Made by a program: the position numbers and the translations under genes
The notes under the pieces: model-generated
Told to the model about the DNA's origin: nothing
Databases searched by the model: none
The model's input: only the letters and a program-made list of their open reading frames with translations
Source: Brevibacillus brevis
GTDB lineage: Bacteria > Bacillota > Bacilli > Brevibacillales > Brevibacillaceae
Direction: 5' to 3'
DNA: 64,000 nucleotides
Assembly: GCF_900637055.1 (NCBI RefSeq)
Contig: NZ_LR134338.1
Location: forward strand, 1,241,001-1,305,000
Part shown: piece after piece, positions 1-64,000 of the stretch
Layout of the letters: every line of letters begins with the position of its first letter
Position numbering within the stretch: position 1 is the first letter of the stretch

Positions 1-379
1 ACAGGCTCTCGTTCTTAAACTCCAAAGTATCGCCGGGTTTGCCTATGACTCGTTTTACCCAGAATGTTTTGGCTTCGCTTTTCCCCGTGGCGAGCATGAG
101 TAAAGGATTTTCAAGGATGTCATCTTGTAACGTACGATCCCGGTTTACACGGCTGTCGACCACGACAATATCGTTGTACTCAGGGAGATAAGAGAATGTG
201 TGGGATAATTTCGACACATAGATGCGTTCATCGTTTTGCAAAGTGGGCTCCATCGATTGTCCATTCACTTTAAATGGTTGGAGGACAAATATGTTAACCA
301 GCATTGCGAGTGAGATGGAGATGCCCAACGTTTTGGTCCAGCCCCATAATTCTTTTACGCTTTTCAAATCAGACCGCAT
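1..379 (-). CDS. lepB: Signal peptidase I, partial (C-terminus beyond window)
   Basis: Membrane-bound serine protease that removes signal peptides from exported proteins. The visible 126 codons have a short cytoplasmic N-terminus, one membrane segment at about residues 18-34, then the motif NGQSMEPT with the catalytic Ser at about 42, and WVKRVIGKPGD with the general-base Lys at about 109. The Ser-Lys spacing of about 67 is longer than in SipS of Bacillus, because of an extra stretch near residues 76-104. The start is the ATG at 379. The gene overlaps the end of the preceding small membrane protein by 16 bp, so the two are probably co-transcribed. The rest lies left of position 1. Confidence 0.93.
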   Translation of the reverse strand, partial: MRSDLKSVKELWGWTKTLGISISLAMLVNIFVLQPFKVNGQSMEPTLQNDERIYVSKLSHTFSYLPEYNDIVVVDSRVNRDRTLQDDILENPLLMLATGKSEAKTFWVKRVIGKPGDTLEFKNESL

Positions 380-627
380 CCTTCCACGTGAAAGATTACT
401 TTGGTATGGCTATTGATAAGTACGTGAAATGGTGCTTTTTGGTTACGTAAATGAAAAGATGACAGCAAAAATGCCACTGGGGACAGAACCATTAATCCAG
501 CTAGTGTAAGGAGACCAAATGCAAGGTACTCAGCATAATTGCCTGCTTGATCGATGTTCCCCGTCGTTATCGCTATGATCATACAGAGAATCTGCAAAAC
601 AGCGCCGAAACCAAGTGCTTTAAGCAT
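364..627 (-). CDS. Small membrane protein upstream of signal peptidase
   Basis: 87 residues with two hydrophobic segments (about residues 4-22 and 33-55), resembling the small two-helix membrane proteins of the DUF5316 type found in Bacillales. No catalytic motif is visible. The last codons overlap the start of the signal peptidase gene by 16 bp, which suggests translational coupling. The function is unknown and the family assignment is a recollection of pattern, not a search result. Confidence 0.55.
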   Translation of the reverse strand: MLKALGFGAVLQILCMIIAITTGNIDQAGNYAEYLAFGLLTLAGLMVLSPVAFLLSSFHLRNQKAPFHVLINSHTKVIFHVEGCGLI

Positions 628-681
628 GTGAACGACCTACTTTTTTGGGTATTTGAACTGTGATTACGGGTTGCCATAAGA

Positions 682-1155
682 TTAGATCTTCTTAACAAAA
701 GTAACCCGGTCATTTCCTTTTCCATCATAATTTGAGGTCACAGCAATTCCATCCACCATTTTATCTCCTTTTTCAACCGCAAAACCTAGCTTGGTGTGGA
801 AGGAGATTGAGCCTTTATTAACAGGAGAGGTAATGCATCGAATCGTATCGCATCCTTTTTGTTTTACAGTTTGAAAGAAATGGTGGTATAATTCGCGTCC
901 CCACCCATCTTTTCGCTTGTCCGGATGTACCCCAACGAAGTGAATGTAAGCTTCTCCAGGGAACGTCTGGGACAAGAAGCCGATGAGGAAAGCGATGACT
1001 TCTCCATTCTCTTCAACAATAAAGCTCGTTGACTGGAAATGGATAAAAAACAGCTTGGGTAACATATCAGACATTTGTCGCCCACCCCACCAATCGTTGA
1101 GGACCGGAATAACTTTGAGGTAGTCGTGCTCTTGTACATTTCGGATTTGCATCAT
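682..1155 (-). CDS. GNAT-family N-acetyltransferase
   Basis: 157-residue acetyl-CoA-dependent N-acetyltransferase of unknown substrate. The GNAT core is visible: beta strand AYIHFVGVHPDKR at about residues 69-81 followed by the pyrophosphate-binding turn (RKDGWGREL; canonical form Q/RxxGxG/A), and a C-terminal NKGSISFHTKLGFAVEKG element typical of motif B. The length is usual for a single-domain GNAT. It reads away from the small membrane protein at 1178-1357 with a short gap, so the two could share a transcript. Confidence 0.85.
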   Translation of the reverse strand: MMQIRNVQEHDYLKVIPVLNDWWGGRQMSDMLPKLFFIHFQSTSFIVEENGEVIAFLIGFLSQTFPGEAYIHFVGVHPDKRKDGWGRELYHHFFQTVKQKGCDTIRCITSPVNKGSISFHTKLGFAVEKGDKMVDGIAVTSNYDGKGNDRVTFVKKI

Positions 1156-1177
1156 GTCTGCCTCCTTATCAACATGC

Positions 1178-1357
1178 TCACTGTGACAAGTCTTTCTGCT
1201 CGGGCAATTTTTCCCAGACTACAATGATTAGTGTTGCGATCGGGCCGAGGAATAAAGAGAGAAAAAACCAGTTAAGACCGCTTCGATTTTTTCCTTGAGC
1301 TAGTCCGGCGTTGATGAGGGCCAATGTACCATAACCAACAAAATATTGATCTTCCAT
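1178..1357 (-). CDS. Small membrane protein, unknown function
   Basis: 59 residues with a polar N-terminus (MEDQYFVGYGTLALINAG), a basic stretch (GKNRSG) and one membrane segment WFFLSLFLGPIATLIIVVW at about 30-48. The start at 1357 is chosen because GGAGGAAG lies 8 nt upstream; a longer form from 1375 would start inside that site. It resembles short phage-shock or superinfection-type membrane proteins only in general architecture. The function is not known. Confidence 0.55.
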   Translation of the reverse strand: MEDQYFVGYGTLALINAGLAQGKNRSGLNWFFLSLFLGPIATLIIVVWEKLPEQKDLSQ

Positions 1358-1517
1358 TTTCGAAACTTCCTCCATTGTTCAAATATTGCTCCTATCATAT
1401 ACGTAAGGAAGAAAATAGAGTTGCTAAGAATTTTACAAAATGTGTATGAGCAAACTAAAAATGGCCAATCGATAACGAAGGGCCACTGAGAGGAACGTAA
1501 TCCACCTGGTCGCTCGG

Positions 1518-1874
1518 TTATTTATACAAAATATCATCCCGTAGTGACGCTACTTTGCTCAGCGCATCGGCAATATCTTCTTCGCTGACACCAAAGTGAG
1601 TCAAGGCATCACGCAGATGCCTAACGATAGCATCAAAATGGATGGGTTGCAGATTCATCCCTTCGTGAGCCTTTGCCATAGACTGGCCAGAATATTGATT
1701 CGGACCACCGAGGGCATAGCTGATGAACTTTGTTTGGTGTTTACGCTGTTTTTCCATATCGGTGTCTTTGAAAAAGTGGTTCACGGTGTCATCAGCTAAA
1801 ACTAAATCATAAAAGTAGTCCACTACTTTTGCGACCGTATCTTCCCCACCATATTTCTCGTAAAACGTGCTCAT
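1518..1874 (-). CDS. glbN: Group I truncated haemoglobin
   Basis: 118-residue 2-on-2 globin that binds haem and probably O2 or NO in the cytoplasm. The sequence begins STFYEKYGGEDTVAKVVDYFYDLVLAD, with the B-helix Phe-Tyr pair, and has KHQTKFISYALGG, the E-helix region of TrHbN proteins, and AHEGMNL with the proximal F8 His. The length matches group I truncated globins. The second of two adjacent ATGs (1874) is preferred because it stands 6 nt after AGGAGG. A terminator-like hairpin lies further downstream, at 1937-1990, but belongs to the next gene upstream. Confidence 0.9.
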   Translation of the reverse strand: MSTFYEKYGGEDTVAKVVDYFYDLVLADDTVNHFFKDTDMEKQRKHQTKFISYALGGPNQYSGQSMAKAHEGMNLQPIHFDAIVRHLRDALTHFGVSEEDIADALSKVASLRDDILYK

Positions 1875-1936
1875 CATTGGCCTCCTTAGGACGTTTGCTT
1901 CCCTTATAATTCCACGATTGATGGAAACTTATGAAT

Positions 1937-1990
1937 AAAAAAAAGCCCACAAGCTGATGCCGATTGCATTTCGACGTCAGCCTGCGGACT
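1937..1990 (-). terminator. Rho-independent terminator of the repeat-protein gene
   Basis: On the minus strand a 14-bp stem (AGTCCGCAGGCTGA paired with TCAGCTTGTGGGCT, several G-U pairs) is followed by eight T residues. It lies 25 bp beyond the stop of the secreted repeat protein. Confidence 0.8.
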
Positions 1991-2015
1991 AGATGCATGT
2001 CATGTGCGCTTTGTT

Positions 2016-2693
2016 TTAGCCAACTTTCCTGATCACTTTCGAATTTCCACCTGAACTGATAATGATCCATCCTTCAGGAACAGGCGAGGCTTGCAGTACC
2101 TCAATCTGTGTTCCGTTAGGAGCATCATTAACATTTCTGATCACATTCGATCCTCCATAGGTTCGAACCATGATCCATCCTTTTGGGATAGGCGAAGCGA
2201 GCATCACTTCTACCTCCGTGCCGTACGAAGCACCGTTCATATTCTTGAGTACATTCGATCCTCTAAAGGCTCGAACCATGACCCATCCTTCAGGAATAGG
2301 CGAGGCGAGCATCACCTCTACCTCCGTACCATAAGAAGCACCGTTCATATTCTTGATTACATTCGATCCTCTAAAGGCTCGAACCATGACCCATCCGGTT
2401 GGGATAGGCGAAGCTAGCAGCACCTCTACCTCCGTGCCATAAGAAGCACCGTTCACATTCTTGATCAGGTTCTGCGTTCCTAAAGTTCTAACGATAACCC
2501 ATCCGGCTGGAATAGGTGAGGTAAGCGACACCCAGATTTCTTCACCATACGTGGCGTTTCTGATTTTTTTATTGGAAGCGTAGGTGGTTGCCTTTTCCTG
2601 TGTAGGGAGCGCTGCCCCTTGGACTTGTGTGGCTAGAGAGGGTACTACGACGACTGAACTTAATGACAGGATAATCAGTGCTTTTTTAAACAT
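2016..2693 (-). CDS. Secreted protein of five 36-residue tandem repeats
   Basis: 225-residue exported protein of unknown function. A signal peptide (MFKKALIILSLSSVVVV, cut near VQGA) is followed by five repeats of about 36 residues with the pattern NG-A-YGT-VEV-LASPIP-GW-MVR and a turn ending GSN, then a short VIRKVG tail. The middle three repeats are nearly identical and the outer two have drifted, which suggests recent internal duplication; the DNA repeats with a 108-bp period. The pattern predicts a beta-rich stacked or SH3-like fold. ATG 2693 is preferred because GAAAGG is 9 nt upstream; ATG 2699 is possible. Confidence 0.8.
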   Translation of the reverse strand: MFKKALIILSLSSVVVVPSLATQVQGAALPTQEKATTYASNKKIRNATYGEEIWVSLTSPIPAGWVIVRTLGTQNLIKNVNGASYGTEVEVLLASPIPTGWVMVRAFRGSNVIKNMNGASYGTEVEVMLASPIPEGWVMVRAFRGSNVLKNMNGASYGTEVEVMLASPIPKGWIMVRTYGGSNVIRNVNDAPNGTQIEVLQASPVPEGWIIISSGGNSKVIRKVG

Positions 2694-2885
2694 GAGCATC
2701 AACCTTTCTGAAATGGTGAATGTTGTTTAGAAAACGATTAACGAGTCGTAGCTAAAAGTTTTATATTTCTAAAAATAGTAATTTATTACATTTTATACGA
2801 TTATCGTTCTGATTACTTTAGGAGATATTGTCGAATGGTAGGCAAAGTTGATGATAGGTTGAACAGCCGCGAGAAAAGCAAAAGA

Positions 2886-2908
2886 CCCTCTCATCGGTTG
2901 AGAGGGTT
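2886..2908 (-). terminator. Terminator after the HsmA-family gene
   Basis: Stem ACCCTCTC / GAGAGGGT with a 7-nt loop. On the minus strand it is followed by TCTTTTGCTTTT. It lies 48 bp beyond the stop of the gene at 2956-3321. Confidence 0.75.
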
Positions 2909-2955
2909 GAGGTAAGGGTAGATTGTCCGCGCGCGGTGCGTAATAGAGAGCATTC

Positions 2956-3321
2956 CTATTTCATAAAGCTTAAAGCGACGCCAATGGAATAAGGAACAAG
3001 CCATAAAAGCCATACGATCAGGCTAAATTTATGGAATTGCCTGATTTGATGTTCCTTCTTTTTCCACAGGACGACACACGCCCACACTGTATGGAAGAAC
3101 ATCAAGATCAGAGCGATCAACCCAGTAATGCCATGCAAATTGAAACTGGAGCTCTCAGCGAGCAATTTCATAAAAGTGGTTCCGACGGTATCGAATGCTA
3201 AACCGAAACCAAAATAGAAAAGGTGTTTCAGCTTTAGTTCTCCAGAACGTCTTTCGCTCCATACGCCAATCGTATAGGCAAGTAGAGCGAGATTTATAAA
3301 AATGACAGCCGCTGTTAACAT
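2956..3321 (-). CDS. HsmA-family four-helix membrane protein
   Basis: 121-residue integral membrane protein of the HsmA type (TIGR03987-like), a family of four-helix proteins of unknown biochemical role. Hydrophobic helices are visible at about 4-22 (AAVIFINLALLAYTIGVW), 32-54, 64-88 and 97-119. Typical charged features are WSERRSGELK after helix 1 and FDTVGTTFMKL in helix 2. The gene is monocistronic, with its own terminator at 2886-2908. The family call is from sequence pattern. Confidence 0.7.
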   Translation of the reverse strand: MLTAAVIFINLALLAYTIGVWSERRSGELKLKHLFYFGFGLAFDTVGTTFMKLLAESSSFNLHGITGLIALILMFFHTVWACVVLWKKKEHQIRQFHKFSLIVWLLWLVPYSIGVALSFMK

Positions 3322-3460
3322 GTTAGATCATCTCCTGCATCATTTCTTTTGACTACGCTTGTAAGTGTAATCGTTGAATATGAACGAGAGATGAACACAA
3401 TCGTTAAGTGGTTAAGTGTCTATAGTAAGTATCCGTTAGCAACTAGTTGCGTAGAGAAAA

Positions 3461-3484
3461 GAGGCTTTCATATGCGAAAGCCTC
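3461..3484 (-). terminator. Terminator after the small secreted-protein gene
   Basis: GAGGCTTTC paired with GAAAGCCTC, followed on the minus strand by TTTTCTC. It sits just beyond the stop of the gene at 3503-3943. Confidence 0.75.
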
Positions 3485-3502
3485 CATAAATAATCCAAAC
3501 AT

Positions 3503-3943
3503 TTAAGGAATTGTCACAGACACGGTTCCCATTGCTCTCCCGATTCCGCTGTTCCTAACCAATATATAGTATTTTCCTGCGGGTAATTCTTTGGTGTTTG
3601 TAAATGTAAAGGACCCGTTGCCGTCAAAACGTCCAGTACCAAATGTAGAACTACCATCTGGACCAAAACTCAAGATTCGATAGGTCAAGTTGGGTGTAAT
3701 GGAAGAAAGCCTACTTTTCTGCGTTACATGAACAGTAATGTTTCCAGGGGATTCAATCTCGAACAATTTAGAGTCAACAGAGCTTCTACTTCCTAATTTA
3801 GTGTAACTCAAAACTTCTGTGGTCTTTGAAACAGGAGCAACCGCTTCTGTAGACTGTGGTTGGGCACTGCTAGCTATTGCGCTGGTCGGAATAACAAGCA
3901 TGGCAGATAACGCGAGAAGTGTGGTTTGGATAAATTTTTTCAA
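3503..3943 (-). CDS. Small exported protein, possible pre-peptidase-like beta domain
   Basis: 146-residue exported protein. A signal peptide (MKKFIQTTLLALSAMLVIPTS, cut near AIASSA) is followed by a beta-rich domain with GSFTFTNTKELPAGKYYILVRN near the end, a pattern seen in bacterial pre-peptidase C-terminal or similar sandwich domains. The start is a TTG at 3943, with GGAGGTGG 5 nt upstream; a longer frame runs through this ribosome binding site and is unlikely. The function is unknown. Confidence 0.7.
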   Translation of the reverse strand: MKKFIQTTLLALSAMLVIPTSAIASSAQPQSTEAVAPVSKTTEVLSYTKLGSRSSVDSKLFEIESPGNITVHVTQKSRLSSITPNLTYRILSFGPDGSSTFGTGRFDGNGSFTFTNTKELPAGKYYILVRNSGIGRAMGTVSVTIP

Positions 3944-4142
3944 TGTTACCACCTCCAATTTATTGATATCCAATAATACATTACCTTCATATCCATATTT
4001 TAGCAACATCTTCAGATGAGAAATATTACCAAAAAGCGCCCTTTTTTAAAGGAGCACTTAGGCAGCTCATCAAAGTTGAAAAACAGCAGCAACCAAGGAA
4101 TAGGAACTGATGCCCCTTTCGAGGAGCACCAGCCCTGCAGAG

Positions 4143-4346
4143 TTAGTTTTCTAGGTGCGACAGATCATCTGCATCAAACAAGTGTTTCAAGATGGCGTGG
4201 CTCACCTCGGTAACAGGCTCGAAAACAAAAGCAACCAGGTGTTCGTGCGGCTCCAGATAATAATTCCTGTAGCCCAGCTGAATCAACTCCCGATTGAGTC
4301 GCGCTGCATCTTCGAAACTTGCGTAAAAATACAGATGCTTGGTCAT
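4143..4346 (-). CDS. Small conserved-looking protein, unknown function
   Basis: 67-residue soluble protein beginning MTKHLYFYASFEDAARLNREL, with no recognised motif. ATG 4346 is chosen because a near-perfect site (GAAGGAGGTGAT) lies 4 nt upstream. It is the first host gene beyond the prophage and, before integration, lay just downstream of queF, separated by the terminator at 4432-4462. Confidence 0.6.
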   Translation of the reverse strand: MTKHLYFYASFEDAARLNRELIQLGYRNYYLEPHEHLVAFVFEPVTEVSHAILKHLFDADDLSHLEN

Positions 4347-4431
4347 AGTATCACCTCCTTCCGCAGTAAACCGTAGCAGAAGGAATAGAATCACACCAAC
4401 GATCACGACCTTGATTTCTAATTGGAAAAGG

Positions 4432-4462
4432 AAAAAACCCTTATTTACAATAAGGGTTTTTT
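4432..4462. terminator. Host bidirectional terminator, originally downstream of queF
   Basis: Perfect 12-bp stem AAAAAACCCTTA / TAAGGGTTTTTT with a 7-nt loop, A/T-flanked on both strands. It lies 22 bp outside attL, so in the phage-free chromosome it would end the queCDEF transcript. Confidence 0.85.
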
Positions 4463-4484
4463 CTTTCTCATCACCTGATCACTC

Positions 4485-4514
4485 TACCGATTATCCACTT
4501 TCTCCGGATACATA
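4485..4514. other. attL core, copy of the queF 3' end
   Basis: The 30 bp TACCGATT-A-TCCACTTTCTCCGG-ATACATA matches 55851-55880 except for A/G at the ninth base. Read on the minus strand it encodes MYPEKVDNR and a TAG stop, the natural end of QueF, so it is the displaced host terminus. Confidence 0.93.
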
Positions 4515-4525
4515 CTAACAAGCTT

Positions 4526-4551
4526 AAACCCTTATATATCAAGGGTTTTTT
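4526..4551. terminator. Phage-side terminator between attL and integrase
   Basis: Stem AACCCTT / AAGGGTT with A and T tracts on both sides. It ends the integrase transcript on the minus strand. Stem and flanks closely resemble the host terminator at 4432-4462 on the other side of attL. Confidence 0.75.
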
Positions 4552-4567
4552 AGCGTATGAAATATGA

Positions 4568-4590
4568 GTTGTTGACGGATTGTTGACGAA
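4568..4590. repeat. Left integrase arm-type repeat
   Basis: A 23-bp sequence containing TTGTTGACGG and TTGTTGACGA in tandem. The identical 23 bp occur at 55727-55749 near attR. The position just inside the core fits arm-type sites bound by the N-terminal domain of a tyrosine integrase. Confidence 0.75.
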
Positions 4591-4617
4591 AAAAAGGAGC
4601 TGCTGTGTGGCTGCTCC

Positions 4618-5814
4618 TCATGCATTCTTATTCTTTATTGGGATGATATTGTTAAATTTATTTGCTGCTTCTTTGTCTGCGGTTTGGAGAGCATGTCCAT
4701 AAATATTCATAGTAGTGGTTATGCTGGCATGTCCTAGACGTTCAGAGATAATCTTTGCGTGAACGCCTTGGCTGATTAACAGGGATGCTGACGTGTGGCG
4801 TAGTGCATGGAAGCGTATGTATCGAAGTCCATTGTTTTTTAAAAAACGTCTAAAGTGTAAATATGGGGTTGATGGATGAAATGGTTTTCCATCAGGATTG
4901 CAAAATACAAAGAAGTGATTTCCACCATTCCACTTGTCACCCATCTGTAATCGCATCTTTCGAGCATGAAGATAATATTCTTTTAACTGCTCAGTCAAAG
5001 CATCAGGAAGGCTAATCTTCCGCTTTGATTTTTTTGTTTTTGGTTCATTGATGATTGTTTCGCCATTGATCCGCATAGTTATGCTCTGTTTTACTTCAAT
5101 TGTTCCGTTTTCAAGGTCGATATGTTTCCATTCCAAGCCTATAATCTCTCCCCGGCGCAGGCCAGTTGTGATCGCGAAGGTAAACAACAGTCGCCAATGT
5201 ATAGGCTCCTTTTCCAGAGCTTCAAAGAGAACGGCAACATCTTTTTCATCGTACACCTCAACATCTTTATACGATTCTTTGGGCTTCTTAATATCGGACG
5301 CTGGATTCTTTTTTATGACTTTCCATTCCTCTGCCCGCTGTAAAATATTTTTGATAACACGATGAATATATCTAATTGTTCCTGGCGCTAAACATCCTTC
5401 CTGCCCATCTTGCCGGCTACCCGGATCACCTAATTCAGAAATGAACCTCACAATATGAAACGGTTTTATTTGATCTAACCGCATATGCCCAAAAACAGGA
5501 AGAATGCGTCTTTTAAGGTAGCCCATATAAATGTCTCGCGTTTTTGGACCAAGTTCTTTTGATGCAAAATTTTTGTACCATTGGTCAACAAAGGTCCCGA
5601 AAGTCATTTTCTCAGGTGAAATGAACTCCCCAGCCTCGACTTCCATTTTGAATTTCGCCAGTTCCAATTCCAGATGTTCTTTTAACTTCTTTGGTGTGAA
5701 CTTCTCAGTAATTCTTAGTGTCCTCGTACGTTTGATCCGTTTACCTTTTGCATCATATCCTGCTTCCACTACCAGGAGATAGGAGTTTTCTCCACGCTTC
5801 TGATAAGATGCCAT
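4618..5814 (-). CDS. int: Tyrosine-type phage integrase
   Basis: 398-residue site-specific recombinase that inserts and excises the prophage at queF. It has an AP2-like arm-binding N-terminus (residues about 1-65), a SAM-like core-binding domain (about 70-170, TFGTFVDQWYKNFAS) and a catalytic domain with TTGLRRGEI (first Arg), HALRHTSAS (His-x-x-Arg), LGHASITTT and the Tyr nucleophile in NIYGHAL. The length is typical of Gram-positive phage integrases. The start has GGAGG 8 nt upstream. It lies next to attL and is followed by its own terminator; the XRE gene just upstream is probably in the same transcript. Confidence 0.96.
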   Translation of the reverse strand: MASYQKRGENSYLLVVEAGYDAKGKRIKRTRTLRITEKFTPKKLKEHLELELAKFKMEVEAGEFISPEKMTFGTFVDQWYKNFASKELGPKTRDIYMGYLKRRILPVFGHMRLDQIKPFHIVRFISELGDPGSRQDGQEGCLAPGTIRYIHRVIKNILQRAEEWKVIKKNPASDIKKPKESYKDVEVYDEKDVAVLFEALEKEPIHWRLLFTFAITTGLRRGEIIGLEWKHIDLENGTIEVKQSITMRINGETIINEPKTKKSKRKISLPDALTEQLKEYYLHARKMRLQMGDKWNGGNHFFVFCNPDGKPFHPSTPYLHFRRFLKNNGLRYIRFHALRHTSASLLISQGVHAKIISERLGHASITTTMNIYGHALQTADKEAANKFNNIIPIKNKNA

Positions 5815-5826
5815 TCCTATTCCCTC

Positions 5827-6036
5827 CTATTCTTCATCTGGAATGTGTTCAATGATGTCTTCAATGCGGCAATTAAAGTGATTGCAGATTTTATCGAGCA
5901 CTTCCATTGCGACAAACTCGTCTCTACCCATCTTTGCAATTGTTGTTGAATGAAGCGCAATCTGTTCTTTTAAATCTTTCTTTTTCATCCCTCTATCAAT
6001 TAACAACTTCCATAAAGGTTTGTAAGTGAATCCCAA
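5827..6036 (-). CDS. Small XRE/Cro-type regulator in front of integrase
   Basis: 69-residue single HTH protein of the YozG-like type: PLWKLLIDRGMKKKDLKEQIALHSTTIAKM followed by VLDKICNHFNCRIEDIIEHIPDEE. It ends 12 bp before the integrase start and is probably co-transcribed with it, so it may set integrase expression. The start is a TTG at 6036 behind GGGAGGGG. It faces the divergent gene at 6184. Confidence 0.8.
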   Translation of the reverse strand: MGFTYKPLWKLLIDRGMKKKDLKEQIALHSTTIAKMGRDEFVAMEVLDKICNHFNCRIEDIIEHIPDEE

Positions 6037-6118
6037 ACAAAACCCCTCCCTTTCGAAGTAAGTATATCCTTAAAAGTGCTGTGAAGCAAATGAAAAATAC
6101 GCATATGTGATTTTTTTG

Positions 6119-6148
6119 TTGACATTAGTGTGAAAGAGTAGGTAATAT
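6119..6148 (+). promoter_or_regulatory. Promoter for the HTH gene at 6184
   Basis: TTGACA (6119-6124) and TAATAT (6143-6148) with an 18-bp spacer, in the divergent region between the XRE gene and the HTH gene. Confidence 0.7.
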
Positions 6149-6183
6149 AACTACATCAAAGTGATTTTTTAATACCTAAAAAC

Positions 6184-6999
6184 GTGCTGATGGAGGCGAT
6201 TCACATTAATGCTTATACTCTGGAAACAATGGAAAAGTATAGCCGTTTTACGTCACGAGAAGACTTAATATCCACAATCAATCAACACTTGGGTAGTCTG
6301 CAAGAAAAACTAACTCCTGCGACATTGAAAGTTCTTGATGCAATTAGAATGCGTTCCAAGAAGATTTATGGAGTCGCGTATCTAAAAATTGAAACAATCA
6401 TTACTTTAACAAAAGTAAGCCGGGCAAGCGTGGAAAGAGCGATTAGAAAGTTGGATCAGGTAGGGATCATAAAACGAGTGACAACATCCAGAAAAACGGG
6501 ACTCCAAGGGGCGAACATTTACTATTTTTTACCCCTGAATGACGGGGTTGAAGTGACGGGGTTGGACAAGCCCAAAACGCCTGAGAAATCAAAGGTTGAG
6601 GCTCCCAAACAGGATACTAATACAGGGGTTTTTAATACTCCAAAAAGACCAAAAGAAACTAAGAAAAATAACGTAAACGGAACGCACCTCGCGAAAGACA
6701 GCTTAGTAATTCCCTCTTACATCCCGAAAGATTTCGCTAAGTTGATCCAGCAAGGATTTTCATGTGGACGAGTGATCAAACAGTTCTGGAGCAAGGTGGT
6801 GATGTTTAAAAACGTTACAGGATGGACCCGTAACGAAAACGTATTGCCAGTTGCTACAGACGCTTGGGAATACACCAAGAACGAGTACAAGAGGGATAAA
6901 AATGAGTGGGAGCTTGATCGATTCCTAAAATGTTTCTACGGGACGATGAAGCGGATCGAAGAGAAAAGAGTCGAGGAGCACGCAGCGATGTGGATGTAA
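6184..6999 (+). CDS. HTH protein with replication-protein-like architecture
   Basis: 271 residues. An N-terminal winged-helix region (about 40-115, TLKVLDAIRMRSKK then KVSRASVERAIRKLDQVGIIKRV) precedes a charged linker (about 120-165) and a C-terminal part rich in aromatic residues (VIKQFWSKVVMF, WTRNENVLPVATDAWEY). The fold plan recalls plasmid or phage HTH proteins that bind their own locus. The start is uncertain: ATG 6190 lacks a site, while GGAGG at 6192 would serve an ATT at 6205. It is probably an early regulator; its exact role is not known. Confidence 0.65.
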   Translation: MLMEAIHINAYTLETMEKYSRFTSREDLISTINQHLGSLQEKLTPATLKVLDAIRMRSKKIYGVAYLKIETIITLTKVSRASVERAIRKLDQVGIIKRVTTSRKTGLQGANIYYFLPLNDGVEVTGLDKPKTPEKSKVEAPKQDTNTGVFNTPKRPKETKKNNVNGTHLAKDSLVIPSYIPKDFAKLIQQGFSCGRVIKQFWSKVVMFKNVTGWTRNENVLPVATDAWEYTKNEYKRDKNEWELDRFLKCFYGTMKRIEEKRVEEHAAMWM

Positions 7000-7305
7000 T
7001 TTTTAAAAAAGTTTGCCGATACTATAAAATTTTGTTAAGGAAAATGCTATACTATTTGGGTAAAATTTACTTTTGTTAAGAATCAATCTAAAATAGGTAA
7101 AAGCAAAAAGCCAACGGGGTCTGCATAGTTGGTAGCTATGCAAACTCTTTACCACCAAGACACACCCTTGGTGGCGGGCCGGAGCCACTTTCCATTGACT
7201 TAAACATTATTATACAACAAGTGGTACAAATTCGGTGTTTTACTTAAATCCTGCCATCATAAAATTGGTGTAAGGCTTTTGCTTCTCAAAGGAGAGAAGT
7301 AATAA
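7000..7305 (+). promoter_or_regulatory. Leader of the receptor gene with repeats and two hairpins
   Basis: This 306-bp gap has no convincing gene. It contains a direct repeat TTTTGTTAAG (7030-7039 and 7071-7080) flanking the near-palindrome GTAAAATTTAC (7060-7070), then two adjacent hairpins: GCATAG/CTATGC (7122-7141) and CCACCAAG/CTTGGTGG (7152-7174). A strong GGAGAG lies before the receptor start. The repeats could be operator sites for the receptor or cI. The hairpins could be a small RNA or leader structure. No run of T follows them, so they are not a standard terminator. Confidence 0.4.
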
Positions 7306-8532
7306 ATGCCAAACAAAAGAAAATATTTCGGGGAACTATTGCGCGAGCTACGGCACACAAAGAAGTGGAGCCAGGAAGATTTAGCAGAAGTATTGGACGT
7401 TTCGCGGCAAACTATTGCAAATACCGAGAGAGGACAGAACGTCCCAAAGGTTAGGTTCGTAGAGCATGTGTTTCGACTATTTGAATCGGTAGAGATCGTC
7501 AAGGCATATGCCGCTATTCAAGATGACAAACGAGAGCTAATAGCTCTTGCAAATTTCGTAGCAGAGGTAGATTATTCAGTCGCCAAGCAGATCATGAAGA
7601 AGGTAATTCGCGGATCGTTGAAGACGAATGATTTTGAAACTATGTTTCCCGCCATGTTTCAAATTGTGATGTGGGACATGAAGATTAAGAAAAAGGTTAA
7701 CCCGAAGAAAAGCAGCTGGTTAATCAGAATAGCTGAGAATCTTGGTCCAGATCCCGACCTTTTTATCGAGCTGACAGACGAGCTTTATGCAATATCTGGC
7801 TCATCCAAAAATTACGAAGCATTCATTACTATAACCGAGGCAATTAAAGACAAAGTTTATCTGGACAACAGAAAACTATCTTATATGCTGGGACACCAAG
7901 CAAATGCTTATTACTATACAGGCGATGAACACAAGGCTTACAAGAAGATGTCTAAAGCCATCGAAGTAATGAATGGAGAGGTTTATAAACATACTCACTT
8001 TATCTACCACAAGCACGCAATGATTTGTTTGCAAAAATTCAATTACGATGAAGCATTAGAATGTGAGCTAAAATGTTTGGAGATTCTGGAACCAACCAGT
8101 GATTTTCTCAAATTTATCAATGCAGGTCTTGCACGCCTCTACTATATGACAGGAAGATATGAAGATGCACAAATCTATTGGGAATCTGCTTTCAAACGAC
8201 TTGGGAAGAATGACCCCGAGCGGACACATTCCCTTAACGATATCATCATGATGGAGATTAGATTAGGGAACCTTGAAAGTGCTAGAGTCAAAATCAAGGA
8301 ATGCGACGAAATTCTCAAGTTAGCAAGAAAGAGTGACTGGCGACATTACGATGATGAAGATATGTTATTACGTCGTAACAAAGTGATGCTAAAGGCTGTT
8401 GAGACTGGGGAGTATGTAACAAGAGAAGTCGATAATATTCTGCAGGAGCTTGAGAAAAGTCATTTGAAAGATGAATTGTTGCTTACTAAGAATTTTGTCC
8501 TAGAAAGAGCATTATTGTCAGTTAGAATATAG
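7306..8532 (+). CDS. RRNPP-type HTH-TPR peptide receptor and transcription regulator
   Basis: 408-residue protein with an XRE HTH at residues 1-60 (LRELRHTKKWSQEDLAEVLD, VSRQTIANTERG) and an all-helical TPR region from about 70 to the end. Visible TPR-like signatures include LGHQANAYYYTGDEHKAYKKM, KHAMICLQKFNYDEALECEL and AGLARLYYMTGRYEDAQIYW. The length and domain order match AimR, NprR, PlcR and Rgg-type receptors, which bind short secreted peptides re-imported by oligopeptide permease. The peptide gene starts 25 bp downstream on the same strand. It sits immediately before the lysogeny switch. It probably regulates the small downstream transcript or cI in response to peptide; this is inference. 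Confidence 0.88.
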   Translation: MPNKRKYFGELLRELRHTKKWSQEDLAEVLDVSRQTIANTERGQNVPKVRFVEHVFRLFESVEIVKAYAAIQDDKRELIALANFVAEVDYSVAKQIMKKVIRGSLKTNDFETMFPAMFQIVMWDMKIKKKVNPKKSSWLIRIAENLGPDPDLFIELTDELYAISGSSKNYEAFITITEAIKDKVYLDNRKLSYMLGHQANAYYYTGDEHKAYKKMSKAIEVMNGEVYKHTHFIYHKHAMICLQKFNYDEALECELKCLEILEPTSDFLKFINAGLARLYYMTGRYEDAQIYWESAFKRLGKNDPERTHSLNDIIMMEIRLGNLESARVKIKECDEILKLARKSDWRHYDDEDMLLRRNKVMLKAVETGEYVTREVDNILQELEKSHLKDELLLTKNFVLERALLSVRI

Positions 8533-8557
8533 GTATCACGTTGTAGGAGGTTTGTTC

Positions 8558-8749
8558 ATGAAGAAAAAGCTTATCTTCATCCCGAGTCTTGCGTTGTTAA
8601 TCGGATTATTCACTGCGAACGAGGTATCTCTGGCCGGACCACCAGATGGCTGGGGGATAGCTCCAGAAACAAAAGTGATCCAAACTGGAGATTCCGAGCC
8701 AACGACTTGGGGAGTTTCTCCGCTTGGAGGCCCCCCTGACGGTTGGTAA
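8558..8749 (+). CDS. Secreted signal-peptide precursor paired with the receptor
   Basis: 63-residue precursor. It has a basic n-region (MKKK), a hydrophobic core (LIFIPSLALLIGLF) and a likely signal peptidase cut after VSLA. The mature part begins GPPDGWGIAPE and the protein ends GGPPDGW, so the hexapeptide GPPDGW occurs at both ends; a third related unit, EPTTWGVSP, lies between. ATG 8558 is chosen because GGAGG lies 7 nt upstream. Size, export signal, C-terminal peptide and position directly behind the TPR receptor are the hallmarks of Phr, NprX, PapR and AimP precursors. The active peptide is probably GPPDGW or a longer C-terminal form. Confidence 0.85.
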   Translation: MKKKLIFIPSLALLIGLFTANEVSLAGPPDGWGIAPETKVIQTGDSEPTTWGVSPLGGPPDGW

Positions 8750-8763
8750 TTCTAAACCATTAA

Positions 8764-8811
8764 TGTAAAGTGGCTTACAAATTTTGGAGAAAAAAGTTGT
8801 TGCACTTTACA
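8764..8811. promoter_or_regulatory. 9-bp inverted repeat behind the peptide gene, candidate operator
   Basis: TGTAAAGTG (8764-8772) and its exact complement CACTTTACA (8803-8811) separated by 30 bp. The right arm overlaps TTTACA, a -35-like hexamer, with TATAAA 19 bp further on. The arms share GTAAA with the near-palindrome at 7060-7070 in front of the receptor gene. This would suit binding by a dimeric receptor. Confidence 0.5.
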
Positions 8812-8838
8812 GAAAAAAGAATTTGATTGGTATAAAAT

Positions 8839-8872
8839 AACGGTAGGCATATAAGCCTGTCGTTCTTTTTTT
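8839..8872 (+). terminator. Terminator of the receptor-peptide operon
   Basis: Stem AACGGTAGGC / GCCTGTCGTT (two G-U pairs) with a 6-nt loop, followed by CTTTTTTT. Confidence 0.85.
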
Positions 8873-8891
8873 GTTATAGGGCTGGAAACAG

Positions 8892-8920
8892 TTGCAAAAT
8901 GTACAAGATACTCATACAAT
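8892..8920 (+). promoter_or_regulatory. Promoter for the 51-codon ORF
   Basis: TTGCAA (8892-8897) and TACAAT (8915-8920) with a 17-bp spacer, placed just after the terminator of the receptor-peptide operon. Transcription would start near 8927. Confidence 0.65.
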
Positions 8921-8958
8921 AAATAAGAACTTACGTTCGATTCAAGGGGGAGAAGTGC

Positions 8959-9114
8959 GTGATCACTGTTAAGTCAACAAAATGGACTCCAGAACTGGTA
9001 GGAAAGTTACATAATCTTTTGAAAGAGGACCATAGTGAAGCTCTCCAAAATATTGAAGACATCGTTTCGAAAGAAATTCCAAATAAAAGAAAGAACGACC
9101 AGTCTCTCCGTTGA
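8959..9114 (+). CDS. 51-residue ORF between peptide gene and cI, AimX-like by position
   Basis: Small protein starting VITVKSTKWTPELVGKLHNL and ending in a basic stretch (NKRKNDQSLR). It is preceded by AAGGGGGAG and a GTG start; GTG 8955 is an alternative in another frame. It has its own promoter and converges on cI: its stop codon lies inside the hairpin that also ends cI. No known domain is seen. By position it corresponds to the aimX transcript of arbitrium phages, which antagonises lysogeny. It may act as peptide, RNA or antisense to cI; none of this is shown by the sequence alone. Confidence 0.6.
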   Translation: MITVKSTKWTPELVGKLHNLLKEDHSEALQNIEDIVSKEIPNKRKNDQSLR

Positions 9115-9128
9115 GATTGGTCGTTCTT
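9091..9128. terminator. Shared terminator of the 51-codon ORF and cI
   Basis: 16-bp stem with one G-U pair (AAGAACGACCAGTCTC / GAGATTGGTCGTTCTT) and a 6-nt loop. On the minus strand it is followed by TCTTTTATTT. It overlaps the last codons of both converging genes. Confidence 0.85.
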
Positions 9129-9501
9129 ATTTCAGGGCATTCAATATTCCGATTACACGATCCAGGCTTTCGTCATTGTCCTCCATTGCCATCAGGATAC
9201 GAACAGCCTCTTTCTTCTTTTCGCTTACATCTGGGTCATTGAGAATTTTTTCGAAGGCATTTGCTACTTCTACCTGTCCGGCCAACTTCAATAGATTTTC
9301 TAGTGGATAGTCATAAGCAGCTGCAAGCTTTTGAAGAGTTTCGGCAGTTGGGTTTACTGGTTGTTTTGTGCTCCGATTCTTATTTAGCTCTAAATCACGG
9401 ATGTATGTAAAGTTTAATCCAGTCATCTCAGCAACTTCTCTCAAAGAGAGTCTTTTCTCTTTTCTCAAGGCTTCAAGGGTTCTACCAAGTTCGTTTTGCA
9501 T
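9127..9501 (-). CDS. cI-like XRE lysogeny repressor
   Basis: 124-residue repressor with an N-terminal XRE domain (LGRTLEALRKEKRLSLREVAEMTGLNFTYIRDLE) and a helical C-terminus (EVANAFEKILNDPDVSEKK...) without a LexA-type peptidase domain, so induction would not be by self-cleavage. ATG 9501 is preferred because GAGGTG lies 9 nt upstream. Operators at 9522-9562 overlap the presumed promoter, so it is probably autoregulated. It is divergent from the cro-like gene and convergent with the 51-codon ORF. Confidence 0.85.
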   Translation of the reverse strand: MQNELGRTLEALRKEKRLSLREVAEMTGLNFTYIRDLELNKNRSTKQPVNPTAETLQKLAAAYDYPLENLLKLAGQVEVANAFEKILNDPDVSEKKKEAVRILMAMEDNDESLDRVIGILNALK

Positions 9502-9521
9502 TGGATATTTACACCTCATCT

Positions 9522-9562
9522 TTGTAGTGTAGACACTACAAATTGTAGTATATACACGACAA
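9522..9562. promoter_or_regulatory. Tandem operators of the lysogeny switch
   Basis: TTGTAGTGT-AG-ACACTACAA (9522-9541) is a palindrome with perfect 9-bp arms. TTGTAGTATATACACGACAA (9543-9562) is an imperfect copy. A third weaker copy (TTGTGTTGTTCACCATACAA, 9619-9638) overlaps the rightward promoter, and the half-site ACACCACAA lies at 9651-9659. Confidence 0.75.
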
Positions 9563-9610
9563 AATAGGAAGAGATCATTTGTTCTTTTACGGAGAAATAT
9601 AAAAAAACTA

Positions 9611-9639
9611 TTGACGTTTTGTGTTGTTCACCATACAAT
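9611..9639 (+). promoter_or_regulatory. Rightward early promoter (PR-like) for the cro-like gene
   Basis: TTGACG (9611-9616) and TACAAT (9634-9639) with a 17-bp spacer, overlapped by the third operator copy at 9619-9638. Repressor bound there would occlude RNA polymerase. Confidence 0.8.
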
Positions 9640-9721
9640 CTGACGTATAAACACCACAACATGTCGAGTTCAATCTACATAATGTTGCATCTAAGCAACG
9701 CCCCAGGGGGTGAATGTCTCA

Positions 9722-9973
9722 ATGAAAAATACCATTAAGTCTCTACGTAGTCTTCCAGAATATAATCTTTCCCAAGCGAAACTGGCAGAGGAGCTTGGCA
9801 CATCAAGAGATCGGATCAGTGCGATAGAGAATGGCGCGGTTCCCAGTGGAAAACTGATGTTAAGAATCTGCACCTACTTCAATCGCGATATACGAGAAAT
9901 TTTTTTTGATGATGGTGTTGTATGCACCACACAAAAACGTAAAAAAAAACAACAAAAAAGGCGAGTTAAGTAG
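9722..9973 (+). CDS. Cro-like XRE regulator
   Basis: 83-residue HTH protein (LPEYNLSQAKLAEELGTSRDRISAIENGAVPSG, then LMLRICTYFNRDIREIFF) with a very basic C-terminus rich in Lys, Gln and Arg. ATG 9722 is used because AGGGGG stands 11 nt upstream; GTG 9710 lies within that site. It is first in the rightward early operon. Near its end the coding sequence contains nine and then six A residues (9941-9949, 9954-9959), and the next gene overlaps it in another frame without a good start, so a frameshifted fusion is possible. Confidence 0.8.
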   Translation: MKNTIKSLRSLPEYNLSQAKLAEELGTSRDRISAIENGAVPSGKLMLRICTYFNRDIREIFFDDGVVCTTQKRKKKQQKRRVK

Positions 9974-10226
9974 GAAAAATGAGGTTCAGTATGACGAGCG
10001 GGGGAGGATGATCTATCATCCTGAATTCCATCCAAACCAAGGCAAGAGATTCACGGATGAAGAGACAGCCTATCTTTGCAAATTCTACGAAACAGATACT
10101 CTCAAATCTTTGTCACTTGCCCTAGGCCGCTTAGAAAAGTCACTGGAGTACAGGATTGCGTATCTCAAAAAGAAGGCGCTGTTCGATTACTACAGGGACA
10201 GATGGGATCGTCAAATGAATGCTTAA
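9906..10226 (+). CDS. Early phage protein, paralogue of the one at 10841
   Basis: Up to 106 residues. The core runs DERGRMIYHPEFHPNQGKRF, then AYLCKFYETDTLKSLSLALGR and a C-terminal RDRWDRQM. It aligns along its length with the protein at 10841-11131 (shared YHPEFH, EYLCKFYETD, SLALGR and DRWN/D-R), so the two arose by duplication. The DEE-AYLCKFYETD-LALGR part looks like a Myb/SANT-like helical DNA-binding unit. The first ATGs (9906-9914) lie 68 bp inside the cro-like gene and have no ribosome binding site; the true start, or a frameshift fusion with the cro-like gene, is unresolved. Confidence 0.6.
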   Translation: MMMVLYAPHKNVKKNNKKGELSRKNEVQYDERGRMIYHPEFHPNQGKRFTDEETAYLCKFYETDTLKSLSLALGRLEKSLEYRIAYLKKKALFDYYRDRWDRQMNA

Positions 10227-10249
10227 TTTGCTGGGAGGTGAAAAGAGAA

Positions 10250-10573
10250 ATGGCAGATCAAAAAAGCGTCGATTTTTTGGAAGCGTTGGTTGATCAAATC
10301 GCACAGGATGAACGACTAATTGAGAAACTCATTCCTAGACTTTTGGAAAGGCTTGGTGGTAATTCTCAAAAGCCCGATCAGTGGTTAACGGTAAATGATG
10401 CTGCGGAGTATCTGGGAGTATCCATGTACACAATCTACACCATGGTCAGAGAAGGCTCGTTAAAGGCTTCACGTTTGGGCCAACTTAACTCAAGAAAACC
10501 CACTATCAGATTCAAGAAAAGTGCTTTAGATGAATGGTTGGACAATGGAGGGGTACGAGAACAGAATTCGTAA
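10250..10573 (+). CDS. Excisionase-like HTH_17 DNA-binding protein
   Basis: 107 residues. An N-terminal helical part (VDFLEALVDQIAQDERLIEKLIP) is followed by a MerR/excisionase-type HTH: WLTVNDAAEYLGVSMYTIYTMVREGSLKASRLGQ, ending FKKSALDEWLDNGG. The start at 10250 has GGGAGGTG 9 nt upstream. Small proteins of this type act as excisionases or as early regulators in Gram-positive phages. It lies far from int, so a directional role is only a guess. Confidence 0.75.
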   Translation: MADQKSVDFLEALVDQIAQDERLIEKLIPRLLERLGGNSQKPDQWLTVNDAAEYLGVSMYTIYTMVREGSLKASRLGQLNSRKPTIRFKKSALDEWLDNGGVREQNS

Positions 10574-10613
10574 TCCTCGGAATTTTGAATGGAATATGGG
10601 GGAGTGAAAGGCT

Positions 10614-10844
10614 GTGAAGTACGACTTTGATTCTGCGATTACGCGAATAGCAAAGCTGTGGAGCATCTACCGTTCCTTGCGACATCAGCCAGCTGACGGC
10701 ACATGGGACTGGTGGATCGTGAATGAAGTAAACGAGCTGGAAAAGGAAATGGCCACTGCTCGTAACAGTGACCAATTCAACACTCAAACAAATTTGAATA
10801 GTCCTATCCTACCACAGTTTCTTGGAGGTGGACAAGCACTATGA
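10614..10844 (+). CDS. Small early phage protein, unknown
   Basis: 76 residues from a GTG start with GGGGGAG upstream. The sequence has MKYDFDSAITRIAKLWSIYR and several Trp residues (DGTWDWWIV). It overlaps the next gene by ATGA (10841-10844), so the two are translationally coupled. No family is recognised. Confidence 0.6.
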   Translation: MKYDFDSAITRIAKLWSIYRSLRHQPADGTWDWWIVNEVNELEKEMATARNSDQFNTQTNLNSPILPQFLGGGQAL

Positions 10845-11131
10845 CACGAGCTGCTACAGCCGTCGTCATCGAAGACGGAATTGCTTATGATTCATACGGC
10901 CGAATGCAATACCACCCGGAATTTCACTTTAATCATAAAGCACCATTTGAAGAAGATGAGCTGGAATACCTCTGCAAGTTCTATGAAACAGATGCAACAA
11001 GATCACTTTCCTTTGCATTAGGAAGAACGGAACACACGATTAGAACCACGGTTAATCAACTGAGAAAAAACGGAATGTACCAGGTGTATATAGATCGTTG
11101 GAATGCACGCTATGATCTTGAATCTAACTGA
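10841..11131 (+). CDS. Early phage protein, paralogue of the one at 9906
   Basis: 96 residues with the same core as the protein at 9906: DSYGRMQYHPEFHFNHK, EYLCKFYETDATRSLSFALGR, and IDRWNARYD near the end. The shared pattern and the repeated short helices suggest a small nucleic-acid-binding fold. Here the start is clear (GGAGGTGG upstream, ATGA overlap with the previous gene), and it gives about 18 residues ahead of the conserved core. Confidence 0.7.
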   Translation: MTRAATAVVIEDGIAYDSYGRMQYHPEFHFNHKAPFEEDELEYLCKFYETDATRSLSFALGRTEHTIRTTVNQLRKNGMYQVYIDRWNARYDLESN

Positions 11132-11151
11132 AAATACAGGGGGATAAGGAC

Positions 11152-11379
11152 ATGAAATCAACAGGAATTGTAAGAAAGATCGATCATTTAGGACGAGTTG
11201 TTTTGCCAAAGGAGCTTCGCAACACTCTTGATCTTCCGGAAGGTACTCCAATGGAAGTCTTCGTGAACAATAACCAAATCATTCTCCAGAAGTATGTCCC
11301 TGGTTGCGCTTTGTGTGGGAGTGTTGAAAACGTTCATCCTCATAAGAGTGGAAAGTTGGTGTGCAAAGGATGCCTATAA
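11152..11379 (+). CDS. AbrB/SpoVT-type transition-state regulator
   Basis: 75 residues. It has the swapped-hairpin DNA-binding domain of the AbrB family (STGIVRKIDHLGRVVLPKEL, then TPMEVFVNNNQIILQKY), followed by a short C-terminal CALCG-CKGC cysteine pair that may bind zinc. AbrB-like proteins repress post-exponential and sporulation genes in Bacillus. GGGGGAT stands before the ATG. The next gene overlaps its end. Confidence 0.85.
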   Translation: MKSTGIVRKIDHLGRVVLPKELRNTLDLPEGTPMEVFVNNNQIILQKYVPGCALCGSVENVHPHKSGKLVCKGCL

Positions 11380-11891
11380 AACGACAGTTAAAGCTCGCAA
11401 CAAAAATTAAGCGACTTATCCCCAAAGGGAAAAAAGTTTTGTTCGTGTGCGTTGGTACAGATAGATCAACAGGTGATTCTCTTGGTCCGCTGGTTGGTAC
11501 TGCATTGAAAAAACTCAAATTTGACGTGTTGGGAACACTGGACGAGCCTGTGCATGCAATGAATATTGCCGAAACACTTACTCAAATCGAGAAGAACTAT
11601 CCGAACCATTTTGTTATTGCAGTAGATGCAAGCCTTGGGGATTTCAAAAATGTGGGCGATATTGAAGTAGCCTGCGGTGCCCTGAAACCAGGTGAAGGTG
11701 TAGGGAAGGAGCTACCAACTGTCGGTGACGCACACATATACGGAATCGTTAATGTCGGAGGATTCATGGAATATTTTGTCCTTCAAAACACGCGGCTTTC
11801 ATTCGTAATGAAAATGGCCTCTCAAATAGCAGATGCTTGCCATAAGGCAATAAGAGGAAAGGGACGTGGACGTGTGAGGAAAGGAACATAA
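11361..11891 (+). CDS. YyaC-family (DUF1256) sporulation-type protein
   Basis: 176 residues related to YyaC, a GPR-like protein expressed in sporulating Bacillus. Conserved blocks are FVCVGTDRSTGDSLGPLVG at about 29-47, IAVDASLGDFKNVGDIEV, and LKPGEGVGKELPTVGDAHI followed by GIVNVGGFMEYFVLQNTR. The length is normal for the family. The start is uncertain (GTG 11361 or ATG 11370), both inside the end of the AbrB-like gene. A sporulation-linked gene in the early region suggests an interplay of the phage with spore development; the molecular role of YyaC itself is poorly known. Confidence 0.88.
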   Translation: MQRMPIKRQLKLATKIKRLIPKGKKVLFVCVGTDRSTGDSLGPLVGTALKKLKFDVLGTLDEPVHAMNIAETLTQIEKNYPNHFVIAVDASLGDFKNVGDIEVACGALKPGEGVGKELPTVGDAHIYGIVNVGGFMEYFVLQNTRLSFVMKMASQIADACHKAIRGKGRGRVRKGT

Positions 11892-12070
11892 ATTGAGCCA
11901 ACGCGGGCTTCGGCCCTGCGTGCAGCTGATAGGAATTTGTCGGTTGCACGGAGGTTCGAACCTCCAAGTAATACATAGCGGGGCCATCGGGATCAGTCAG
12001 AGGAGCTGTACGGCTGGCAGAGAGGTTGGGCTGCTGGCGGCCTCGCAAAAAAGAGAAAGGAGGAGAAAGA
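11892..12070 (+). ncRNA. Structured non-coding region, possible RNA
   Basis: A 179-bp gap richer in G+C than its surroundings and full of inverted repeats. ACGCGGGC-TTCG-GCCCTGCGT has a UUCG tetraloop (11900-11921). GGAGG-TTCGAA-CCTCC (11950-11965) looks like a tRNA T-arm but has a 6-nt loop and no matching acceptor. Further short GC hairpins follow up to 12040. No good ORF fits. It may be a leader, a processed RNA or a tRNA relic. Confidence 0.35.
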
Positions 12071-12427
12071 ATGTTCAAATTGGACGATTTTGCGAATGGT
12101 GCTCTCACAGAAAAATTCAACATGGAGGCGCAAAGGGTTTTGGAAAACATTGCTGATCCGAATACAGACCCAAAGAAAGCGCGAACCATCACCATGACAA
12201 TCACGCTCAAAGCAGATGATAACCGTGAACTGGCTATGGTTGATATCAACACGAAAGCTTCACTTGCTCCATCAAAAGGCGTACAAACCAAAATCATCAT
12301 GGGACGTGACAGACAGGGGAAGGTTGAGGCTGCCGAATTGAAATCAGGGGCAGTTGGTCAAACGTACATCACGGAAGAAGGCGATGTTGCAGACGACAAG
12401 GGTAACAAAGTTGTGCAATTCAAATAA
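12071..12427 (+). CDS. Phage protein of the 'replication terminator protein' annotation family
   Basis: 118 residues starting FKLDDFANGALTEKFN and followed by ADPNTDPKKARTITMTITLK, a pattern frequent in Gram-positive siphoviruses and myoviruses and often labelled replication terminator protein without biochemical proof. The second half (GRDRQGKVEAAELKSG) is a small beta-rich segment. GGAGG lies 6 nt before the ATG. It is the first gene of the recombination cluster. Confidence 0.7.
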   Translation: MFKLDDFANGALTEKFNMEAQRVLENIADPNTDPKKARTITMTITLKADDNRELAMVDINTKASLAPSKGVQTKIIMGRDRQGKVEAAELKSGAVGQTYITEEGDVADDKGNKVVQFK

Positions 12428-12442
12428 TCGGGAGGGATATTT

Positions 12443-13153
12443 GTGTTAAAAGAAGCCTTGCAATATTTGATTGGTCTTGGTAATACAGAAGTTTTTACTA
12501 CTCGAACAGGTCAAGAGTTCGCTTCTCAACCAATTCACTTGATAAAGAATCCAACACCAGAAGCATTAGTTGTTCGGAATCTGTCAGGACTTGTTGATTA
12601 TTTGATTCACAACTTTGATGACCAGCCTCCAGTCCTTGTCCATGTAGCTAGTCCAACAATGGTCGATGTTTTCAGTTCTTACAACCAGGATTTCAACAGA
12701 AATCATTTGATTCAGGCAAAAGCACTCCTTCCTAGGATAACTTTCGGACAATTTATGGATGCGGAATCTTTCAATATTCTTTTGCAAAGTTGCTTTGTTC
12801 CTAATGATGCTCGGGCCATCGTGCTAAAAGTAATTGGCAACTTAAAGGAAGAGACGGTATCCAATGTCGGGGATGACGGAGTTTCACAACAGGTGACAGC
12901 AAAGACGGGCGTAGCAACGGTCGAAAATATCGTTGTTCCTAATCCAGTTTCTTTGAAGCCGTTCCGGACATTTGTAGAAATCGAGCAGCCCGAAAGCGAA
13001 TTCGTTTTCCGCATGAAGTCTGGGCCATCCGCTGCTCTGTTTGAAGCAGATGGGGGAGCATGGGAACTGACTGCGATTGCCAGAATCAAGGAGTATCTGC
13101 AAGGTGCGCTTGAGGAAGAAATCAACAGTGGGAAAGTTACTATTATCGCTTAG
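12443..13153 (+). CDS. Conserved phage early protein, unknown
   Basis: 236 residues from a GTG start behind GGGAGGG. Features include a Q-F-N-LIQAKALLPRITFGQFM stretch, a central acidic part and a C-terminal VPNPVSLKPFRTFVEIEQPESEF motif followed by IARIKEYLQGALEEE. Proteins of this pattern (DUF2303-like) accompany recombination ATPases in many phages. No enzymatic motif is seen. Confidence 0.65.
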   Translation: MLKEALQYLIGLGNTEVFTTRTGQEFASQPIHLIKNPTPEALVVRNLSGLVDYLIHNFDDQPPVLVHVASPTMVDVFSSYNQDFNRNHLIQAKALLPRITFGQFMDAESFNILLQSCFVPNDARAIVLKVIGNLKEETVSNVGDDGVSQQVTAKTGVATVENIVVPNPVSLKPFRTFVEIEQPESEFVFRMKSGPSAALFEADGGAWELTAIARIKEYLQGALEEEINSGKVTIIA

Positions 13154-13169
13154 TTATCCAAACAGAAAA

Positions 13170-13191
13170 GGACTCCGCTGCAACGGAGTCC
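13170..13191 (+). terminator. Hairpin after the gene at 12443
   Basis: GGACTCCG / CGGAGTCC with a 6-nt loop directly behind the stop. It is followed by TAAGT rather than a T run, so it may stabilise or attenuate the transcript rather than end it. Confidence 0.4.
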
Positions 13192-13248
13192 TAAGTACAA
13201 CTATGGTTGGCTTCATGCTACCACAGATGACGCCAGGAGGGAAGAACA

Positions 13249-13437
13249 TTGCTTTGTATGAAGGGCGATGAAGTCAAGATGAAGTCCGGCGAAATAGGCA
13301 TCGTAACCGATACATGGGGGATTGCCCGGGATTGGTGCAAAGTGAAGGCAAATGACGGGCAAATCATTATTACCATGACAGAAAATATTGAATCAATCCT
13401 CAAACATAACCGAGAGAAATCGAGGAGGAAGCCATGA
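13249..13437 (+). CDS. Small KOW-like phage protein
   Basis: 62 residues from a TTG start with GGAGG 8 nt upstream (ATG 13258 would be 17 nt away). The sequence KGDEVKMKSGEIGIVTD, then WCKVKANDGQIIIT, resembles a short KOW or SH3-like beta barrel. It overlaps the next gene by 4 bp (ATGA). Function unknown. Confidence 0.6.
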   Translation: MLCMKGDEVKMKSGEIGIVTDTWGIARDWCKVKANDGQIIITMTENIESILKHNREKSRRKP

Positions 13438-14744
13438 TAAAAATTAGCAAGCTCGAAATCGAAAACGTCAAGCGTGTCAAGGCAGTCAAAATCGAGCCGA
13501 CAAGCTCGGAATTGACGGTGGTTGGTGGGAAGAACGGTCAAGGTAAGACGAGCGTGTTGGATTCCATTGCTTGGGCATTGGGCGGTAATAAGTATCGCCC
13601 TTCCCAGCCCGACCGTGAAGGGTCGGTTGTTCCTCCATATCTCCATCTCGTCCTGTCCAATGGTCTGATCGTTGAGCGTAAAGGTAAAAACTCCGACTTA
13701 AAAGTCATCGATCCGAACGGCCAGAAAGGCGGTCAGCAGCTGCTTGATAGTTTTGTCGAAGAGCTGGCAATCGATTTACCGAAATTCATGAATTCCACGA
13801 GCAAGGAAAAGGCAAATATCCTGCTCCGCATTATCGGTGTTGGTGACAAGCTTCATGAGCTGGAAACCAAGGAAAAGGAAATTTACAACCAGCGCCATAC
13901 CATCGGTCAGATTGCTGATCAGAAAGCCAAATTTGCCAAGGAACAACCGTATTTTCCAGACGCACCGAAAGAACCGATTTCTGCGTCCGAGCTGATCCGC
14001 CAGCAACAAGAAATTCTTGCCCGAAACGGCGAGAATCAGCGCAAGCGGCAACAATTGAATTACTTAGAAACAGAGCGCGAGGCAAAGGGAAAAGAAATTG
14101 CGCGATTGGAAACAGAATTGCTAAAGCTCAAGGAAGAGTATATGAAAATAGGCGAAGATTTGGCGATTGCCCGAAAAGACGCGCTTGACCTACGCGACGA
14201 ATCGACCGCGGAATTGGAAGCCAATATTCAGCAAATCGACGAGATCAACCGCAAGGTCAGAGCTAACCTGGACAAGGACAAGGCCGAAACGGATGCAAAC
14301 GACTACCGCGTACAATACGAGGCATTGACAGGCAATATCACAGCGATCCGTCAGCAAAAGACAGACTTGTTGACGAATGCGAATTTGCCGCTGCCTGGGC
14401 TGTCCGTTGAGGATGGAGAGCTGACCTATAACGGGCAGAAGTGGGACAACATGAGCGGCGCTGAGCAATTGAGGGTAGCCACCGCGATTGTACGCAGGCT
14501 CAAGCCAAATTGCGGATTTATCTTGTTGGACAAGCTTGAGCAAATGGATCTGGAGACTTTGAACGAATTCGGTCGTTGGCTGGAGCAGGAAGGGCTGCAG
14601 GCAATTGCAACACGCGTCAGCACTGGCGATGAGTGCTCGATCATCATCGAAGACGGGTACGTTGCAGGGCAGGAAGGCGTTCAGTTGCAACAGCAGCCAG
14701 GAGCGATCGATCCGGCCCCAACATGGAAAGCAGGTGAATTTTAA
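13434..14744 (+). CDS. SMC/RecN-like AAA ATPase
   Basis: 436-residue ATPase with split ABC-type domain. Walker A GGKNGQGKTS is at about residues 32-41, a coiled coil rich in Glu and Lys spans about 150-300, the signature MSGAEQLRVA lies near 343 and Walker B GFILLDKLEQMD near 363. The plan is that of a short RecF/SbcC/RecN-like protein. In phages such genes lie beside recombination ATPases and are thought to help replication-recombination. It overlaps the genes on both sides. Confidence 0.85.
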   Translation: MIKISKLEIENVKRVKAVKIEPTSSELTVVGGKNGQGKTSVLDSIAWALGGNKYRPSQPDREGSVVPPYLHLVLSNGLIVERKGKNSDLKVIDPNGQKGGQQLLDSFVEELAIDLPKFMNSTSKEKANILLRIIGVGDKLHELETKEKEIYNQRHTIGQIADQKAKFAKEQPYFPDAPKEPISASELIRQQQEILARNGENQRKRQQLNYLETEREAKGKEIARLETELLKLKEEYMKIGEDLAIARKDALDLRDESTAELEANIQQIDEINRKVRANLDKDKAETDANDYRVQYEALTGNITAIRQQKTDLLTNANLPLPGLSVEDGELTYNGQKWDNMSGAEQLRVATAIVRRLKPNCGFILLDKLEQMDLETLNEFGRWLEQEGLQAIATRVSTGDECSIIIEDGYVAGQEGVQLQQQPGAIDPAPTWKAGEF

Positions 14745-15886
14745 TGCAAGTCATCAGTGGAAAGGTAGAAAAGGCCAAGAAGGTGGTAATTTATGGGCCG
14801 GAGGGTATCGGGAAATCCTCACTGGCGGCCATGTTCCCAAAGCCCATCTTCATTGATACAGAAGGATCGACGACGGAACTTGATGTTAACCGTCTGCCCA
14901 AGCCGTCAAGCTGGGAGATGATCAACCAACAAGTTAGATGGGTTATGACACAAATTGGGAGATATGAAACGCTCATAATCGATACGGTCGATTGGGCCGA
15001 AATGCTGTGCGTGGAATGCATTTGTGCCAAGCATCAGAAGAATGGCGTTGAGGACTTCGGCTATGGCAAAGGTTACATCTACGTAGCGGAGGAATTAGGT
15101 CGCTTTTTGAACCTTCTCAGCGACGTAATCGAAGCCGGTATTCATGTCGTGCTGACTGCTCACTCACAGATCATCAAGTTTGAGCAGCCGGACGAGATGG
15201 GAGCTTATGACCGTTACCAGCTCAAGCTTGGACCAAAAACTGGTTCGAGAACGGCAGCACTCGTCAAGGAATGGGCTGATATGGTCCTGTTCATTAATTA
15301 CAAAACGTTCTCTGTTGCTACGGACAAGGAGGGCAAGAAGAACAAGGGGCAAGGCGGAGCACGCACGGTCTATGCCACGCATCATCCAGCGTGGGATGCG
15401 AAAAACCGTCACGGGCTACCGGACGAATTCCCACTGGACTACTCCTATATTGCCCACATCTTCAATGGTTCCACAAAAGTTACAACAAGTACACCACCTC
15501 AACCAGTACAGCGTAGTGCCAAGGAAATAGAGTATGACCTTGTAAATGGTTTACGGAACGCTATTTTAGATGAACAGAAACAGCAGCAAGCTTGGGGCCA
15601 GATGACCGGGGAGCAGCAGATGGCACAGGAGCAACAACCTTCTGCCGAGGATGCATTGAAACCGCACATCCCTAGTAATATTCCACCTTCATTGCGCGAC
15701 CTGATGGTTCAACATCAGGTGTCAGAAAACGAGATTCAGATCGTGGTGAGCAAAAGAGGATACTATCCGATGGATACACCGATTGCGAATTATGATCTTG
15801 GTTTTGTTGAAGGCGTTCTTGTGGGTGCGTGGCAGCAAGTACTCCAAATGATTCAAGATACCAGAAATGATTTGCCATTTAATTAA
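14744..15886 (+). CDS. Sak4-like AAA_24 recombination ATPase
   Basis: 380 residues. A RecA-like core begins KKVVIYGPEGIGKSSLAAMF (Walker A) and has a Walker B-like YETLIIDTVDW, then AHSQIIKFE and a conserved EWADMVLFINY segment, the pattern of phage AAA_24 proteins related to Sak4 single-strand annealing or RecA-type recombinases. The C-terminal 130 residues are a Gln-rich linker plus a small domain. It sits between the SMC-like ATPase and the DUF669 gene, a constant trio in Bacillales phages. Confidence 0.85.
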   Translation: MQVISGKVEKAKKVVIYGPEGIGKSSLAAMFPKPIFIDTEGSTTELDVNRLPKPSSWEMINQQVRWVMTQIGRYETLIIDTVDWAEMLCVECICAKHQKNGVEDFGYGKGYIYVAEELGRFLNLLSDVIEAGIHVVLTAHSQIIKFEQPDEMGAYDRYQLKLGPKTGSRTAALVKEWADMVLFINYKTFSVATDKEGKKNKGQGGARTVYATHHPAWDAKNRHGLPDEFPLDYSYIAHIFNGSTKVTTSTPPQPVQRSAKEIEYDLVNGLRNAILDEQKQQQAWGQMTGEQQMAQEQQPSAEDALKPHIPSNIPPSLRDLMVQHQVSENEIQIVVSKRGYYPMDTPIANYDLGFVEGVLVGAWQQVLQMIQDTRNDLPFN

Positions 15887-15904
15887 CAGCGGGAGGAATT
15901 ACAC

Positions 15905-16489
15905 ATGACCCAAATGGATAGAGAACTTGGATGGGATGACGAGATTCAGAAGGACGGCGGGGAATTTATTGTCCTGCCTGACGGTGATTACAACTTTACA
16001 GTTACGAAATTTGAGCGCGGTCGGTTCGGGGGCAGCGAGAAAATGCCGCCATGCAATCAGGCGAAACTGGAACTAAAGATCCATTCTCCCGAACATGGTG
16101 ACGTTGTTGTATTCCATAATTTGTTCTTGCATACGAAAACCGAAGGGTTGTTGTCCAATTTCTTTGCCGGTATCGGCCAAAAGAAGAAGGGCGAAAAGCT
16201 ACGTATGAACTGGAACGCGGTTGTAGGCTCTAAAGGCCGACTGAAATTGGAGATCAATCGATTCAAAAATAGCAAAGGCGAGGAGCGGACTAATAACCAG
16301 GTAAAGTCCTTTTATCCATATGAGGAGGTATTCGGACAGCAGCAACAACAGCCAACGCAACCGCAATACCAGCAACAAAATCAGTATCAACAGCAACAAC
16401 AATATCAGCAACAACAACAGCAGTATCAAGCACCGTTTCCGACAGGCGGACAGCAGCAAGGTGGCGGATTTACTCCTGGCCAGTTTTAG
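15905..16489 (+). CDS. DUF669 protein, probable ssDNA-binding partner
   Basis: 194 residues. The DUF669 core (REL-WDDEI, VLPDGDYNFTVTKFERG, SFYPYEEVF) is about 140 residues. It is followed by a low-complexity tail of Gln and Tyr made of CAG/CAA runs (about residues 145-178) and a short Gly-rich end. DUF669 genes next to Sak4-like ATPases are believed to bind single-stranded DNA. The Gln-rich tail recalls the flexible tail of SSB but lacks an acidic tip. The repeat tract could vary in length between isolates. Confidence 0.8.
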   Translation: MTQMDRELGWDDEIQKDGGEFIVLPDGDYNFTVTKFERGRFGGSEKMPPCNQAKLELKIHSPEHGDVVVFHNLFLHTKTEGLLSNFFAGIGQKKKGEKLRMNWNAVVGSKGRLKLEINRFKNSKGEERTNNQVKSFYPYEEVFGQQQQQPTQPQYQQQNQYQQQQQYQQQQQQYQAPFPTGGQQQGGGFTPGQF

Positions 16490-16498
16490 GAGGGGCGT

Positions 16499-16723
16499 AT
16501 GTCTGAAACAGTATTGATTCAAGACGAACGCTTTACTTGCATTGGTAAGCCTGCATATGGGCTTTTCAAAAAGTGGCGGGATTTACCAGGGTGCGGACTA
16601 AAGTGGGAACATGACACGCCAGATGGGAAATGCCCGGTATGCCGTGGGAACTTAATTCCGACGTCGATGGTTGGGCCGCAGCACCGTATTTCTGGCGGGA
16701 ACGTGGAGGTAATGAAACGATGA
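16499..16723 (+). CDS. Small zinc-ribbon-like phage protein
   Basis: 74 residues with cysteines in CPVCRG and another Cys and His (GCGLKWEHDTPDGK) that could form a zinc site. It starts at ATG 16499 behind GGAGGGG and overlaps the helicase start by 4 bp. Function unknown. Confidence 0.6.
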   Translation: MSETVLIQDERFTCIGKPAYGLFKKWRDLPGCGLKWEHDTPDGKCPVCRGNLIPTSMVGPQHRISGGNVEVMKR

Positions 16724-18300
16724 ATTTACGACCTTACCAACAGGAGGCGCGGGATTCCATTCAATCTGAATGGGAAAACGGCGTGAAAAGAACGCTTTTG
16801 GTCCTTCCGACTGGTTGCGGCAAGACAATCGTGTTTTCGAAGGTCATCGAAGATCGGGTAAGGCTGGGCGAGCGCGTGCTCGTCCTGGCCCACCGAGGCG
16901 AGCTGCTAGATCAGGCAGCTGACAAGCTTGAAAAATCTACTGGTCTGAAATGTGCTAGGGAACAAGCCGAGGAAACGTCAGTCGGAAGTTGGTTCCGTGT
17001 TGTGGTTGGCAGCGTGCAAACAATGATGCGTGAAAAGCGCCTGGAAAAGTTTGATCGTCAATTCTTCGACTCGATCATCATTGACGAAGCACATCATTGC
17101 TTATCAGAGAGCTATCAACGTGTTCTGAAATATTTCGATTCAGCAAATGTCTTAGGCGTGACTGCTACACCGGACCGTGGAGACATGCGCAATCTCGGAA
17201 GCTATTTCCAGAGCTTGGCCTATGAATACACGCTGCCGAAGGCTATCAAGGGTGGGTATCTCAGCCCGATCAAGGCTATGACTATCCCTTTACAACTGGA
17301 CTTAACAGCAGTTGGTCAGCAGGCTGGTGACTTCAAATCAAGCGACTTGGGAACAGCCCTGGACCCGTATCTGGAATCGATAGCGGCGGAAATGTGGCGA
17401 GTGGCGCAGGACAGAAAAATTGTGGTATTCCTTCCGTTGGTGAAAACAAGTCAAAAATTTGCCAATATTTTGAATTCGTTTGGATTCAAGGCTGCAGAGG
17501 TAAACGGCGATTCACAAGATCGAGCGCAAATTTTGGAAGACTTTGATCGGGACAAATATAACGTCCTATGCAACTCCATGCTGCTAACAGAGGGCTGGGA
17601 CTGCCCAAGCGTTGATTGTGTCGTTGTCTTGCGGCCAACAAAAGTTCGCAGCTTATACAGCCAGATGGTCGGGCGCGGTACCCGACTACATCCTGGAAAA
17701 ACTGATTTATTGTTGTTGGATTTCCTGTGGCATACCGAGCGGCACGAGCTCTGCCATCCAGCGCATTTAATTGCTGAGAATGAGGAAATCGCCAAGGCCA
17801 TGACCAAACAGATTGAGGAAGCCGGAATTGCGCTCGATCTGGAAGATGTCGAAAAGCAAGCTGTGGAAGATGTGATTGCGCAGCGTGAGGAAGCTCTCGC
17901 CAAGCAACTTGAAGAAATGAAGAAACGGAAGCGCAAACTGGTCGATCCATTGCAATTTGAAATGAGTATCCAAGCGGAGGATCTAGCTAGTTATGTTCCA
18001 TCGTTTGGCTGGGAAATGGCACCGCCGAGTGATCAGCAAATCAAGACGCTGGAGAAGTTGGGCATTTTGCCAGATGACATCCATAACGCCGGTAAAGCTA
18101 CGAAGCTGCTGGAGCGCTTGGACAAACGGCGTGAGGAAGGGTTGACCACGCCGAAGCAAATCCGGTTCCTGGAGCAACGAGGATTCGAGCATGTTGGCAC
18201 TTGGTCATTCGACAATGCAAAGCGTCTGATCGATCGTATCGCAGCTAATGGATGGCGTTTGCCGGACGGCATAAATCCCAAAGAGTACCGTGGGGAGTAG
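16720..18300 (+). CDS. SF2 DEAD/DEAH-type helicase
   Basis: 526 residues. It starts NLRPYQQEARDSIQSEW (Q-motif-like), then PTGCGKTIVFSK (motif I), DEAH (motif II) at about residues 125-128, GVTATP (motif III) and the second RecA domain with NSMLLTEGWDCPSVDCVV and SQMVGRGTRLHPGK (motif VI). This is the type I restriction/DEAD plan common in phages. A helical C-terminal region of about 150 residues follows. The ATG is coupled to the zinc-ribbon gene. It probably remodels DNA during phage replication or recombination. Confidence 0.92.
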   Translation: MNLRPYQQEARDSIQSEWENGVKRTLLVLPTGCGKTIVFSKVIEDRVRLGERVLVLAHRGELLDQAADKLEKSTGLKCAREQAEETSVGSWFRVVVGSVQTMMREKRLEKFDRQFFDSIIIDEAHHCLSESYQRVLKYFDSANVLGVTATPDRGDMRNLGSYFQSLAYEYTLPKAIKGGYLSPIKAMTIPLQLDLTAVGQQAGDFKSSDLGTALDPYLESIAAEMWRVAQDRKIVVFLPLVKTSQKFANILNSFGFKAAEVNGDSQDRAQILEDFDRDKYNVLCNSMLLTEGWDCPSVDCVVVLRPTKVRSLYSQMVGRGTRLHPGKTDLLLLDFLWHTERHELCHPAHLIAENEEIAKAMTKQIEEAGIALDLEDVEKQAVEDVIAQREEALAKQLEEMKKRKRKLVDPLQFEMSIQAEDLASYVPSFGWEMAPPSDQQIKTLEKLGILPDDIHNAGKATKLLERLDKRREEGLTTPKQIRFLEQRGFEHVGTWSFDNAKRLIDRIAANGWRLPDGINPKEYRGE

Positions 18301-18316
18301 ACAAGAGGAGGATAAT

Positions 18317-18706
18317 ATGAACGCTCTTAAATCTGTTCAATTGATGCGCAAGTATGCAAATTGTAAGGAATGCGGTAACGACAAAGTTGGTAATGGTGAA
18401 GGGACTTTGCTCATTGAAGACGATATTTTCAAACGCAGTTGCAAATGCGGATGGAGTATTGAAGTGGATGAAAATGATAAGCCTTTGCTAAATCTGACCA
18501 TAGCAGCCTGGGCGACTATTGGGCCAAGAAAGATTTACGAGATTCATGATAAAGATGATAGATTCTTCGGTTATGTCAGTGTTAATGAATTGCAGAAAAT
18601 GGGCTACGTAAAGCGTATCGATCATTGCAAAAAGGCGGAGGAGTTTTTCAATACTCCTGATGGATTGGACTGGGTTAAGAAAAATAGATTTTTCAATGTG
18701 CAATAA
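18317..18706 (+). CDS. DUF3797 zinc-ribbon phage protein
   Basis: 129 residues. The first 55 carry CKECGNDKVGNGEGTLLIE and CKCGWSIEV, the four-Cys zinc ribbon of DUF3797. The rest is a helical tail. GGAGG precedes ATG 18317. The function is not known; the domain occurs widely in phages of Bacillus. Confidence 0.75.
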   Translation: MNALKSVQLMRKYANCKECGNDKVGNGEGTLLIEDDIFKRSCKCGWSIEVDENDKPLLNLTIAAWATIGPRKIYEIHDKDDRFFGYVSVNELQKMGYVKRIDHCKKAEEFFNTPDGLDWVKKNRFFNVQ

Positions 18707-18711
18707 ACGCT

Positions 18712-18807
18712 ATGAATTATAGGGTTCAGTTCTACAAAGGCATACGGCTAGAGCTAGCCGGGTACACCGAAGCAATACCCGGAATAAAAAGGCGTTCGAT
18801 TCAGTGA
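18712..18807 (+). CDS. 31-codon ORF, possible small phage protein
   Basis: MNYRVQFYKGIRLELAGYTE and a short basic end (KRRSIQ). It fills the gap between two genes, but no ribosome binding site is seen. It includes an inverted repeat CCGGGT/ACCCGG (18758-18782), which might instead be an RNA hairpin. Confidence 0.3.
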   Translation: MNYRVQFYKGIRLELAGYTEAIPGIKRRSIQ

Positions 18808-18822
18808 TGGGGGAGTAATAGG

Positions 18823-20739
18823 ATGCAGGAAATTGCAGTTGATAATTTCGCGGGTGGCGGCGGGGCAAGTGTGGGCATGGAACTTGCGTTCGGACGCTCT
18901 GTAGATATAGCAATCAATCATGATCCAGCAGCCATTGCCATGCATCTGGCAAACCACCCTGAGACAGAACATTACTGCGAGTCAGTTTGGGACGTTGACC
19001 CACGTGAAGTTACACGGGGGCGCCCTGTGGGGCTTTGTTGGTTGAGTCCAGACTGTAAGCATTTCAGTAAAGCAAAGGGCGGTAAGCCGAAAGAGAAAGG
19101 AATCCGAGGTTTGGCATGGGTGGCCCTACGTTGGGCGGCAACGGTAAGACCCCGGGTAATCATGCTGGAGAACGTTGAAGAGTTTAAGACGTGGGGGCCG
19201 TTGTTAAAAGACGGTATGCCAGACCCGAAAAACAAAGGCCGCGAGTTCAATGCTTTCATCAATGCGCTAAAACGTCAAGGATACCAGGTTGACCACAGAG
19301 AGTTGCGGGCATGCGACTACGGCGCGCCAACGATTAGGAAACGCTTCTTTCTGATTGCTCGGTGCGATGGACGCCCGATTGTATGGCCGGAACCGACTCA
19401 CGGAGATCCAGAGAGTGCAGAAGTCAAATCTGGAAAGCTACTGCCCTGGCGGACCGCAGCGGAGATCATTGATTGGTCGTTGCCATGCCCGTCCATTTTT
19501 GAACGGAAGAAGCCTCTGGCAGAGAATACGTTGCGTCGGATCGCACGAGGAATCCAGCGTTTTGTGATCGATAATCCGAATCCCTTTATCGTAAAGGTCA
19601 ATCATCAAGGAGAGCAATTCCGTGGGCAACAGATCAGCGAGCCGATGCAGACCATAACAGCAAAAAATGGGTGGGGTATTGTCACTCCTTACATTGCTCG
19701 GATCGGGCAGACCGGATTTGGCGGTGATCGATTGCAGTATGAAGTGGAAGAACCTCTAACGACAATCATAACAAAAGCTGAACATCTACTCGTGACGCCA
19801 GTATTGGGGGTCAATACATCAGGGCACCCAGGAAGTTCGGTAGATGAACCTCTCAGAACAGTCACCACGGGCGGTCACCATATGCTAATTAGTCCAGCAC
19901 TCATCCAGATGGGCTACGGAGAAAGGGAGGGACAGCAGCCGCGCGTTCTTGATCTTGAAAAGCCAATCGGAACAGTTACAGCAGGTGGTAACAAATTCGG
20001 ACTTGCGACCGCTGAATTAATCGCTGTTCCCCATATTACCAAGTTCCGGACTGGAGCTACTGGCCATGATGTCAACGAGCCATTACACACTGTAACTTCT
20101 GGTGCGGGAAGTAAACGTCCTGCTGGAGCAGCTCACGCAATGGGAATGGTAACAGCTTTTCTATCACGCCAATTCGGACAATCAGTTGGACATGCCGCAG
20201 ATGCTCCAGCAGCTACGATAACAGCAGGAGGAGGCGGTAAGTCCGCGCTTGTAACAAGCCATTTGGTCAAGATGCGCGGGACCAATACCGGACAGAGGGT
20301 TGATGTTCCTTTGCAGACGGTGACAGCCGGCGGCAATCACTTCGGGGAGGTCAGAGCGTTTTTGATGGCCTACTACGGCAGCAGTGTCGGGCAGAAGACA
20401 GATGAACCACTTGGAACAGTAACGACTCGGGATCGATTTGGACTGGTGACCATTCATGGGCAAGACTATCAGATTGTCGACATCGGTATGCGGATGCTGG
20501 AGCCACATGAGTTGTTTGCCGCCCAAGGCTTTCCTGACACATACATCATCGATCGGGACGCAGACGGTAAATCATACCCAAAAAGTGCCCAGGTAGCGCG
20601 CTGCGGCAATTCAGTACCGCCCCCTTTCGCAGAAGCATTGGTCCGAGCGAATCTACCGGAGATGTGTACTGGATCAGGAAATTCCTTGGCGTTCGAGAGA
20701 TACAAACAGCAAGAAGGGCAGCTGCAATTGTCTATGTGA
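18823..20739 (+). CDS. Orphan DNA (cytosine-5) methyltransferase with repeated recognition region
   Basis: 638-residue C5 methyltransferase. Motif I is VDNFAGGGGASVGMELAF; the catalytic Cys is in LSPDCKHFSKAKGG (motif IV, with SPDC instead of PPCQ); ENVEEF is motif VI; motif VIII-like YGAPTIRKRFFLIAR follows. The C-terminal SAM motifs are AQGFPDTYI and QVARCGNSVPPP. Between residues about 258 and 545 the protein has at least seven units of the type D/E-EPL-TVT-GG, unusually repetitive for a recognition domain. No restriction gene lies near it, so it probably protects phage DNA from host restriction. Confidence 0.93.
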   Translation: MQEIAVDNFAGGGGASVGMELAFGRSVDIAINHDPAAIAMHLANHPETEHYCESVWDVDPREVTRGRPVGLCWLSPDCKHFSKAKGGKPKEKGIRGLAWVALRWAATVRPRVIMLENVEEFKTWGPLLKDGMPDPKNKGREFNAFINALKRQGYQVDHRELRACDYGAPTIRKRFFLIARCDGRPIVWPEPTHGDPESAEVKSGKLLPWRTAAEIIDWSLPCPSIFERKKPLAENTLRRIARGIQRFVIDNPNPFIVKVNHQGEQFRGQQISEPMQTITAKNGWGIVTPYIARIGQTGFGGDRLQYEVEEPLTTIITKAEHLLVTPVLGVNTSGHPGSSVDEPLRTVTTGGHHMLISPALIQMGYGEREGQQPRVLDLEKPIGTVTAGGNKFGLATAELIAVPHITKFRTGATGHDVNEPLHTVTSGAGSKRPAGAAHAMGMVTAFLSRQFGQSVGHAADAPAATITAGGGGKSALVTSHLVKMRGTNTGQRVDVPLQTVTAGGNHFGEVRAFLMAYYGSSVGQKTDEPLGTVTTRDRFGLVTIHGQDYQIVDIGMRMLEPHELFAAQGFPDTYIIDRDADGKSYPKSAQVARCGNSVPPPFAEALVRANLPEMCTGSGNSLAFERYKQQEGQLQLSM

Positions 20740-20764
20740 GACGACAGAAAGGGTTGTAAAGCCT

Positions 20765-23008
20765 ATGGAAAATAGATTGGATCTCGTTGCGCTGCTGGCT
20801 TACATCGACCCGGCCTATCTTACCTATCAGGAATGGTTAAACGTTGGCATGGCCCTCAAGTATGAGGGCTATACAGCCAGCGATTGGGATGAATGGAGCA
20901 AGCGTGACATGGGCCGTTACCATCCCGGAGAATGCTTTAAGAAGTGGACGACCTTTGAAGGCACAGGTGGTAAGCCAATTACTGGTGCGACGATTACGCA
21001 AATGGCGAAGGACAACGGCTGGTTGCCGCGTTCTGGCGTAGAAGACAGAGAGCTGGGCTGGGATGATGAGATTGCCGGCGATTATGTAGTGGTCGATAAA
21101 AACTGGATCGAGGGCAAGGAGATCCACGAGCCTGCTTCGTGGAATCCAGTGCAACAGCTCACAACGTATCTGGCCACACTGTTTGAGGCATCCGAAAATG
21201 TCGGATACGTGGTGGATACATGGCAAAACGATGAAGGAAAATACCTGCCCACCAAAGGGGCATGGGACCGGACGGCAGGCGAGCTGATTCAATTGCTGAA
21301 TCAAAGCAATGGCGATATCGGGTCAGTGCTGGGTGACTATAATCCCGAAGCAGGGGCTTGGATACGATTCAATCCGCTCGACGGCAAGGGCGTGAAGAAC
21401 GACAATGTGACCGAATTTCGGTACGCCTTGGTAGAGTCCGACACGATGGATATTGAAAAGCAACACGCGATTATGCGTGAGCTGGAGCTGCCAATCGCTG
21501 TCCTCGTATATAGCGGCGGGAAGAGCCTCCACGCGATCGTTCGCATCGATGCTGTCAGCTACGACGAATATCGGAAGCGCGTCGATTACCTGTACAACGT
21601 GTGCAAAAAGAACGGTCTTAGCATCGACAATCAAAACCGTAACCCATCTCGACTTTCCCGAATGCCAGGCATTGAGAGGAACGGGAAAAAGCAATTCATT
21701 GTAGACACCCACATTGGAAAAAGCAGTTGGGCCGAATGGAATGAATGGATTGAGGGAATCAACGACGATCTTCCTGACCCGGAGAGTTTGGCGAGCTATT
21801 GGGACAACATGCCTCCATTGGCACCACCGTTAATCGAAGGTGTGCTCCGGCAAGGCCATAAAATGCTGATGGCGGGTCCGTCCAAGGCTGGTAAGTCGTT
21901 CTTGCAAATTCAGCTTAGTATCGCCATCGCAGAGGGGATCAAGTGGCTAGGATGGCAATGCACGCAGGGCAAGGTGCTTTACGTCAATCTGGAGCTAGAC
22001 AGCGCCAGTGCCTTAGATCGTTTCAAGAATGTTTACCAAGCACTAGGGTTGCAGCCCCTAAACATTGACAAGATCGACATTTGGAATTTGCGCGGCAAAT
22101 CCGTACCGATGGACAAGCTGGCGCCCAAATTGATCCGGCGAGCTGCCAAGAAGAATTACATCGCGGTCATCATCGACCCGATCTACAAGGTCCTGACTGG
22201 CGACGAAAACAGCGCTGACCAAATGGCGCATTTCACAAACCAGTTTGACAAGATCGCAACGGAGCTTGGTGCCAGCGTCATCTACTGTCACCACCATTCA
22301 AAGGGGTCACAAGGCGGCAAAAAGTCGATGGACAGGGCCAGTGGCAGCGGCGTATTTGCCCGCGATCCAGACGCGCTGATCGACTTAGTGGAGCTAGATG
22401 TAACCGAGGCTTTACTCAAGCAAGAGGAAAACAAGGCGGTATGCGCCGTATATAGGCAGCTCTTTGAAAAATTCAATCTGAACTATTTGGACGAGCATAT
22501 CTCCCAGGACGATTTACTGAGTGCCCGGGCGATGGAGGATCACGCCAAACGCGCCATTCCAAGACAAGCGGAAGCAGCCAGAGAGAGCATTGAACAAGCG
22601 GTGCGCAGTGTCCGCAAACGTTCGGCATGGCGAGTGGAGGGCACGCTGCGCGAGTATCCAAAATTCGATGCAGTCAACATGTGGTTCCAGTATCCGATTC
22701 ATCGAGTCGATGACGTGGGCAGCTTGAAGGACATCGAGCCAGAAGGGGAAGCGCCAGCATGGAAGAAGGCGACCGATAAGCGGAAATCGTCTGCCAAGAA
22801 AGAACAGCGTAGCAAAGAGGCACAATTTGAGGATGCTGTGAACAATTGCAATTTTGGTGAGCCTCCGACTGTCAAAGACATCGTGGAATGGTTCGGGAAG
22901 TCCGGTAAAGAGGTTTCTGAGCGGACGGTTAGGGACTGGATCAAGAAGTACGGTTACGTTTTAAAGGACGGCGTGATTGTCAAAGACAACGGCGGAGATC
23001 ATGATTAA
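20765..23008 (+). CDS. Primase-helicase: PriCT and AEP-like N-terminus fused to AAA_25 helicase
   Basis: 747 residues. The N-terminal PriCT-2-like segment (LVALLAYIDPAYLTYQEWLNVGMALKYEG) is followed by a primase-like domain with EFRYALVESDTMD and LVYSGGKSLHAIVR (about residues 210-310). A RepA/AAA_25 ATPase follows with Walker A AGPSKAGKSF (about 370), AVIIDPIYKVLTG (Walker B) and VIYCHHHSKG. A C-terminal HTH (VKDIVEWFGKSGKEVSERTVRDW) could bind DNA. It is the replication initiator candidate of the phage and no separate primase or DnaB is seen. Confidence 0.88.
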   Translation: MENRLDLVALLAYIDPAYLTYQEWLNVGMALKYEGYTASDWDEWSKRDMGRYHPGECFKKWTTFEGTGGKPITGATITQMAKDNGWLPRSGVEDRELGWDDEIAGDYVVVDKNWIEGKEIHEPASWNPVQQLTTYLATLFEASENVGYVVDTWQNDEGKYLPTKGAWDRTAGELIQLLNQSNGDIGSVLGDYNPEAGAWIRFNPLDGKGVKNDNVTEFRYALVESDTMDIEKQHAIMRELELPIAVLVYSGGKSLHAIVRIDAVSYDEYRKRVDYLYNVCKKNGLSIDNQNRNPSRLSRMPGIERNGKKQFIVDTHIGKSSWAEWNEWIEGINDDLPDPESLASYWDNMPPLAPPLIEGVLRQGHKMLMAGPSKAGKSFLQIQLSIAIAEGIKWLGWQCTQGKVLYVNLELDSASALDRFKNVYQALGLQPLNIDKIDIWNLRGKSVPMDKLAPKLIRRAAKKNYIAVIIDPIYKVLTGDENSADQMAHFTNQFDKIATELGASVIYCHHHSKGSQGGKKSMDRASGSGVFARDPDALIDLVELDVTEALLKQEENKAVCAVYRQLFEKFNLNYLDEHISQDDLLSARAMEDHAKRAIPRQAEAARESIEQAVRSVRKRSAWRVEGTLREYPKFDAVNMWFQYPIHRVDDVGSLKDIEPEGEAPAWKKATDKRKSSAKKEQRSKEAQFEDAVNNCNFGEPPTVKDIVEWFGKSGKEVSERTVRDWIKKYGYVLKDGVIVKDNGGDHD

Positions 23009-23251
23009 TGCCGCCGCCGCCAAATTAGAACACGGCGGCAACGACCATCAAAATATGATTGCCGCCGCCGAATGCAGAAGATGGCGAACACCATGAATTT
23101 ATGGTCGCCGCCGCGCGGAAAAAAGCACCCCTATATATATACGCGCGATGTAATAAATAAAATAATGATTAATCTACTAGTGTAAAACGTAGTGAGAGAG
23201 AAGGTCGCCGCTGCCGTTTCTGCGGCGCCCCCTGCTCTCACGTTGACTACG
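23001..23251. other. Iteron-like repeats and hairpin, candidate replication origin
   Basis: The gap behind the primase-helicase carries repeats of the form ATGRT-n-GCCGCCGCC at 23001-23021, 23055-23070 and 23101-23115, with inverted partners (CGGCGGCAACGACCAT, 23033-23048). An AT-rich stretch follows (23131-23177), then a long hairpin with arms CGTAGTGAGAG and CTCTCA...ACTACG (23188-23251) enclosing GCCGC/GCGGC. Repeats plus AT-rich DNA beside the initiator gene fit an origin. The 3' end of the gene may hold further copies. Confidence 0.5.
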
Positions 23252-23281
23252 TAAGCGCGAGAGAAAAGGGAGAGAAAAATC

Positions 23282-23521
23282 ATGACGAAAAAATATTGGG
23301 AAAATGAAACTCCCGAAACGATCGAATTCGGAAATTATTTCATGCGTTGTTTTGATAAAGCCGGAAAACTTCAATTCGGCGTAAAGATCGACGGCAAGTT
23401 TATCGTCAAATTTGTTTTGGACAGAACGGCATTGTTCTCCAGCGAAGAGGCTCCGGCCTACTTGCGAGGGACAGTAAGTGACTGGGAAGAGATGCTAGAG
23501 GATCAAAACAATGACAACTGA
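23282..23521 (+). CDS. Small phage protein, unknown
   Basis: 79 residues, starting MTKKYWENETPETIEFGNYF and ending acidic (EEMLEDQNNDN). GGGAGAG lies before the ATG. It overlaps the RusA-like gene by 11 bp. No family recognised. Confidence 0.6.
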   Translation: MTKKYWENETPETIEFGNYFMRCFDKAGKLQFGVKIDGKFIVKFVLDRTALFSSEEAPAYLRGTVSDWEEMLEDQNNDN

Positions 23522-23909
23522 ATTCTTTATGCCAATGAAAAATCCCCCGACCGTCACCCATCAACAGAAACAGGTCACGATCATAAATGACAAGCCAGTA
23601 TTTTATGAGCCTGCCGAATTGAAAGCAGCCAGGGCGAAGTTGATGGCTCACCTTGGGCGGCAAGCGCCAGAGCATATGTATACCAAACCTGTCAGGTTGA
23701 TCGTCAAGTGGTGTTTCCCGATCACAGGCAAGCGACAAGACGGGGAGTACAAGGCTACGAAACCGGATATCGACAACAGTCAGAAACTACTGTTTGACTG
23801 CATGACTGATTTGAAATTCTGGAAGGATGATGCCCTAGTGGTCAGCTTGATCGCGGAGAAGTTCTGGGCCAAACTCCCGGGAATCTATATTCGCATCGAA
23901 GAGGTATAG
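23511..23909 (+). CDS. rusA: RusA-family Holliday junction resolvase
   Basis: 132 residues. RusA-type endonucleases resolve branched DNA before packaging. The core has VRLIVKWCFPITGKRQDGEY, TKPDIDNSQKLLFDCMTDLKFWKDDALVVSL, including the conserved KPDIDN and DD acidic residues that bind Mg. The length fits. It is coupled to the gene before and lies 4 bp ahead of the next. Confidence 0.92.
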   Translation: MTTEFFMPMKNPPTVTHQQKQVTIINDKPVFYEPAELKAARAKLMAHLGRQAPEHMYTKPVRLIVKWCFPITGKRQDGEYKATKPDIDNSQKLLFDCMTDLKFWKDDALVVSLIAEKFWAKLPGIYIRIEEV

Positions 23910-23912
23910 CCT

Positions 23913-24152
23913 ATGGATTACAAAGCCTTTTACGACGATGTTGTCGGCTGGATCAATCAGGCAAACCAGGCTGCTGTTATGTATGGGATGCATACCGAGC
24001 AGTTCTGGGCATGGGTGGCCGACTCAAGCGCTGCTATCAGCAAGAAGTATCGGGACAATCCGCTGGTCATTAAACAAATGCTCATGCTCGTTAACTGGCT
24101 TGAAGAAGCGTATGAGAATAATGCACATGGGGGAAAGGGGATTAAACAATGA
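23913..24152 (+). CDS. Small helical phage protein, unknown
   Basis: 79 residues, mostly helical (YDDVVGWINQANQAAVMYGM, VIKQMLMLVNWLEEAYENN). It overlaps the sigma-factor gene by 4 bp (ATGA). No recognised motif; it could be a partner of the sigma factor, but this is only from position. Confidence 0.6.
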   Translation: MDYKAFYDDVVGWINQANQAAVMYGMHTEQFWAWVADSSAAISKKYRDNPLVIKQMLMLVNWLEEAYENNAHGGKGIKQ

Positions 24153-24664
24153 ACGCTGTAATGAGCGACGACATTGATACGCTAGTTCGGAACAGTTTGC
24201 CATTCGTTCACCATATCTTGAAAAATTATTATCCGCCTACTGGCTTTGATTACGATGACCTTTTTCAAGTTGGATGCATTGGACTTATTCAAGCCGCAAG
24301 AAAGTTTGATCCGTCTCTGGGCTTTAAATTCACGACGTATGCAGGAGTATGGATTGAGAATGAGATAAGAAAAGCCATCCGTATGCAAATGACCGCGAAG
24401 CGGACAGGTGATGTCATTTCCATGGATTGGGTCGGTAATGAAGAGGAATCACTGGCGGATTTACTCGCAAACTTTGATTCGGTGGAAGAAGAGGTCGAAG
24501 CTAAAAGGTTGTTCACGGAGCTGATCCGTCAAGAGCCAGATATCACCTTGCTTGCTTTGGAGGGATACACTCAAAAAGAGATTGGGCGAAAGCTAGGGAT
24601 GAGCCAGGTCAACGTGTCTAGGAAACTAAAAAACATGAAAAATGTTGCAGTAGCCTTGTGCTGA
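24149..24664 (+). CDS. Phage-encoded sigma-70-family factor
   Basis: 171 residues. Region 2 includes PPTGFDYDDLFQVGCIGLIQAARKFD and FKFTTYAGVWIENEIRKAIR (about residues 30-85). Region 4 is the C-terminal HTH LALEGYTQKEIGRKLGMSQVNVSRKLKNMKN. The spacing is that of SigF/SigB/Xpf-type alternative factors. It is likely to direct host polymerase to middle or late phage promoters, working with the ArpU-like gene downstream. Confidence 0.9.
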   Translation: MNAVMSDDIDTLVRNSLPFVHHILKNYYPPTGFDYDDLFQVGCIGLIQAARKFDPSLGFKFTTYAGVWIENEIRKAIRMQMTAKRTGDVISMDWVGNEEESLADLLANFDSVEEEVEAKRLFTELIRQEPDITLLALEGYTQKEIGRKLGMSQVNVSRKLKNMKNVAVALC

Positions 24665-24671
24665 ATCAGTC

Positions 24672-25235
24672 ATGGTAAGCAAAGCGAGAATTGTTGGACG
24701 AACCAGGAGACGTGGTGATATCCGTTTTCCACATAACGAAGAGGCTATGGAGCCGAGCGAGGTTATTACCTATCGGCTCTCTCCAGAAGAAATGGAACGT
24801 CTCGTGAAGGGAGATAAGAATACGATGGGTGCTGCAACGAAAAGTAGGAAGGATTTGACCAAAGAGGTCTACCTGAAATTGGTCAAGCAAGGCAAAATCG
24901 ATTCGCATATTCGTAAGGAATACGGACTTTCGAGTTGGACGCAATTGAAACGGATGAAAGAAAACTGGGGAATACTAGAGGCGTCTGGCGCTGGTAATAA
25001 ACGCGATGCAGCTCCTGTAGAAGTTTCGCTTGAAGAAGTTATGGCCAGAATGGACGAATTGGCCGCTGAACATGCAGAAACAAAAAAACAGTTGAATGAG
25101 CTCCGAGAAATGCTCACCCAACTGAAACAGGAAATGAAATTACCTAATCGTCAGTATATCCCGAATGTCGATGAAAAGTCTAACAATGACAGAACAATTG
25201 AGCTGATGCGAGCGTTACTGAAAGAGCTACTTTGA
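24672..25235 (+). CDS. Phage protein with C-terminal coiled coil, unknown
   Basis: 187 residues. It has a basic N-terminus, a short helical part (LTKEVYLKLVKQGKIDSHIRKEYGLSS, HTH-like) and a coiled coil at about 115-155 (MARMDELAAEHAETKKQLNEL). ATG 24672 has no good site; ATG 24747 (MEPSEVITYRLSPEEME) is an alternative start. It may be a DNA-binding protein; no family is named. Confidence 0.55.
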   Translation: MVSKARIVGRTRRRGDIRFPHNEEAMEPSEVITYRLSPEEMERLVKGDKNTMGAATKSRKDLTKEVYLKLVKQGKIDSHIRKEYGLSSWTQLKRMKENWGILEASGAGNKRDAAPVEVSLEEVMARMDELAAEHAETKKQLNELREMLTQLKQEMKLPNRQYIPNVDEKSNNDRTIELMRALLKELL

Positions 25236-25350
25236 ATTAACAAATCGGTAACTGGTTGTAAAATTCTCGGTTTTTAGGAGAAATGGTTGTAATGACTTTT
25301 GTCAAGATTAACTCGAATTATTCCAAAAATTATTCTTGGGAGTGTTTTGG

Positions 25351-25659
25351 ATGAGCATATCAAATTTCCGAGTTCTAGGTGGAGAAAAGAACTACAGTGG
25401 CATGACAAGCGAATTAGCAAAGGATGAAGCAGCATATGCGGGTGTGAAAGCTTTCGCTTGGTTTGACATGTTGAAAGGAAAAATGAAGCCCATAAGATGG
25501 TACAAGCCTACCAAGAAAGGCACTCGGGTGAAATTCGAAATGATTGCATCGCAGGAAATCTATGACACAAGCTACGGCGAGTTTGAAGGATACCTCAAGC
25601 ACATCAATGAGAAGTATAGCCTTGGGTTGGAAGTAACCAGCGATCAAAGAGCAGTATAA
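25351..25659 (+). CDS. Phage protein, unknown
   Basis: 102 residues from ATG 25351 with GGGAG about 8 nt upstream. It is rich in aromatic residues (AFAWFDMLKGKMKPIRWYKP) and has GEFEGYLKHINEKYSLGLEV at the end. A gap of 115 bp precedes it and shows no clear promoter. Function not recognised. Confidence 0.55.
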   Translation: MSISNFRVLGGEKNYSGMTSELAKDEAAYAGVKAFAWFDMLKGKMKPIRWYKPTKKGTRVKFEMIASQEIYDTSYGEFEGYLKHINEKYSLGLEVTSDQRAV

Positions 25660-25687
25660 ATACTTTTGAAAATAGGGGGATTGTACG

Positions 25688-26452
25688 ATGAGTGTAAAAC
25701 TGTATGTTTCCGAAGGATCAAAGCGCGTAGAGCTTGAGTTGAGTAAAGCGAATAACCTGCAGGTGTTAAACATCATTCAAGGGATGTTTGGGTTCTTGGG
25801 ATACGAGCTGAAAGAAATCACAAAGCCGATTCAGCAAAGTATGAGTTACGGCCCGATTTTTTCTGATCCAGGAGCGCCAAATAAAGAGGAGCCTATTGTT
25901 GAATCGAAAGGTATCCCAATACCCTTTGTACCCTTTGAGATGCCGGAAGCTTCCGAAGAAGTGGACAAGCAGGTAAAGGGATTGCGACAGCTACCGCTCA
26001 TTAATGGCGGACATACTTTGTCTCAGTCTCTTGGAGAAAAGTTGGGGCCGCTTCTTGGGTTGGAAGTGAAGGAGGGCGCGGCCTGGGTGGATGGATCGGA
26101 AAATCCAATTGTTCCTAAAGAGAGCCAATCTCATATGACCATACCACTTGAAGAATCACTCATTGATCCAACTAAGGAGTATCCGGCTATTCGGAACATC
26201 AATGGAGTACCGCACTATCAAACATACGTTTATTGCAAAAATCAAAAATGCCAGAAACGAAAAAAAGTGTTCGTGAAGGAATTGCAGTTGTCCGTCTATT
26301 GCCCTGAATGCAATACGAAGCATGTCAGACGTGATGCGACGAATGGAGGTTTTCCTGAACAGGACGATTTCGGGAACTATTTCAAAGCGGATCGGCTCTG
26401 GGTGGAGAACCACAAACCTCATCACGAGAGAATCAAAAGCCCGTTGAAATAA
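25688..26452 (+). CDS. Phage protein with C-terminal zinc ribbon
   Basis: 254 residues. An N-terminal alpha/beta part (KLYVSEGSKRVELELSKANN) is followed by a Pro- and Glu-rich middle and a C-terminal CKNQKCQKRKKVFVKE...YCPECNTKHVRRD zinc ribbon. GGGGGA lies before the ATG. It could bind nucleic acid or a transcription complex just ahead of the late regulator; the role is unknown. Confidence 0.6.
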   Translation: MSVKLYVSEGSKRVELELSKANNLQVLNIIQGMFGFLGYELKEITKPIQQSMSYGPIFSDPGAPNKEEPIVESKGIPIPFVPFEMPEASEEVDKQVKGLRQLPLINGGHTLSQSLGEKLGPLLGLEVKEGAAWVDGSENPIVPKESQSHMTIPLEESLIDPTKEYPAIRNINGVPHYQTYVYCKNQKCQKRKKVFVKELQLSVYCPECNTKHVRRDATNGGFPEQDDFGNYFKADRLWVENHKPHHERIKSPLK

Positions 26453-26475
26453 ACAGCAAAGTGGAGGTGGTCGCC

Positions 26476-27012
26476 TTGAATCAAAGACTAGCAGAAGAAG
26501 TAACCAAGCTGTCTGCGGAAACTGCGGTTAAGGCAGCGATAGAGTTTCTTGAAAAAGAGAAACAGAAGCAGCAAAAAGAAAAACGGGACTGGCGGCTCCG
26601 GAATACAAAGCTGTTGTTGAAACACTATCGGTCGTTTGTGAGCCATGTAGAAGGAGCCAAGGAAAAGGTCACAGCTCATGATTATGCCGAAGCCATAGAA
26701 AGCCTGCACTCCAAGGAGTTAGCACTGGAGTCAATCAAGCGAAGTACGCAAAGGACGATGGTCATGGTCAGGTTCGTTCAAAGAATGGTGACTGTCTATA
26801 AGGCAACGTGCGAAAAATCGGGGCAACAAGAGGACCTCCGACGATATCGAATTATTGAAAACATGTACATTTCCGAAGAAAAATTTACAGCCGAGGAAAT
26901 AGCCGAATGCGAAAAAATTGACGTCAGCACAGTTTATCGAAACATTAATGAGGCGGCCAAAACCTTGTCAGTGCTGATTTTTGGGGTAGATGGGGTTGAG
27001 CTTTTCGGGTGA
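26476..27012 (+). CDS. ArpU-like late transcription regulator
   Basis: 178 residues. The N-terminal half is helical and charged (KEKQKQQKEKRDWRLRNTKLLLKHYRSF). The C-terminal half has YRIIENMYISEEKFTAEEIAECEKIDVSTVYRNINEAAKTLSVLIFGV, the HTH of the ArpU/LmaC/RinA-like late regulators placed just upstream of terminase genes. A TTG start at 26476 is used since GGAGGTGG lies 5 nt before it. It probably activates the late operon; a candidate target lies at 27009-27068. Confidence 0.78.
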   Translation: MNQRLAEEVTKLSAETAVKAAIEFLEKEKQKQQKEKRDWRLRNTKLLLKHYRSFVSHVEGAKEKVTAHDYAEAIESLHSKELALESIKRSTQRTMVMVRFVQRMVTVYKATCEKSGQQEDLRRYRIIENMYISEEKFTAEEIAECEKIDVSTVYRNINEAAKTLSVLIFGVDGVELFG

Positions 27013-27068
27013 GAAAAGCGTGAGAAAAAGACGCTATTACCGCGCCAATCGTTCCGTGTTACTATGAT
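27009..27068 (+). promoter_or_regulatory. Candidate late promoter with direct repeats
   Basis: GTGAGAAAA occurs twice (27009-27017 and 27020-27028), 11 bp apart, i.e. one helical turn. The -10-like TATGAT is at 27063-27068 and no good -35 is present. This is the arrangement expected of an activator-dependent promoter. Confidence 0.45.
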
Positions 27069-27101
27069 AACATCGAAAAAATATGAATAGCGAAACGTGG
27101 G

Positions 27102-27129
27102 AGCCATCCGGTCTATCGGATGGCTTTTT
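27102..27129 (+). terminator. Terminator between regulatory and late regions
   Basis: AGCCATCCG / CGGATGGCT with a 6-nt loop followed by TTTTG. A late transcript starting near 27075 would have to read through it, or antitermination may apply. Confidence 0.85.
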
Positions 27130-27162
27130 GCGTGGTATAACTCAAAAACGAAGGTGATGATC

Positions 27163-28119
27163 GTGGTTATAAACGGACTGAAATTATCAGAATGGGCAGA
27201 TCGTTACAGAAAATTGTCCCCCGAATCATCAGGGGAAACAGGTCAATGGCGAACTGACCGCGTCCCCTATCAACGTGAAATCCTAGATGCTATTACCGAT
27301 CAGAGTGTGGAGTCAGTAGTCGTGATGTCATCTGCTATGATGGGCATGACAGAGATGCTGCTAAATGCGATCGGCTATTACATCGACTATGATCCTGCCC
27401 CCATCATGGTAGTTCAGCCGACATTGGAAATGGCTCGAGCATTCTCAGAGAATCGGCTTGCTCCCATATTGCGTGATACGCAGGTGCTCAGTGACAAAAT
27501 GGACGATAAGGGCATCAGAAACACAGTTCTTCATAAAACATTCCATGGTGGTCATATCACAATCACTGGAGCAAACTCAGCATCAAGTTTAGCAAGTCGG
27601 CCGATTCGAATTCTATTGGCAGATGAGATTGATCGTTACCCAATTTTGGCTGAGGGTGACCCTTTATGTATGGCTGAAAAAAGAACGACAACCTTCCGAG
27701 ATCGGAAAAAGGTTTTTGTCTCTACGCCAACGGCTAGAAGCACTAGCCGAATCGAGAGAGCTTACGAAAACTCTACGAAAGAACAATGGTGTCTGCCTTG
27801 TCCAGACTGTGACGAGCACCAGCCATTAGAGTGGGGAAGAATTCATGTTGAAGATGCAACCATGGCATGCAAATACTGCGGTTCGCAGTTCGATGAATCA
27901 ACATGGAAGACCCGGCAGGGGGAAGGCAAATGGATGGCTCAATCTGTTACTCTCAAGGTTCGTGGTTTCCATCTCAACGAGTTAGCTTCACCATGGAAAC
28001 GTTGGACGACGATCATAGAGGAATTCCATAAGGCAAAGGAGCAAGCTGAGGTTGGCAACATGGAGCCATTGAAGTGGTGGGTCAATGCAAGCCTTGGAGA
28101 AGCCTGGTCAGATCAGTAA
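27163..28119 (+). CDS. Terminase-large-subunit paralogue, ATPase domain only, Walker A lost
   Basis: 318 residues that align with the N-terminal half of the TerL at 28822, about half of positions identical. Shared features are LSEWADRYRKLSPESS, GGHITITGANSASSLASRPIRILLADE (Walker B DE kept) and the CPDC/CKYC zinc-like cysteines. In place of GSQVGKT it has SSAMMGMT, so the Walker A Lys is Met. It ends cleanly at the linker before the nuclease domain. GTG 27163 is used because AAGGTG lies 6 nt upstream; earlier starts fall within the terminator hairpin. The frame is intact, which argues for a retained function rather than a dead relic. Confidence 0.85.
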   Translation: MVINGLKLSEWADRYRKLSPESSGETGQWRTDRVPYQREILDAITDQSVESVVVMSSAMMGMTEMLLNAIGYYIDYDPAPIMVVQPTLEMARAFSENRLAPILRDTQVLSDKMDDKGIRNTVLHKTFHGGHITITGANSASSLASRPIRILLADEIDRYPILAEGDPLCMAEKRTTTFRDRKKVFVSTPTARSTSRIERAYENSTKEQWCLPCPDCDEHQPLEWGRIHVEDATMACKYCGSQFDESTWKTRQGEGKWMAQSVTLKVRGFHLNELASPWKRWTTIIEEFHKAKEQAEVGNMEPLKWWVNASLGEAWSDQ

Positions 28120-28243
28120 AATGGCGTGTCAATAGGTACTTCCAGACAGTCTGATACCATGCGGGTCGATCGAGCCCCGAAATCCAGCTAGACTCAAAAT
28201 TTTAAAGTCACTTCCTATTCACTGATCGTTGCTACTACTGAAA

Positions 28244-28306
28244 AAATCGCTTCATCTACTGTCCCGATCTGCCTTGGGTCAAGAAGAGGAAGCGATTTGC
28301 CTTTTT
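28244..28306 (+). terminator. Terminator-like hairpin before terS
   Basis: AAATCGCTTC (28244-28253) and GAAGCGATTT (28289-28298) form a perfect 10-bp stem with a long loop, followed by GCCTTTTT. It separates the terminase paralogue from terS. The 120 bp before it (28120-28243) hold no gene. Confidence 0.6.
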
Positions 28307-28331
28307 ACTTCCGAAAGAAAGGAGAGAAATC

Positions 28332-28841
28332 ATGGATATGATTGTGGGTACTCAGCAGCTGGCCGATGTGATCGGAAAAACCCCAAAATGGGTAAATACA
28401 CTTACCCGTGAGGGTGTCCTCGAACAGATCAGCAGAGGAAAATACGATCTAGCCGACAACGTTCAGCGGTACATCAAATACGTGCAGCATTCGAGTGACA
28501 ACACTGATGTGATATACAACGATGAAAAAGCCCTACATGAACGCGCCAAGCGGAAAATTGCCGAATTGGAGCTGGCTGAAAAAGAATTGTCGCTCATTCA
28601 GATGGATGAAGTGGTGAAGATCCTGGAGCGGATGGTCGGTCTATTCAAAGCACGTTGCCTCACAATTCCATCGAAAGTATCTCCTTTACTCCAATATGAA
28701 ACAGAACTGCCGGTAATCGTGGGGATTTTGCAAAAAGAGATCAAAGAAGCATTGCAAGAGCTGGCCGATCATTACGCCTACTTTGCCGAGAAGGGTACGG
28801 TTGAAACAACTGGTGAAGAGCATGAACCAGAAACATCGTAG
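28332..28841 (+). CDS. terS: Terminase small subunit (Nu1-like)
   Basis: 169 residues. It has an N-terminal winged HTH (GTQQLADVIGKTPKWVNTLTREGVLEQISRGKYDL), then a helical oligomerisation part rich in Lys and Glu (ERAKRKIAELELAEKELSLI) and a C-terminal acidic tail that would contact TerL. It recognises the phage DNA for packaging. GGAG lies 9 nt before the ATG and the gene overlaps terL by 20 bp. Confidence 0.88.
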   Translation: MDMIVGTQQLADVIGKTPKWVNTLTREGVLEQISRGKYDLADNVQRYIKYVQHSSDNTDVIYNDEKALHERAKRKIAELELAEKELSLIQMDEVVKILERMVGLFKARCLTIPSKVSPLLQYETELPVIVGILQKEIKEALQELADHYAYFAEKGTVETTGEEHEPETS

Positions 28842-30660
28842 ACTTTACCAGGCCATCGCCCAAATCGTTTCTCCTCCTACCGATTTGACAATTACTGAGT
28901 GGGCAGATGCCTACCGATATCTGTCTCCTGAATCGGCAGCGGAGGCTGGGAAGTACAGAAGCGATCGGGCGCCATATCAAAAGGGCATGATGGATGCAGT
29001 TAGTGATCCAGAAGTGGAAGAAGTAGTATTCATGATGGGATCACAGGTTGGAAAAACGCTATCGCAAGAAAACATCATCGGATATTACATTGATCAGGAC
29101 CCGTCTCCTATGATGTTGGTTGTCCCCACACTAGATATGGGAAAAAGCTTTTCAAAAGATCGACTAAGCACAATGATACGCGATACGCCAGTTCTGACTA
29201 AAAAGGTAGCTGATTCGAAAGCCAAAGATTCAGGAAATACCATCTTGCACAAATCATTCCCAGGCGGTCATATCACCATTGTGGGTAGTAATTCCCCGGC
29301 TTCCCTGGCGAGCCGTCCGATCAGGATATTGCTGGTCGATGAATTAGACCGTTTCGAGGCGACTTCTGAGGGTGACGCGTTGGACTTGGCAAGAAGACGG
29401 ACGGCCACTTTCCACAATAGAAAAATTGTAGTTGCTTCTACGCCGACAATTAAGGGCCATTCGCGGATCGAGCAGTTATACAATAACTCTTCGAAAGGTG
29501 AATGGCATCTTCCATGTCCGAAGTGTGAGGCACTTCAACCCTTGGAGTGGAATCGGATCATTTTCGATAGCGTATCGATGCGCTGCTTGCATTGTGGCTT
29601 TGATTCCCCTGAAATCGATTGGAAGAAACAGCAGATTGCCGGAAAAGGTGAATGGATACATGAATTCCCGGAACGAAAAGTAAAGGGATTCCACATGAAC
29701 GCGTTAGCGTCTCCATGGACACGCTGGCAAGAAATGATCGATGCCTTTTTGATCGCACAGGAAGAGTTGAAAAAAGGAAATCCCGAGCAGATGCAGGTTT
29801 TCGTCAATACGTTATTAAGCGAAACATGGGAGGATCGCGGTGATATTCAGGACGAAAACATTCTCCTGGAACGGCGAGAAAGCTACGATGCAGAACTACC
29901 GAACGGCGTTCTCATCCTTACAATGGCAGTCGATACCCAGAATGATCGATTAGAGTACGAAGTTGTCGGCTGGGGCAAAGAAGAAGAGTCTTGGGGAATC
30001 GAAAAAGGAGTTATCTGGGGAAAGCCAGACAATCCGCAAACATGGAGAGAGCTCGATGATAAGCGGGAACGAGTCTGGAAATTCGCCAATGGTGCGGGAC
30101 TGATTGTAGCGTGTACCTTTGTTGATTCAGGCGGTCATTACACCGATGAAGTCTATAAATACTGTGGGCAGAGACTCCAAAGCCGTGTTTTCGCCATAAA
30201 AGGGGAAGGCGGTTCAGGCCTTGAGTTAATTCGAAAGGTCTCCAAAAACAACAAATACAAGCTCCCTCTAATCCTCCTTGGTGTGGATTCTGGAAAGACG
30301 ACGATCATGCAGCGCTTGCTGATCCAAGAGCCAGGACCGCACTATTTTCATTTCCCGATTGAGGAAGAGCGCGGATATGATCAGATTTATTTCAAAGGTC
30401 TTGTTTCTGAGCGGCAAGTGTTTCGAAGAAAGAATGGCCAAACGGTCATGGTTTGGGAAAATGTCGCCAAAGACAAGAGGAATGAGCCGCTGGATTTACG
30501 GGTCTATAGTCTTGCAGCGTTGCGTTTGCTGAAACCAGACTTTGAAGCACTCGAAAAACGCTTGCGAGAAACCGATCCTCCCGTAAAACATACAGCTGCA
30601 GCAAAGCAGATATCAGGCCAGCAAGCAAAGCAGCTAGTCAAGCGCTCAAAACTTTGGTGA
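28822..30660 (+). CDS. terL: Terminase large subunit, GpA family
   Basis: 612-residue packaging motor and nuclease. It has an ATPase domain with Walker A GSQVGKT at about residues 72-78, Walker B ILLVDELD, a zinc-like CPKC/CLHC insert, and the nuclease domain from about 340 (MAVDTQNDRLEYEVVGWG, VDSGGHYTDEVYKYC, GVDSGKTTI). The GpA family is typical of lambda-like and several Gram-positive myoviruses. ATG 28822 is preferred, 20 bp inside terS; an earlier ATG-like start at 28783 would lengthen the overlap. Confidence 0.93.
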   Translation: MNQKHRRLYQAIAQIVSPPTDLTITEWADAYRYLSPESAAEAGKYRSDRAPYQKGMMDAVSDPEVEEVVFMMGSQVGKTLSQENIIGYYIDQDPSPMMLVVPTLDMGKSFSKDRLSTMIRDTPVLTKKVADSKAKDSGNTILHKSFPGGHITIVGSNSPASLASRPIRILLVDELDRFEATSEGDALDLARRRTATFHNRKIVVASTPTIKGHSRIEQLYNNSSKGEWHLPCPKCEALQPLEWNRIIFDSVSMRCLHCGFDSPEIDWKKQQIAGKGEWIHEFPERKVKGFHMNALASPWTRWQEMIDAFLIAQEELKKGNPEQMQVFVNTLLSETWEDRGDIQDENILLERRESYDAELPNGVLILTMAVDTQNDRLEYEVVGWGKEEESWGIEKGVIWGKPDNPQTWRELDDKRERVWKFANGAGLIVACTFVDSGGHYTDEVYKYCGQRLQSRVFAIKGEGGSGLELIRKVSKNNKYKLPLILLGVDSGKTTIMQRLLIQEPGPHYFHFPIEEERGYDQIYFKGLVSERQVFRRKNGQTVMVWENVAKDKRNEPLDLRVYSLAALRLLKPDFEALEKRLRETDPPVKHTAAAKQISGQQAKQLVKRSKLW

Positions 30661-30673
30661 GGGGGTGTAGGAT

Positions 30674-30949
30674 ATGGCTTATGATCCACGGCAGCAGAAA
30701 AGGATACAAGATGAATTAGAAATTGTTAAAGACCGCCTGAGTAAATACTACGAGGCTGAAACGGCTATTTTAACAGGCGCACAGGAATACCGAATTGGCT
30801 CAAGGAATTTGCGTCGCGGCGACTTGAAACTCATTAAAGATGAGATCGAGAAGTTACAAGACCGGAAAAACGAACTGGAAAATGCATTAACAACGGGTGA
30901 GAGTCCATCAAAGCGAAAAGCATTCCGAGTCATCTATCGAGATTTGTAA
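30674..30949 (+). CDS. Head-tail joining protein, gpW/DUF6148-like
   Basis: 91 residues. The sequence EAETAILTGAQEYRIGSRNLRRGDLKLIKDEIEKL carries the pattern of small gpW-like connectors that plug the portal. It sits between terL and portal as is usual in lambda-like heads. GGGGGTG precedes the start. Confidence 0.75.
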   Translation: MAYDPRQQKRIQDELEIVKDRLSKYYEAETAILTGAQEYRIGSRNLRRGDLKLIKDEIEKLQDRKNELENALTTGESPSKRKAFRVIYRDL

Positions 30950-30964
30950 GGGGGTGAGTAATTT

Positions 30965-32617
30965 GTGAAGTTCATAGACAAAACAATAGAATGGCTTTCG
31001 CCTACCATGGCGTTAAAGCGAGAAGTGAATCGCGCAAAGCTATCGGCACTTCGGAAGGCTACGAATAGTGGTTATTCGAATAGCGGGGCCAGTCGGAGAA
31101 AAAACTCAATGAAAGGCTGGAACAGCGATAGTAAAAGTCCGCAAGAGGACATCGGGCAAAACCTTGCTGTGCTTCGGGAACGTAGCCGTGACCTTTACAT
31201 GGGTGGCGGTCTTGCTACAGGGGCCATTAAGAAGAATCAGTCAAACATCGTCGGTTCGGGGCTCACACTCAAATGTCAACTCAATTACCGGCTGCTTGGC
31301 ATTACGGCAGAACAGGCGAAAGAGTGGGAAGATCGTACAGAGTTTGAATTTAATCTTTGGGCATCATCCAAGATCGATAACACCGGGCTGAATGACTTCT
31401 ACGATGCACAACGGATCATGTTGACCGGATGGCTGCTGAACGGTGATTCCCTTGCTGTTATGAAATATGCAGATGCCGCAGAGCGACTAAATCCTTATCG
31501 TATGCGGCTCCACCTCATTGAAGGGGACAGGCTCAACAATCCGAATCATACGCAAGGATACTCCCCAATCCTTACTACTGAGGGCTTCTCGCTTTCCGAA
31601 TATGTGGAGCTATCAGATGGTCGTGCTATCCGAAATGGAATCGAGACAGATCCGAATGGTAAAGTGATCGCTTACTGGATAAGCAATAAACACCCGAATA
31701 GTACGATTCCACAAGGACATATAACACAATGGGCGCGCGTTGAGGCACAGAATTCGGTTTCCGGATTACCTAACGTGCTTTTTGTGATGGATGCGGAGAG
31801 GGCAGAGCAATATCGCGGTGTACCGTATCTTGCACCTGTCATCGAGCAAGTCAAACAAATGGACCGTTATGCCGAGGCAGAGATTGCAGCGGCGATTATC
31901 AATAGTTTTTTCGCTGCCTTTATTACACGAAAAGAAGGAGCAAAAAACGAATTACCGTTTACCAATCCCATTCCTGAAAGTGAGCAATTGAAACTGTCAC
32001 CAGAGGAACGGCTCTCCAGTTACGAGTTGGGGCCAGGAACCATCAACATGCTGGCAGAAGGTGAGGAAGTGACCTTTGGCGATCCGACGCATCCGAATGC
32101 TGGCTTTGATTCGTTTACAAAGGTCATGGCGCAGTTAGCAGGCGCAGCGCTGGACATGCCATATGAAGTGCTGCTTTCTGTGTTCAACAGTAGCTATTCA
32201 GCGAGTCGAGCTGCACTCTTGCAAGCGTGGAGATCCTTCCGGGACCGTCGTGATTGGTTCTCGCATGATTTCTGTCAGCCGGTCTACGAAACATGGTTGT
32301 TTGAAGCCGTGGCAACCGGACGTATTAAGGCACCTGGATTCTTTAACGATCCAGTCATGCGAAAGCTTTGGGGCCAAGCCATTTGGATTGGACCGAGTCC
32401 CGGTCAAATCGACCCTGAGAAAGAAGTAGATGCTGCCGTGAAACGAATCAACAACGGATTTAGCACGCACGAACGGGAAACGGCGGAGCTCACAGGGATG
32501 GACTGGGATAGCAATATTGACGTGCTGACGCGTGAGTGGGAGGCACGTCGGGACCTGCCACAAGCACATATTCCGGGCATGAAAGGAGGTGACAAACAAA
32601 ATGCCAAAACGGATTGA
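30965..32617 (+). CDS. Portal protein (lambda gpB family)
   Basis: 550 residues forming the dodecameric portal at the capsid vertex. Typical stretches are ARRKN...QNLAVLRERSRDLYMGGGLATGAIKKNQSNIVGSG, GWLLNGDSLAVMKY and AGAALDMPYEVLLSVFNSSYSASRAALLQAWRSF. A GTG start at 30965 follows GGGGGTG. The end overlaps the protease gene by 17 bp. Confidence 0.93.
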   Translation: MKFIDKTIEWLSPTMALKREVNRAKLSALRKATNSGYSNSGASRRKNSMKGWNSDSKSPQEDIGQNLAVLRERSRDLYMGGGLATGAIKKNQSNIVGSGLTLKCQLNYRLLGITAEQAKEWEDRTEFEFNLWASSKIDNTGLNDFYDAQRIMLTGWLLNGDSLAVMKYADAAERLNPYRMRLHLIEGDRLNNPNHTQGYSPILTTEGFSLSEYVELSDGRAIRNGIETDPNGKVIAYWISNKHPNSTIPQGHITQWARVEAQNSVSGLPNVLFVMDAERAEQYRGVPYLAPVIEQVKQMDRYAEAEIAAAIINSFFAAFITRKEGAKNELPFTNPIPESEQLKLSPEERLSSYELGPGTINMLAEGEEVTFGDPTHPNAGFDSFTKVMAQLAGAALDMPYEVLLSVFNSSYSASRAALLQAWRSFRDRRDWFSHDFCQPVYETWLFEAVATGRIKAPGFFNDPVMRKLWGQAIWIGPSPGQIDPEKEVDAAVKRINNGFSTHERETAELTGMDWDSNIDVLTREWEARRDLPQAHIPGMKGGDKQNAKTD

Positions 32618-33680
32618 AGTTAGAGGCGTAATCATACCGAATGACCATCAATGGATTTATGACTTATTCGAAATGGATGCAACAAGCCCAGGAAAAATAT
32701 CGAAAGCTATTGCGGAAGCAAACGGCGATGATCTTGAGGTCATTATCAACTCAGGCGGTGGTGATGTTTATTCGGGCAGTGAAATCTATACCATGTTGAA
32801 AAGCCATCCAGCTGGTGTTGACGTCCAAATCGTTGGCGTGGCAGCTAGTGCTGCTTCTGTCGCGTCCATGGGTGGAAAGAAGGTCAGAATGTCACCAACG
32901 GCACAATTCATGATTCATAACGCCAAGACTCGGACTCAGGGAGATAAGTGGGAGCATCGTCACACAGCAGATTTCCTCCAAGCGGTCGATAAGTCCATTG
33001 CGAATGCATACCGACTAAAAACAGGGTTGTCTCAGAACGAATTGAGTACCCTCATGAACCGCGAAACGTGGATGACGGCACAAGAAGCATTGGCGAAAGG
33101 GTTTATTGATGAAATCATGTTTGACGATTCGAATCAGCTCAGTGCTGTCGCGCATGCAGGCATCGAAATGATTCCCCAACAGGTGATAGACCGTGTCCGA
33201 AATGAAATTATGAAGTTCCAAACGGAAGGAGCGAGCAGTATGTTAGTAACCAATCAAACTCAAGTAATCGATCCCCAACCACCGACAGCGTCAAATACAG
33301 CAGCAGCGCCACAACCACCCGCACCGACTCAGGTACAAAATACGCAGGATGCAGCTGCACAAGAGCGGGAACGTCTTCGCGCCATTGACTCCATTGCCGC
33401 AAACATCGACCCTGCCTTAGTCAACGAAGCGAAGTATGGGGAAAACCCAATGACAGCAGCTGATCTTGCTCTCAAAGCTATACAAGAGGGCAAGATGATC
33501 AATAACGGCATATTCAATGCGGCAGTAGCAGCTAATCAAGCGTCTGGAGCTCCTGGTGTGACAGCTCAATCACAACAACAAAACACGGAAAAAGAGTATG
33601 ACTTGAACAACTTGAAAGACGTGAATGCAGTCTTCCAGCAACTCGCACATGCGCATTCAATGCAGCGCCTACAAAAATAA
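32601..33680 (+). CDS. ClpP-like head maturation protease
   Basis: 359 residues. The S14 peptidase core has VIINSGGGDVYSG, VGVAASAASVASMGG with the nucleophile Ser, and QFMIHNAKTRTQG with the His (residues about 50-120), then the helical part to about 200. The C-terminal 150 residues are rich in Pro, Gln and Ala (QPPTASNTAAAPQPPAP) and probably act as scaffold, as in other fused protease-scaffold genes. ATG 32601 has AAGGAGGTGA upstream. Confidence 0.92.
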   Translation: MPKRIEVRGVIIPNDHQWIYDLFEMDATSPGKISKAIAEANGDDLEVIINSGGGDVYSGSEIYTMLKSHPAGVDVQIVGVAASAASVASMGGKKVRMSPTAQFMIHNAKTRTQGDKWEHRHTADFLQAVDKSIANAYRLKTGLSQNELSTLMNRETWMTAQEALAKGFIDEIMFDDSNQLSAVAHAGIEMIPQQVIDRVRNEIMKFQTEGASSMLVTNQTQVIDPQPPTASNTAAAPQPPAPTQVQNTQDAAAQERERLRAIDSIAANIDPALVNEAKYGENPMTAADLALKAIQEGKMINNGIFNAAVAANQASGAPGVTAQSQQQNTEKEYDLNNLKDVNAVFQQLAHAHSMQRLQK

Positions 33681-33692
33681 GGAGGAATAACC

Positions 33693-34067
33693 ATGGCAAA
33701 CATTTCTACTACATTTGGCACGGTGGATAATCAGTCCTTTTTCGCGGGAACGGAAGTGTCCGCAATGACCACATCTGTGACATTACTTGCTGGTCAAGGG
33801 AAGCTCAAACGCGGATCGGTACTTGGCAAGATCACCGCCAACGGGAAGTATGCGTTGGTAAATAAAGCAGCAACAGACGGAAGTCAGATCGCGTCATTGG
33901 TTTTATCTGAGGACGTGGACACAACCGGAGCTGATGTAAACGCAGTAGCGTATAAAACGGGTGTTTTTCGATATGACGCTCTGAAAGTGGCGGCCGGCGA
34001 TTCAGTGGCCAACCACAAAGATGAGCTTCGCACCGTCAATATCCATTACAAAACTGATCGGGGGTAA
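33693..34067 (+). CDS. Head decoration protein (HDPD family)
   Basis: 124 residues like lambda gpD: AGQGKLKRGSVLGKITANGKYALVNKAATDGSQIASLVLSEDVD, a conserved pattern of the decoration domain that caps the trimer axes of the expanded capsid. It lies between the protease-scaffold and capsid genes. Confidence 0.88.
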   Translation: MANISTTFGTVDNQSFFAGTEVSAMTTSVTLLAGQGKLKRGSVLGKITANGKYALVNKAATDGSQIASLVLSEDVDTTGADVNAVAYKTGVFRYDALKVAAGDSVANHKDELRTVNIHYKTDRG

Positions 34068-34073
34068 ACAACC

Positions 34074-35207
34074 GTGAAAATTAAACAATCTGCCATCGCA
34101 GGACGTTTTATGAGTCCGCAAAATGCCGCAACTGTTACAGGTGGTGGCATTAGCATCTACGAACCACAAACCATGCTTCCATCGTTTCAACGAAGAATGC
34201 CAGTTACAACGTTCCTTCGGGACATGTTCTTCCCTGGAGAGGAGACTTTCGATACAAAGCATGTTCTAGTGGATTTCTACAAAAACCGCCAACGTGTTGC
34301 ACCACTTGTTGCAGAAGGCAGTATGCCAATTAATATCAAGCGAGATGGATTTGAAACGAAAATTTATACGCCACCTTTTATCAACCTATCTTCCCCAATT
34401 GACATCAGCATGCTACAAACTCGCATGCCTGGGGAAGCGGTATTTGGCGGTATGTCGCCAGATGAGCGGGCTGTACAACAGATGAACCGCGACTTTTTGG
34501 AGCTCTCCGACATGGTCACACGCCGCGAAGAGTTAATGGGTGCAGAACTTCTGCAGACGGGTAAACTAACAGTATCCGGTTACATTGATGATGCCGCAAC
34601 GATTGTTCGTACTGATACCATCGACTTTGGGTTTGACAACATGATCAACCTTACAGCCGGAAGCCAATGGAACCAGACTACGTCCAAAAAGTATGAAGAC
34701 TTGGAGGAAGCGGTCAGAAAATCTCGAAAGGCTGGATACAATCCAACTGTCGCCCTCCTTGGTGATGAGGCGTGGGCTAATCTTCGAGCAGACGATAATT
34801 TCATGACGAAGTTTATGGACCTGCGATACGCGCAATTCGGAACGATCAATCCCCAGCTCAGCATTGAGAATGGAAATGGTTATACTTACATTGGCCGTTT
34901 AACCGAACTTGGACTCGATGTGTACCGATATGATGCGTGGTACTATGATGACACAACGCAGTCTCTTAAACCATACATCGACCCCGAAAAGGTCATTGTC
35001 GCGCCACGAAATATCGGGGAGCTTTTGTACGGTGCAAATACCTTCATCCCAGAAGGTAGTATCAACTATGTTACTGTAGCAGGGCCTCGTGCGACAAAGG
35101 TAACAGTCAACCATGAGACCGATGTGAAATCTCTTATTGTGAAGAGCCGTCCATTGCCGAAGCCGTTTGACGTATCTGCATGGTCTGTTATCAAAACGCG
35201 CGCGTAG
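34074..35207 (+). CDS. Major capsid protein (lambda gpE family)
   Basis: 377 residues. It has the gpE pattern: PVTTFLRDMFFPGEETFDTKHVLVDFYK, PPFINLSSPIDISML, and GMSPDERAVQQMNRDFLELSDMVTRREELMGAELLQTGK near residues 120-160. The HK97-type fold is expected. A GTG start at 34074 is used. Confidence 0.94.
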   Translation: MKIKQSAIAGRFMSPQNAATVTGGGISIYEPQTMLPSFQRRMPVTTFLRDMFFPGEETFDTKHVLVDFYKNRQRVAPLVAEGSMPINIKRDGFETKIYTPPFINLSSPIDISMLQTRMPGEAVFGGMSPDERAVQQMNRDFLELSDMVTRREELMGAELLQTGKLTVSGYIDDAATIVRTDTIDFGFDNMINLTAGSQWNQTTSKKYEDLEEAVRKSRKAGYNPTVALLGDEAWANLRADDNFMTKFMDLRYAQFGTINPQLSIENGNGYTYIGRLTELGLDVYRYDAWYYDDTTQSLKPYIDPEKVIVAPRNIGELLYGANTFIPEGSINYVTVAGPRATKVTVNHETDVKSLIVKSRPLPKPFDVSAWSVIKTRA

Positions 35208-35219
35208 GAGGAAACTATC

Positions 35220-35498
35220 ATGCGATTTCAAGTGCAAATTGGAATAGTGAAGCATAATGGTGTCTTTCATGAGAAGGGCGCCATTTTTAATGCTCACAAA
35301 AAGGATGTAGCGCATCTGATCGGTGAAGGGGCAGTAGTGCAGTTTGAAGAGACTGAACCTGACAGAAAAACTGATAGTGATGTAGGCTCTGGTGGAATAA
35401 CGAGCGAGGATACGGAACAGGACGGGCATTCTGACGATAATCAAGAGCTTAATTTAAATCTTGATACGGACAAATTGATTGTAAACGCGCCCAAATGA
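35220..35498 (+). CDS. Small phage head-region protein
   Basis: 92 residues. FQVQIGIVKHNGVFHEKGAI begins it and an acidic tail follows (SEDTEQDGHSDDNQELNLNLD). It lies between capsid and connector genes, where small gpFI-like accessory proteins are found. Function not recognised. The last codons overlap the next gene. Confidence 0.6.
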   Translation: MRFQVQIGIVKHNGVFHEKGAIFNAHKKDVAHLIGEGAVVQFEETEPDRKTDSDVGSGGITSEDTEQDGHSDDNQELNLNLDTDKLIVNAPK

Positions 35499-35827
35499 GC
35501 ACATTCAAGGACCAACTAAAGGCGGATGCCACTGTCTTTCTCAATACAGGCGAATTTGCAGATGAAATTGACATCGACGGGAAGAAGATTACGGGATTGA
35601 TTGAGCCTGTCGCGATTGGTGGGGGGAATCGATCGTACTCCTACCCGACCCATGACCGCGAATACACGGAAGAAATAATGCTCTATGTGAGCCGAGCCGA
35701 TTTTACATTCATTCCACCAGTTGGACACACGTTAAAAATAAACAAAAAAGCGTATGTAATTGTAGCTCCACCTTCTGATCTTGAGGGCATTTTGGAAATC
35801 CGTCTTGGAGGGAATTCAAACCCATGA
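35495..35827 (+). CDS. Head-tail joining protein candidate
   Basis: 110 residues. The beta-rich pattern DIDGKKITGLIEPVAIGGG...YVSRADFTFIPPVGHTLKINKKAYVIV suits gpFII-like or ATP-binding-sugar-transporter-like completion proteins. It overlaps its neighbours by 4 bp on both sides. Assignment by position and pattern. Confidence 0.6.
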   Translation: MSTFKDQLKADATVFLNTGEFADEIDIDGKKITGLIEPVAIGGGNRSYSYPTHDREYTEEIMLYVSRADFTFIPPVGHTLKINKKAYVIVAPPSDLEGILEIRLGGNSNP

Positions 35828-36384
35828 TTGATTTCGACAACTCCATCAAACAGAGACTGAATGAAGCGGCAAATCTTTTGGCACATATTCCGAAGCAAAT
35901 TCCAAAGGTACAGGCACGGGCAATGAACCGTGCCCTGTCCAGCGGGAAAACGGAAGCGGCTGCCAGGGTGAGGGATACGTACCTTGTCCGAAAAAGAGAC
36001 GTCAGCGAGACGATGGAGCTCAAAAAAGCATCCGCGAATAATCTGGACGGCAGTCTGGAATCAAAGGGCCATGTGATGCCACTGATTCGTTTTCGTGTCA
36101 CGCCGAAATCGCCGCAGCCTGGTAGAAAAAAACCGATCTTGGCCCAAGTATTACGAGCTGGCGGGAAATCTCCGATTCCTGGTGCGTTTGTTGCAAAAGT
36201 CAGAAATGTGGCCTCCGTATACAGACGCACGACACCAAAGAGGTTTCCAATCAAAGGACTCTATGCACCTGCTGTACCGCAAATGCTAGACAACGAGAAG
36301 GTACGAAAATCAATACAGAATAAAATGCTGGAGACATTAGACAAGCGTCTCGAGCATGAAATAGGACGGGTGCTAGATGGTTAA
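35824..36384 (+). CDS. Minor tail protein Z family
   Basis: 186 residues, basic, with AMNRALSSGKTEAAARVRDTYLVRKRDVSETMELKKA, the hallmark of lambda gpZ-like tail-completion proteins, and a C-terminal LETLDKRLEHEIGRVLDG. It overlaps the next gene by 8 bp. Confidence 0.8.
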   Translation: MIDFDNSIKQRLNEAANLLAHIPKQIPKVQARAMNRALSSGKTEAAARVRDTYLVRKRDVSETMELKKASANNLDGSLESKGHVMPLIRFRVTPKSPQPGRKKPILAQVLRAGGKSPIPGAFVAKVRNVASVYRRTTPKRFPIKGLYAPAVPQMLDNEKVRKSIQNKMLETLDKRLEHEIGRVLDG

Positions 36385-36871
36385 TGTTGTCCTAGTTAAT
36401 AAGCTGAAAGAGCGTATTGAAACGCTTGTAAAAGATTTTGTGCTACCCACCAACGTAAATGGCCACGATTACAAAGCACCACAGGTAGTCAGCGGGTTCC
36501 TGAGTGAGAGCAAGCAATCACCGGTAGCCGATCCGCAAGAAATCAAAGCGGAGCTGCCCGCCGTTGTTGTTCGTTTTCGGAGAGAGAACGACGGGAGGCA
36601 GGCAAACATTGTTAAAATTCGTGTAATCGTCATCACATACAGCGAAGATGAACAAAACGGCTGGATTGATAGCCTGAATGTAGCGAATCGGATAAAGATT
36701 GGGTTAAAAAGAGATCCGATCATTGACGATCGCTTTCAGATCGATGACGAATCTTTCGAAACAGAGCAACCGGACGAGCAGCCATTCCCAGAATGGGCGA
36801 CATACATCACGTTCGACGTACTGATTCCACAAGTACAGTCCGAATTTGATTGGGAGGTATTTTATAAATGA
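36377..36871 (+). CDS. Tail completion or neck protein
   Basis: 164 residues. The central part ELPAVVVRFRRENDGRQANIVKIRVIVITYSEDE and a C-terminal ATYITFDVLIPQ pattern fit gpU-like neck or terminator proteins. The position between gpZ-like and sheath genes supports this; the exact family is not certain. Confidence 0.6.
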   Translation: MVNVVLVNKLKERIETLVKDFVLPTNVNGHDYKAPQVVSGFLSESKQSPVADPQEIKAELPAVVVRFRRENDGRQANIVKIRVIVITYSEDEQNGWIDSLNVANRIKIGLKRDPIIDDRFQIDDESFETEQPDEQPFPEWATYITFDVLIPQVQSEFDWEVFYK

Positions 36872-37152
36872 GCAAAGCAGAATCAAAGGTGACTGCTAAA
36901 GAACCAATGCACGTCATCTACTGCGGGAGTAGTTTACGTGATGGCACTCTGCATCGATACGCGCTATTTACGGACGGAATTCCACAACATCTGAGCAAGC
37001 ACATCGAAGCGTGCCCTGCCATCAAGAAAATGTTTGTGCCTGTAGAAAAGCTGTCCCAAGCAGAAGCGGCGATCAGAGATCATGGAACACCGGAGAGCGT
37101 CTTTTTCCAGCAGACCGCTGATTACGCCGCAGGAAAGAGAGTTGAAGAATAG
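36868..37152 (+). CDS. Small protein before tail sheath, unknown
   Basis: 94 residues: HVIYCGSSLRDGTLHRYALFTDGIPQHLS, then ACPAIKKMFVPVEKLSQAE. It begins 4 bp inside the previous gene and its stop overlaps the sheath start. It is frequent in front of sheath genes in Bacillales myoviruses, without a known role. Confidence 0.6.
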   Translation: MSKAESKVTAKEPMHVIYCGSSLRDGTLHRYALFTDGIPQHLSKHIEACPAIKKMFVPVEKLSQAEAAIRDHGTPESVFFQQTADYAAGKRVEE

Positions 37153-38615
37153 TGGCCTATAAACACCAGGTATCTATCTCAGAAAGTGGTACGAGTGTCC
37201 TTTCGCCTGTTGAAGCTGCAGCCGGATTGCCCGTCTATTTCGGTACGGCTCCTATCCATTTGACAGACAATCCATCCGCATATGTGAATAAGCCGGTACT
37301 GGCCTACAGCTATGAGGAAGCGGTAAAGGCTCTTGGATACCATTCCGACTGGAACGACTATACACTATGCGAGGCTATCAAAGCTCAATTTCAGCTTTTT
37401 AACGTTGCGCCTGCTGTATTTGTCAACGTGCTTGATCCTTCCATCCACAAGGAGAACGTGGCGGACAGCGCAATTACTCTCTCATCAGGTAAATACACAA
37501 TTGCTGTTGACGGCGTGCTGCTGTCGACCCTGGTCGTAAAACTCACCGGTGCGGGTAATGCCTTGGTGCGAAATAAGGACTATACAGTTGTATTCAATGG
37601 ATCCGGGCATCCCGTCATTTCTCGCGTGGATGGTGGGGATATCCCAGCGAACCAAACCTCATTGACTGTATCCTACGATAAACTCACGCCTTCCACCGTA
37701 ACAGATGCACAAATCATTGGTGGAATCGATTCAGCAACAGGCAAGGTGACAGGACTAGAGTTGATCAACAAGATATTCCCGTTGTATCGACTAGTCCCAG
37801 GGCAAATAGTCGTACCGAAGCATTCAAAAAAGCCAGCCGTTGCAGCTGTCATGAAAGCAAAGTCTACTGGCATTAATAGTTTGTTTAAAGCGATGGCCAT
37901 TGCCGATATTGATTCTTCTTCAACAGGTGCCGCGGTTTACACAGAAGCACCGACATGGAAAAACTCCAACAATTATAGCGACCCACACCTCGTTGCCTGC
38001 TATTTGAAACCGAAATTGGGTGACGAGATTTATCATCTGTCTACGCAATTTGCAGCATTGAACAGCAAAGTCATTGCTGACAATGGGAACGTCCCCTACG
38101 TGTCGCCTTCCAACAAAAGCATTCAAGCAAACGCTGTGGTTAACGAAGCAGGAGCTGAGATCAATCTTGGCGTGGATCAGGCGGCCTTCCTCAACGGCGA
38201 AGGGATTGTTACGGCAATCAATTTCGTCGGCGGATGGAAGCTGTGGGGAAACAACACGTCTGCTTATCCATCCAATACAGACGTGAAGGACAGATTTATT
38301 TCCGTTCGTCAGATGTTCAACTGGATCGGAAGTACGCTGATCCTGACACACTGGAAAATAGTGGACGACCCGACAAACAGAAGGTTGATTGACACGGTTG
38401 TGGACTCAACAAACATCTGGCTGAATGGACTGACAGCGCAAGGTTCCATACTCGGCGGACGTGTAGAATTCCGAGCAGCGGATAATCCGGTCACATCGCT
38501 GCTGGACGGAAAAGTTTCTTATCGGTTGTTCCTGGCGGCTCCCGTACCGGCTGAAAACATTGAGTTCAAACTTGAATTTGATGTGGCCTATCTTCAAAAT
38601 CTCTTTGCAGCCTAA
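37152..38615 (+). CDS. Contractile tail sheath protein
   Basis: 487 residues, from a GTG at 37152. It forms the contractile sheath. The N-terminus has SVLSPVEAAAGLPVYFGTAPIH, the central inserted beta domain spans about 100-180, and the C-terminal core includes AVVNEAGAEINLGVDQAAFLNGEGIVTAINFVGGWKLWGNNT, then FNWIGSTLILTHWKIVDDPTNRRLIDTVVDS. The family match is strong (P2 FI-like). Confidence 0.95.
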   Translation: MAYKHQVSISESGTSVLSPVEAAAGLPVYFGTAPIHLTDNPSAYVNKPVLAYSYEEAVKALGYHSDWNDYTLCEAIKAQFQLFNVAPAVFVNVLDPSIHKENVADSAITLSSGKYTIAVDGVLLSTLVVKLTGAGNALVRNKDYTVVFNGSGHPVISRVDGGDIPANQTSLTVSYDKLTPSTVTDAQIIGGIDSATGKVTGLELINKIFPLYRLVPGQIVVPKHSKKPAVAAVMKAKSTGINSLFKAMAIADIDSSSTGAAVYTEAPTWKNSNNYSDPHLVACYLKPKLGDEIYHLSTQFAALNSKVIADNGNVPYVSPSNKSIQANAVVNEAGAEINLGVDQAAFLNGEGIVTAINFVGGWKLWGNNTSAYPSNTDVKDRFISVRQMFNWIGSTLILTHWKIVDDPTNRRLIDTVVDSTNIWLNGLTAQGSILGGRVEFRAADNPVTSLLDGKVSYRLFLAAPVPAENIEFKLEFDVAYLQNLFAA

Positions 38616-38639
38616 TCATACAAGGCAGGTGGATAAACA

Positions 38640-39164
38640 ATGGCTAACAAAGCAATTCCTGATCGCTTAAAGGATTTCATGGTATACAAAAACGGCACAA
38701 CTGACCTCGTGGGGGTGGCAGATATCCAATTGCCATCCTTTTCTTTTGGTACGGAGGAAGTCAAAGGAGCTGGTGTATTTGGCAGCTTTGAAACCTCTGT
38801 TGGTTCTTTCGGTAGCCAAAAAATCACCTTAAATTGGCACTCGATCACAGATAGATTGTTTGACTTTCTGGAGCTCGGTGCTCATCGACTAGATTGTCGT
38901 GGAGCTCTCCAAGAGCATGACCGTGGCTCTGGTCGCTTGATTACCCGTGCGCTACGAATAGTCGTTCAAGGGAATACAACCAGTGGCGAACTTGGGAAGT
39001 TAGAAAAGGGCACAACCACAGACAGTAGTACAGAGTTGGAAATCACCTACATCAAGATCGACATGGACGGAAAGAACGTTCTGGAGCTCGACAAATTAAA
39101 TTACATCTATCGAGTGAACGGCAAGGATCAGCTGGCTGATACGCGTCGGGCGCTTGGGCTATAG
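38640..39164 (+). CDS. Major tail tube protein
   Basis: 174 residues: IPDRLKDFMVYKNGTTDLVGVADIQLPSFSF, followed by EVKGAGVFGSFETSVGSFGSQKITLNWHSI, the P2 FII-like tube pattern. It follows the sheath gene as usual. Confidence 0.93.
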   Translation: MANKAIPDRLKDFMVYKNGTTDLVGVADIQLPSFSFGTEEVKGAGVFGSFETSVGSFGSQKITLNWHSITDRLFDFLELGAHRLDCRGALQEHDRGSGRLITRALRIVVQGNTTSGELGKLEKGTTTDSSTELEITYIKIDMDGKNVLELDKLNYIYRVNGKDQLADTRRALGL

Positions 39165-39181
39165 AAGGGAGTTTTGCAAAA

Positions 39182-39505
39182 ATGAAATTACCACTGCCAT
39201 TGGAAAAACCATTGAGGGTAGACGATAAGGAGATAACCTCCCTCACGTTCGAGTTCGATAAACTGACAGGCGCGGATATTATTAATGCTACTGATGAGGC
39301 CCGTCAGATTATCGGATTTTCCCCGAATGACATGCAATCATCGGCTTTCCGGGCGGTGCTTGCCGCAAAAGCTTGCGGAGTCCTCTACCATGATCTATTA
39401 AGACTGGGAGCACGGGATTTTTACCGAGCAGTAACGGCGGCGCATGCTTTTTTGCTCGGTATGGATTTGAAGGAGATGGAGGAGATAGAGAAGACGGAGG
39501 AATAA
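39182..39505 (+). CDS. Tail assembly chaperone, short form
   Basis: 107 residues: the pattern DDKEITSLTFEFDKLTGADI matches P2 gpE / Mu gp41-like chaperones, which coat the tape measure. A T-TTT-TTG heptamer at 39448-39454 sits in the correct phase for -1 frameshifting, giving the longer product. Confidence 0.88.
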   Translation: MKLPLPLEKPLRVDDKEITSLTFEFDKLTGADIINATDEARQIIGFSPNDMQSSAFRAVLAAKACGVLYHDLLRLGARDFYRAVTAAHAFLLGMDLKEMEEIEKTEE

Positions 39506-39648
39506 GAGAGTTACGGAAACTTGTACTCAATATGGCGAGGAACACGCATACCAGCATGGAGTTTTTCCTTGGCATGACTTTGAACGATTTAAATGAATGG
39601 GTAACAGCAGCCATGGAAATTACGGAGGGAGGCGAAACGGATGGGTAG
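39182..39648 (+). CDS. Tail assembly chaperone, -1 frameshift extended form
   Basis: Ribosomes slipping by -1 at T-TTT-TTG (39448-39454) would read on in a second frame that is open to TAG at 39646. The added part includes IRELRKLVLNMARNTHTSMEFF and NDLNEWVTAAMEITE, the pattern of the P2 E' (GpE-like) extension. The stop overlaps the tape measure start at 39641. Two chaperone forms in a fixed ratio are a general trait of long-tailed phages. Confidence 0.85.
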
Positions 39649-41623
39649 GAAACTGTATGAATTCACAATCAAGATGTCTGGGAAAATGAATAGATCGTTC
39701 ACCAGCGCGTTCGATAACGCTTCCCGCCGTATGCAGGATATGCGAAAAAAAATCAGCGAGTATCAGGCATCTATTGAGAAGGCAAATGGCAAACTGCAAT
39801 CCATGTCAACCTTGCACTCGAAAATGTCAGCAGCGATAGAGAAAACCAAGCGTGGCCTTTCCTCTTTGGAGCGGAAATACCGAAGTGGCGCGATCAGCGA
39901 AGAGGTGTACAGACGGGAAAGCCAGAAGCTGCAAAACGATCTTCAACGGTTTACCAACGTACAAAAGAGAGCAGCCTCACAGGTCGATAAGTTTAAACGG
40001 AACATAGCCGAATTAAATAGAGAAATGAGAAGTGAATCAAACAATCTGAACGCTTATTCTCGCCAACTTCAAACCATGGAGGCAAACGCACTTGCTGCGG
40101 GAGTCTCCATAGGGGAAATTGCGTTGGCAGGGGCTGCATTGATACCTGTTGGAGGGTATCTTGGTACGGTTGGGGTTGGTCTGGCTGGGATTGCTGTCGG
40201 AGCAAAGACTGCGAAATCTGCTTTTGACTTGATGATGGATAGCGTCAGCAAAGCGGCTGATCGAGAATACAACATCGAAGTCATCCAATCATTGCTCCGG
40301 GACCAAAAGAAAGCAGATCAGTTGTTCAACTGGATGGAGAAGCGCGCCATTGAATCCCGTTTCGGGATGACGGACTTTTTCGAATCCGGCCAGGCATTTT
40401 TGTTTAAAACGAAGGACCTGAGGCAAGTCCAAGGGCTGATTGATATATCCGAGAAGCTAGGGACGATCAATAAACAACAGGGGATGCAGGGGGCGGCGAT
40501 CGCTCTCAACGAGTTATTGATTGGCGATACTCAGTCTATCGTTGAGCGTTTTAACATGCCAAGGTCAGACATCAAGAAGTTTGCCAAATCGGGAATTGAC
40601 GGCATTATCAAGGGCATGAATGAGCTGCTAGATAAACAGAACATCGATGCCAAGCTGTTGAGTGATGTGGATACAACTGGTCTTGTTATGTATGAACAGC
40701 TCGTGGAAAAGCTTCAACTGACCTGGACGAAAATGGGGGTAGAAGCGTTAGACGCTTTGAAACCAACGCTAAAAGAAATCGACAATTTGACCAAGACAGA
40801 AGCGTTTCAGGATTTGTCGAAGCTGGGCTCAGATGCTTTTGCGGAAATGGGACGAACTGTTACCAAGTCCGTCCAGTTTGCATCTAATAAGCTACAGACG
40901 ATTTTCAATAATCCTGAATATAAGAAGTTGGATGTTTGGGGGAAAATCGAGTTTATCGTAGCGGATGTATACGATACATTCAACAAGTGGTGGAGCTCCG
41001 GAGGGAGTGAAGCTACACAACGTGTCACTTATGAAATTGCATCGAAGCTCGGTGAGTTGATCAAAGCGGCAGCTGTACCTCTCATTCCAATCGCCAAGGA
41101 CGTAGGATATGATGTCGGCAAATCGATTATTCAAGGCATTTGGGATGGAATGTGGGGAGAAAACAAGCTGGAGACTCCCTTTAGCAAACTGGAAGCCCGA
41201 ATAGAGAGCATGAGGGCTGCTGGTCAAGATCCGACCACTACGCCTGTTTATGGTGGGCCAAACGCAACCATGACAGCAGGGCCGGAACCTGCATGGTACG
41301 AAAAAGCGTGGGATTGGGTAAATGGTTCCCATGCAAACGGATTATCTTATGTCCCGTTCGATGGATACCGAGCGGAGCTTCATAAAGGGGAACGTGTATT
41401 GACTGCCCAACAGAATCGTAATCTCGACTCCAATCTATGGTCGAGAGCAAATCAGGCGATGTCGTCACGCAACGGAAATCAAACGCTTGTTTTTCAGTTC
41501 TCGCCAAACCTTTCTGGCGGAAATCGGTCAGAAAACGAATCGATGCTCCGAGACTCCTATCATGAATTCAAAACGAATATGCAGCGGTTCATAAGGAATG
41601 AGAGGGCGGTGAGGTTTTCCTGA
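39641..41623 (+). CDS. Tape measure protein
   Basis: 660 residues, which sets tail length. The N-terminus is a coiled coil (SEYQASIEKANGKLQSMS...), the centre carries hydrophobic segments (about 150-195, IGEIALAGAALIPVGGYLG), and the C-terminus has EPAWYEKAWDWVNGSHANG and GYRAELHKGERVLTAQQ, a common pattern in these proteins. It is short for a contractile tail, consistent with about 100 nm. Confidence 0.9.
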   Translation: MGRKLYEFTIKMSGKMNRSFTSAFDNASRRMQDMRKKISEYQASIEKANGKLQSMSTLHSKMSAAIEKTKRGLSSLERKYRSGAISEEVYRRESQKLQNDLQRFTNVQKRAASQVDKFKRNIAELNREMRSESNNLNAYSRQLQTMEANALAAGVSIGEIALAGAALIPVGGYLGTVGVGLAGIAVGAKTAKSAFDLMMDSVSKAADREYNIEVIQSLLRDQKKADQLFNWMEKRAIESRFGMTDFFESGQAFLFKTKDLRQVQGLIDISEKLGTINKQQGMQGAAIALNELLIGDTQSIVERFNMPRSDIKKFAKSGIDGIIKGMNELLDKQNIDAKLLSDVDTTGLVMYEQLVEKLQLTWTKMGVEALDALKPTLKEIDNLTKTEAFQDLSKLGSDAFAEMGRTVTKSVQFASNKLQTIFNNPEYKKLDVWGKIEFIVADVYDTFNKWWSSGGSEATQRVTYEIASKLGELIKAAAVPLIPIAKDVGYDVGKSIIQGIWDGMWGENKLETPFSKLEARIESMRAAGQDPTTTPVYGGPNATMTAGPEPAWYEKAWDWVNGSHANGLSYVPFDGYRAELHKGERVLTAQQNRNLDSNLWSRANQAMSSRNGNQTLVFQFSPNLSGGNRSENESMLRDSYHEFKTNMQRFIRNERAVRFS

Positions 41624-41838
41624 TGGCTGGAACATATACAACGAATGCAGGTGACATGTGGGACTGGATCGCGTATAAAACGATGGGCAGCGAGTACTTC
41701 ATGCCACAGTTAATTGAAGCCAATCTAAAGCATCGAGAGACGGTAGTCTTTTCATCCGGAATCGTCCTGGTTGTTCCAGACAATGACGATGGCATGGCGC
41801 AGGACACATCAAATCTGCCTCCTTGGAAGAGGGAGTGA
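41623..41838 (+). CDS. Tail protein X (LysM-like hub protein)
   Basis: 71 residues: TYTTNAGDMWDWIAYKTMGSEYFMPQLIEAN then SGIVLVVPD, the gpX pattern with a LysM-like fold that binds the tail tube end. ATG 41623 overlaps the stop of the tape measure. Confidence 0.9.
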   Translation: MAGTYTTNAGDMWDWIAYKTMGSEYFMPQLIEANLKHRETVVFSSGIVLVVPDNDDGMAQDTSNLPPWKRE

Positions 41839-41844
41839 CGACGA

Positions 41845-42861
41845 ATGGCACAGCCAAGACGAGTCAAATTTGAACTACTCTATGACAACAAGAACATTTC
41901 GAATGATCTGCAGCCGTACCTCATCTCGTTTGAGTACACCGACAATCTCTCTGGCACGGCGGATACCATATCTATCAACCTAGCAGACCGGGAACGCCTG
42001 TGGTGGGCAGCGTGGATGCCAGAATTGTATGCAAGCATAAAGGCAAAAATCATTCGTGAAAACTGGATCGATGACGGGAAAACGGATGCTCTAAATTGCG
42101 GGTATTTCGAAATCAACGAGATCAACCTAACAAGTCCACCCAATGCCGTCAGTATCCAAGGCGTGTCTGTGCCAGATTCGTCAACGATCCGGGCACAACG
42201 AAAATTCCGTGCATGGGAGCAAACACGTTTGTCTGTGATCGCAAAAGATATTGCAGGCAAGAATGGGCTCAAACTTCTTTTTGATGCAGAAGACGAGGAC
42301 TACGATCGGATTGAACAGACAGAGGAAACCGATCTTGGTTTCCTTATGCGCCTGTGCGATGATGCTGGCATTGCTGTTAAGCTGACAGGCAAACAGATCA
42401 GTTTATTTGATGAAGCCAAATACGAGGAGAAACCTCCTGCTTTTTCGCTCAATTATGCAACGTCCAAGATCAAAAGCTTTTCGGCACAGGTGACCACGAC
42501 AGGCATCTATAGTCGGGCTGTTGTGAACTATCACAGTCCAAAAGGGAAAAAGAAGATCCACTACACCTATATGCCCCCAAACGCCCCAAAAACGGGTCGT
42601 ACGCTGTATATCAATGAGCGCGTAAAGGATGGACGTCAGGCAGAACGAAAAGCCAAAAGTGCGCTGCGCCAAGCGAATAAGGAGCAGCACAAGGCAAGCA
42701 TTACCTTGATGGGAGACGTTAACCTGGTAGCTGGTATGACGTTTATGCTGAACAATTTTGGGGCTGTGAGCGGGAAATACATCATTACCCAGGCTGTTCA
42801 TGCTTATAGCGGGAATGGCTACGAAACTTCGCTTGAATGCAGAAAGGTATTGGGCTGGTAA
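41845..42861 (+). CDS. Baseplate hub protein (P2 gpD, late control D family)
   Basis: 338 residues. It starts with RVKFELLYDNKNISNDLQPYL and FEYTDNLSGTADTISINLADRERLW, then ISLFDEAKYEEK and ISLMGDVNLVAGMTFML near the end. It forms the hub at the tail tip around gpV. It is coupled to the next gene by TAATG. Confidence 0.92.
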   Translation: MAQPRRVKFELLYDNKNISNDLQPYLISFEYTDNLSGTADTISINLADRERLWWAAWMPELYASIKAKIIRENWIDDGKTDALNCGYFEINEINLTSPPNAVSIQGVSVPDSSTIRAQRKFRAWEQTRLSVIAKDIAGKNGLKLLFDAEDEDYDRIEQTEETDLGFLMRLCDDAGIAVKLTGKQISLFDEAKYEEKPPAFSLNYATSKIKSFSAQVTTTGIYSRAVVNYHSPKGKKKIHYTYMPPNAPKTGRTLYINERVKDGRQAERKAKSALRQANKEQHKASITLMGDVNLVAGMTFMLNNFGAVSGKYIITQAVHAYSGNGYETSLECRKVLGW

Positions 42862-43310
42862 TGGATATGAAAAACATATTGCGTGTCGGCATTGTATCGA
42901 GCGTAGACGAGAGGGATGCGACAGCAAGGGTCGTCTTTGGTGACCGCGAGGATGTGGTGTCCTACAAAATGGACATCCTTTCTCGTGGTTCTTTTTTGTT
43001 AAAAGATTACTGGCTGCCGGATGTGAATGAACAGGTATGGTGCCTGTTTTTGCCGACAGGGAATGCAGATGGGATTATTCTCGGATCAACGTACAATCAA
43101 GAGGACCTAGTGCCAATCAAGAACAAAAATAAACGCCACATCCGTTTTGGTGATGGGACATTCATCGACTATGATCGAGAAACGCATACCCTGACAGTCG
43201 ATTTTCTTCATCCTGGGAAAATCGTCTTTAATAACACCAATATCATAAACAACCAAACGACGCAGCGAGGTGAACCAGAATGGCGGTCATCGGAAGTCTT
43301 GGAGAAGTGA
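42861..43310 (+). CDS. Baseplate spike protein gpV
   Basis: 149 residues. The OB-like domain (LRVGIVSSVDERDATARVVFGD, LPDVNEQVWCLFLPTGNADGIILGS) is followed by a short beta-helix start. It is the membrane-piercing spike of P2-like baseplates. It overlaps the next gene by 31 bp. Confidence 0.9.
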   Translation: MDMKNILRVGIVSSVDERDATARVVFGDREDVVSYKMDILSRGSFLLKDYWLPDVNEQVWCLFLPTGNADGIILGSTYNQEDLVPIKNKNKRHIRFGDGTFIDYDRETHTLTVDFLHPGKIVFNNTNIINNQTTQRGEPEWRSSEVLEK

Positions 43311-43690
43311 TTTTTGAAGTATCTTCCCAGCGTGTTCGTACTTTTGATGATATGACAAGAAACGGCTCGAGCCGGTGGGTAACCCATGACATCCATCGAA
43401 ACAAACCGATTCCTGAATTCGTTGGTCCGGGGCTTGAAGAAATTAGTCTTTCCATTCAGTTGAAAGCCTCGCTCGGGGTTGATCCAGAAGCGGAGCTGAA
43501 AACATTGCGGATCAAAAGGGATACGGGCCAAAGGGATTTATTGGTCATCGGAAACAAACCTGTTTCAACCAGCCAATGGATTACCGAGTCGGTCAGCGAA
43601 CAACACAAAAACTATGACGGTCGTGGTCGTTTACTATCTGTTAACGTTGAGCTGCGTCTCAAGGAGTATCCGAAAAAGGCGGGAAGCTAA
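43280..43690 (+). CDS. Tail terminator or gpU-family tail protein
   Basis: 136 residues: VIGSLGEVIFEVSSQRVRTFDDM, then RNKPIPEFVGPGLEEISLSIQL and LLVIGNKPVSTSQWITESVSE, the P2 gpU pattern. Its start lies inside gpV and its stop overlaps the next ATG. Confidence 0.9.
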   Translation: MAVIGSLGEVIFEVSSQRVRTFDDMTRNGSSRWVTHDIHRNKPIPEFVGPGLEEISLSIQLKASLGVDPEAELKTLRIKRDTGQRDLLVIGNKPVSTSQWITESVSEQHKNYDGRGRLLSVNVELRLKEYPKKAGS

Positions 43691-44001
43691 TGGCTCAAAT
43701 CGTAACGATTACAAGTGATTTTAAAGAGGTTATTTTCGGCGCGACCGGAGAAACAGAAGTGATCCAAAACGTGAGGACCATCATGCTGAGCATGATTCAT
43801 ACATCTCCGATGTACCGATCATTTGGTTGGGACCCTAACATCGACGCACCTGTTAATGCTTATATGGCAATCACTTCGGCACGACTCATTGAAAAAATCC
43901 AACAATATGAACCACGCGCAGAGGTCCAGGAAGTTACGTATAAAGGTGATGAAAACGGGATGTTAAAACCTTTGGTAAAGGTGGCGATAAAAGGTGTCTA
44001 G
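43690..44001 (+). CDS. Baseplate wedge protein gpW/gp25 family
   Basis: 103 residues: VQNVRTIMLSMIHTSPMYRSFGWDPNIDAPVN, a gp25-like lysozyme-related wedge pattern. It overlaps the gpJ gene by 8 bp. Confidence 0.9.
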   Translation: MAQIVTITSDFKEVIFGATGETEVIQNVRTIMLSMIHTSPMYRSFGWDPNIDAPVNAYMAITSARLIEKIQQYEPRAEVQEVTYKGDENGMLKPLVKVAIKGV

Positions 44002-45109
44002 GTTTGATTTTTTACCAGATGTATCATTCGCCAATAAATCGCCGCAACAGATCGAAGCGGATCTGATCGCAAACTATGAAAAAGAATACAAAAAACCACT
44101 TGCAGCAGCTGATCCGGTACGACTCTTTATCAAGAGCATCGTGCCTTTTTTTGTACAGCAAAGAGTCATTATCGACGACTCTGCAAAACAGAACTTGCTT
44201 AAATATGCGAGAGGTAAGTACCTGGACCTCATTGGTATCTTGCTGAACGTATTAAGAATACTGGCTACAAAGGCTAAGACTACGGTTCGTTTTACCTTAT
44301 CGACACCAGTATCTCAGATCATACCGAAAGGGACCCGAGTTACAGCAGGGGACAACGTATTTTTTGCAACAACAGCGGACGTCACAGTCACAAGTGGGGA
44401 GACGAAAGTAGAGGTCAAAGCGGAATGCGTTTCCGTGGGTGTGATTGGCAATGGGTATCCAGTGGGAAAACTGAACCAATTGGTTGACCCTCTGCCATTT
44501 GTCCAATCGGTTTCTAATGTCACAGAATCGGGCGGCGGGGCAGATGAAGAGGACGACGATTCATACGCAGAACGAATCCGGCAGGCACCAGAGAGCTTTT
44601 CTGTAGCTGGTCCATCTGGAGCTTACGAGTTTTGGGCAAAGTCAGCCAGTACCCTTCTGGGGGATGTGAATGTATCAAGCCCAAGGGCTGGAGTGGTGGA
44701 GATTCGACCTCTACTCAAAACGGGAGAGATACCTGATCAGACAATCCTCGATCAAGTCGCGGCTGTTTGCAACGATAGAAAGATTCGGCCACTCACTGAC
44801 CAAGTTTTTGTTTTGGCCCCGACTCAAAAAACATACAACATCGAGGCCACATACTGGATTGATACGGACAAGGAAAGTGCTGTCACCACGATTCAGGCAA
44901 ATGTGAATAAAGCCGTTGCTAGCTATCAACTTTGGCAAAGAGCCAAGCTTGGCCGTGACATTGATCCGTCTGAGCTTGTTTTCCTCATGAAGCAGGCGGG
45001 AGCTAAACGGGTATCTGTGACAAGTCCAGTTTTTACCACACTGACTGAATCGCAAGTAGCCAAAGAACACACGGTCAATGTGGTGTATGGAGGGTTGGAA
45101 AGTGGTTGA
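43994..45109 (+). CDS. Baseplate assembly protein gpJ
   Basis: 371 residues, GTG start at 43994. It has SPQQIEADLIANYEKEYKKPLAAADPVRLFI, GTRVTAGDNVFFATTADVTV, ESGGGADEEDDDSYAERI, and a C-terminal IDPSELVFLMKQAGAKRVSV, the Baseplate_J pattern. It overlaps gpI by 8 bp. Confidence 0.93.
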   Translation: MSRFDFLPDVSFANKSPQQIEADLIANYEKEYKKPLAAADPVRLFIKSIVPFFVQQRVIIDDSAKQNLLKYARGKYLDLIGILLNVLRILATKAKTTVRFTLSTPVSQIIPKGTRVTAGDNVFFATTADVTVTSGETKVEVKAECVSVGVIGNGYPVGKLNQLVDPLPFVQSVSNVTESGGGADEEDDDSYAERIRQAPESFSVAGPSGAYEFWAKSASTLLGDVNVSSPRAGVVEIRPLLKTGEIPDQTILDQVAAVCNDRKIRPLTDQVFVLAPTQKTYNIEATYWIDTDKESAVTTIQANVNKAVASYQLWQRAKLGRDIDPSELVFLMKQAGAKRVSVTSPVFTTLTESQVAKEHTVNVVYGGLESG

Positions 45110-45746
45110 TATCTACAACGCAAAGCTGTCGGACATCCTTCCATCGTCCATAAAAGAAGACAAGAAGATTCGAGCGTTGGCTGCAGCCATTACAAAGGAA
45201 ATGCAGGACATATCCTCTGATATGAAACTGGTGCTTATGTTTTCCCGGATCGATGAACTAGATTCAGAGGTGGTGGACATCCTGGCCCACCAATTGCACG
45301 TCGATTTCTATGATTCATCGTTATCTCTTGAAAGTCGGAGGGAGCTCGTCAAAACGGCAATAGGAGCTCATCGATATAAGGGAACGCCCTGGGCAATCGA
45401 ACAGGTCGCATCTATTTTGTTCAAAAATTCATCGGTCCGCGAATGGTTCGAATACGGTGGGGAACCGCATCATTTTCGAATCGAGACAGAACAGTTGATT
45501 TTTGAGCCGGGGGATCTGGCAAAGTTCCGTCGTCTGGTGGAAGGTGTGAAGCGCAAGAGCTCTTGGTTGGATGACATTGTGTTCAAGATCATAGCCACCA
45601 CGATCAGAGTAGATGTTTCTGCTAAAAGATTTATCGTTGATTACTTTGTGTGCAATACCTTCTACCCTGACGAAATTGTTGTCAATGCTCCAAGCTTGCC
45701 CGTCTTTGTTGCGCCTGGCATGCCTATGTTTACAGCAACGGAATGA
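45102..45746 (+). CDS. Tail protein I (gpI)
   Basis: 214 residues. The pattern ILPSSIKEDKKIRALAAAITKEMQDISSDM, then ELVKTAIGAHRYKGTPWAIEQVASILF, is that of P2 gpI-like baseplate proteins. GTG 45102 has GGAGGG 9 nt upstream. Confidence 0.9.
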   Translation: MVDIYNAKLSDILPSSIKEDKKIRALAAAITKEMQDISSDMKLVLMFSRIDELDSEVVDILAHQLHVDFYDSSLSLESRRELVKTAIGAHRYKGTPWAIEQVASILFKNSSVREWFEYGGEPHHFRIETEQLIFEPGDLAKFRRLVEGVKRKSSWLDDIVFKIIATTIRVDVSAKRFIVDYFVCNTFYPDEIVVNAPSLPVFVAPGMPMFTATE

Positions 45747-45762
45747 TGAAGGAGGGTATCAA

Positions 45763-46122
45763 ATGCCAATTGGCACAAGACATATATTACGTGACGGCGG
45801 TCTACTTCCGGTCCCGCAATATTTCAATGTTACGAAGGATGAATTTCAGGAAATTCAGGGTAACAAAGGAGCTATGTTTGTGCAACTTCGCGGCTTATCT
45901 GCGAAAGAGCCTATTAGCGGCTCAACTGACACAGATCATATTTTCACCGAGCAAATGCATGGCTTTGTCATTAAAAATGACGGAACGAATGATCTGACAT
46001 TTACGATTCACAACTACACTTTTACGGTCAAAGAAGGCGAAGTGTTTGAAGAATCGTTTGAGCCGTTTACCCAAGTCATCATCAAAACAACTTCTCCATT
46101 TCGCGCTTATGGGAAAGGGTGA
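45763..46122 (+). CDS. Baseplate-region accessory protein, unknown
   Basis: 119 residues, start at ATG 45763 behind GGAGGG. A beta-rich protein: MHGFVIKNDGTNDLTFTIHNYTF, then EESFEPFTQVIIKTTSPFRAYG. It may be a fibre-attachment or adaptor protein. No family known. Confidence 0.6.
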   Translation: MPIGTRHILRDGGLLPVPQYFNVTKDEFQEIQGNKGAMFVQLRGLSAKEPISGSTDTDHIFTEQMHGFVIKNDGTNDLTFTIHNYTFTVKEGEVFEESFEPFTQVIIKTTSPFRAYGKG

Positions 46123-46127
46123 TCCAA

Positions 46128-46448
46128 ATGGCTATTAAAGTGGAACCTGCTTTCCTGGAATTCATCCGAAATACAGTGAGCGCAAAAATAAGTAACGCCA
46201 CAATCACCGTGGACGGGAAACCTGTCATTCATCCAATTACACTGACGAAGCATCTTACCAGTGCCCAGAAAACAGTTGTGCAGTTGTACGTCTACTTGGA
46301 CGTCGTGGATGCAGCAGGCACCATTACAGAGGCAAAACTAGTGGACGCAAGCGGGACAGCAATGATTACCTCTGATGCACAGATTACCTCGCACGAAACA
46401 GGGGCATTGTTGCTATTCGAAATCCCTTTCGAAGTGAGGAGTGTGTGA
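46128..46448 (+). CDS. Small structural protein, unknown
   Basis: 106 residues from ATG 46128 behind GAAAGGG. Beta-rich, with VDGKPVIHPITLTKHLTSAQ and SHETGALLLFEIPFEVRSV. The place between baseplate and fibre genes suggests an adaptor. Role unknown. Confidence 0.6.
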   Translation: MAIKVEPAFLEFIRNTVSAKISNATITVDGKPVIHPITLTKHLTSAQKTVVQLYVYLDVVDAAGTITEAKLVDASGTAMITSDAQITSHETGALLLFEIPFEVRSV

Positions 46449-46449
46449 A

Positions 46450-47004
46450 ATGCCCTATGATCGGCAATATTGGACTGACCGACTTGTAAATACGGAAACA
46501 GGTGAAACGATCCAAGATGGTACTCGTTTTACCGCACGGCGTATGAATCACATAGAAGAAGGTATTAAGGACATCGATGGCGTTGTTATCAGATTAGAAA
46601 ATCGCATTCTCTACCTGCACGCCAAGATCACGACAGGAGACAGGACTGCGGGGAATAGTGGAATTTTTGTTGATTTGTTTGACGGCATCCAGGATGCGGT
46701 CATTTCCTTGGATAAGACGAGAACGACAATTCAGTCTATTTCTGGTTCGAATGTTACCGTTGCATCGGTGACAGGCTTTGCAGTGGGGCAAGAGGTTACG
46801 TTAGCCTCGGTCAACAATCAGGAGGAGCGTATGATCACAGCAATTAATGCGTCTACAAAAATTATCACACTAAACGCAGCTCCAGCAGCAACCTATTCTG
46901 CAAATGCCATCCTGGCAAGGTCAACCGTGGAAATTGATACAGCGGCGAAACGTATGCGACGAGGGTCAATCGATACTTATAGTGTGAAAATAGCCGTAAC
47001 ATAA
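46450..47004 (+). CDS. Tail fibre adaptor protein candidate
   Basis: 184 residues: WTDRLVNTETGETIQDGTRFTARRMNHIEEGIKD at the N-terminus, a motif found at the start of many phage fibre proteins (a collar-binding segment), then repeated beta segments (GSNVTVASVTGFAVGQEVTLASVN). ATG 46450 has GAGGAG upstream. Confidence 0.7.
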   Translation: MPYDRQYWTDRLVNTETGETIQDGTRFTARRMNHIEEGIKDIDGVVIRLENRILYLHAKITTGDRTAGNSGIFVDLFDGIQDAVISLDKTRTTIQSISGSNVTVASVTGFAVGQEVTLASVNNQEERMITAINASTKIITLNAAPAATYSANAILARSTVEIDTAAKRMRRGSIDTYSVKIAVT

Positions 47005-47020
47005 GAAAGGAGGCGGTTAG

Positions 47021-48691
47021 ATGGCTAGTAAATCAACCGTTGTTAGCATCCCTGAGTCTACATCACAGAGTCGATCACAAAAGATAACCATCCCAAACCT
47101 AAAACGAGTTGTCTCTGTTGCAGTCAATACGGGCAAAGTTACACACTCTGTCAATGGCAGCGAAGTGACGGTCAATGTCAGCGATGGCTCATATACCCGA
47201 TATACCACATCCAGCAGCCCGAACACAAAAACCGTATCGGATACTCGTACCAGCAGCACTGATAGTTTTCCATCGTCGATCAGTTACAACGATGGTACTT
47301 ATAGCGGAACATTGTCCAAGTCAGGAAGTTCAACCTCCTTTGTCGTGAGTGGCAGTCCTCCCGGTCAAAAAACAGCATCTGATACTCGATCAGCTTCTCA
47401 TGAACGCGCGATAGATTGTTCGCAGGCGCAAAGCGGTGCATTAGCGAATCTGCCAGCCTCTGTATCTTATTCAGACGGTGAAGGGTATTCAGGGGTTTTG
47501 CAACGGACTGGGACGTCTGTTGGATCTTGCCAACGCTATTATTATGGAGACGGCAAGTATTTGTATACAGCTTCCGCAACAGGGAACTATTCTGGACAGG
47601 TTTCAAAGCCGGACACACGGGTTTACAATTACTCGCAAAGCTATTCCGGTACAGTCTATGGTCCTTCTCAAACTTACTTTACCTACTACTATGCTTATAC
47701 CGTAACCGTTACTTATGAAGACAACTTTGGTCAGACACTGACACTTTCAGCACCAGCAAACGGAATCAAATTGTCTGTGGGCAACACCTATACGGTGACA
47801 GGAACCACATTGGACACCGATCCTGGTGATATCGTTTCTGTCTATGTACGTGTAAATAAAGGTGTTAACTATCTAATCATGCAAGCATCAGCTGATGGGG
47901 TAAATCCTCTGTCCTTTAGTAAAACGTTCACATTTACAGGCGGGGCTATTAAGGACGGCACGACTAGCGTATCAGGGCTTTTGGATGAGGGTTCGACCCA
48001 TTTACTAGAAGTATGGTCGGAGGATAACAAAGGCGGCACCTCCATCATTGCAGAGCGTACATTTACCGTGGTGCTGAATCGTCCTCCGATCCTTACACAC
48101 TCATTCGTTGCGAATAACGATAATCTGTCGGACGATTCACCCATTACAATCAATGGAACCGTCTCAGATCCAGATGGAAATAGCGCGACCATGAAATATC
48201 GTTTGAACGGTGGCGCAGATATACCCATATCGGTAAGTGGCGGTGCGTGGACAATAACCGTCACACCAAAGCAGATGGTTTCAGGATCAAACAACCTTGT
48301 CATAACAGCTACAGACTCATTAGGAGCGACGACGGTAGTCACGTTTTCTCTCACCCGTTCGGTGACGAAAACACGACTCAAAACTGCCCATGCTCGCTAC
48401 AAGCTATCTCCTCAATCAACTACGGCCAAAGAAGTCCTAGCTTGGCTCCAGCATGAAACGGGAGATTTGAATGTGGACGGAGCACTTTCCATCGTGCCGG
48501 CTGGCGCTGCTGAATCTTACAAGCCCATGACAAAAACGTCTGCACCTGTAATCACTGGAATCGTAGAGAAGGAATTCATCGGAACGTACGCGACACCAGA
48601 CGCTCAGCTCCATTTGAAATTTACACTAACCAGTAATGACGCCAACTCAACAGCTGCAGCGACGAATTTATCGGGGGCGATCAAAGCATGA
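47021..48691 (+). CDS. Tail fibre with Ig-like or cadherin-like domains
   Basis: 556 residues. The Ser/Thr/Tyr-rich N-terminal half (residues about 10-225, with repeated TASDTR and SGQVSKPDTR-like units) leads into two beta-sandwich domains (VTVTYEDNFGQTLTLSAPANG; ILTHSFVANNDNLSDDSPITINGTVSDPDGN, about 350-450) and a C-terminal unit TSAPVITGIVEKEFIGTYATP. It likely binds cell-surface carbohydrate. It overlaps the next ORF by ATGA. Confidence 0.78.
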   Translation: MASKSTVVSIPESTSQSRSQKITIPNLKRVVSVAVNTGKVTHSVNGSEVTVNVSDGSYTRYTTSSSPNTKTVSDTRTSSTDSFPSSISYNDGTYSGTLSKSGSSTSFVVSGSPPGQKTASDTRSASHERAIDCSQAQSGALANLPASVSYSDGEGYSGVLQRTGTSVGSCQRYYYGDGKYLYTASATGNYSGQVSKPDTRVYNYSQSYSGTVYGPSQTYFTYYYAYTVTVTYEDNFGQTLTLSAPANGIKLSVGNTYTVTGTTLDTDPGDIVSVYVRVNKGVNYLIMQASADGVNPLSFSKTFTFTGGAIKDGTTSVSGLLDEGSTHLLEVWSEDNKGGTSIIAERTFTVVLNRPPILTHSFVANNDNLSDDSPITINGTVSDPDGNSATMKYRLNGGADIPISVSGGAWTITVTPKQMVSGSNNLVITATDSLGATTVVTFSLTRSVTKTRLKTAHARYKLSPQSTTAKEVLAWLQHETGDLNVDGALSIVPAGAAESYKPMTKTSAPVITGIVEKEFIGTYATPDAQLHLKFTLTSNDANSTAAATNLSGAIKA

Positions 48692-48864
48692 GATACCGCA
48701 AGCGGAATCCTGACGGATCGTTAGGCGATTGGGTTTACACGCCGGCAGGAGAGGAAGAGCGACAACAGGAAGAGGCTCTACGAAAAGAGCTGGATGCCCT
48801 TCGAGAAGAGAACGAGAAGCTGAAAAATGCTCAAAGAGAGGGTGGAGAAAATGGCGTGGGCTAA
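48688..48864 (+). CDS. 58-codon tail-region ORF with coiled coil
   Basis: 58 residues starting MRYRKRNPDGSLGDWVYTPA, then a coiled coil EEERQQEEALRKELDALREE. ATG 48688 overlaps the fibre stop (ATGA), so translation is coupled. It overlaps the deacetylase start by 14 bp. It resembles the small XkdX-region proteins in length. Confidence 0.65.
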   Translation: MRYRKRNPDGSLGDWVYTPAGEEERQQEEALRKELDALREENEKLKNAQREGGENGVG

Positions 48865-50023
48865 GCCGACAGACAAGAAAAGCAAAGACTTGATTCTCGC
48901 CCAGGTCAGGGATTACAAGAAAGGCCGTCTTGTGGAGCCATTTAATGAAACAAACGCCTGGCTAAAGGCATACGGTGGAGGCACTGTGTCATTTAACAAC
49001 GGAAAGTTACAAGTCACCTCTACGGGTACATCGATTGCTGCTCGGAGAAATGTTTTTCTCAACCTTACTGGTGCAAAAACATTGAAAGTGAAATTCTTTG
49101 TGGACAATTTGATAGACCTTTATGAGTTTCAAATTTATCTGGCACATGATACCGTCTATGCAGAATTTTTAGGCTACACCGTTCGAGGATGGCGAATGGC
49201 ACTGGGGTGGAATGAACATATCATCGACGTCAGCAAGCTGGAGCCCGTTGGAGCTGCAAGCCTGACCAGGGATATCGTCTCTATGCAAATCCGTGTGAAG
49301 TCCAACGATAATACTACGGCGTCGATCATTTTTGATTCGATCATCCGAGATGAGTCGCAACGAGGGAAGGTCATTTTTATGTTCGATGATGGCTGGTCTT
49401 CCCAATACACCGAAGCATTTCGGTATATGGGAAAATACAATCTTCCAGGTGTCATTGCCGTCATTCCGTCGCACGTAGGGTGGTCTGGCTATTGCACACT
49501 GCAACAGCTAAAGGAAATGTACGTCTACGGATGGGACATGGCCAACCACACCATGAACCACGCGACTTTGAAAGACCTGAAAGATGCAGCAGCTATCGAG
49601 AAAGAAATTGGAGACGCCGAAGCCTGGTTGAATACAAATGGCTTTACGAGAGCGTCAAATATCTTGGCGTACCCATACGGGGCGTATGACGCAAGGGTGC
49701 TGCAAGTTATGCAATCTCGCAGAGCGGGCCGCACTGTCCAAGAAGATACGGTGACAACGCCACCACCTGATAAACGGACGATCAAGATTCGAAATGTCGA
49801 TCATACAATTGCACCGTCCACATTAAAAGGGCACATTGATAATGCGGCAAAGGTAGGGGGCGTGTGTTTGTTCATGTTCCACAAGATCGTTAGCGGTGAA
49901 GCCTCGTCAAGTATCGAGTACAACGTAAGCAACTTCCAAGAGGTTGTGGATTATGCCTATTCCCGGAGAGCTGACATCGATACCGTGACGTTCAGTGAAT
50001 GGCTGGACAGCTGCGGCATGTAA
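48851..50023 (+). CDS. Tail-associated NodB polysaccharide deacetylase
   Basis: 390 residues. The N-terminal half is a beta-sandwich (about 40-160, NNGKLQVTSTGTSIAAR...). A NodB homology domain follows with FMFDDGWSSQYTEAF (metal-binding and catalytic Asp pair), ANHTMNHATL (metal-binding His-x-x-x-His) and AYPYGAYDARV, then CLFMFHKIV near the end. Such domains remove acetyl groups from peptidoglycan or poly-N-acetylglucosamine. In a tail gene cluster this suggests a surface-polysaccharide enzyme used in adsorption. ATG 48851 is preferred; 48827 is possible. Confidence 0.85.
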   Translation: MAWAKPTDKKSKDLILAQVRDYKKGRLVEPFNETNAWLKAYGGGTVSFNNGKLQVTSTGTSIAARRNVFLNLTGAKTLKVKFFVDNLIDLYEFQIYLAHDTVYAEFLGYTVRGWRMALGWNEHIIDVSKLEPVGAASLTRDIVSMQIRVKSNDNTTASIIFDSIIRDESQRGKVIFMFDDGWSSQYTEAFRYMGKYNLPGVIAVIPSHVGWSGYCTLQQLKEMYVYGWDMANHTMNHATLKDLKDAAAIEKEIGDAEAWLNTNGFTRASNILAYPYGAYDARVLQVMQSRRAGRTVQEDTVTTPPPDKRTIKIRNVDHTIAPSTLKGHIDNAAKVGGVCLFMFHKIVSGEASSSIEYNVSNFQEVVDYAYSRRADIDTVTFSEWLDSCGM

Positions 50024-50041
50024 GCAATCACGTAACGATCA

Positions 50042-50070
50042 AAGCGCCTTCTAGTTTGAGGGCGCTTTTT
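50042..50070 (+). terminator. Terminator after the deacetylase
   Basis: AAGCGCC / GGCGCTT with a 12-nt loop followed by TTT. It separates the two tail enzymes. Confidence 0.7.
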
Positions 50071-50125
50071 CATAAGGAACTACATCTGCACTCTATCTTG
50101 GAGCCAAAAAGCAAGAAAGGACACG

Positions 50126-51313
50126 GTGAACATGGGATGGATCAGTCAAGCACAGAGAAAGAAACCACTGCTTAAAAAGTTGTTGGTTTACTATGGGTAT
50201 CCTATCTCGATCAACGGCGCATGGAATGTAGACACAGCGGTGTCCATCTACAAGGACTATGATCTAATCGTATTTGGAGAGTATCAGAACCCAGCCCATG
50301 GAGCTTACGCAGACACGTTAAACATTATCGCAAAGCTCAAGCAAGCAAAGCCGGGAGTTGAAATTTTTGGCTATATCTCAATCGGTTTAGCGCCGGCTGC
50401 TGCTGACAACTTCACCATCGAAGAAATTAAGGAACGGGTTATGCAATGGAAAACGATGGGGTCTACTGGCATCTTTTTAGATACCTTTGGCTACGATTAT
50501 TACGTCACGCGAGAGCGACAAAACGAAGTCGTACAGTTTTGCCACTCCCAAGGGTTTAACGTTTTTGTAAACTCATACAAACCCGACTACGTATTTAAAA
50601 AAGAAAATATGTATCTGGACTGGATTGATTTTAATGGTAATCCAAAGAACATCGAACCAGTCGTCGGTCCACAAGACTACTACATGATCGAAAACGCATT
50701 CTACGTTTACTCAAGCAGTCAGCAGACAATGCGCGGTTCGTCCAGGAGCCGGTTGTTGGAGAATATGGAATGTTTCACAGTGAAGCGTGACGAATATGGT
50801 GGACTTACCTATTTTGAAAAATTCAGGACTCAATTCATTGCACTGGACGAGATCATTGACCGAGACCAGGAATATTTTAATACCGGATATATTGGATCGG
50901 TCGTGCTTGGTTACCATGGATACGGAGCATCCATTCGCAGCTGGGGGGCATCTATTAGCGATTACCACCACTACCCCCTGCCTGACATCCCGTACGATGC
51001 TGGCGACCGTTTGGGCACTCCTACGGCGAGCAGAAACACACCATCAAGCTCCAGCAACACCAAGTACGAAAACACATTAGGTAACATCAAACTCACCTTA
51101 GTTTGGGACCCTGATCCAACTGACGATAAAAACCTATCGAAAGGTACTAGGCATGTACTCATCAATGGAAATCTTGTTGGGTATTCAAAGGGATCAACAG
51201 ATCGAAGACCGAAAATCGCACATGTTGGCTTTATGTATTTTGATACAACGTTAGGGAAACCCGTTTGGTGGAATGGAACCGGATGGGTTGACTCGACAAA
51301 TACGACGGTTTGA
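50126..51313 (+). CDS. GH114-like (TM1410-type) glycosidase, tail or surface enzyme
   Basis: 395 residues from GTG 50126 (ATG 50132 possible). A TIM-barrel pattern is seen: LVYYGYPISINGAWN, YDLIVFGEYQNPAHGAY, GVEIFGYISIG, TGIFLDTFGYDYY and SQGFNVFVNSY. This is the GH114 / endo alpha-1,4-polygalactosaminidase plan, with the Asp in GIFLDTFG as a likely acid. The C-terminal 100 residues (KLTLVWDPDPTDDKN...KPVWWNGTGWVD) look like a receptor-binding or pellicle domain. Likely degrades an amino-sugar polymer. GH114 assignment is from sequence pattern. Confidence 0.75.
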   Translation: MNMGWISQAQRKKPLLKKLLVYYGYPISINGAWNVDTAVSIYKDYDLIVFGEYQNPAHGAYADTLNIIAKLKQAKPGVEIFGYISIGLAPAAADNFTIEEIKERVMQWKTMGSTGIFLDTFGYDYYVTRERQNEVVQFCHSQGFNVFVNSYKPDYVFKKENMYLDWIDFNGNPKNIEPVVGPQDYYMIENAFYVYSSSQQTMRGSSRSRLLENMECFTVKRDEYGGLTYFEKFRTQFIALDEIIDRDQEYFNTGYIGSVVLGYHGYGASIRSWGASISDYHHYPLPDIPYDAGDRLGTPTASRNTPSSSSNTKYENTLGNIKLTLVWDPDPTDDKNLSKGTRHVLINGNLVGYSKGSTDRRPKIAHVGFMYFDTTLGKPVWWNGTGWVDSTNTTV

Positions 51314-51375
51314 GGAGCTGCTGATGTGGCTCCTTTTACTTTTGCCCCGAAAGGGGGTGAGGAGGTCATGCGCTA

Positions 51376-51741
51376 GTGGCAGACGAGATCAAGGATCTTC
51401 AAAAGGGAATTACAGAAATTCTAGTTGCAATCGGGAAAATCGAAACAGAAATTAAGCAACTCGGCATCATGGCAAACAAACTCGATTCAACTGAAAAGCT
51501 GGCCATCGAGGCTATGCAAAGTACAAAAGCAGCTCATAAACGACTCGATGAATTGAGCTCGGAAATCACTGATCTGACGAAGAAGGCCGAGGACATCAAG
51601 AAAGAAATCGAGCAACGAATCGATAACGATAAGCGACAAGGCCGAGATGATAAACGTTGGATTGTCGGAACAGTACTGGGAGCTGGAGCTCTGATTTGGA
51701 AACTCATTGAATCAATTGCGAAAGGTGGAGGAGCTGTATGA
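51376..51741 (+). CDS. XhlA-like haemolysin-type lysis protein
   Basis: 121 residues, GTG start. A long coiled coil (LQKGITEILVAIGKIETEIK..., STEKLAIEAMQSTKAAHKRLDEL) ends in one membrane segment (WIVGTVLGAGALIWKLIES) like XhlA of PBSX, which helps holin and endolysin. It overlaps the holin gene by 4 bp. Confidence 0.82.
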   Translation: MADEIKDLQKGITEILVAIGKIETEIKQLGIMANKLDSTEKLAIEAMQSTKAAHKRLDELSSEITDLTKKAEDIKKEIEQRIDNDKRQGRDDKRWIVGTVLGAGALIWKLIESIAKGGGAV

Positions 51742-52028
51742 AAGAAACGGACCTGTTGGTATTGGCTAACCAGTACCTATTGGACGAGGCACTGATTGTT
51801 GTAGTCGCGCTCTTGATTATCGGGGTGATTTTAAAGAATACCCCCTGGATTGTAGACTGGAGCATTCCTTGGCTTTTAACCGTGAGTGGCGTTGGACTAG
51901 CCTGGGGAGTGATGGGAACTATTAGCGTGCAAGCAACCATTCAGGGCATCCTGGCAGCTGGGATCGCGACGCTGGGGCACCAGCTGTGGAAACAGACCTT
52001 CGATAAAAGAAAGGAAGATGCAGAATGA
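51738..52028 (+). CDS. Phage holin
   Basis: 96 residues with two to three membrane segments (LIVVVALLIIGVILKN, WLLTVSGVGLAWGVMG, TIQGILAAGIATLGH) and a charged C-terminus (KQTFDKRKEDAE), matching small Bacillus/Listeria-type holins. It overlaps the endolysin gene by 4 bp. Confidence 0.85.
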   Translation: MKETDLLVLANQYLLDEALIVVVALLIIGVILKNTPWIVDWSIPWLLTVSGVGLAWGVMGTISVQATIQGILAAGIATLGHQLWKQTFDKRKEDAE

Positions 52029-52780
52029 CAATCAAAGGGATCGATTGTGCAGTACCTTTGACAGCAGAAAAAGCGAGAGCAATGGCGGCGGCGGGCATGA
52101 AATTTGTCTGCCGCTATCTTGTTCCTGCCAGTATGGAGTGGAAACGATTGACGAGGGCAGAAGCCGAAGCGATCACAGCGGCAGGGATGCAGGTAGTATC
52201 CGTCTTCCAACGCGGAACTAATGACGCTGCTGGTGGCGCAGTCAACGGCACAAGGGATGGCAAAGCGGCCCTCCAGGAAGCCAAATTGATCGGTCAGCCT
52301 GTAGGTACGGCGATTTACTTTGCCGTGGATTTTGATGCACAGCCAAAGGACTATGCAGCGATTGAGGCATACCTGAGATCAGCTGCCAAGGAGTTGTCTG
52401 GCTATTCGGTAGGCGTGTATGGCTCATTTGCTGTTATTGAGGAGATGGCGAAGCGAGGAGCTTGCAAACACTTCTGGCAGACATACGCCTGGAGTCGGGG
52501 GAAGCTCGCCAAAGCAGCCAACATCTATCAGTACAAAAATGGACAGGAGCTTGCAGGGCACACCGTGGACTACAATGACGCGCTTGGTGGCGAAGGTTGG
52601 TGGAATACTAATTCACCTGCTGTGGAAAAACCTGTGAGCAAGTTGGACAAAGAATCGGCAGAGGAAGTAATCGCGATTCTCGGCTCGGTCTGGATGGCGA
52701 GCGATAACGATCCAGGAGTGAGAGAAGCAGCTCATTACGCTGCGAACGCTTTGCGTGACGCGGTAGGTATCCCGAAATAA
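52025..52780 (+). CDS. Endolysin, DUF1906 glycoside-hydrolase-like
   Basis: 251 residues. The pattern KGIDCAVPLTAEKARAMAAAGMKFVCRYL, then GTAIYFAVDFDAQPKDYAAIEAYL and YSVGVYGSFAVIEEM, is the DUF1906 TIM barrel related to GH25; the Asp in AVDFD is the expected acid. A short helical C-terminus (VIAILGSVWMASDNDPGVREAAHYAANALRDAV) may target the wall. It is the last lysis gene before a strong terminator. Confidence 0.88.
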   Translation: MTIKGIDCAVPLTAEKARAMAAAGMKFVCRYLVPASMEWKRLTRAEAEAITAAGMQVVSVFQRGTNDAAGGAVNGTRDGKAALQEAKLIGQPVGTAIYFAVDFDAQPKDYAAIEAYLRSAAKELSGYSVGVYGSFAVIEEMAKRGACKHFWQTYAWSRGKLAKAANIYQYKNGQELAGHTVDYNDALGGEGWWNTNSPAVEKPVSKLDKESAEEVIAILGSVWMASDNDPGVREAAHYAANALRDAVGIPK

Positions 52781-52814
52781 TGACCATGTAATAACCAAAG
52801 CCCTCCTTCGGATA

Positions 52815-52860
52815 GGGGTCCCACCAACAATTTAACGTTAATTTGCTGGCGGGACCCCTT
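52815..52860 (+). terminator. Strong terminator of the late operon
   Basis: GGGGTCCC / GGGACCCC with additional CCA/TGG and CAA/TTG pairs above, followed by CTTTGG. Confidence 0.85.
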
Positions 52861-52880
52861 TGGGGTGTTATCCATCAATT

Positions 52881-53102
52881 CTATTGTTTACTTTTTTTAA
52901 AGAAGACAACAAAAAGTAAAACAACATTTAAAATCAATAATCCCATGAGCAGGTAATTTGTTGTAGTTAGATTTGCATTAAGAGAAGCTATTTCTCCTTT
53001 AACTTCAAGTAAAGAACTACTTGTTTTGTTGCCTGCCTCTCGAATACTTGCCGAAAAATCATTGAAATATTGGTGTAGTTCTGTAAAATCAAGCTTTTGC
53101 AT
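52881..53102 (-). CDS. Small membrane protein with helical N-terminus
   Basis: 73 residues. A helical outer part (FTELHQYFNDFSASIREAGNK) leads to one membrane segment (NYLLMGLLILNVVLLFVVFFKK). It faces the secreted protein gene at 53224. It may belong to a lysogenic conversion module, for example immunity or superinfection exclusion. No family recognised. Confidence 0.6.
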   Translation of the reverse strand: MQKLDFTELHQYFNDFSASIREAGNKTSSSLLEVKGEIASLNANLTTTNYLLMGLLILNVVLLFVVFFKKSKQ

Positions 53103-53223
53103 AATGGAATCATCATCCTTTTTTTACTTTTAAAGTAAATTTTAAATACTGCGTATTGACGTAATCTACTTCCATATTATACCATTAAAATAAAAAATGT
53201 AAAAGAATGGGAGTGTATTACTT

Positions 53224-53916
53224 ATGAAACGTTTTAATTTTAAGTCGCTTTTCGCAAGTTTGCTTTGCGGAGCGTTAGTTTTATCTGCTTCTGGACTATC
53301 TAGTACTGCTCATGCAGCAAAAAGTGTACAAGAAGTACAATTGAAGTTAACTTCTGTTGAGATTCAACTGAAGCCTAATCTCGAAATGGTTCGTACTGAA
53401 ACCGGAGATACCGCAACAGTTAAATTAATTGACAGAAAAACTGGTGAAACAACGGAGACATATTCGGAGACAATCGAATCTGTTAAATCTGTGCAAGGGA
53501 AAGGTATTAATGCTGCCAGTGGAAATTACACTACAGTGACTGTAAAAAATAATAAAAAAGATGGCCCAGTAACTACAGAACTGGCCGCGAAGTTGAAAAT
53601 CTACAGTAATAGTTCTTTTAGACAAATTAATTCTATTGAAAGTAAAACTATGAAAATCACTAATTCCAACTCTGCTACGTTAGAAGATAAAGATATAGTG
53701 GCAATTTCAACTTCTGATAAATTTCCAACTCAAGAAGTTGAAATCAGCGGAAGTGCAACAATTACGTATAAGAGCACTAGTTCCGCAAGTGCATCGGGGG
53801 CTTTCAGCGTATCAGCACTAACTGCAGCAGGTTTTGAGGTTTCATACACGGGTAGTTCAGAGTGGGAATATTACGCACGCAAACCCATTGATATAGGTCT
53901 CCGTTACAAAGTATAA
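53224..53916 (+). CDS. Secreted protein, possible lysogenic-conversion cargo
   Basis: 230 residues. A signal peptide (RFNFKSLFASLLCGALVLSAS, cut near AHA-A) is followed by a beta-rich, Ser/Thr-rich region with VEVTITYKSTSSASASGAFSVSAL-like segments near the end. Base composition is more AT-rich than in the late genes. Own terminator at 53931-53958. It lies between lysis genes and attR, a usual place for cargo expressed in the lysogen. No toxin fold was identified. Confidence 0.65.
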   Translation: MKRFNFKSLFASLLCGALVLSASGLSSTAHAAKSVQEVQLKLTSVEIQLKPNLEMVRTETGDTATVKLIDRKTGETTETYSETIESVKSVQGKGINAASGNYTTVTVKNNKKDGPVTTELAAKLKIYSNSSFRQINSIESKTMKITNSNSATLEDKDIVAISTSDKFPTQEVEISGSATITYKSTSSASASGAFSVSALTAAGFEVSYTGSSEWEYYARKPIDIGLRYKV

Positions 53917-53930
53917 AAACAAATACAAAA

Positions 53931-53958
53931 AAGCTCCTCAGATTCGAGGAGCTTTTTG
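53931..53958 (+). terminator. Terminator of the secreted-protein gene
   Basis: AAGCTCCTC / GAGGAGCTT with a 6-nt loop followed by TTT. Confidence 0.85.
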
Positions 53959-54037
53959 CATTCAAAGAGGTAGGGGTATTGTAAATGGTTGGCACTACGC
54001 CGGACAGCAATCTAGGGAGGGTTGTTTTTATTACTCA

Positions 54038-54283
54038 CTAGTTTATCAACTTCGCAATAATACTTTTAAATTCCGCGATATCTAAATGAACCTTGTCGAA
54101 AGTCTCTATATGATCGTCCTTTACATAGTGGCTCTGGCACATGATAAGTTTGTCATAGCTTATGATGGCAACAGTCCTCCGGTAAGTGTTTTCACGTTCA
54201 TCAACCTGATCGAAAATTTTTCGGAGGTAGCGATTCTCTTTTTCTAAGTCCCTTGTCATTTCCTCCAATTTTTTAAACATCAT
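54038..54283 (-). CDS. Small cargo protein, unknown
   Basis: 81 residues. An N-terminal coiled coil (MTRDLEKENRYLRKIFDQVDER) is followed by VDERENTYRRTVAIISYDKLIM and an acidic end. AGGGAG precedes the ATG. It is the first of four minus-strand genes before attR. No function assigned. Confidence 0.55.
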   Translation of the reverse strand: MMFKKLEEMTRDLEKENRYLRKIFDQVDERENTYRRTVAIISYDKLIMCQSHYVKDDHIETFDKVHLDIAEFKSIIAKLIN

Positions 54284-54365
54284 TCTATCTCCCTTAATTT
54301 ACTAATTGTGTATATTGTAACCTACTTATACGCAGAGCAACAAATGGTTTGGTAATTTTCAGAAA

Positions 54366-54641
54366 TTAATACCTGTCCAAGTAATCAGAGGTGTAAATGA
54401 AATGTTTACCTTGTGCGATCATATATCGTTTCAGTTTCTCCCGAAACAACTGGTCTGCGAGTGCCAGCTCAACCACAAACGCCTGGGCACTCCCCAACGA
54501 CCGATTCCGTTTCGCCCGACCATTGAATATGGGATTCCGGAAGTCCAGGTTGTCAGCAATCTGAATCAGGTTTCCATACATCACTCGTGAATGAGTCGAT
54601 GACACTCGCGGCAGCTCCACATGCGTTTCCCCGATATCCAC
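54366..54641 (-). CDS. Small basic cargo protein, unknown
   Basis: 91 residues from a GTG behind GGAGGG. RVMYGNLIQIADNLDFRNPIFNGRAKRNRSLG and RYMIAQGKHFIYTSDYLDRY. It has no recognised domain. It could be part of a plasmid- or ICE-like cassette acquired by the phage. Confidence 0.5.
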   Translation of the reverse strand: MDIGETHVELPRVSSTHSRVMYGNLIQIADNLDFRNPIFNGRAKRNRSLGSAQAFVVELALADQLFREKLKRYMIAQGKHFIYTSDYLDRY

Positions 54642-54758
54642 GCATTTCCCTCCAGTTCTTAATTCAAAATCGCCCGAAAATTAAACATCATTCAGCACAC
54701 TGCACACTGAGAGCCCCCCATGCAAGCAACGGAGGATATGTAGCGTTGCATAACGCCA

Positions 54759-55115
54759 TTACCGATGGATGACGTCGCCGCGCTTGATCGATCCATCAAG
54801 AGCTGCTCTGACAAGTTTCTGATCGTCTAAGCTTACCACCCGCCCTGTGCCTATCTCTTCGGCCTGCAAACGTCCACGGCTGACTGAAACGACTCGATAG
54901 GCGTCACCTGCTGGCAATGGTCCAGAGGGAACGTAGAGGGCTTGAGCAATCGAGAGGAGTACGCCAAAACTTAATACGGCCAGCAGCCCCCAGGACGTTT
55001 TCCTGACCGATCTCTCGACGTCTGCATGATCATCCGCGTCATCTTCCCAGTCTTCTTCCTCCAGGTACTCAGGCCGTCTCCGATCCTCACGGTAATATCT
55101 ACGCTTTCGAGACAT
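54759..55115 (-). CDS. Membrane-anchored protein with acidic N-terminus
   Basis: 118 residues: a charged start (RYYREDRRRPEYLEEEDWEDDAD), one membrane segment (WGLLAVLSFGVLLSIAQAL at about 44-62) and a small beta domain outside (VVSVSRGRLQAEEIG-TGRVVSLDDQKLVRA). ATG 55115 has AAGGG upstream and overlaps the gene before by 17 bp. This type of protein occurs in conjugative elements, but this one is not securely placed. Confidence 0.55.
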   Translation of the reverse strand: MSRKRRYYREDRRRPEYLEEEDWEDDADDHADVERSVRKTSWGLLAVLSFGVLLSIAQALYVPSGPLPAGDAYRVVSVSRGRLQAEEIGTGRVVSLDDQKLVRAALDGSIKRGDVIHR

Positions 55116-55317
55116 TAGAACCGACCACCCTTCGCACTGGAACAGGAATGCCCATCTTTTTCGTGGAGGTGTCGCGCTCTGCAATTCGAGCTAAAGCCAA
55201 AGGCTTCAAATGTTCTTTGGCCCAGCCGCTGAAATTCATCTTTTTTGTGAGCTCCCACATTTCTTTTTCGAGCGGATCGTTAAGGTTAAAGCAGACTGGC
55301 TTTCGTTCGGTTGCCAT
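55099..55317 (-). CDS. Small ribbon-helix-helix-like protein
   Basis: 72 residues: FNLNDPLEKEMWELTKKMNFSGWAKEHLKPLALARIAERD. The strand followed by two helices is like CopG-type repressors. A strong GGGAGG precedes the ATG. It is first in the minus-strand cluster and may be its regulator. Confidence 0.55.
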   Translation of the reverse strand: MATERKPVCFNLNDPLEKEMWELTKKMNFSGWAKEHLKPLALARIAERDTSTKKMGIPVPVRRVVGSNVSKA

Positions 55318-55466
55318 GCCTAATCCCTCCCGTTGTGTTATGCAGCGTTGTGTGCTGCTGTGCTACTAAGTGATGCACAACAGTTTGTCCAATATTCCGA
55401 TTTGCACCGGAAAAAAAAAGACTAAATTTGTTCGATCTTGTCCAAGATGTGGATGAGGTGATCAGA

Positions 55467-55691
55467 ATGTTTGGATTAGGGAAACCAGAAACAAGAGTGA
55501 AACAGTTTTTGAAACGGCACGGGAAGAATCAGCAATGGCTATGTGCTGCTGCACCAATCAATAAAGATACAGGAACTAAACTTTGTAGAGACGAGGACTA
55601 TTATCCTCCTCCCTCAGTCGGAAGGAAGGTATTGAGGGCACTTCGGCTGCTTGATCCGAATGTAAAAGAGAATGACTTCTGGACAATGTAA
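55467..55691 (+). CDS. Small HTH protein at the prophage right end
   Basis: 74 residues: GKPETRVKQFLKRHGKNQQWLCAAAPINKDTGTKLCRDEDYYPPPSVGRKVLRALRLLDPNVKENDFW, a pattern of the short XRE-like proteins of Bacillus phages that begin with a G-K-P-E-TR segment. GAGGTG stands 7 nt before ATG 55467. It might control the right-end genes or host functions. Confidence 0.7.
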   Translation: MFGLGKPETRVKQFLKRHGKNQQWLCAAAPINKDTGTKLCRDEDYYPPPSVGRKVLRALRLLDPNVKENDFWTM

Positions 55692-55693
55692 AA

Positions 55694-55718
55694 AGCCCCG
55701 GCACATAGATGCCAGGGC
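55694..55718 (-). terminator. Phage-supplied terminator for queF
   Basis: Read on the minus strand, GCCC-TGGCA and TGCC-GGGGC form a stem followed by TTTTT. It would end the queCDEF transcript after integration, replacing the host terminator now at 4432-4462. Confidence 0.65.
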
Positions 55719-55726
55719 AGACAGAT

Positions 55727-55762
55727 GTTGTTGACGGATTGTTGACGAAACTCGTCAACAAC
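55727..55762. repeat. Right integrase arm-type repeats
   Basis: The 23 bp at 55727-55749 are identical to 4568-4590 (two direct TTGTTGACG units). A third unit follows in inverse orientation (CGTCAACAAC, 55753-55762). Confidence 0.75.
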
Positions 55763-55849
55763 TACTTAAAATCACTAGATAAGAACAAAAAGCGAACACT
55801 GTAAAACCGTGATATAGACAGTTTTTTATAGTGTATAATGCAGTGTATT

Positions 55850-56347
55850 TTACCGATTGTCCACTTTCTCCGGATACATATCATGATTCATCATCCGATG
55901 GCTCGCCATCTCCTCGTACTTCGTTCCCGGTTTCCCGTAGTTGCAATACGGATCGATCGAGATGCCGCCGCGAGGAGTGAACTTGCCCCATACCTCGATG
56001 TAGCGCGGGTCCATCAGTTTGATCAAGTCGTTCATGATGACGTTCACGCAATCCTCGTGGAAATCGCCGTGATTGCGGAAGCTGAACAAGTACAGCTTGA
56101 GCGACTTGCTCTCTACCATTTTGATGTCAGGAATGTAGCTGATATAGATCGTCGCAAAGTCTGGCTGGCCTGTAATCGGGCACAGGCTGGTGAATTCCGG
56201 GCAGTTGAATTTTACGAAATAATCGCGGTACGGATGCTTGTTGTCAAAAGACTCCAATACGCTAGGGTCATAGGAGTAGTTGTACGTTGTCCCTTGATTC
56301 CCTAAAAGTGTGAGGGAGGATAAATCGCGTTCTTGTTGATGTGCCAT
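55850..56347 (-). CDS. queF: QueF, preQ0 reductase, 3' end rebuilt by prophage
   Basis: 165 residues. NADPH-dependent reduction of preQ0 to preQ1, last free-base step of queuosine biosynthesis. The short unimodular type is seen: [23 protein letters not shown] with the catalytic Cys (about residue 61), [22 protein letters not shown] with the substrate-binding residues and [14 protein letters not shown]. It is last in the queCDEF operon. The terminal nine codons and stop lie in attR; the protein is unchanged by the insertion. Confidence 0.96.
55851..55880. other. attR core within queF
   Basis: Same 30 bp as 4485-4514 with G for A at the ninth base. It encodes the same C-terminal residues (MYPEKVDNR) and is followed by TAA, so QueF stays intact. 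Confidence 0.93.
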
Positions 56348-56389
56348 ATGAGTACAGTCCTCTTTTCTTCCATGAGAGTGAAATATCGT

Positions 56390-57109
56390 TTAAACGCCTC
56401 GTTTATTGCCCCAGACAAGTGCATGCAGTTGGGGAAGTACCTTCGCGTCATTCATGTCAGGCGTCGCCATCGCCTGATCGATCAGCCATTCAAAGCTCTC
56501 CAAAAGCTTATCCCGAAGCCGAGGCGTATCAGCGTCCGTCAGATCACTGTTTCCTGGCTGCAAATAGAAAGGCACCTCTGGAAAACGCTGATGAATCATG
56601 CGTGCATAGGCAAAGTCGGCGTCGTCAAAAACAACGACTTTCAGGCTGAGTCCTGGATGGTTTTGTTCCAACAGCTCGTACACAATTCGATCAAGCGCTT
56701 GAAAATCTGTTTCCATCCCGGAACTAGGCGGCTTCGGCGAAATCGTAATGTCGTCAATCTGTGGAAGCCACGCTTGCCACTTGCTGCCTTGTGTTTCGAC
56801 TGTTGTGCGAATGCCATGCTCCTTCAACAGGGCGATTAACTCGCCGATGCCAGCCAAAAGCGCAGGATTTCCCCCGGAGATCGTGACATGGGAAAAACGG
56901 TCCCCGCCTAAGCGAGTGAGCTCCTCCCAGATTGCCTCGGGTGACATTTGCCGGATTTCATCACGGGCAGATCCATCCCACGTAAAAGCGGAGTCACACC
57001 AGCTGCAACGATAGTCACAGCCAGCTGTTCGCACAAACATCGTTTTTTGCCCGATAACCATTCCTTCACCTTGAATTGTAGGGCCGAATATTTCCAAGAC
57101 CGGGATCAT
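56390..57109 (-). CDS. queE: QueE, 7-carboxy-7-deazaguanine synthase
   Basis: 239 residues. Radical SAM enzyme that forms CDG from CPH4. It starts IPVLEIFGPTIQGEGMVIGQK and has the radical SAM CX3-like cluster motif in GCDYRCSWCDSAF, then HVTISGGNPAL and TVETQGSKW. ATG 57109 overlaps the queD stop (ATGA). Confidence 0.95.
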   Translation of the reverse strand: MIPVLEIFGPTIQGEGMVIGQKTMFVRTAGCDYRCSWCDSAFTWDGSARDEIRQMSPEAIWEELTRLGGDRFSHVTISGGNPALLAGIGELIALLKEHGIRTTVETQGSKWQAWLPQIDDITISPKPPSSGMETDFQALDRIVYELLEQNHPGLSLKVVVFDDADFAYARMIHQRFPEVPFYLQPGNSDLTDADTPRLRDKLLESFEWLIDQAMATPDMNDAKVLPQLHALVWGNKRGV

Positions 57110-57594
57110 TCCACCATCCACTCCCGTCTCGCCTCTGCATAGCTGGTCGGTGTCTCGAACAGGCGAACGAACTCCACCCGAGCGCCGTTGTAGCGGTCGC
57201 GGTAGGCATCTGACTGCAATTGTTTTTCCATCTCTTCGAAAATCCACACGACCATGTTTTCGGCAGTGGTATTCATCGGAGGGAGCATCTCATTCAGATA
57301 GCGGTGATCCAAATAAATTTCGATATGCTCTTTCCAGATTTGCTTGATGTCGCCAAAATCGATCACGAGTCCAATCTCGTCCGGAAAGCCGCTGATGCCG
57401 AAGACGACCGTGTACGTATGGCCGTGGAGGTTTTTGCACTTTCCTTCATAAGCGTGCAGATGATGTGCAGCGTCAAAAGTAAATTCCTTGCTTACCAAAA
57501 CGCGTTTGTTATGGTAGCGAAGCTGTGATTTTTGAATATGGGTACCCAGTGCCTGCATGCGATCAACGATACGAAAATCAAAGTTCGCGCTCAT
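57106..57594 (-). CDS. queD: QueD, 6-carboxytetrahydropterin synthase
   Basis: 162 residues. It converts 7,8-dihydroneopterin triphosphate to CPH4. The zinc-binding His residues are seen in FDAAHHLHAYEGKCKNLHGHTYTV. LDHRYLNEM and TTAENMVVWIF are the other conserved parts. The start at 57594 overlaps the queC stop by ATGA; longer forms reach into queC. Confidence 0.95.
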   Translation of the reverse strand: MSANFDFRIVDRMQALGTHIQKSQLRYHNKRVLVSKEFTFDAAHHLHAYEGKCKNLHGHTYTVVFGISGFPDEIGLVIDFGDIKQIWKEHIEIYLDHRYLNEMLPPMNTTAENMVVWIFEEMEKQLQSDAYRDRYNGARVEFVRLFETPTSYAEARREWMVE

Positions 57595-58262
57595 CAGGCT
57601 TGTTCTCCAGGTTGATTTTTCTCGGAAAGATAAGTGTCTAGTCCGGCTTTTCGCAGGTGGCAGGCAGGGCATTCGCCGCAGCCGTCTCCCTTGATGCCGT
57701 TATAGCAGGTGAGGGTATTTTCGCGAATATAAGTGAAGGCACCCAGATCGTCCGCCAGCTTCCACGTTTGTGCTTTGTTCAGCCACATGAGCGGCGTGTG
57801 AATCACAAACGGATAGTCCATCGACAAATTCAATGTCACATTGAGTGATTTGATAAAGGCGTCACGGCAATCGGGATAACCGCTAAAATCCGTTTCGCAT
57901 ACACCGGTAACCAAGTGACGTGCTCCTCGTTGCTTGGCGAAAACGCCCGCAAAGGAAAGGAACAACAAGTTGCGTCCGTCGACGAACGTGGATGGCAATT
58001 GGCCTTCTTCCTGAGTAATGTCAATATCTGTGCGGGTGAGTGCATTGGGCGCGAGCTGGTTTAACAGGCTCATGTCCAATACGGAGTTTTTGACGCCGAG
58101 CTCTGCGGCTATTTGCTGGGCGCACTCGATCTCCAGCTTGTGTCGCTGCCCGTAATCAAATGTGAGGGTTTCTACTTCGCCGAATTGCTCTTTTGCCCAA
58201 AACAGGCAGGTAGTGCTGTCCTGACCTCCGCTAAAGACAACAACGGCTTTTTCCTTTTTCAT
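57594..58262 (-). CDS. queC: QueC, preQ0 synthase
   Basis: 222 residues. ATP-dependent conversion of CDG to preQ0. It has the PP-loop [17 protein letters not shown] at the N-terminus, [50 protein letters not shown] and the zinc cysteines [20 protein letters not shown]. First gene of the operon, controlled by the preQ1 riboswitch. Confidence 0.96.
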
Positions 58263-58319
58263 TGCTCTCCATCTCCTCTTAATTGAATTAGAAGAAAGAG
58301 AGTTCTTGAACTTTCCATC

Positions 58320-58357
58320 AAAAAAACAATAACAATACCAAAGAAAGGTACTGTTAT
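58320..58357 (-). terminator. Expression-platform terminator of the preQ1 riboswitch
   Basis: Minus strand: ATAACAGTACC paired with GGTATTGTTAT (11 bp with one G-U), then TGTTTTTTT. It lies between the aptamer and queC. Confidence 0.8.
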
Positions 58358-58360
58358 CCA

Positions 58361-58395
58361 GCTTAGTTTTTTATAGAGGGAGTTCGCGAACCTCT
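58361..58395 (-). promoter_or_regulatory. PreQ1-I riboswitch aptamer before queC
   Basis: On the minus strand AGAGGTTCGCGAACTCCCTC, then TATAAAAAACTAAGC. It has the P1 stem AGAGG/CCTCT, the C-rich loop and the A-rich tail AAAAACTAA of the class I aptamer. preQ1 binding favours the terminator that follows and thus switches off queCDEF. An upstream hairpin CCGTGC/GCACGG lies at 58397-58412; a -10-like TATAAT is near 58451-58456 on the minus strand. Confidence 0.9.
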
Positions 58396-58573
58396 CCCGT
58401 GCAGATGCACGGATTTCTTATTTGTGGAACCCAAATGGGCGCCTTGAGACATTATACAACAATCGACGCCAAAGTGGAGGGATTATCGCTTGGAAAAAGA
58501 TTGACGGATGGAGGGTGCTACTGCTAGTGTTTTTTTCATAATCGATCAACATGGAGTGGAGCGGGTGATTTTG

Positions 58574-59581
58574 ATGAGAGATGTCCCTTTAGTGGAAGAA
58601 TATCGCGGAGGCATTCTGGAGAACGTACATAACGGCATCGTGTGCGGCGTGAATGAAAAAGGAGAGGTGGCTTATCGGGCAGGCGATGAGAACCATATCA
58701 CCTTATTGCGCTCCGCAGCGAAGCCCTTTCAAGCCATTCCTATCGCCAAACGTAAAATTGATGAAAAATTCGGACTGAACAGCAGCGAAGCAGCACTCTT
58801 TGCGGCCTCCCATCGTGGTGAAGCCTATCATATGGAAGGCTTGGAGTCGATTTTACGAAAGACCGGCATTCAGGAAGACGAATTGCTCACCTGCCCGACT
58901 TATCCGCTAAACGAAGAGCCGAAGTTTGCTTGCTTGTCCCAAGGCATAGAAAAGCGCAGGCTTTTTCACAACTGTGCAGGAAAGCATTTGGGGTATTTGG
59001 CACTGTCGAAGGATCAAGGAGATTCCACTCATGATTACTACAAGGCAGAGCATCCAGCCCAACAGGAGGCCTTGGCGGTGTTTGCCAACCTGGCTGACTA
59101 TCCAAAAGAACAGGTTCAGCTAAGCGTCGATGGTTGTGGCTTCCCAGTTTTTGCGTTGCCGCTCAAAAACCTGGCGATCGCATATCTAAAGCTCGCTTGC
59201 CCGGATCTGATCGAGGATCACGAGACACGTGAGGCAGTAGAGAGAGTGACAGGCTGGATGACGAGCAGTCCCGAAATCATTGCCAGTCACAACTTCATCT
59301 GTACAGCGCTTTTAATGGATGAAAATATAATCGCCAAAGGCGGAGCGATGGGCGTATACGGCTTTGCTTTGAAAAAAGAGAGACTCAGCTTTTCGCTAAA
59401 GGTACTGAATGGCTCTGAATTAGTATGGCCGCTTATTATCGCGTCGATCTTGGAGCAGATTCAGTATGAAAACCAAGAAACCATCGACCGACTGCATGCG
59501 TTGGCGCCAATAGCCATTAAAAACGACAATCAGTTGGTGGTCGGGGAGAAACGGCCAGTTTTTGTCTTGAACAAATGCTAA
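58574..59581 (+). CDS. Asparaginase II family protein
   Basis: 335 residues of the asparaginase II (AnsA-like, Pfam 06089) type: PLVEEYRGGILENVHNGIVCGVN, ITLLRSAAKPFQAIP, ASHRGEAYHMEGLESIL and HNCAGKHLGYL, then SVDGCGFPVFALPL and GAMGVYGFAL. It probably hydrolyses L-asparagine, though the family has been tested rarely. ATG 58574 matches the usual start; 58508 would give a 22-residue extension. Confidence 0.9.
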   Translation: MRDVPLVEEYRGGILENVHNGIVCGVNEKGEVAYRAGDENHITLLRSAAKPFQAIPIAKRKIDEKFGLNSSEAALFAASHRGEAYHMEGLESILRKTGIQEDELLTCPTYPLNEEPKFACLSQGIEKRRLFHNCAGKHLGYLALSKDQGDSTHDYYKAEHPAQQEALAVFANLADYPKEQVQLSVDGCGFPVFALPLKNLAIAYLKLACPDLIEDHETREAVERVTGWMTSSPEIIASHNFICTALLMDENIIAKGGAMGVYGFALKKERLSFSLKVLNGSELVWPLIIASILEQIQYENQETIDRLHALAPIAIKNDNQLVVGEKRPVFVLNKC

Positions 59582-59599
59582 AAACGGAGGCGAAGTATC

Positions 59600-60280
59600 A
59601 TGCTAGTAGAAGTGATTGCGACTTCAGTAGAGGATGCAAAACGTGCGGAGCAGGGCGGAGCTGACAGGCTGGAGCTCATTTCGGGTATTTTGGAGGGAGG
59701 CATTACTCCGAGCTGGGGATTGATTGACGCAGTGGTCAAGGCGGTTTCCATCCCGGTAAACGTCATGGTGCGACCCCATAGCCAATCATTTTGCTATACG
59801 GCTGAGGAACTTGCGGTCATGCGGCAGGATGTACGTATCATCCGTGAACTTGGGGCAGCAGGTGTCGTATTTGGCATGCTGACTCCAGAAAATAGGCTCG
59901 ATCAACGGGGATTGGAGCTGTTGCTTGGCGAGTCAGGTGCATTGAATGTGACATTCCATCGTGCTTTTGATGATGCTGTGGATCAAATGGAAGCAGCGCG
60001 TATTCTTCTGGAATATCCCCAGGTCCGTACCATTCTTACTTCTGGGGGCAAAAAAACAGCAATCGAGGGAGCGGATTGTATTGAGCAGCTCGTCAAGCTG
60101 ACAGAGAACACACCTCTCACAATTTTGGCAGGGAGTGGATTGTCACTGGCTAATGTGGAAGAGCTCGTAAAACGTACGGGTGTCAAAGAGGTTCATTTTG
60201 GATCGGCAGTACGAGAAGAAGGACAGGCTCTCCGATACGTCGATGCGAAGCGAGTAGCAGCCATCAAACAACTACTGTAA
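59600..60280 (+). CDS. cutC: CutC-family protein
   Basis: 226 residues, TIM-barrel: EVIATSVEDAKRAEQGGADRLELISGILEGGITPS, then VNVMVRPHSQSFCY, FGMLTPENRLDQRGLELL and AFDDAVDQMEAARILLEYPQVRTILTSGG. The family is named for copper homeostasis but its reaction is unclear. It lies 18 bp behind the asparaginase gene and is probably co-transcribed. Confidence 0.93.
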   Translation: MLVEVIATSVEDAKRAEQGGADRLELISGILEGGITPSWGLIDAVVKAVSIPVNVMVRPHSQSFCYTAEELAVMRQDVRIIRELGAAGVVFGMLTPENRLDQRGLELLLGESGALNVTFHRAFDDAVDQMEAARILLEYPQVRTILTSGGKKTAIEGADCIEQLVKLTENTPLTILAGSGLSLANVEELVKRTGVKEVHFGSAVREEGQALRYVDAKRVAAIKQLL

Positions 60281-60300
60281 GCATAAAGCAAGCCGACACT

Positions 60301-61413
60301 TTACTTCTGAAGGGAAGCCGGCTTGTTGTTCATTTGCTTCCGTATCCAGTAACCAACGACGAGAATCAACGGATACAAGAACCCTTTTGTTAAATCAAAG
60401 AAAGGCCAGTACGTATACGTTTCATATAAAAAAGCTCCGTTTGGAACGATGATAATCGCGATGGCAACGAATAAGATGCATATGGGCAAGGTGAGCGACT
60501 GGTGCTCCTTTAAATGGAGAAGCTGCTTTATACCCACGCAAAATCCGTACATATACAGTACGACTTTGAAATAAATGGAGACAAACCACATGAGAGCCAT
60601 CATCGCTTCCTGCCTTTGAAAGAACTCCCCTACTTGGACTCGTTTGGCGAGGGAATAGCTCGGAAAGTTTTCTCGGGAAACCAAATCCGGGCCGAGCACC
60701 AAAAGCGACAAGAAGATGATGGCAAGCAGACAAACTCCACCGTATATCGCTCCTCGCAAAAAAGCAGACGTGAGCTTTTGTTTTGCATCTAGGAGTGGAG
60801 TAATCATAAGGAAAATAACCAGCTCCGAGAAGGGAAAAGCGGTCACAGAAAATACTCCTCTTATGACGGGCTTAATGCCATTTTCCAAGAAGGGGAAAAG
60901 GTTCTCGAATTGAAACTGAGGGCTTAACAAAAGAAAAAACGAAACGAACGTAAAGACAAACCAAAGGAAAAAAATTTCGCTGGTCCGGGCAAAAGTTTCA
61001 AGGCCTAATCGAACAGCGTATATTGCGCAGGCAACGAGTAAAAACATGACAGCATCAATGGGTGTTTGTTTCATAATATGGGTGGTCATGAATTCTCCGA
61101 TTGTCCGTATATAGACAGCGCCGTTGATTAACACAGCCCCTAAAAAGAAGAGAGAAAAGAACGTGCCGAGCCAACGTCCAAATATGAGCTTGTTCTTTTC
61201 AATCAGTGTTTGTTCGGGGTAGATGCGACCGACTACACAATACAAGTATACGATGGCCAGCCCCAGTACGATGCCGATCAATCCTGATAGCCATCCATCG
61301 TGACGCGCTTCAGTCGCAGGTACGGAAGGTAAGATCAGGATGGAATCTCCTATGGTGATGAATGTTACGAGGATGACAAATTGGCGAATGCCAATCTTAT
61401 CGGAGTTCTGCAT
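60301..61413 (-). CDS. GerB-type spore germination transporter-like protein
   Basis: 370 residues with about ten membrane helices, of the GerAB/amino acid-permease type: SDKIGIRQFVILVTFITIGDSILILPSV at the start, RHDGWLSGLIGIVLGL, and TEIFFLWF and ENLFPFLENGIKPVIRG. In spores the GerB subunit binds germinants at the inner membrane. No A or C subunit is nearby in this window. It converges on cutC. Confidence 0.92.
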   Translation of the reverse strand: MQNSDKIGIRQFVILVTFITIGDSILILPSVPATEARHDGWLSGLIGIVLGLAIVYLYCVVGRIYPEQTLIEKNKLIFGRWLGTFFSLFFLGAVLINGAVYIRTIGEFMTTHIMKQTPIDAVMFLLVACAIYAVRLGLETFARTSEIFFLWFVFTFVSFFLLLSPQFQFENLFPFLENGIKPVIRGVFSVTAFPFSELVIFLMITPLLDAKQKLTSAFLRGAIYGGVCLLAIIFLSLLVLGPDLVSRENFPSYSLAKRVQVGEFFQRQEAMMALMWFVSIYFKVVLYMYGFCVGIKQLLHLKEHQSLTLPICILFVAIAIIIVPNGAFLYETYTYWPFFDLTKGFLYPLILVVGYWIRKQMNNKPASLQK

Positions 61414-61579
61414 GATGGCTCACCTTGTCCGTAGGTTTATCTTACGTATTATTTCCAAGTTCAGGATGGATAAACGAACTGTAAGTAGGTACCGTCTCTT
61501 GTCTGATTTGTTTTCGGAATAGTATGATAAAAGGAGAGGGGCAAGAAACTACGAGCAACGAGAGAAGGGAAGAAAAGCT

Positions 61580-62386
61580 GTGGAGCTGGAAAAAAGGTTG
61601 TCAGCCATTATCGGTCAAGCGGAGGGGACTTGGGGCGTCGTTGTGGAGGAACAGGGCTCAGCTAAAGGAACCCGTTTTGAACATGTACCGGACGAGCTGT
61701 TTATTGCGGAGAGTGTGATCAAAGTGCCGATCATGGCAGCCGTTTTCGCGGCAAGTGAGCATGGGCATTTTCGATTGGATGATCAGCTTGTTCTACGCCA
61801 AGAGGATCTGGTGGGGGGATCGGGGATTTTGTACGCGCTATCTCCAGGCTTGAAGCTTGCGATTCGCGACTTGGTGACCCTCATGATTATTCAGAGCGAC
61901 AATACGGCGACAAATATGCTGATTGATTTGGTAGGAAAAGCGCAGATCGAACAGACCATGATTGATTTGGGAATGCGCCAAAGCTATTATTCACGAAAGC
62001 TGATGATTTATCCACTCGATATCACAGAAAACAATAAGATAACCGCTGGGGATATTGCGAGTATGCTAGGTCAAATAGCAACGGGCAGTTATCTGTCTCA
62101 GCGCGCCTGTAAAGAGATGATCGCCATTATGAAAAAGCAGCAAGTTCGTAATGGTTTGCCGTCCCAATTGCCAAATCAGGAAGAATTCAATTTTCCTGCA
62201 TGGGAACTGCCTTGTAAATCGGGCTGGGATACGGGCAGACAGCATGATGTAGGCTTGCTGTATACGAACAATCGCTGCTTCTCCATTACGGCCTTATCCA
62301 AAGATGTAACCGCTCAATCCGCTCTGAACACACTAGGATTACTGGGAAGAGCTGTGTATGACTACGCCATTTTGGCTGTCGATTAG
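61580..62386 (+). CDS. Class A beta-lactamase-like serine hydrolase
   Basis: 268 residues. The active-site motifs are SVIK (Ser-x-x-Lys, about residue 45), SDN (about 112) and KSG (about 214, in place of KTG). No signal peptide is seen, so it is probably cytoplasmic and may be a peptidase-like rather than an antibiotic-destroying enzyme. The 166-bp gap to gerB on the left (61414-61579) holds its promoter; a GTG start is used. Confidence 0.85.
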   Translation: MELEKRLSAIIGQAEGTWGVVVEEQGSAKGTRFEHVPDELFIAESVIKVPIMAAVFAASEHGHFRLDDQLVLRQEDLVGGSGILYALSPGLKLAIRDLVTLMIIQSDNTATNMLIDLVGKAQIEQTMIDLGMRQSYYSRKLMIYPLDITENNKITAGDIASMLGQIATGSYLSQRACKEMIAIMKKQQVRNGLPSQLPNQEEFNFPAWELPCKSGWDTGRQHDVGLLYTNNRCFSITALSKDVTAQSALNTLGLLGRAVYDYAILAVD

Positions 62387-62480
62387 ATCGGCAGCTTTTT
62401 TATTTGTTGAGGGACAGAGCTTGTTTGGAAGCTTCGTCGATCTGCCGCAAACCCAAGTCACTCCACCTACTCCTGTTCTT

Positions 62481-62840
62481 TTATTGATTCAAGATACTTT
62501 CTTCCAATACAGCATACTTGTCGCCGTATTCCTTAATGATATGCTTTTCGCCCCATAGGCAGAGCGAATCGAGAATACTTTTCAAGGTCCAGCCGTACTC
62601 GCTGAGCTCATACTCCACTTTTGGCGGAACTTGATTGTAAATAATCCGGTTGATGATGCCATCGTCTTCAAGTTCTCTCAGTTGCTGCGTCAGCATCTTC
62701 TGCGTAATGCCCGGCATCAGTCTTTTCAACTCACTTGTACGTTTTTTTCCGTGAGTCAGGTGACACAAAATAACGCATTTCCATTTACCGCCGATGACCT
62801 CGAGAGTGGCTTCCACTGATATGTTATACTTCTTCTTCAT
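62481..62840 (-). CDS. HxlR-family transcription regulator
   Basis: 119 residues: NISVEATLEVIGGKWKCVILCHLTHGKKRTSELKRLMPGITQKMLTQQLRELEDDGIINRI, the winged HTH of HxlR/MarR-type regulators that sense electrophiles by a Cys. The Cys in WKCVIL is in the classical place. ATG 62840 has GGAGG 8 nt upstream. It is divergent from the aldo/keto reductase, which it likely controls. Confidence 0.93.
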   Translation of the reverse strand: MKKKYNISVEATLEVIGGKWKCVILCHLTHGKKRTSELKRLMPGITQKMLTQQLRELEDDGIINRIIYNQVPPKVEYELSEYGWTLKSILDSLCLWGEKHIIKEYGDKYAVLEESILNQ

Positions 62841-62862
62841 TGTTGATTTCCTCCTGAATGAC

Positions 62863-62905
62863 AGGTACTTTTTAGTGCCTATCATACAAAAAAGTGCGTA
62901 CTTTT
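62863..62905. promoter_or_regulatory. Putative HxlR operators in the divergent region
   Basis: GGTACT-TTTT-AGTGCC (62864-62879) and AAAAGT-GCGT-ACTTTT (62890-62905) are two near-palindromes of the same type (AGTRC half-sites). They lie between hxlR and the reductase gene. Confidence 0.6.
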
Positions 62906-63014
62906 CCTTTTCGCTAGTCTATCTCATAATAACACTTGTCAAACGACATGAAGCACATTAGGTGACTGGAAACAGTCATACTAACATAGAGAACCAGGAT
63001 GGAGGAGACAAGTT

Positions 63015-63857
63015 ATGCCAAAACATTTGCAAGATACGACTACGCTGTACAACGGAGTGAAAATGCCTTGGTTGGGTCTGGGTGTTTTTAAAGTAGAGGA
63101 AGGTGAGGAGCTCGAGCTAGCTGTGAAGACAGCCATCAAGCACGGCTACCGCAGTATCGACACAGCCGCCATTTATAACAACGAAGAAGGTGTTGGCCGT
63201 GGAATCCGTGCAGGTTTGAAGGAAGCGGGCATCACTCGAGAAGATCTTTTTGTTACCTCGAAAGTATGGAATGCGGATTTGGGATATGAGTCCACGTTGG
63301 CTGCATATGAGACGAGCCTGAAAAAACTCGGGCTGGAATACTTGGACTTGTACCTTATTCACTGGCCGGTAGAAGGAAAGTTCAAAGACGCATGGAGAGC
63401 ATTGGAGACGCTGTACAAAAAAGGGATGGTAAAAGCCATCGGGGTAAGCAATTTCCACATTCATCATTTAGAGGAACTGCTTAAAGACGCTGAGATTAAG
63501 CCGATGGTAAACCAAGTGGAATTCCATCCGCGCCTGTCCCAAGATGAACTGCGTGCCTACTGCAAGGAGCAAGGGATTCAATTTGAAGCATGGTCTCCGC
63601 TTATGCAAGGACAGCTATTGGACAATCCAGTACTGAAAGGAATTGCAGAAAAATACGGGAAGTCCATTGCCCAAATCATTATACGCTGGGATTTGCAAAA
63701 TGGCGTCGTGACCATTCCGAAGTCGACCAAAGAGCATCGAATCGTCGAGAATGCATCCGTATTTGATTTCGAACTGTCGAAAGAAGACATGGAAATGATT
63801 CATGCGTTGAACCAAAATCACCGTGTTGGTCCAGACCCGGATAACTTTGATTTTTAA
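63015..63857 (+). CDS. Aldo/keto reductase, YvgN/YtbE type
   Basis: 280 residues, NADPH-dependent carbonyl reductase. AKR motifs: [42 protein letters not shown] with catalytic Asp-Tyr, [32 protein letters not shown] with the His, [14 protein letters not shown] and [14 protein letters not shown]. It is probably a detoxifying glyoxal reductase. Own terminator follows. Confidence 0.94.
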
Positions 63858-63874
63858 TAGGTGACGGCATACAA

Positions 63875-63903
63875 AAAAACTCCTGATGATTTCAGGAGTT
63901 TTT
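63875..63903 (+). terminator. Terminator after the aldo/keto reductase
   Basis: AAAAACTCCTGA / TCAGGAGTTTTT, 12-bp stem with a 5-nt loop and T run. It is bidirectional in form. Confidence 0.88.
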
Positions 63904-63927
63904 TGCGTTGAGGAAAAGGAATAGGAA

Positions 63928-64000
63928 TCAAATGACCTCTGGCAACTGAATGTCGTCCATCGTTACCATACATTCAAATTGATTGGGGGAGTCGTGATGA
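63928..64000 (-). CDS. Partial gene, C-terminal end only
   Basis: The last 23 codons of a minus-strand frame (ending MVTMDDIQLPEVI) reach the window edge. Convergent with the reductase and sharing its terminator. Too short to identify. Confidence 0.4.
   Translation of the reverse strand, partial: HHDSPNQFECMVTMDDIQLPEVI

What the first reader, a model, noticed from the sequence alone, without database searches (positions are those of the whole stretch)
7306..8749. Phage-encoded receptor-peptide communication cassette (RRNPP type) beside the lysogeny switch
Seen: a 408-residue XRE-HTH plus TPR protein is followed after 25 bp by a 63-residue precursor with a signal peptide, both ahead of cI and cro. 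Known: AimR-AimP (arbitrium), NprR-NprX, PlcR-PapR and Rap-Phr share this layout, and arbitrium decides lysis or lysogeny. Inferred: this prophage has its own peptide-based decision system. The GPPDGW peptide does not resemble the arbitrium peptides I know (such as GMPRGA, SAIRGA), so it would be a new family.
Basis: partly seen in the sequence, partly recalled or inferred. Interest (0 to 1): 0.93.

Follow-up and report, generated by a model that had tools for sequence, protein, structure and literature searches.

The report
New phage peptide-signalling lysogeny switch
A prophage in a Brevibacillus-group genome carries a receptor gene next to a small gene that encodes the peptide GPPDGW twice, and close relatives carry other peptides, also in two matching copies; the pair likely lets related viruses signal to each other whether to kill or stay dormant, although its receptor does not match the model of the known phage signalling family (AimR).

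Summary
In detail: a 408-residue HTH+TPR receptor (7306-8532) is followed after 25 bp by a 63-residue precursor (8558-8749), in a myovirus-type prophage beside cI and cro. The precursor encodes GPPDGW twice, after a signal-peptidase-like site and at the C-terminus. In relatives the peptide changes (GPPEW, GPPEGNG, GPPEND, GPPEGGG) but the two copies match in 17 of 17 two-copy precursors, while their codons differ: the peptide itself is under selection. The receptor model resembles Rap, NprR and AimR among other TPR proteins; the NCBI AimR model does not match. This is the layout of arbitrium around a receptor outside the AimR model. Most likely the receptor gates read-through into the small ORF, a probable antirepressor also under SOS control, and peptide ends this. 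Binding, processing, regulation and direction are untested. Supplementary tables of a 2023 RRNPP survey were not readable, so prior listing as a candidate is possible.

The parts
7306..8532 (+). Receptor: XRE-type HTH (about residues 8-60) plus TPR-type helical repeats, 408 aa
   Evidence: Pfam; AlphaFold2 mean pLDDT 93.6, pTM 0.85; Rap, NprR, AimR among the TPR folds matched
8558..8749 (+). Peptide precursor, 63 aa, signal-peptide-like N-terminus, RBS TAGGAGG
   Evidence: homologues
8636..8653 (+). First copy of GPPDGW, directly after the S-L-A signal-peptidase-like site
   Evidence: codons GGA CCA CCA GAT GGC TGG
8729..8746 (+). Second copy of GPPDGW, at the C-terminus; all five degenerate codons differ from the first copy
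8764..8811 (.). Predicted receptor operator: TGTAAAGTG - 30 bp - CACTTTACA
   Evidence: one of two such sites in the 6.73 Mb genome, both beside receptor-peptide cassettes
8839..8874 (+). Intrinsic-terminator-like hairpin (10-pair stem, T run) between operator and small ORF
   Evidence: (-11.6 kcal/mol, z -3.44)
8892..8920 (+). Promoter-like TTGCAA-17-TACAAT
   Evidence: consensus match only
8927..8938 (.). LexA-type box GAACTTACGTTC
   Evidence: exact GAACN4GTTC in 8 of 9 close loci, one base off in L042; same motif upstream of the host lexA
8959..9114 (+). Small ORF X, 51 aa (GTG start), predicted antirepressor-like target of the system
   Evidence: in 5 of 39 family genomes, each time 3' of the cassette
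9127..9519 (-). cI-like repressor, 130 aa; HTH only, no peptidase family found
9710..9973 (+). Cro-like HTH protein, 87 aa
4618..5814 (-). Prophage tyrosine integrase (context)

Best explanation
The window holds a prophage gene pair, an HTH-TPR receptor and a 63-residue protein that carries GPPDGW twice, which is predicted to work as a phage-to-phage peptide signal that would set the lysis-lysogeny switch through a small gene beside cI. Shown by sequence: the pair, the two-copy peptide that changes in concert across relatives, the inverted repeat, the terminator-like hairpin, the LexA-type box, the small ORF and the convergent short cI. Inferred: the precursor is exported and cut to GPPDGW (the first copy needs signal peptidase plus one cut, the second copy one cut), re-imported and bound in the TPR groove. 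The peptide-free receptor would sit on the long-spacer inverted repeat and let transcription from the receptor-peptide operon pass the terminator into small ORF X; peptide would end this. X would disable cI, in which no peptidase domain was found and which is therefore unlikely to cleave itself on DNA damage; the LexA-type box would give X a second, SOS-driven input. Much peptide would then mean little X and more lysogeny, as in arbitrium. The sign of the peptide effect is the least certain step.
Against: No expression, binding or lysogeny data. The promoter of the receptor-peptide operon was not identified. X matches no Pfam or NCBIfam family and only a PHROG of unknown function at E 0.043, has a poor model (pLDDT 63.9) and dN/dS from 0.12 to 1.01 over 15 pairs of 6 sequences. 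The operator-helix link rests on one event, and L037/L043 have another helix (SRITIVNTEKG) with almost the same operator. The 9-bp arms match perfectly in 6 of 9 close loci; L040, L037 and L043 have one mismatch. Distant pairs fit only in part: L044 to L048 and P0032 have one peptide copy; TGTAAA/TTTACA was not found in L044 and L046 nor among the repeats listed for L045, L047 and L048. LexA-type boxes are weakly specific: 2 in the window against 0.91 expected in shuffles. P0022 has lost the last W of its second copy. The fold scores also include unrelated TPR proteins such as LGN and a proteasome subunit at similar Z.
Confidence: 0.55

Rival explanations
1. It is a real receptor-peptide pair, but its main output is not lysis-lysogeny: the receptor regulates its own operon or host genes (as Rap or AloR-Spo0E systems do), and small ORF X is driven by the SOS promoter alone, the terminator being just the end of the operon.
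For: A terminator 3' of an operon is ordinary; X has its own promoter-like element and LexA-type box; other phage RRNPP systems are proposed to act on host sporulation (PMC10075063, passages).
Against: The only two exact operator-pattern sites in the genome lie between peptide gene and small ORF, not at host genes. A small ORF (X in 7, another in 2) follows the cassette in 9 of 9 close loci; a convergent repressor is shown in 8 of them and a minus-strand HTH match in the ninth, L035.
Confidence: 0.22
2. The receptor acts at the inverted repeat as an ordinary activator or repressor of a promoter that overlaps it (TTTACA ... TATAAA), not as an antiterminator; peptide still controls it and X is still a target.
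For: TTTACA and TATAAA stand next to the repeat in 7 of 9 close loci, CATAAA in the other two (sequences).
Against: The spacing is 19 bp in the window and the scan did not list it; a start there would fall in or next to the terminator hairpin and give a very short RNA unless termination is also relieved.
Confidence: 0.18
3. The small exported-looking protein is not a signal but an effector such as a bacteriocin or exclusion protein, and sits next to the receptor by chance.
For: Small, exported-looking, no Pfam, NCBIfam or significant PHROG match.
Against: Five-to-seven-residue motif kept twice with different codons and changed in step between receptor clades, adjacency kept in distant pairs, TPR fold of the neighbour.
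Confidence: 0.05

Closest known systems
Arbitrium AimR-AimP-aimX of SPbeta-group Bacillus phages
   Same: Phage-borne HTH-TPR receptor, peptide gene directly 3', long-spacer inverted repeat 3' of the peptide gene, terminator, then a 51-residue ORF (phi3T aimX is also 51 aa; PMC10769878, passages). AimR is among the fold matches.
   Different: NCBI AimR model NF038310 does not match in this genome while its control rings; arms TGTAAAGTG with 29-31 bp between instead of ATCACT with 25; GPP-type peptides in two copies; small ORF beside and convergent with cI; LexA-type box before it. X and AimX were not compared directly.
Rap-Phr of Bacillus phages phi3T and phi105
   Same: TPR fold (Rap entries lead); Phr105 also holds two identical pheromone copies (PMC11343458, passages).
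   Different: Rap has no DNA-binding HTH (recalled); here an HTH is present, with an operator-like site.
NprR-NprX
   Same: HTH-TPR receptor followed by peptide gene (recalled); the RRNPP receptor found by profile in the PDB (E 1.5e-4).
   Different: Chromosomal, Bacillus cereus group (recalled); 10% identity over the aligned part.
AloR-AloP of Paenibacillaceae
   Same: HTH-TPR receptor then peptide gene; reported also from Brevibacillus; controls the next gene (PMC7425212, passages).
   Different: The paper describes spo0E-like targets and many systems per genome; no AloR sequence was at hand, so relatedness is open.
Transcription factor plus small-ORF antirepressor modules of prophages
   Same: A phage regulator controls a small ORF that inactivates cI (PMC10432266, passages).
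   Different: Those regulators activate a divergently transcribed gene; here the ORF lies downstream on the same strand and the regulator is of peptide-receptor type.

Membership tests
RRNPP(A) receptor-peptide systems | Receptor of 250-500 aa with TPR-type peptide-binding repeats | tested here: met
   408 aa, TPR_12 over cut-off, Rap, NprR and AimR among the fold matches
RRNPP(A) receptor-peptide systems | Adjacent gene for a 10-100 aa exported precursor | tested here: met
   63 aa, 25 bp downstream; export judged from sequence by eye, no SignalP run
RRNPP(A) receptor-peptide systems | Mature peptide binds and switches the receptor | not testable with these tools
   No complex prediction or binding assay was available
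AimR (arbitrium) family | Match to AimR sequence family | tested here: not met
   NF038310 gives no match at E 0.001 in the genome; control rings in 4 of 14 genomes, over the cut-off in 1; not among the 19 NCBIfam families listed for the receptor at E up to 1
AimR (arbitrium) family | AimR-type overall fold | tested here: inconclusive
AimR (arbitrium) family | Operator ATCACT-25-AGTGAT between aimP and aimX | tested here: not met
   Operator-like repeat at the same place but with other arms and spacer
Arbitrium-like mode of action | Receptor, peptide, long-spacer operator, terminator, small ORF in this order in a temperate phage | tested here: met
Arbitrium-like mode of action | Peptide changes lysogeny frequency | not testable with these tools
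   Needs an infection assay
AloR-AloP | AloR sequence homology | not tested
   No AloR sequence or profile at hand

The most novel reading that the evidence does not exclude
A non-AimR phage communication system of Brevibacillus that has arrived at the arbitrium circuit with its own receptor, operator and GPP-type peptides, and that joins two inputs, kin density by peptide and DNA damage by LexA, on one small antirepressor gene next to a non-cleavable cI; two prophages in this one host carry it with different peptides and with operator arms that differ by one base each, so they would not overhear each other.
Probability: 0.5. Interest if true: 0.87.

Novelty: new variant of a known kind. Interest (0 to 1): 0.78.

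Why it matters
Arbitrium is the best known phage system that decides lysis or lysogeny by a peptide. A circuit of the same layout built on a receptor outside the AimR model would show that this solution has spread or arisen more than once. PMC10769878 (passage) states that the link between arbitrium and the SOS pathway is unknown in phi3T; here a LexA-type box sits between terminator and small ORF, so the two inputs can be tested at one 200-bp region. Two variants in one host offer a natural test of private signalling.

Tried and rejected
Held unlikely: cis-antisense action of X on cI as the main mechanism, because X and cI end at a shared hairpin (about 9091-9128, read by eye in the sequence printed) and X is kept as a reading frame. 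Rejected: membership in AimR by the curated model. AimR is not in the 60 PDB rows shown of 104, which by itself says little.

Led nowhere: INPHARED phage records (no match at E 1e-3); plasmids at DNA level (no match) and at protein level (3 records, only B. marinus over most of the query); Rfam on 4000-12000 at gathering scores (no match); three single-protein viral scans (two without relatives, one re-finding the contig of L034); L025 as a possible AloR (another kind of HTH protein); fold of X (not searched further). The search of predicted viral structures gave mostly giant-virus TPR proteins. A B. laterosporus plasmid by an accession recalled from memory was not held. The not-in-print statement rests on searches only; the supplementary tables of PMC10075063 (passages and two sections seen), whose cluster 8 spans Paenibacillaceae chromosomes, plasmids and phages, could not be read.

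Rows dropped: L034 and L036 as duplicates of L040 and L042; P0001, P0004 and P0009 left out of the tree because window, L035 and L043/L037 stand for them; L041 left out of the dN/dS and alignment of X (6 of 7 used); P0030-P0037 left out of the copy count (P0030/P0031 not shown to be kin, P0032 single copy, P0033-P0037 not fetched). In one search only 4 candidates a genome were scored in the rows shown.

Full report
Observation. The host is a 6.73 Mb single-contig genome; close relatives of the receptor come from records named Brevibacillus. The element is a prophage: tyrosine integrase at 4618-5814, helicase and primase genes, terminase, portal, major head protein and tail sheath downstream.

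Distribution. With a 12-row profile 8 of 39 genomes of the family match at E 1e-10 or better, and the same 8 of 398 sampled from the class at E 1e-15 (in the rows shown 4 candidates a genome were scored). Five viral contigs match; no INPHARED phage does. Of plasmid records 3 match, one (B. marinus) over 96% of the query at 30% identity. The genome of the window holds a second cassette, 41% identical, at 928 kb.

The peptide. Nine close loci were read. Each precursor carries one short GPP-type sequence right after a site of the form x-x-A with V, S or A three before the cut, and again at its end: GPPDGW (window, L040), GPPEW (L041, L035, L042), GPPEGNG (L037, L043), GPPEND (L039, L038). A protein search gave 25 hits at E up to 10; 20 were fetched, which added GPPDGWG and GPPEGGG. 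Seventeen of the 20 have two copies, and in 17 of 17 the C-terminal copy is repeated exactly at the first place; between different precursors this holds in 54 of 272 comparisons. The codons of the two copies differ at 2 to 5 degenerate positions in each of the 9 loci, in the window at 5 of 5. Recent DNA duplication does not explain this; selection on the peptide does. Exceptions: L044, L045-L048 and P0032 have one copy, and P0022 has lost the last residue of the second copy. Duplicate pheromones as such are known (PMC11343458, PMC9765709; passages).

Co-variation with the receptor. In a tree of 23 receptors GPPEND (3 rows), GPPEGNG (2) and GPPEW (3) each form a supported clade; the four GPPDGW(G) rows fall in a six-row group (94/95, under the tool's star level) with two receptors whose peptide is unknown. 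Five of the 23 have no known peptide, and four (P0002, P0006, P0011, P0012) were paired with precursors by equal contig length, an inference. Window and L041 share the recognition helix (SRQTIANTERGQNVP) and the operator arms, but their TPR parts are 55% identical and their peptides differ, the pattern reported for AimR of Katmira and SPbeta (PMC9232636, passages).

Operator, terminator, SOS box. Directly 3' of the precursor is TGTAAAGTG-30-CACTTTACA (8764-8811). TGTAAA and TTTACA stand 35-37 bp apart in 9 of 9 close loci; the full 9-bp arms match perfectly in 6 of 9 and with one mismatch in L040, L037 and L043. In L038 and L039 both arms carry the same change; their recognition helix differs too, but so does that of L037/L043, whose operator is almost unchanged. 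In the whole genome the pattern TGTAAANTG-26..34-CANTTTACA occurs at two places, both 3' of the two cassettes; the reversed pattern occurs at none. A terminator-like hairpin follows (8839-8874); it was folded in 5 of the 9 loci, with z from -3.4 to -6.0. Then come TTGCAA-17-TACAAT and GAACTTACGTTC; GAACN4GTTC is exact in 8 of 9 loci and one base off in L042. The host lexA gene has GAACATATGTTC 105 bp upstream of its start. In shuffles of the window about 0.9 such boxes are expected and 2 were found, so it is the recurrence at one place, not the count, that carries weight.

Small ORF X and cI. X (8959-9114, 51 aa) is found in 5 of 39 family genomes, each time 3' of a cassette. Seven of nine close loci have this X together with the same cI type; L035 and L039 have another 43-aa ORF and lack this cI. 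L039 has a different convergent HTH repressor, and L035 has a minus-strand HTH match at that place. So X travels with cI while peptides and receptors recombine against that unit: L038 and L039 share a peptide but not X and cI. A cI relative occurs in two genomes without a receptor match at 46-47%. For the cI protein only HTH families were found, so SOS induction would need a helper; small LexA-controlled antirepressors do this in Gifsy phages (PMC3121763, abstract) and small ORFs under phage regulators do so elsewhere (PMC10432266, passages). That X is such a protein is inference; its fold is not predicted well and dN/dS runs from 0.12 to 1.01.

Mechanism. The order receptor, peptide, long-spacer operator, terminator, 51-aa ORF is that of phi3T, where AimR acts as antiterminator of an aimP-aimX transcript (PMC10769878, passages). 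I commit to the same logic here: peptide-free receptor lets transcription pass into X, X disables cI, peptide stops this. Steps shown: anatomy and evolution. Steps inferred: export, cutting, import, binding, antitermination, action of X, direction.

Verdict. The finding is real and stronger than first stated. It has the arbitrium layout but is not AimR by the curated model. Novelty against AloR and the 2023 candidate clusters is open; four library searches found no description in Brevibacillus.

Noticed in passing
window 2016-2702 (-): Secreted-looking protein of 228 aa made of about five similar repeats of the form GASYGTEVEVLLASPIPTGWVMVRAF.
   Followed up: no
L039 (same genome, 921-938 kb): A second prophage in the same host with a very similar replication gene and a receptor-peptide cassette of a different code (GPPEND), another small ORF and another repressor.
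   Followed up: partly
L045, L047, L048: Distant TPR relatives (22-23% identical, matching only from residue 64, 99 or 116 on), each followed after 12 bases by a 35-aa precursor ending AGPVEPDVIKHDK or similar, one copy only.
   Followed up: partly
L046 / NZ_CP034542.1 99411-100688: On a B. marinus plasmid a 32% receptor is followed by an overlapping precursor (AGPVEPN), an inverted repeat CAAACGC-29-GCGTTTG and a convergent HTH gene: the same layout with another operator.
   Followed up: partly
window 7152-7174: Hairpin CCACCAAG...CTTGGTGG upstream of the receptor; no Rfam match at gathering scores.
   Followed up: no
P0030, P0031: Proteins not shown to be kin, with two or three YGPPE(W/Y)F repeats, weak hits (E 0.015 and 0.44) of the precursor profile.
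   Followed up: no
P0020: A GPPEW precursor on a 2.8 kb contig labelled Bacillus thuringiensis, possibly a mislabelled Brevibacillus contig.
   Followed up: no
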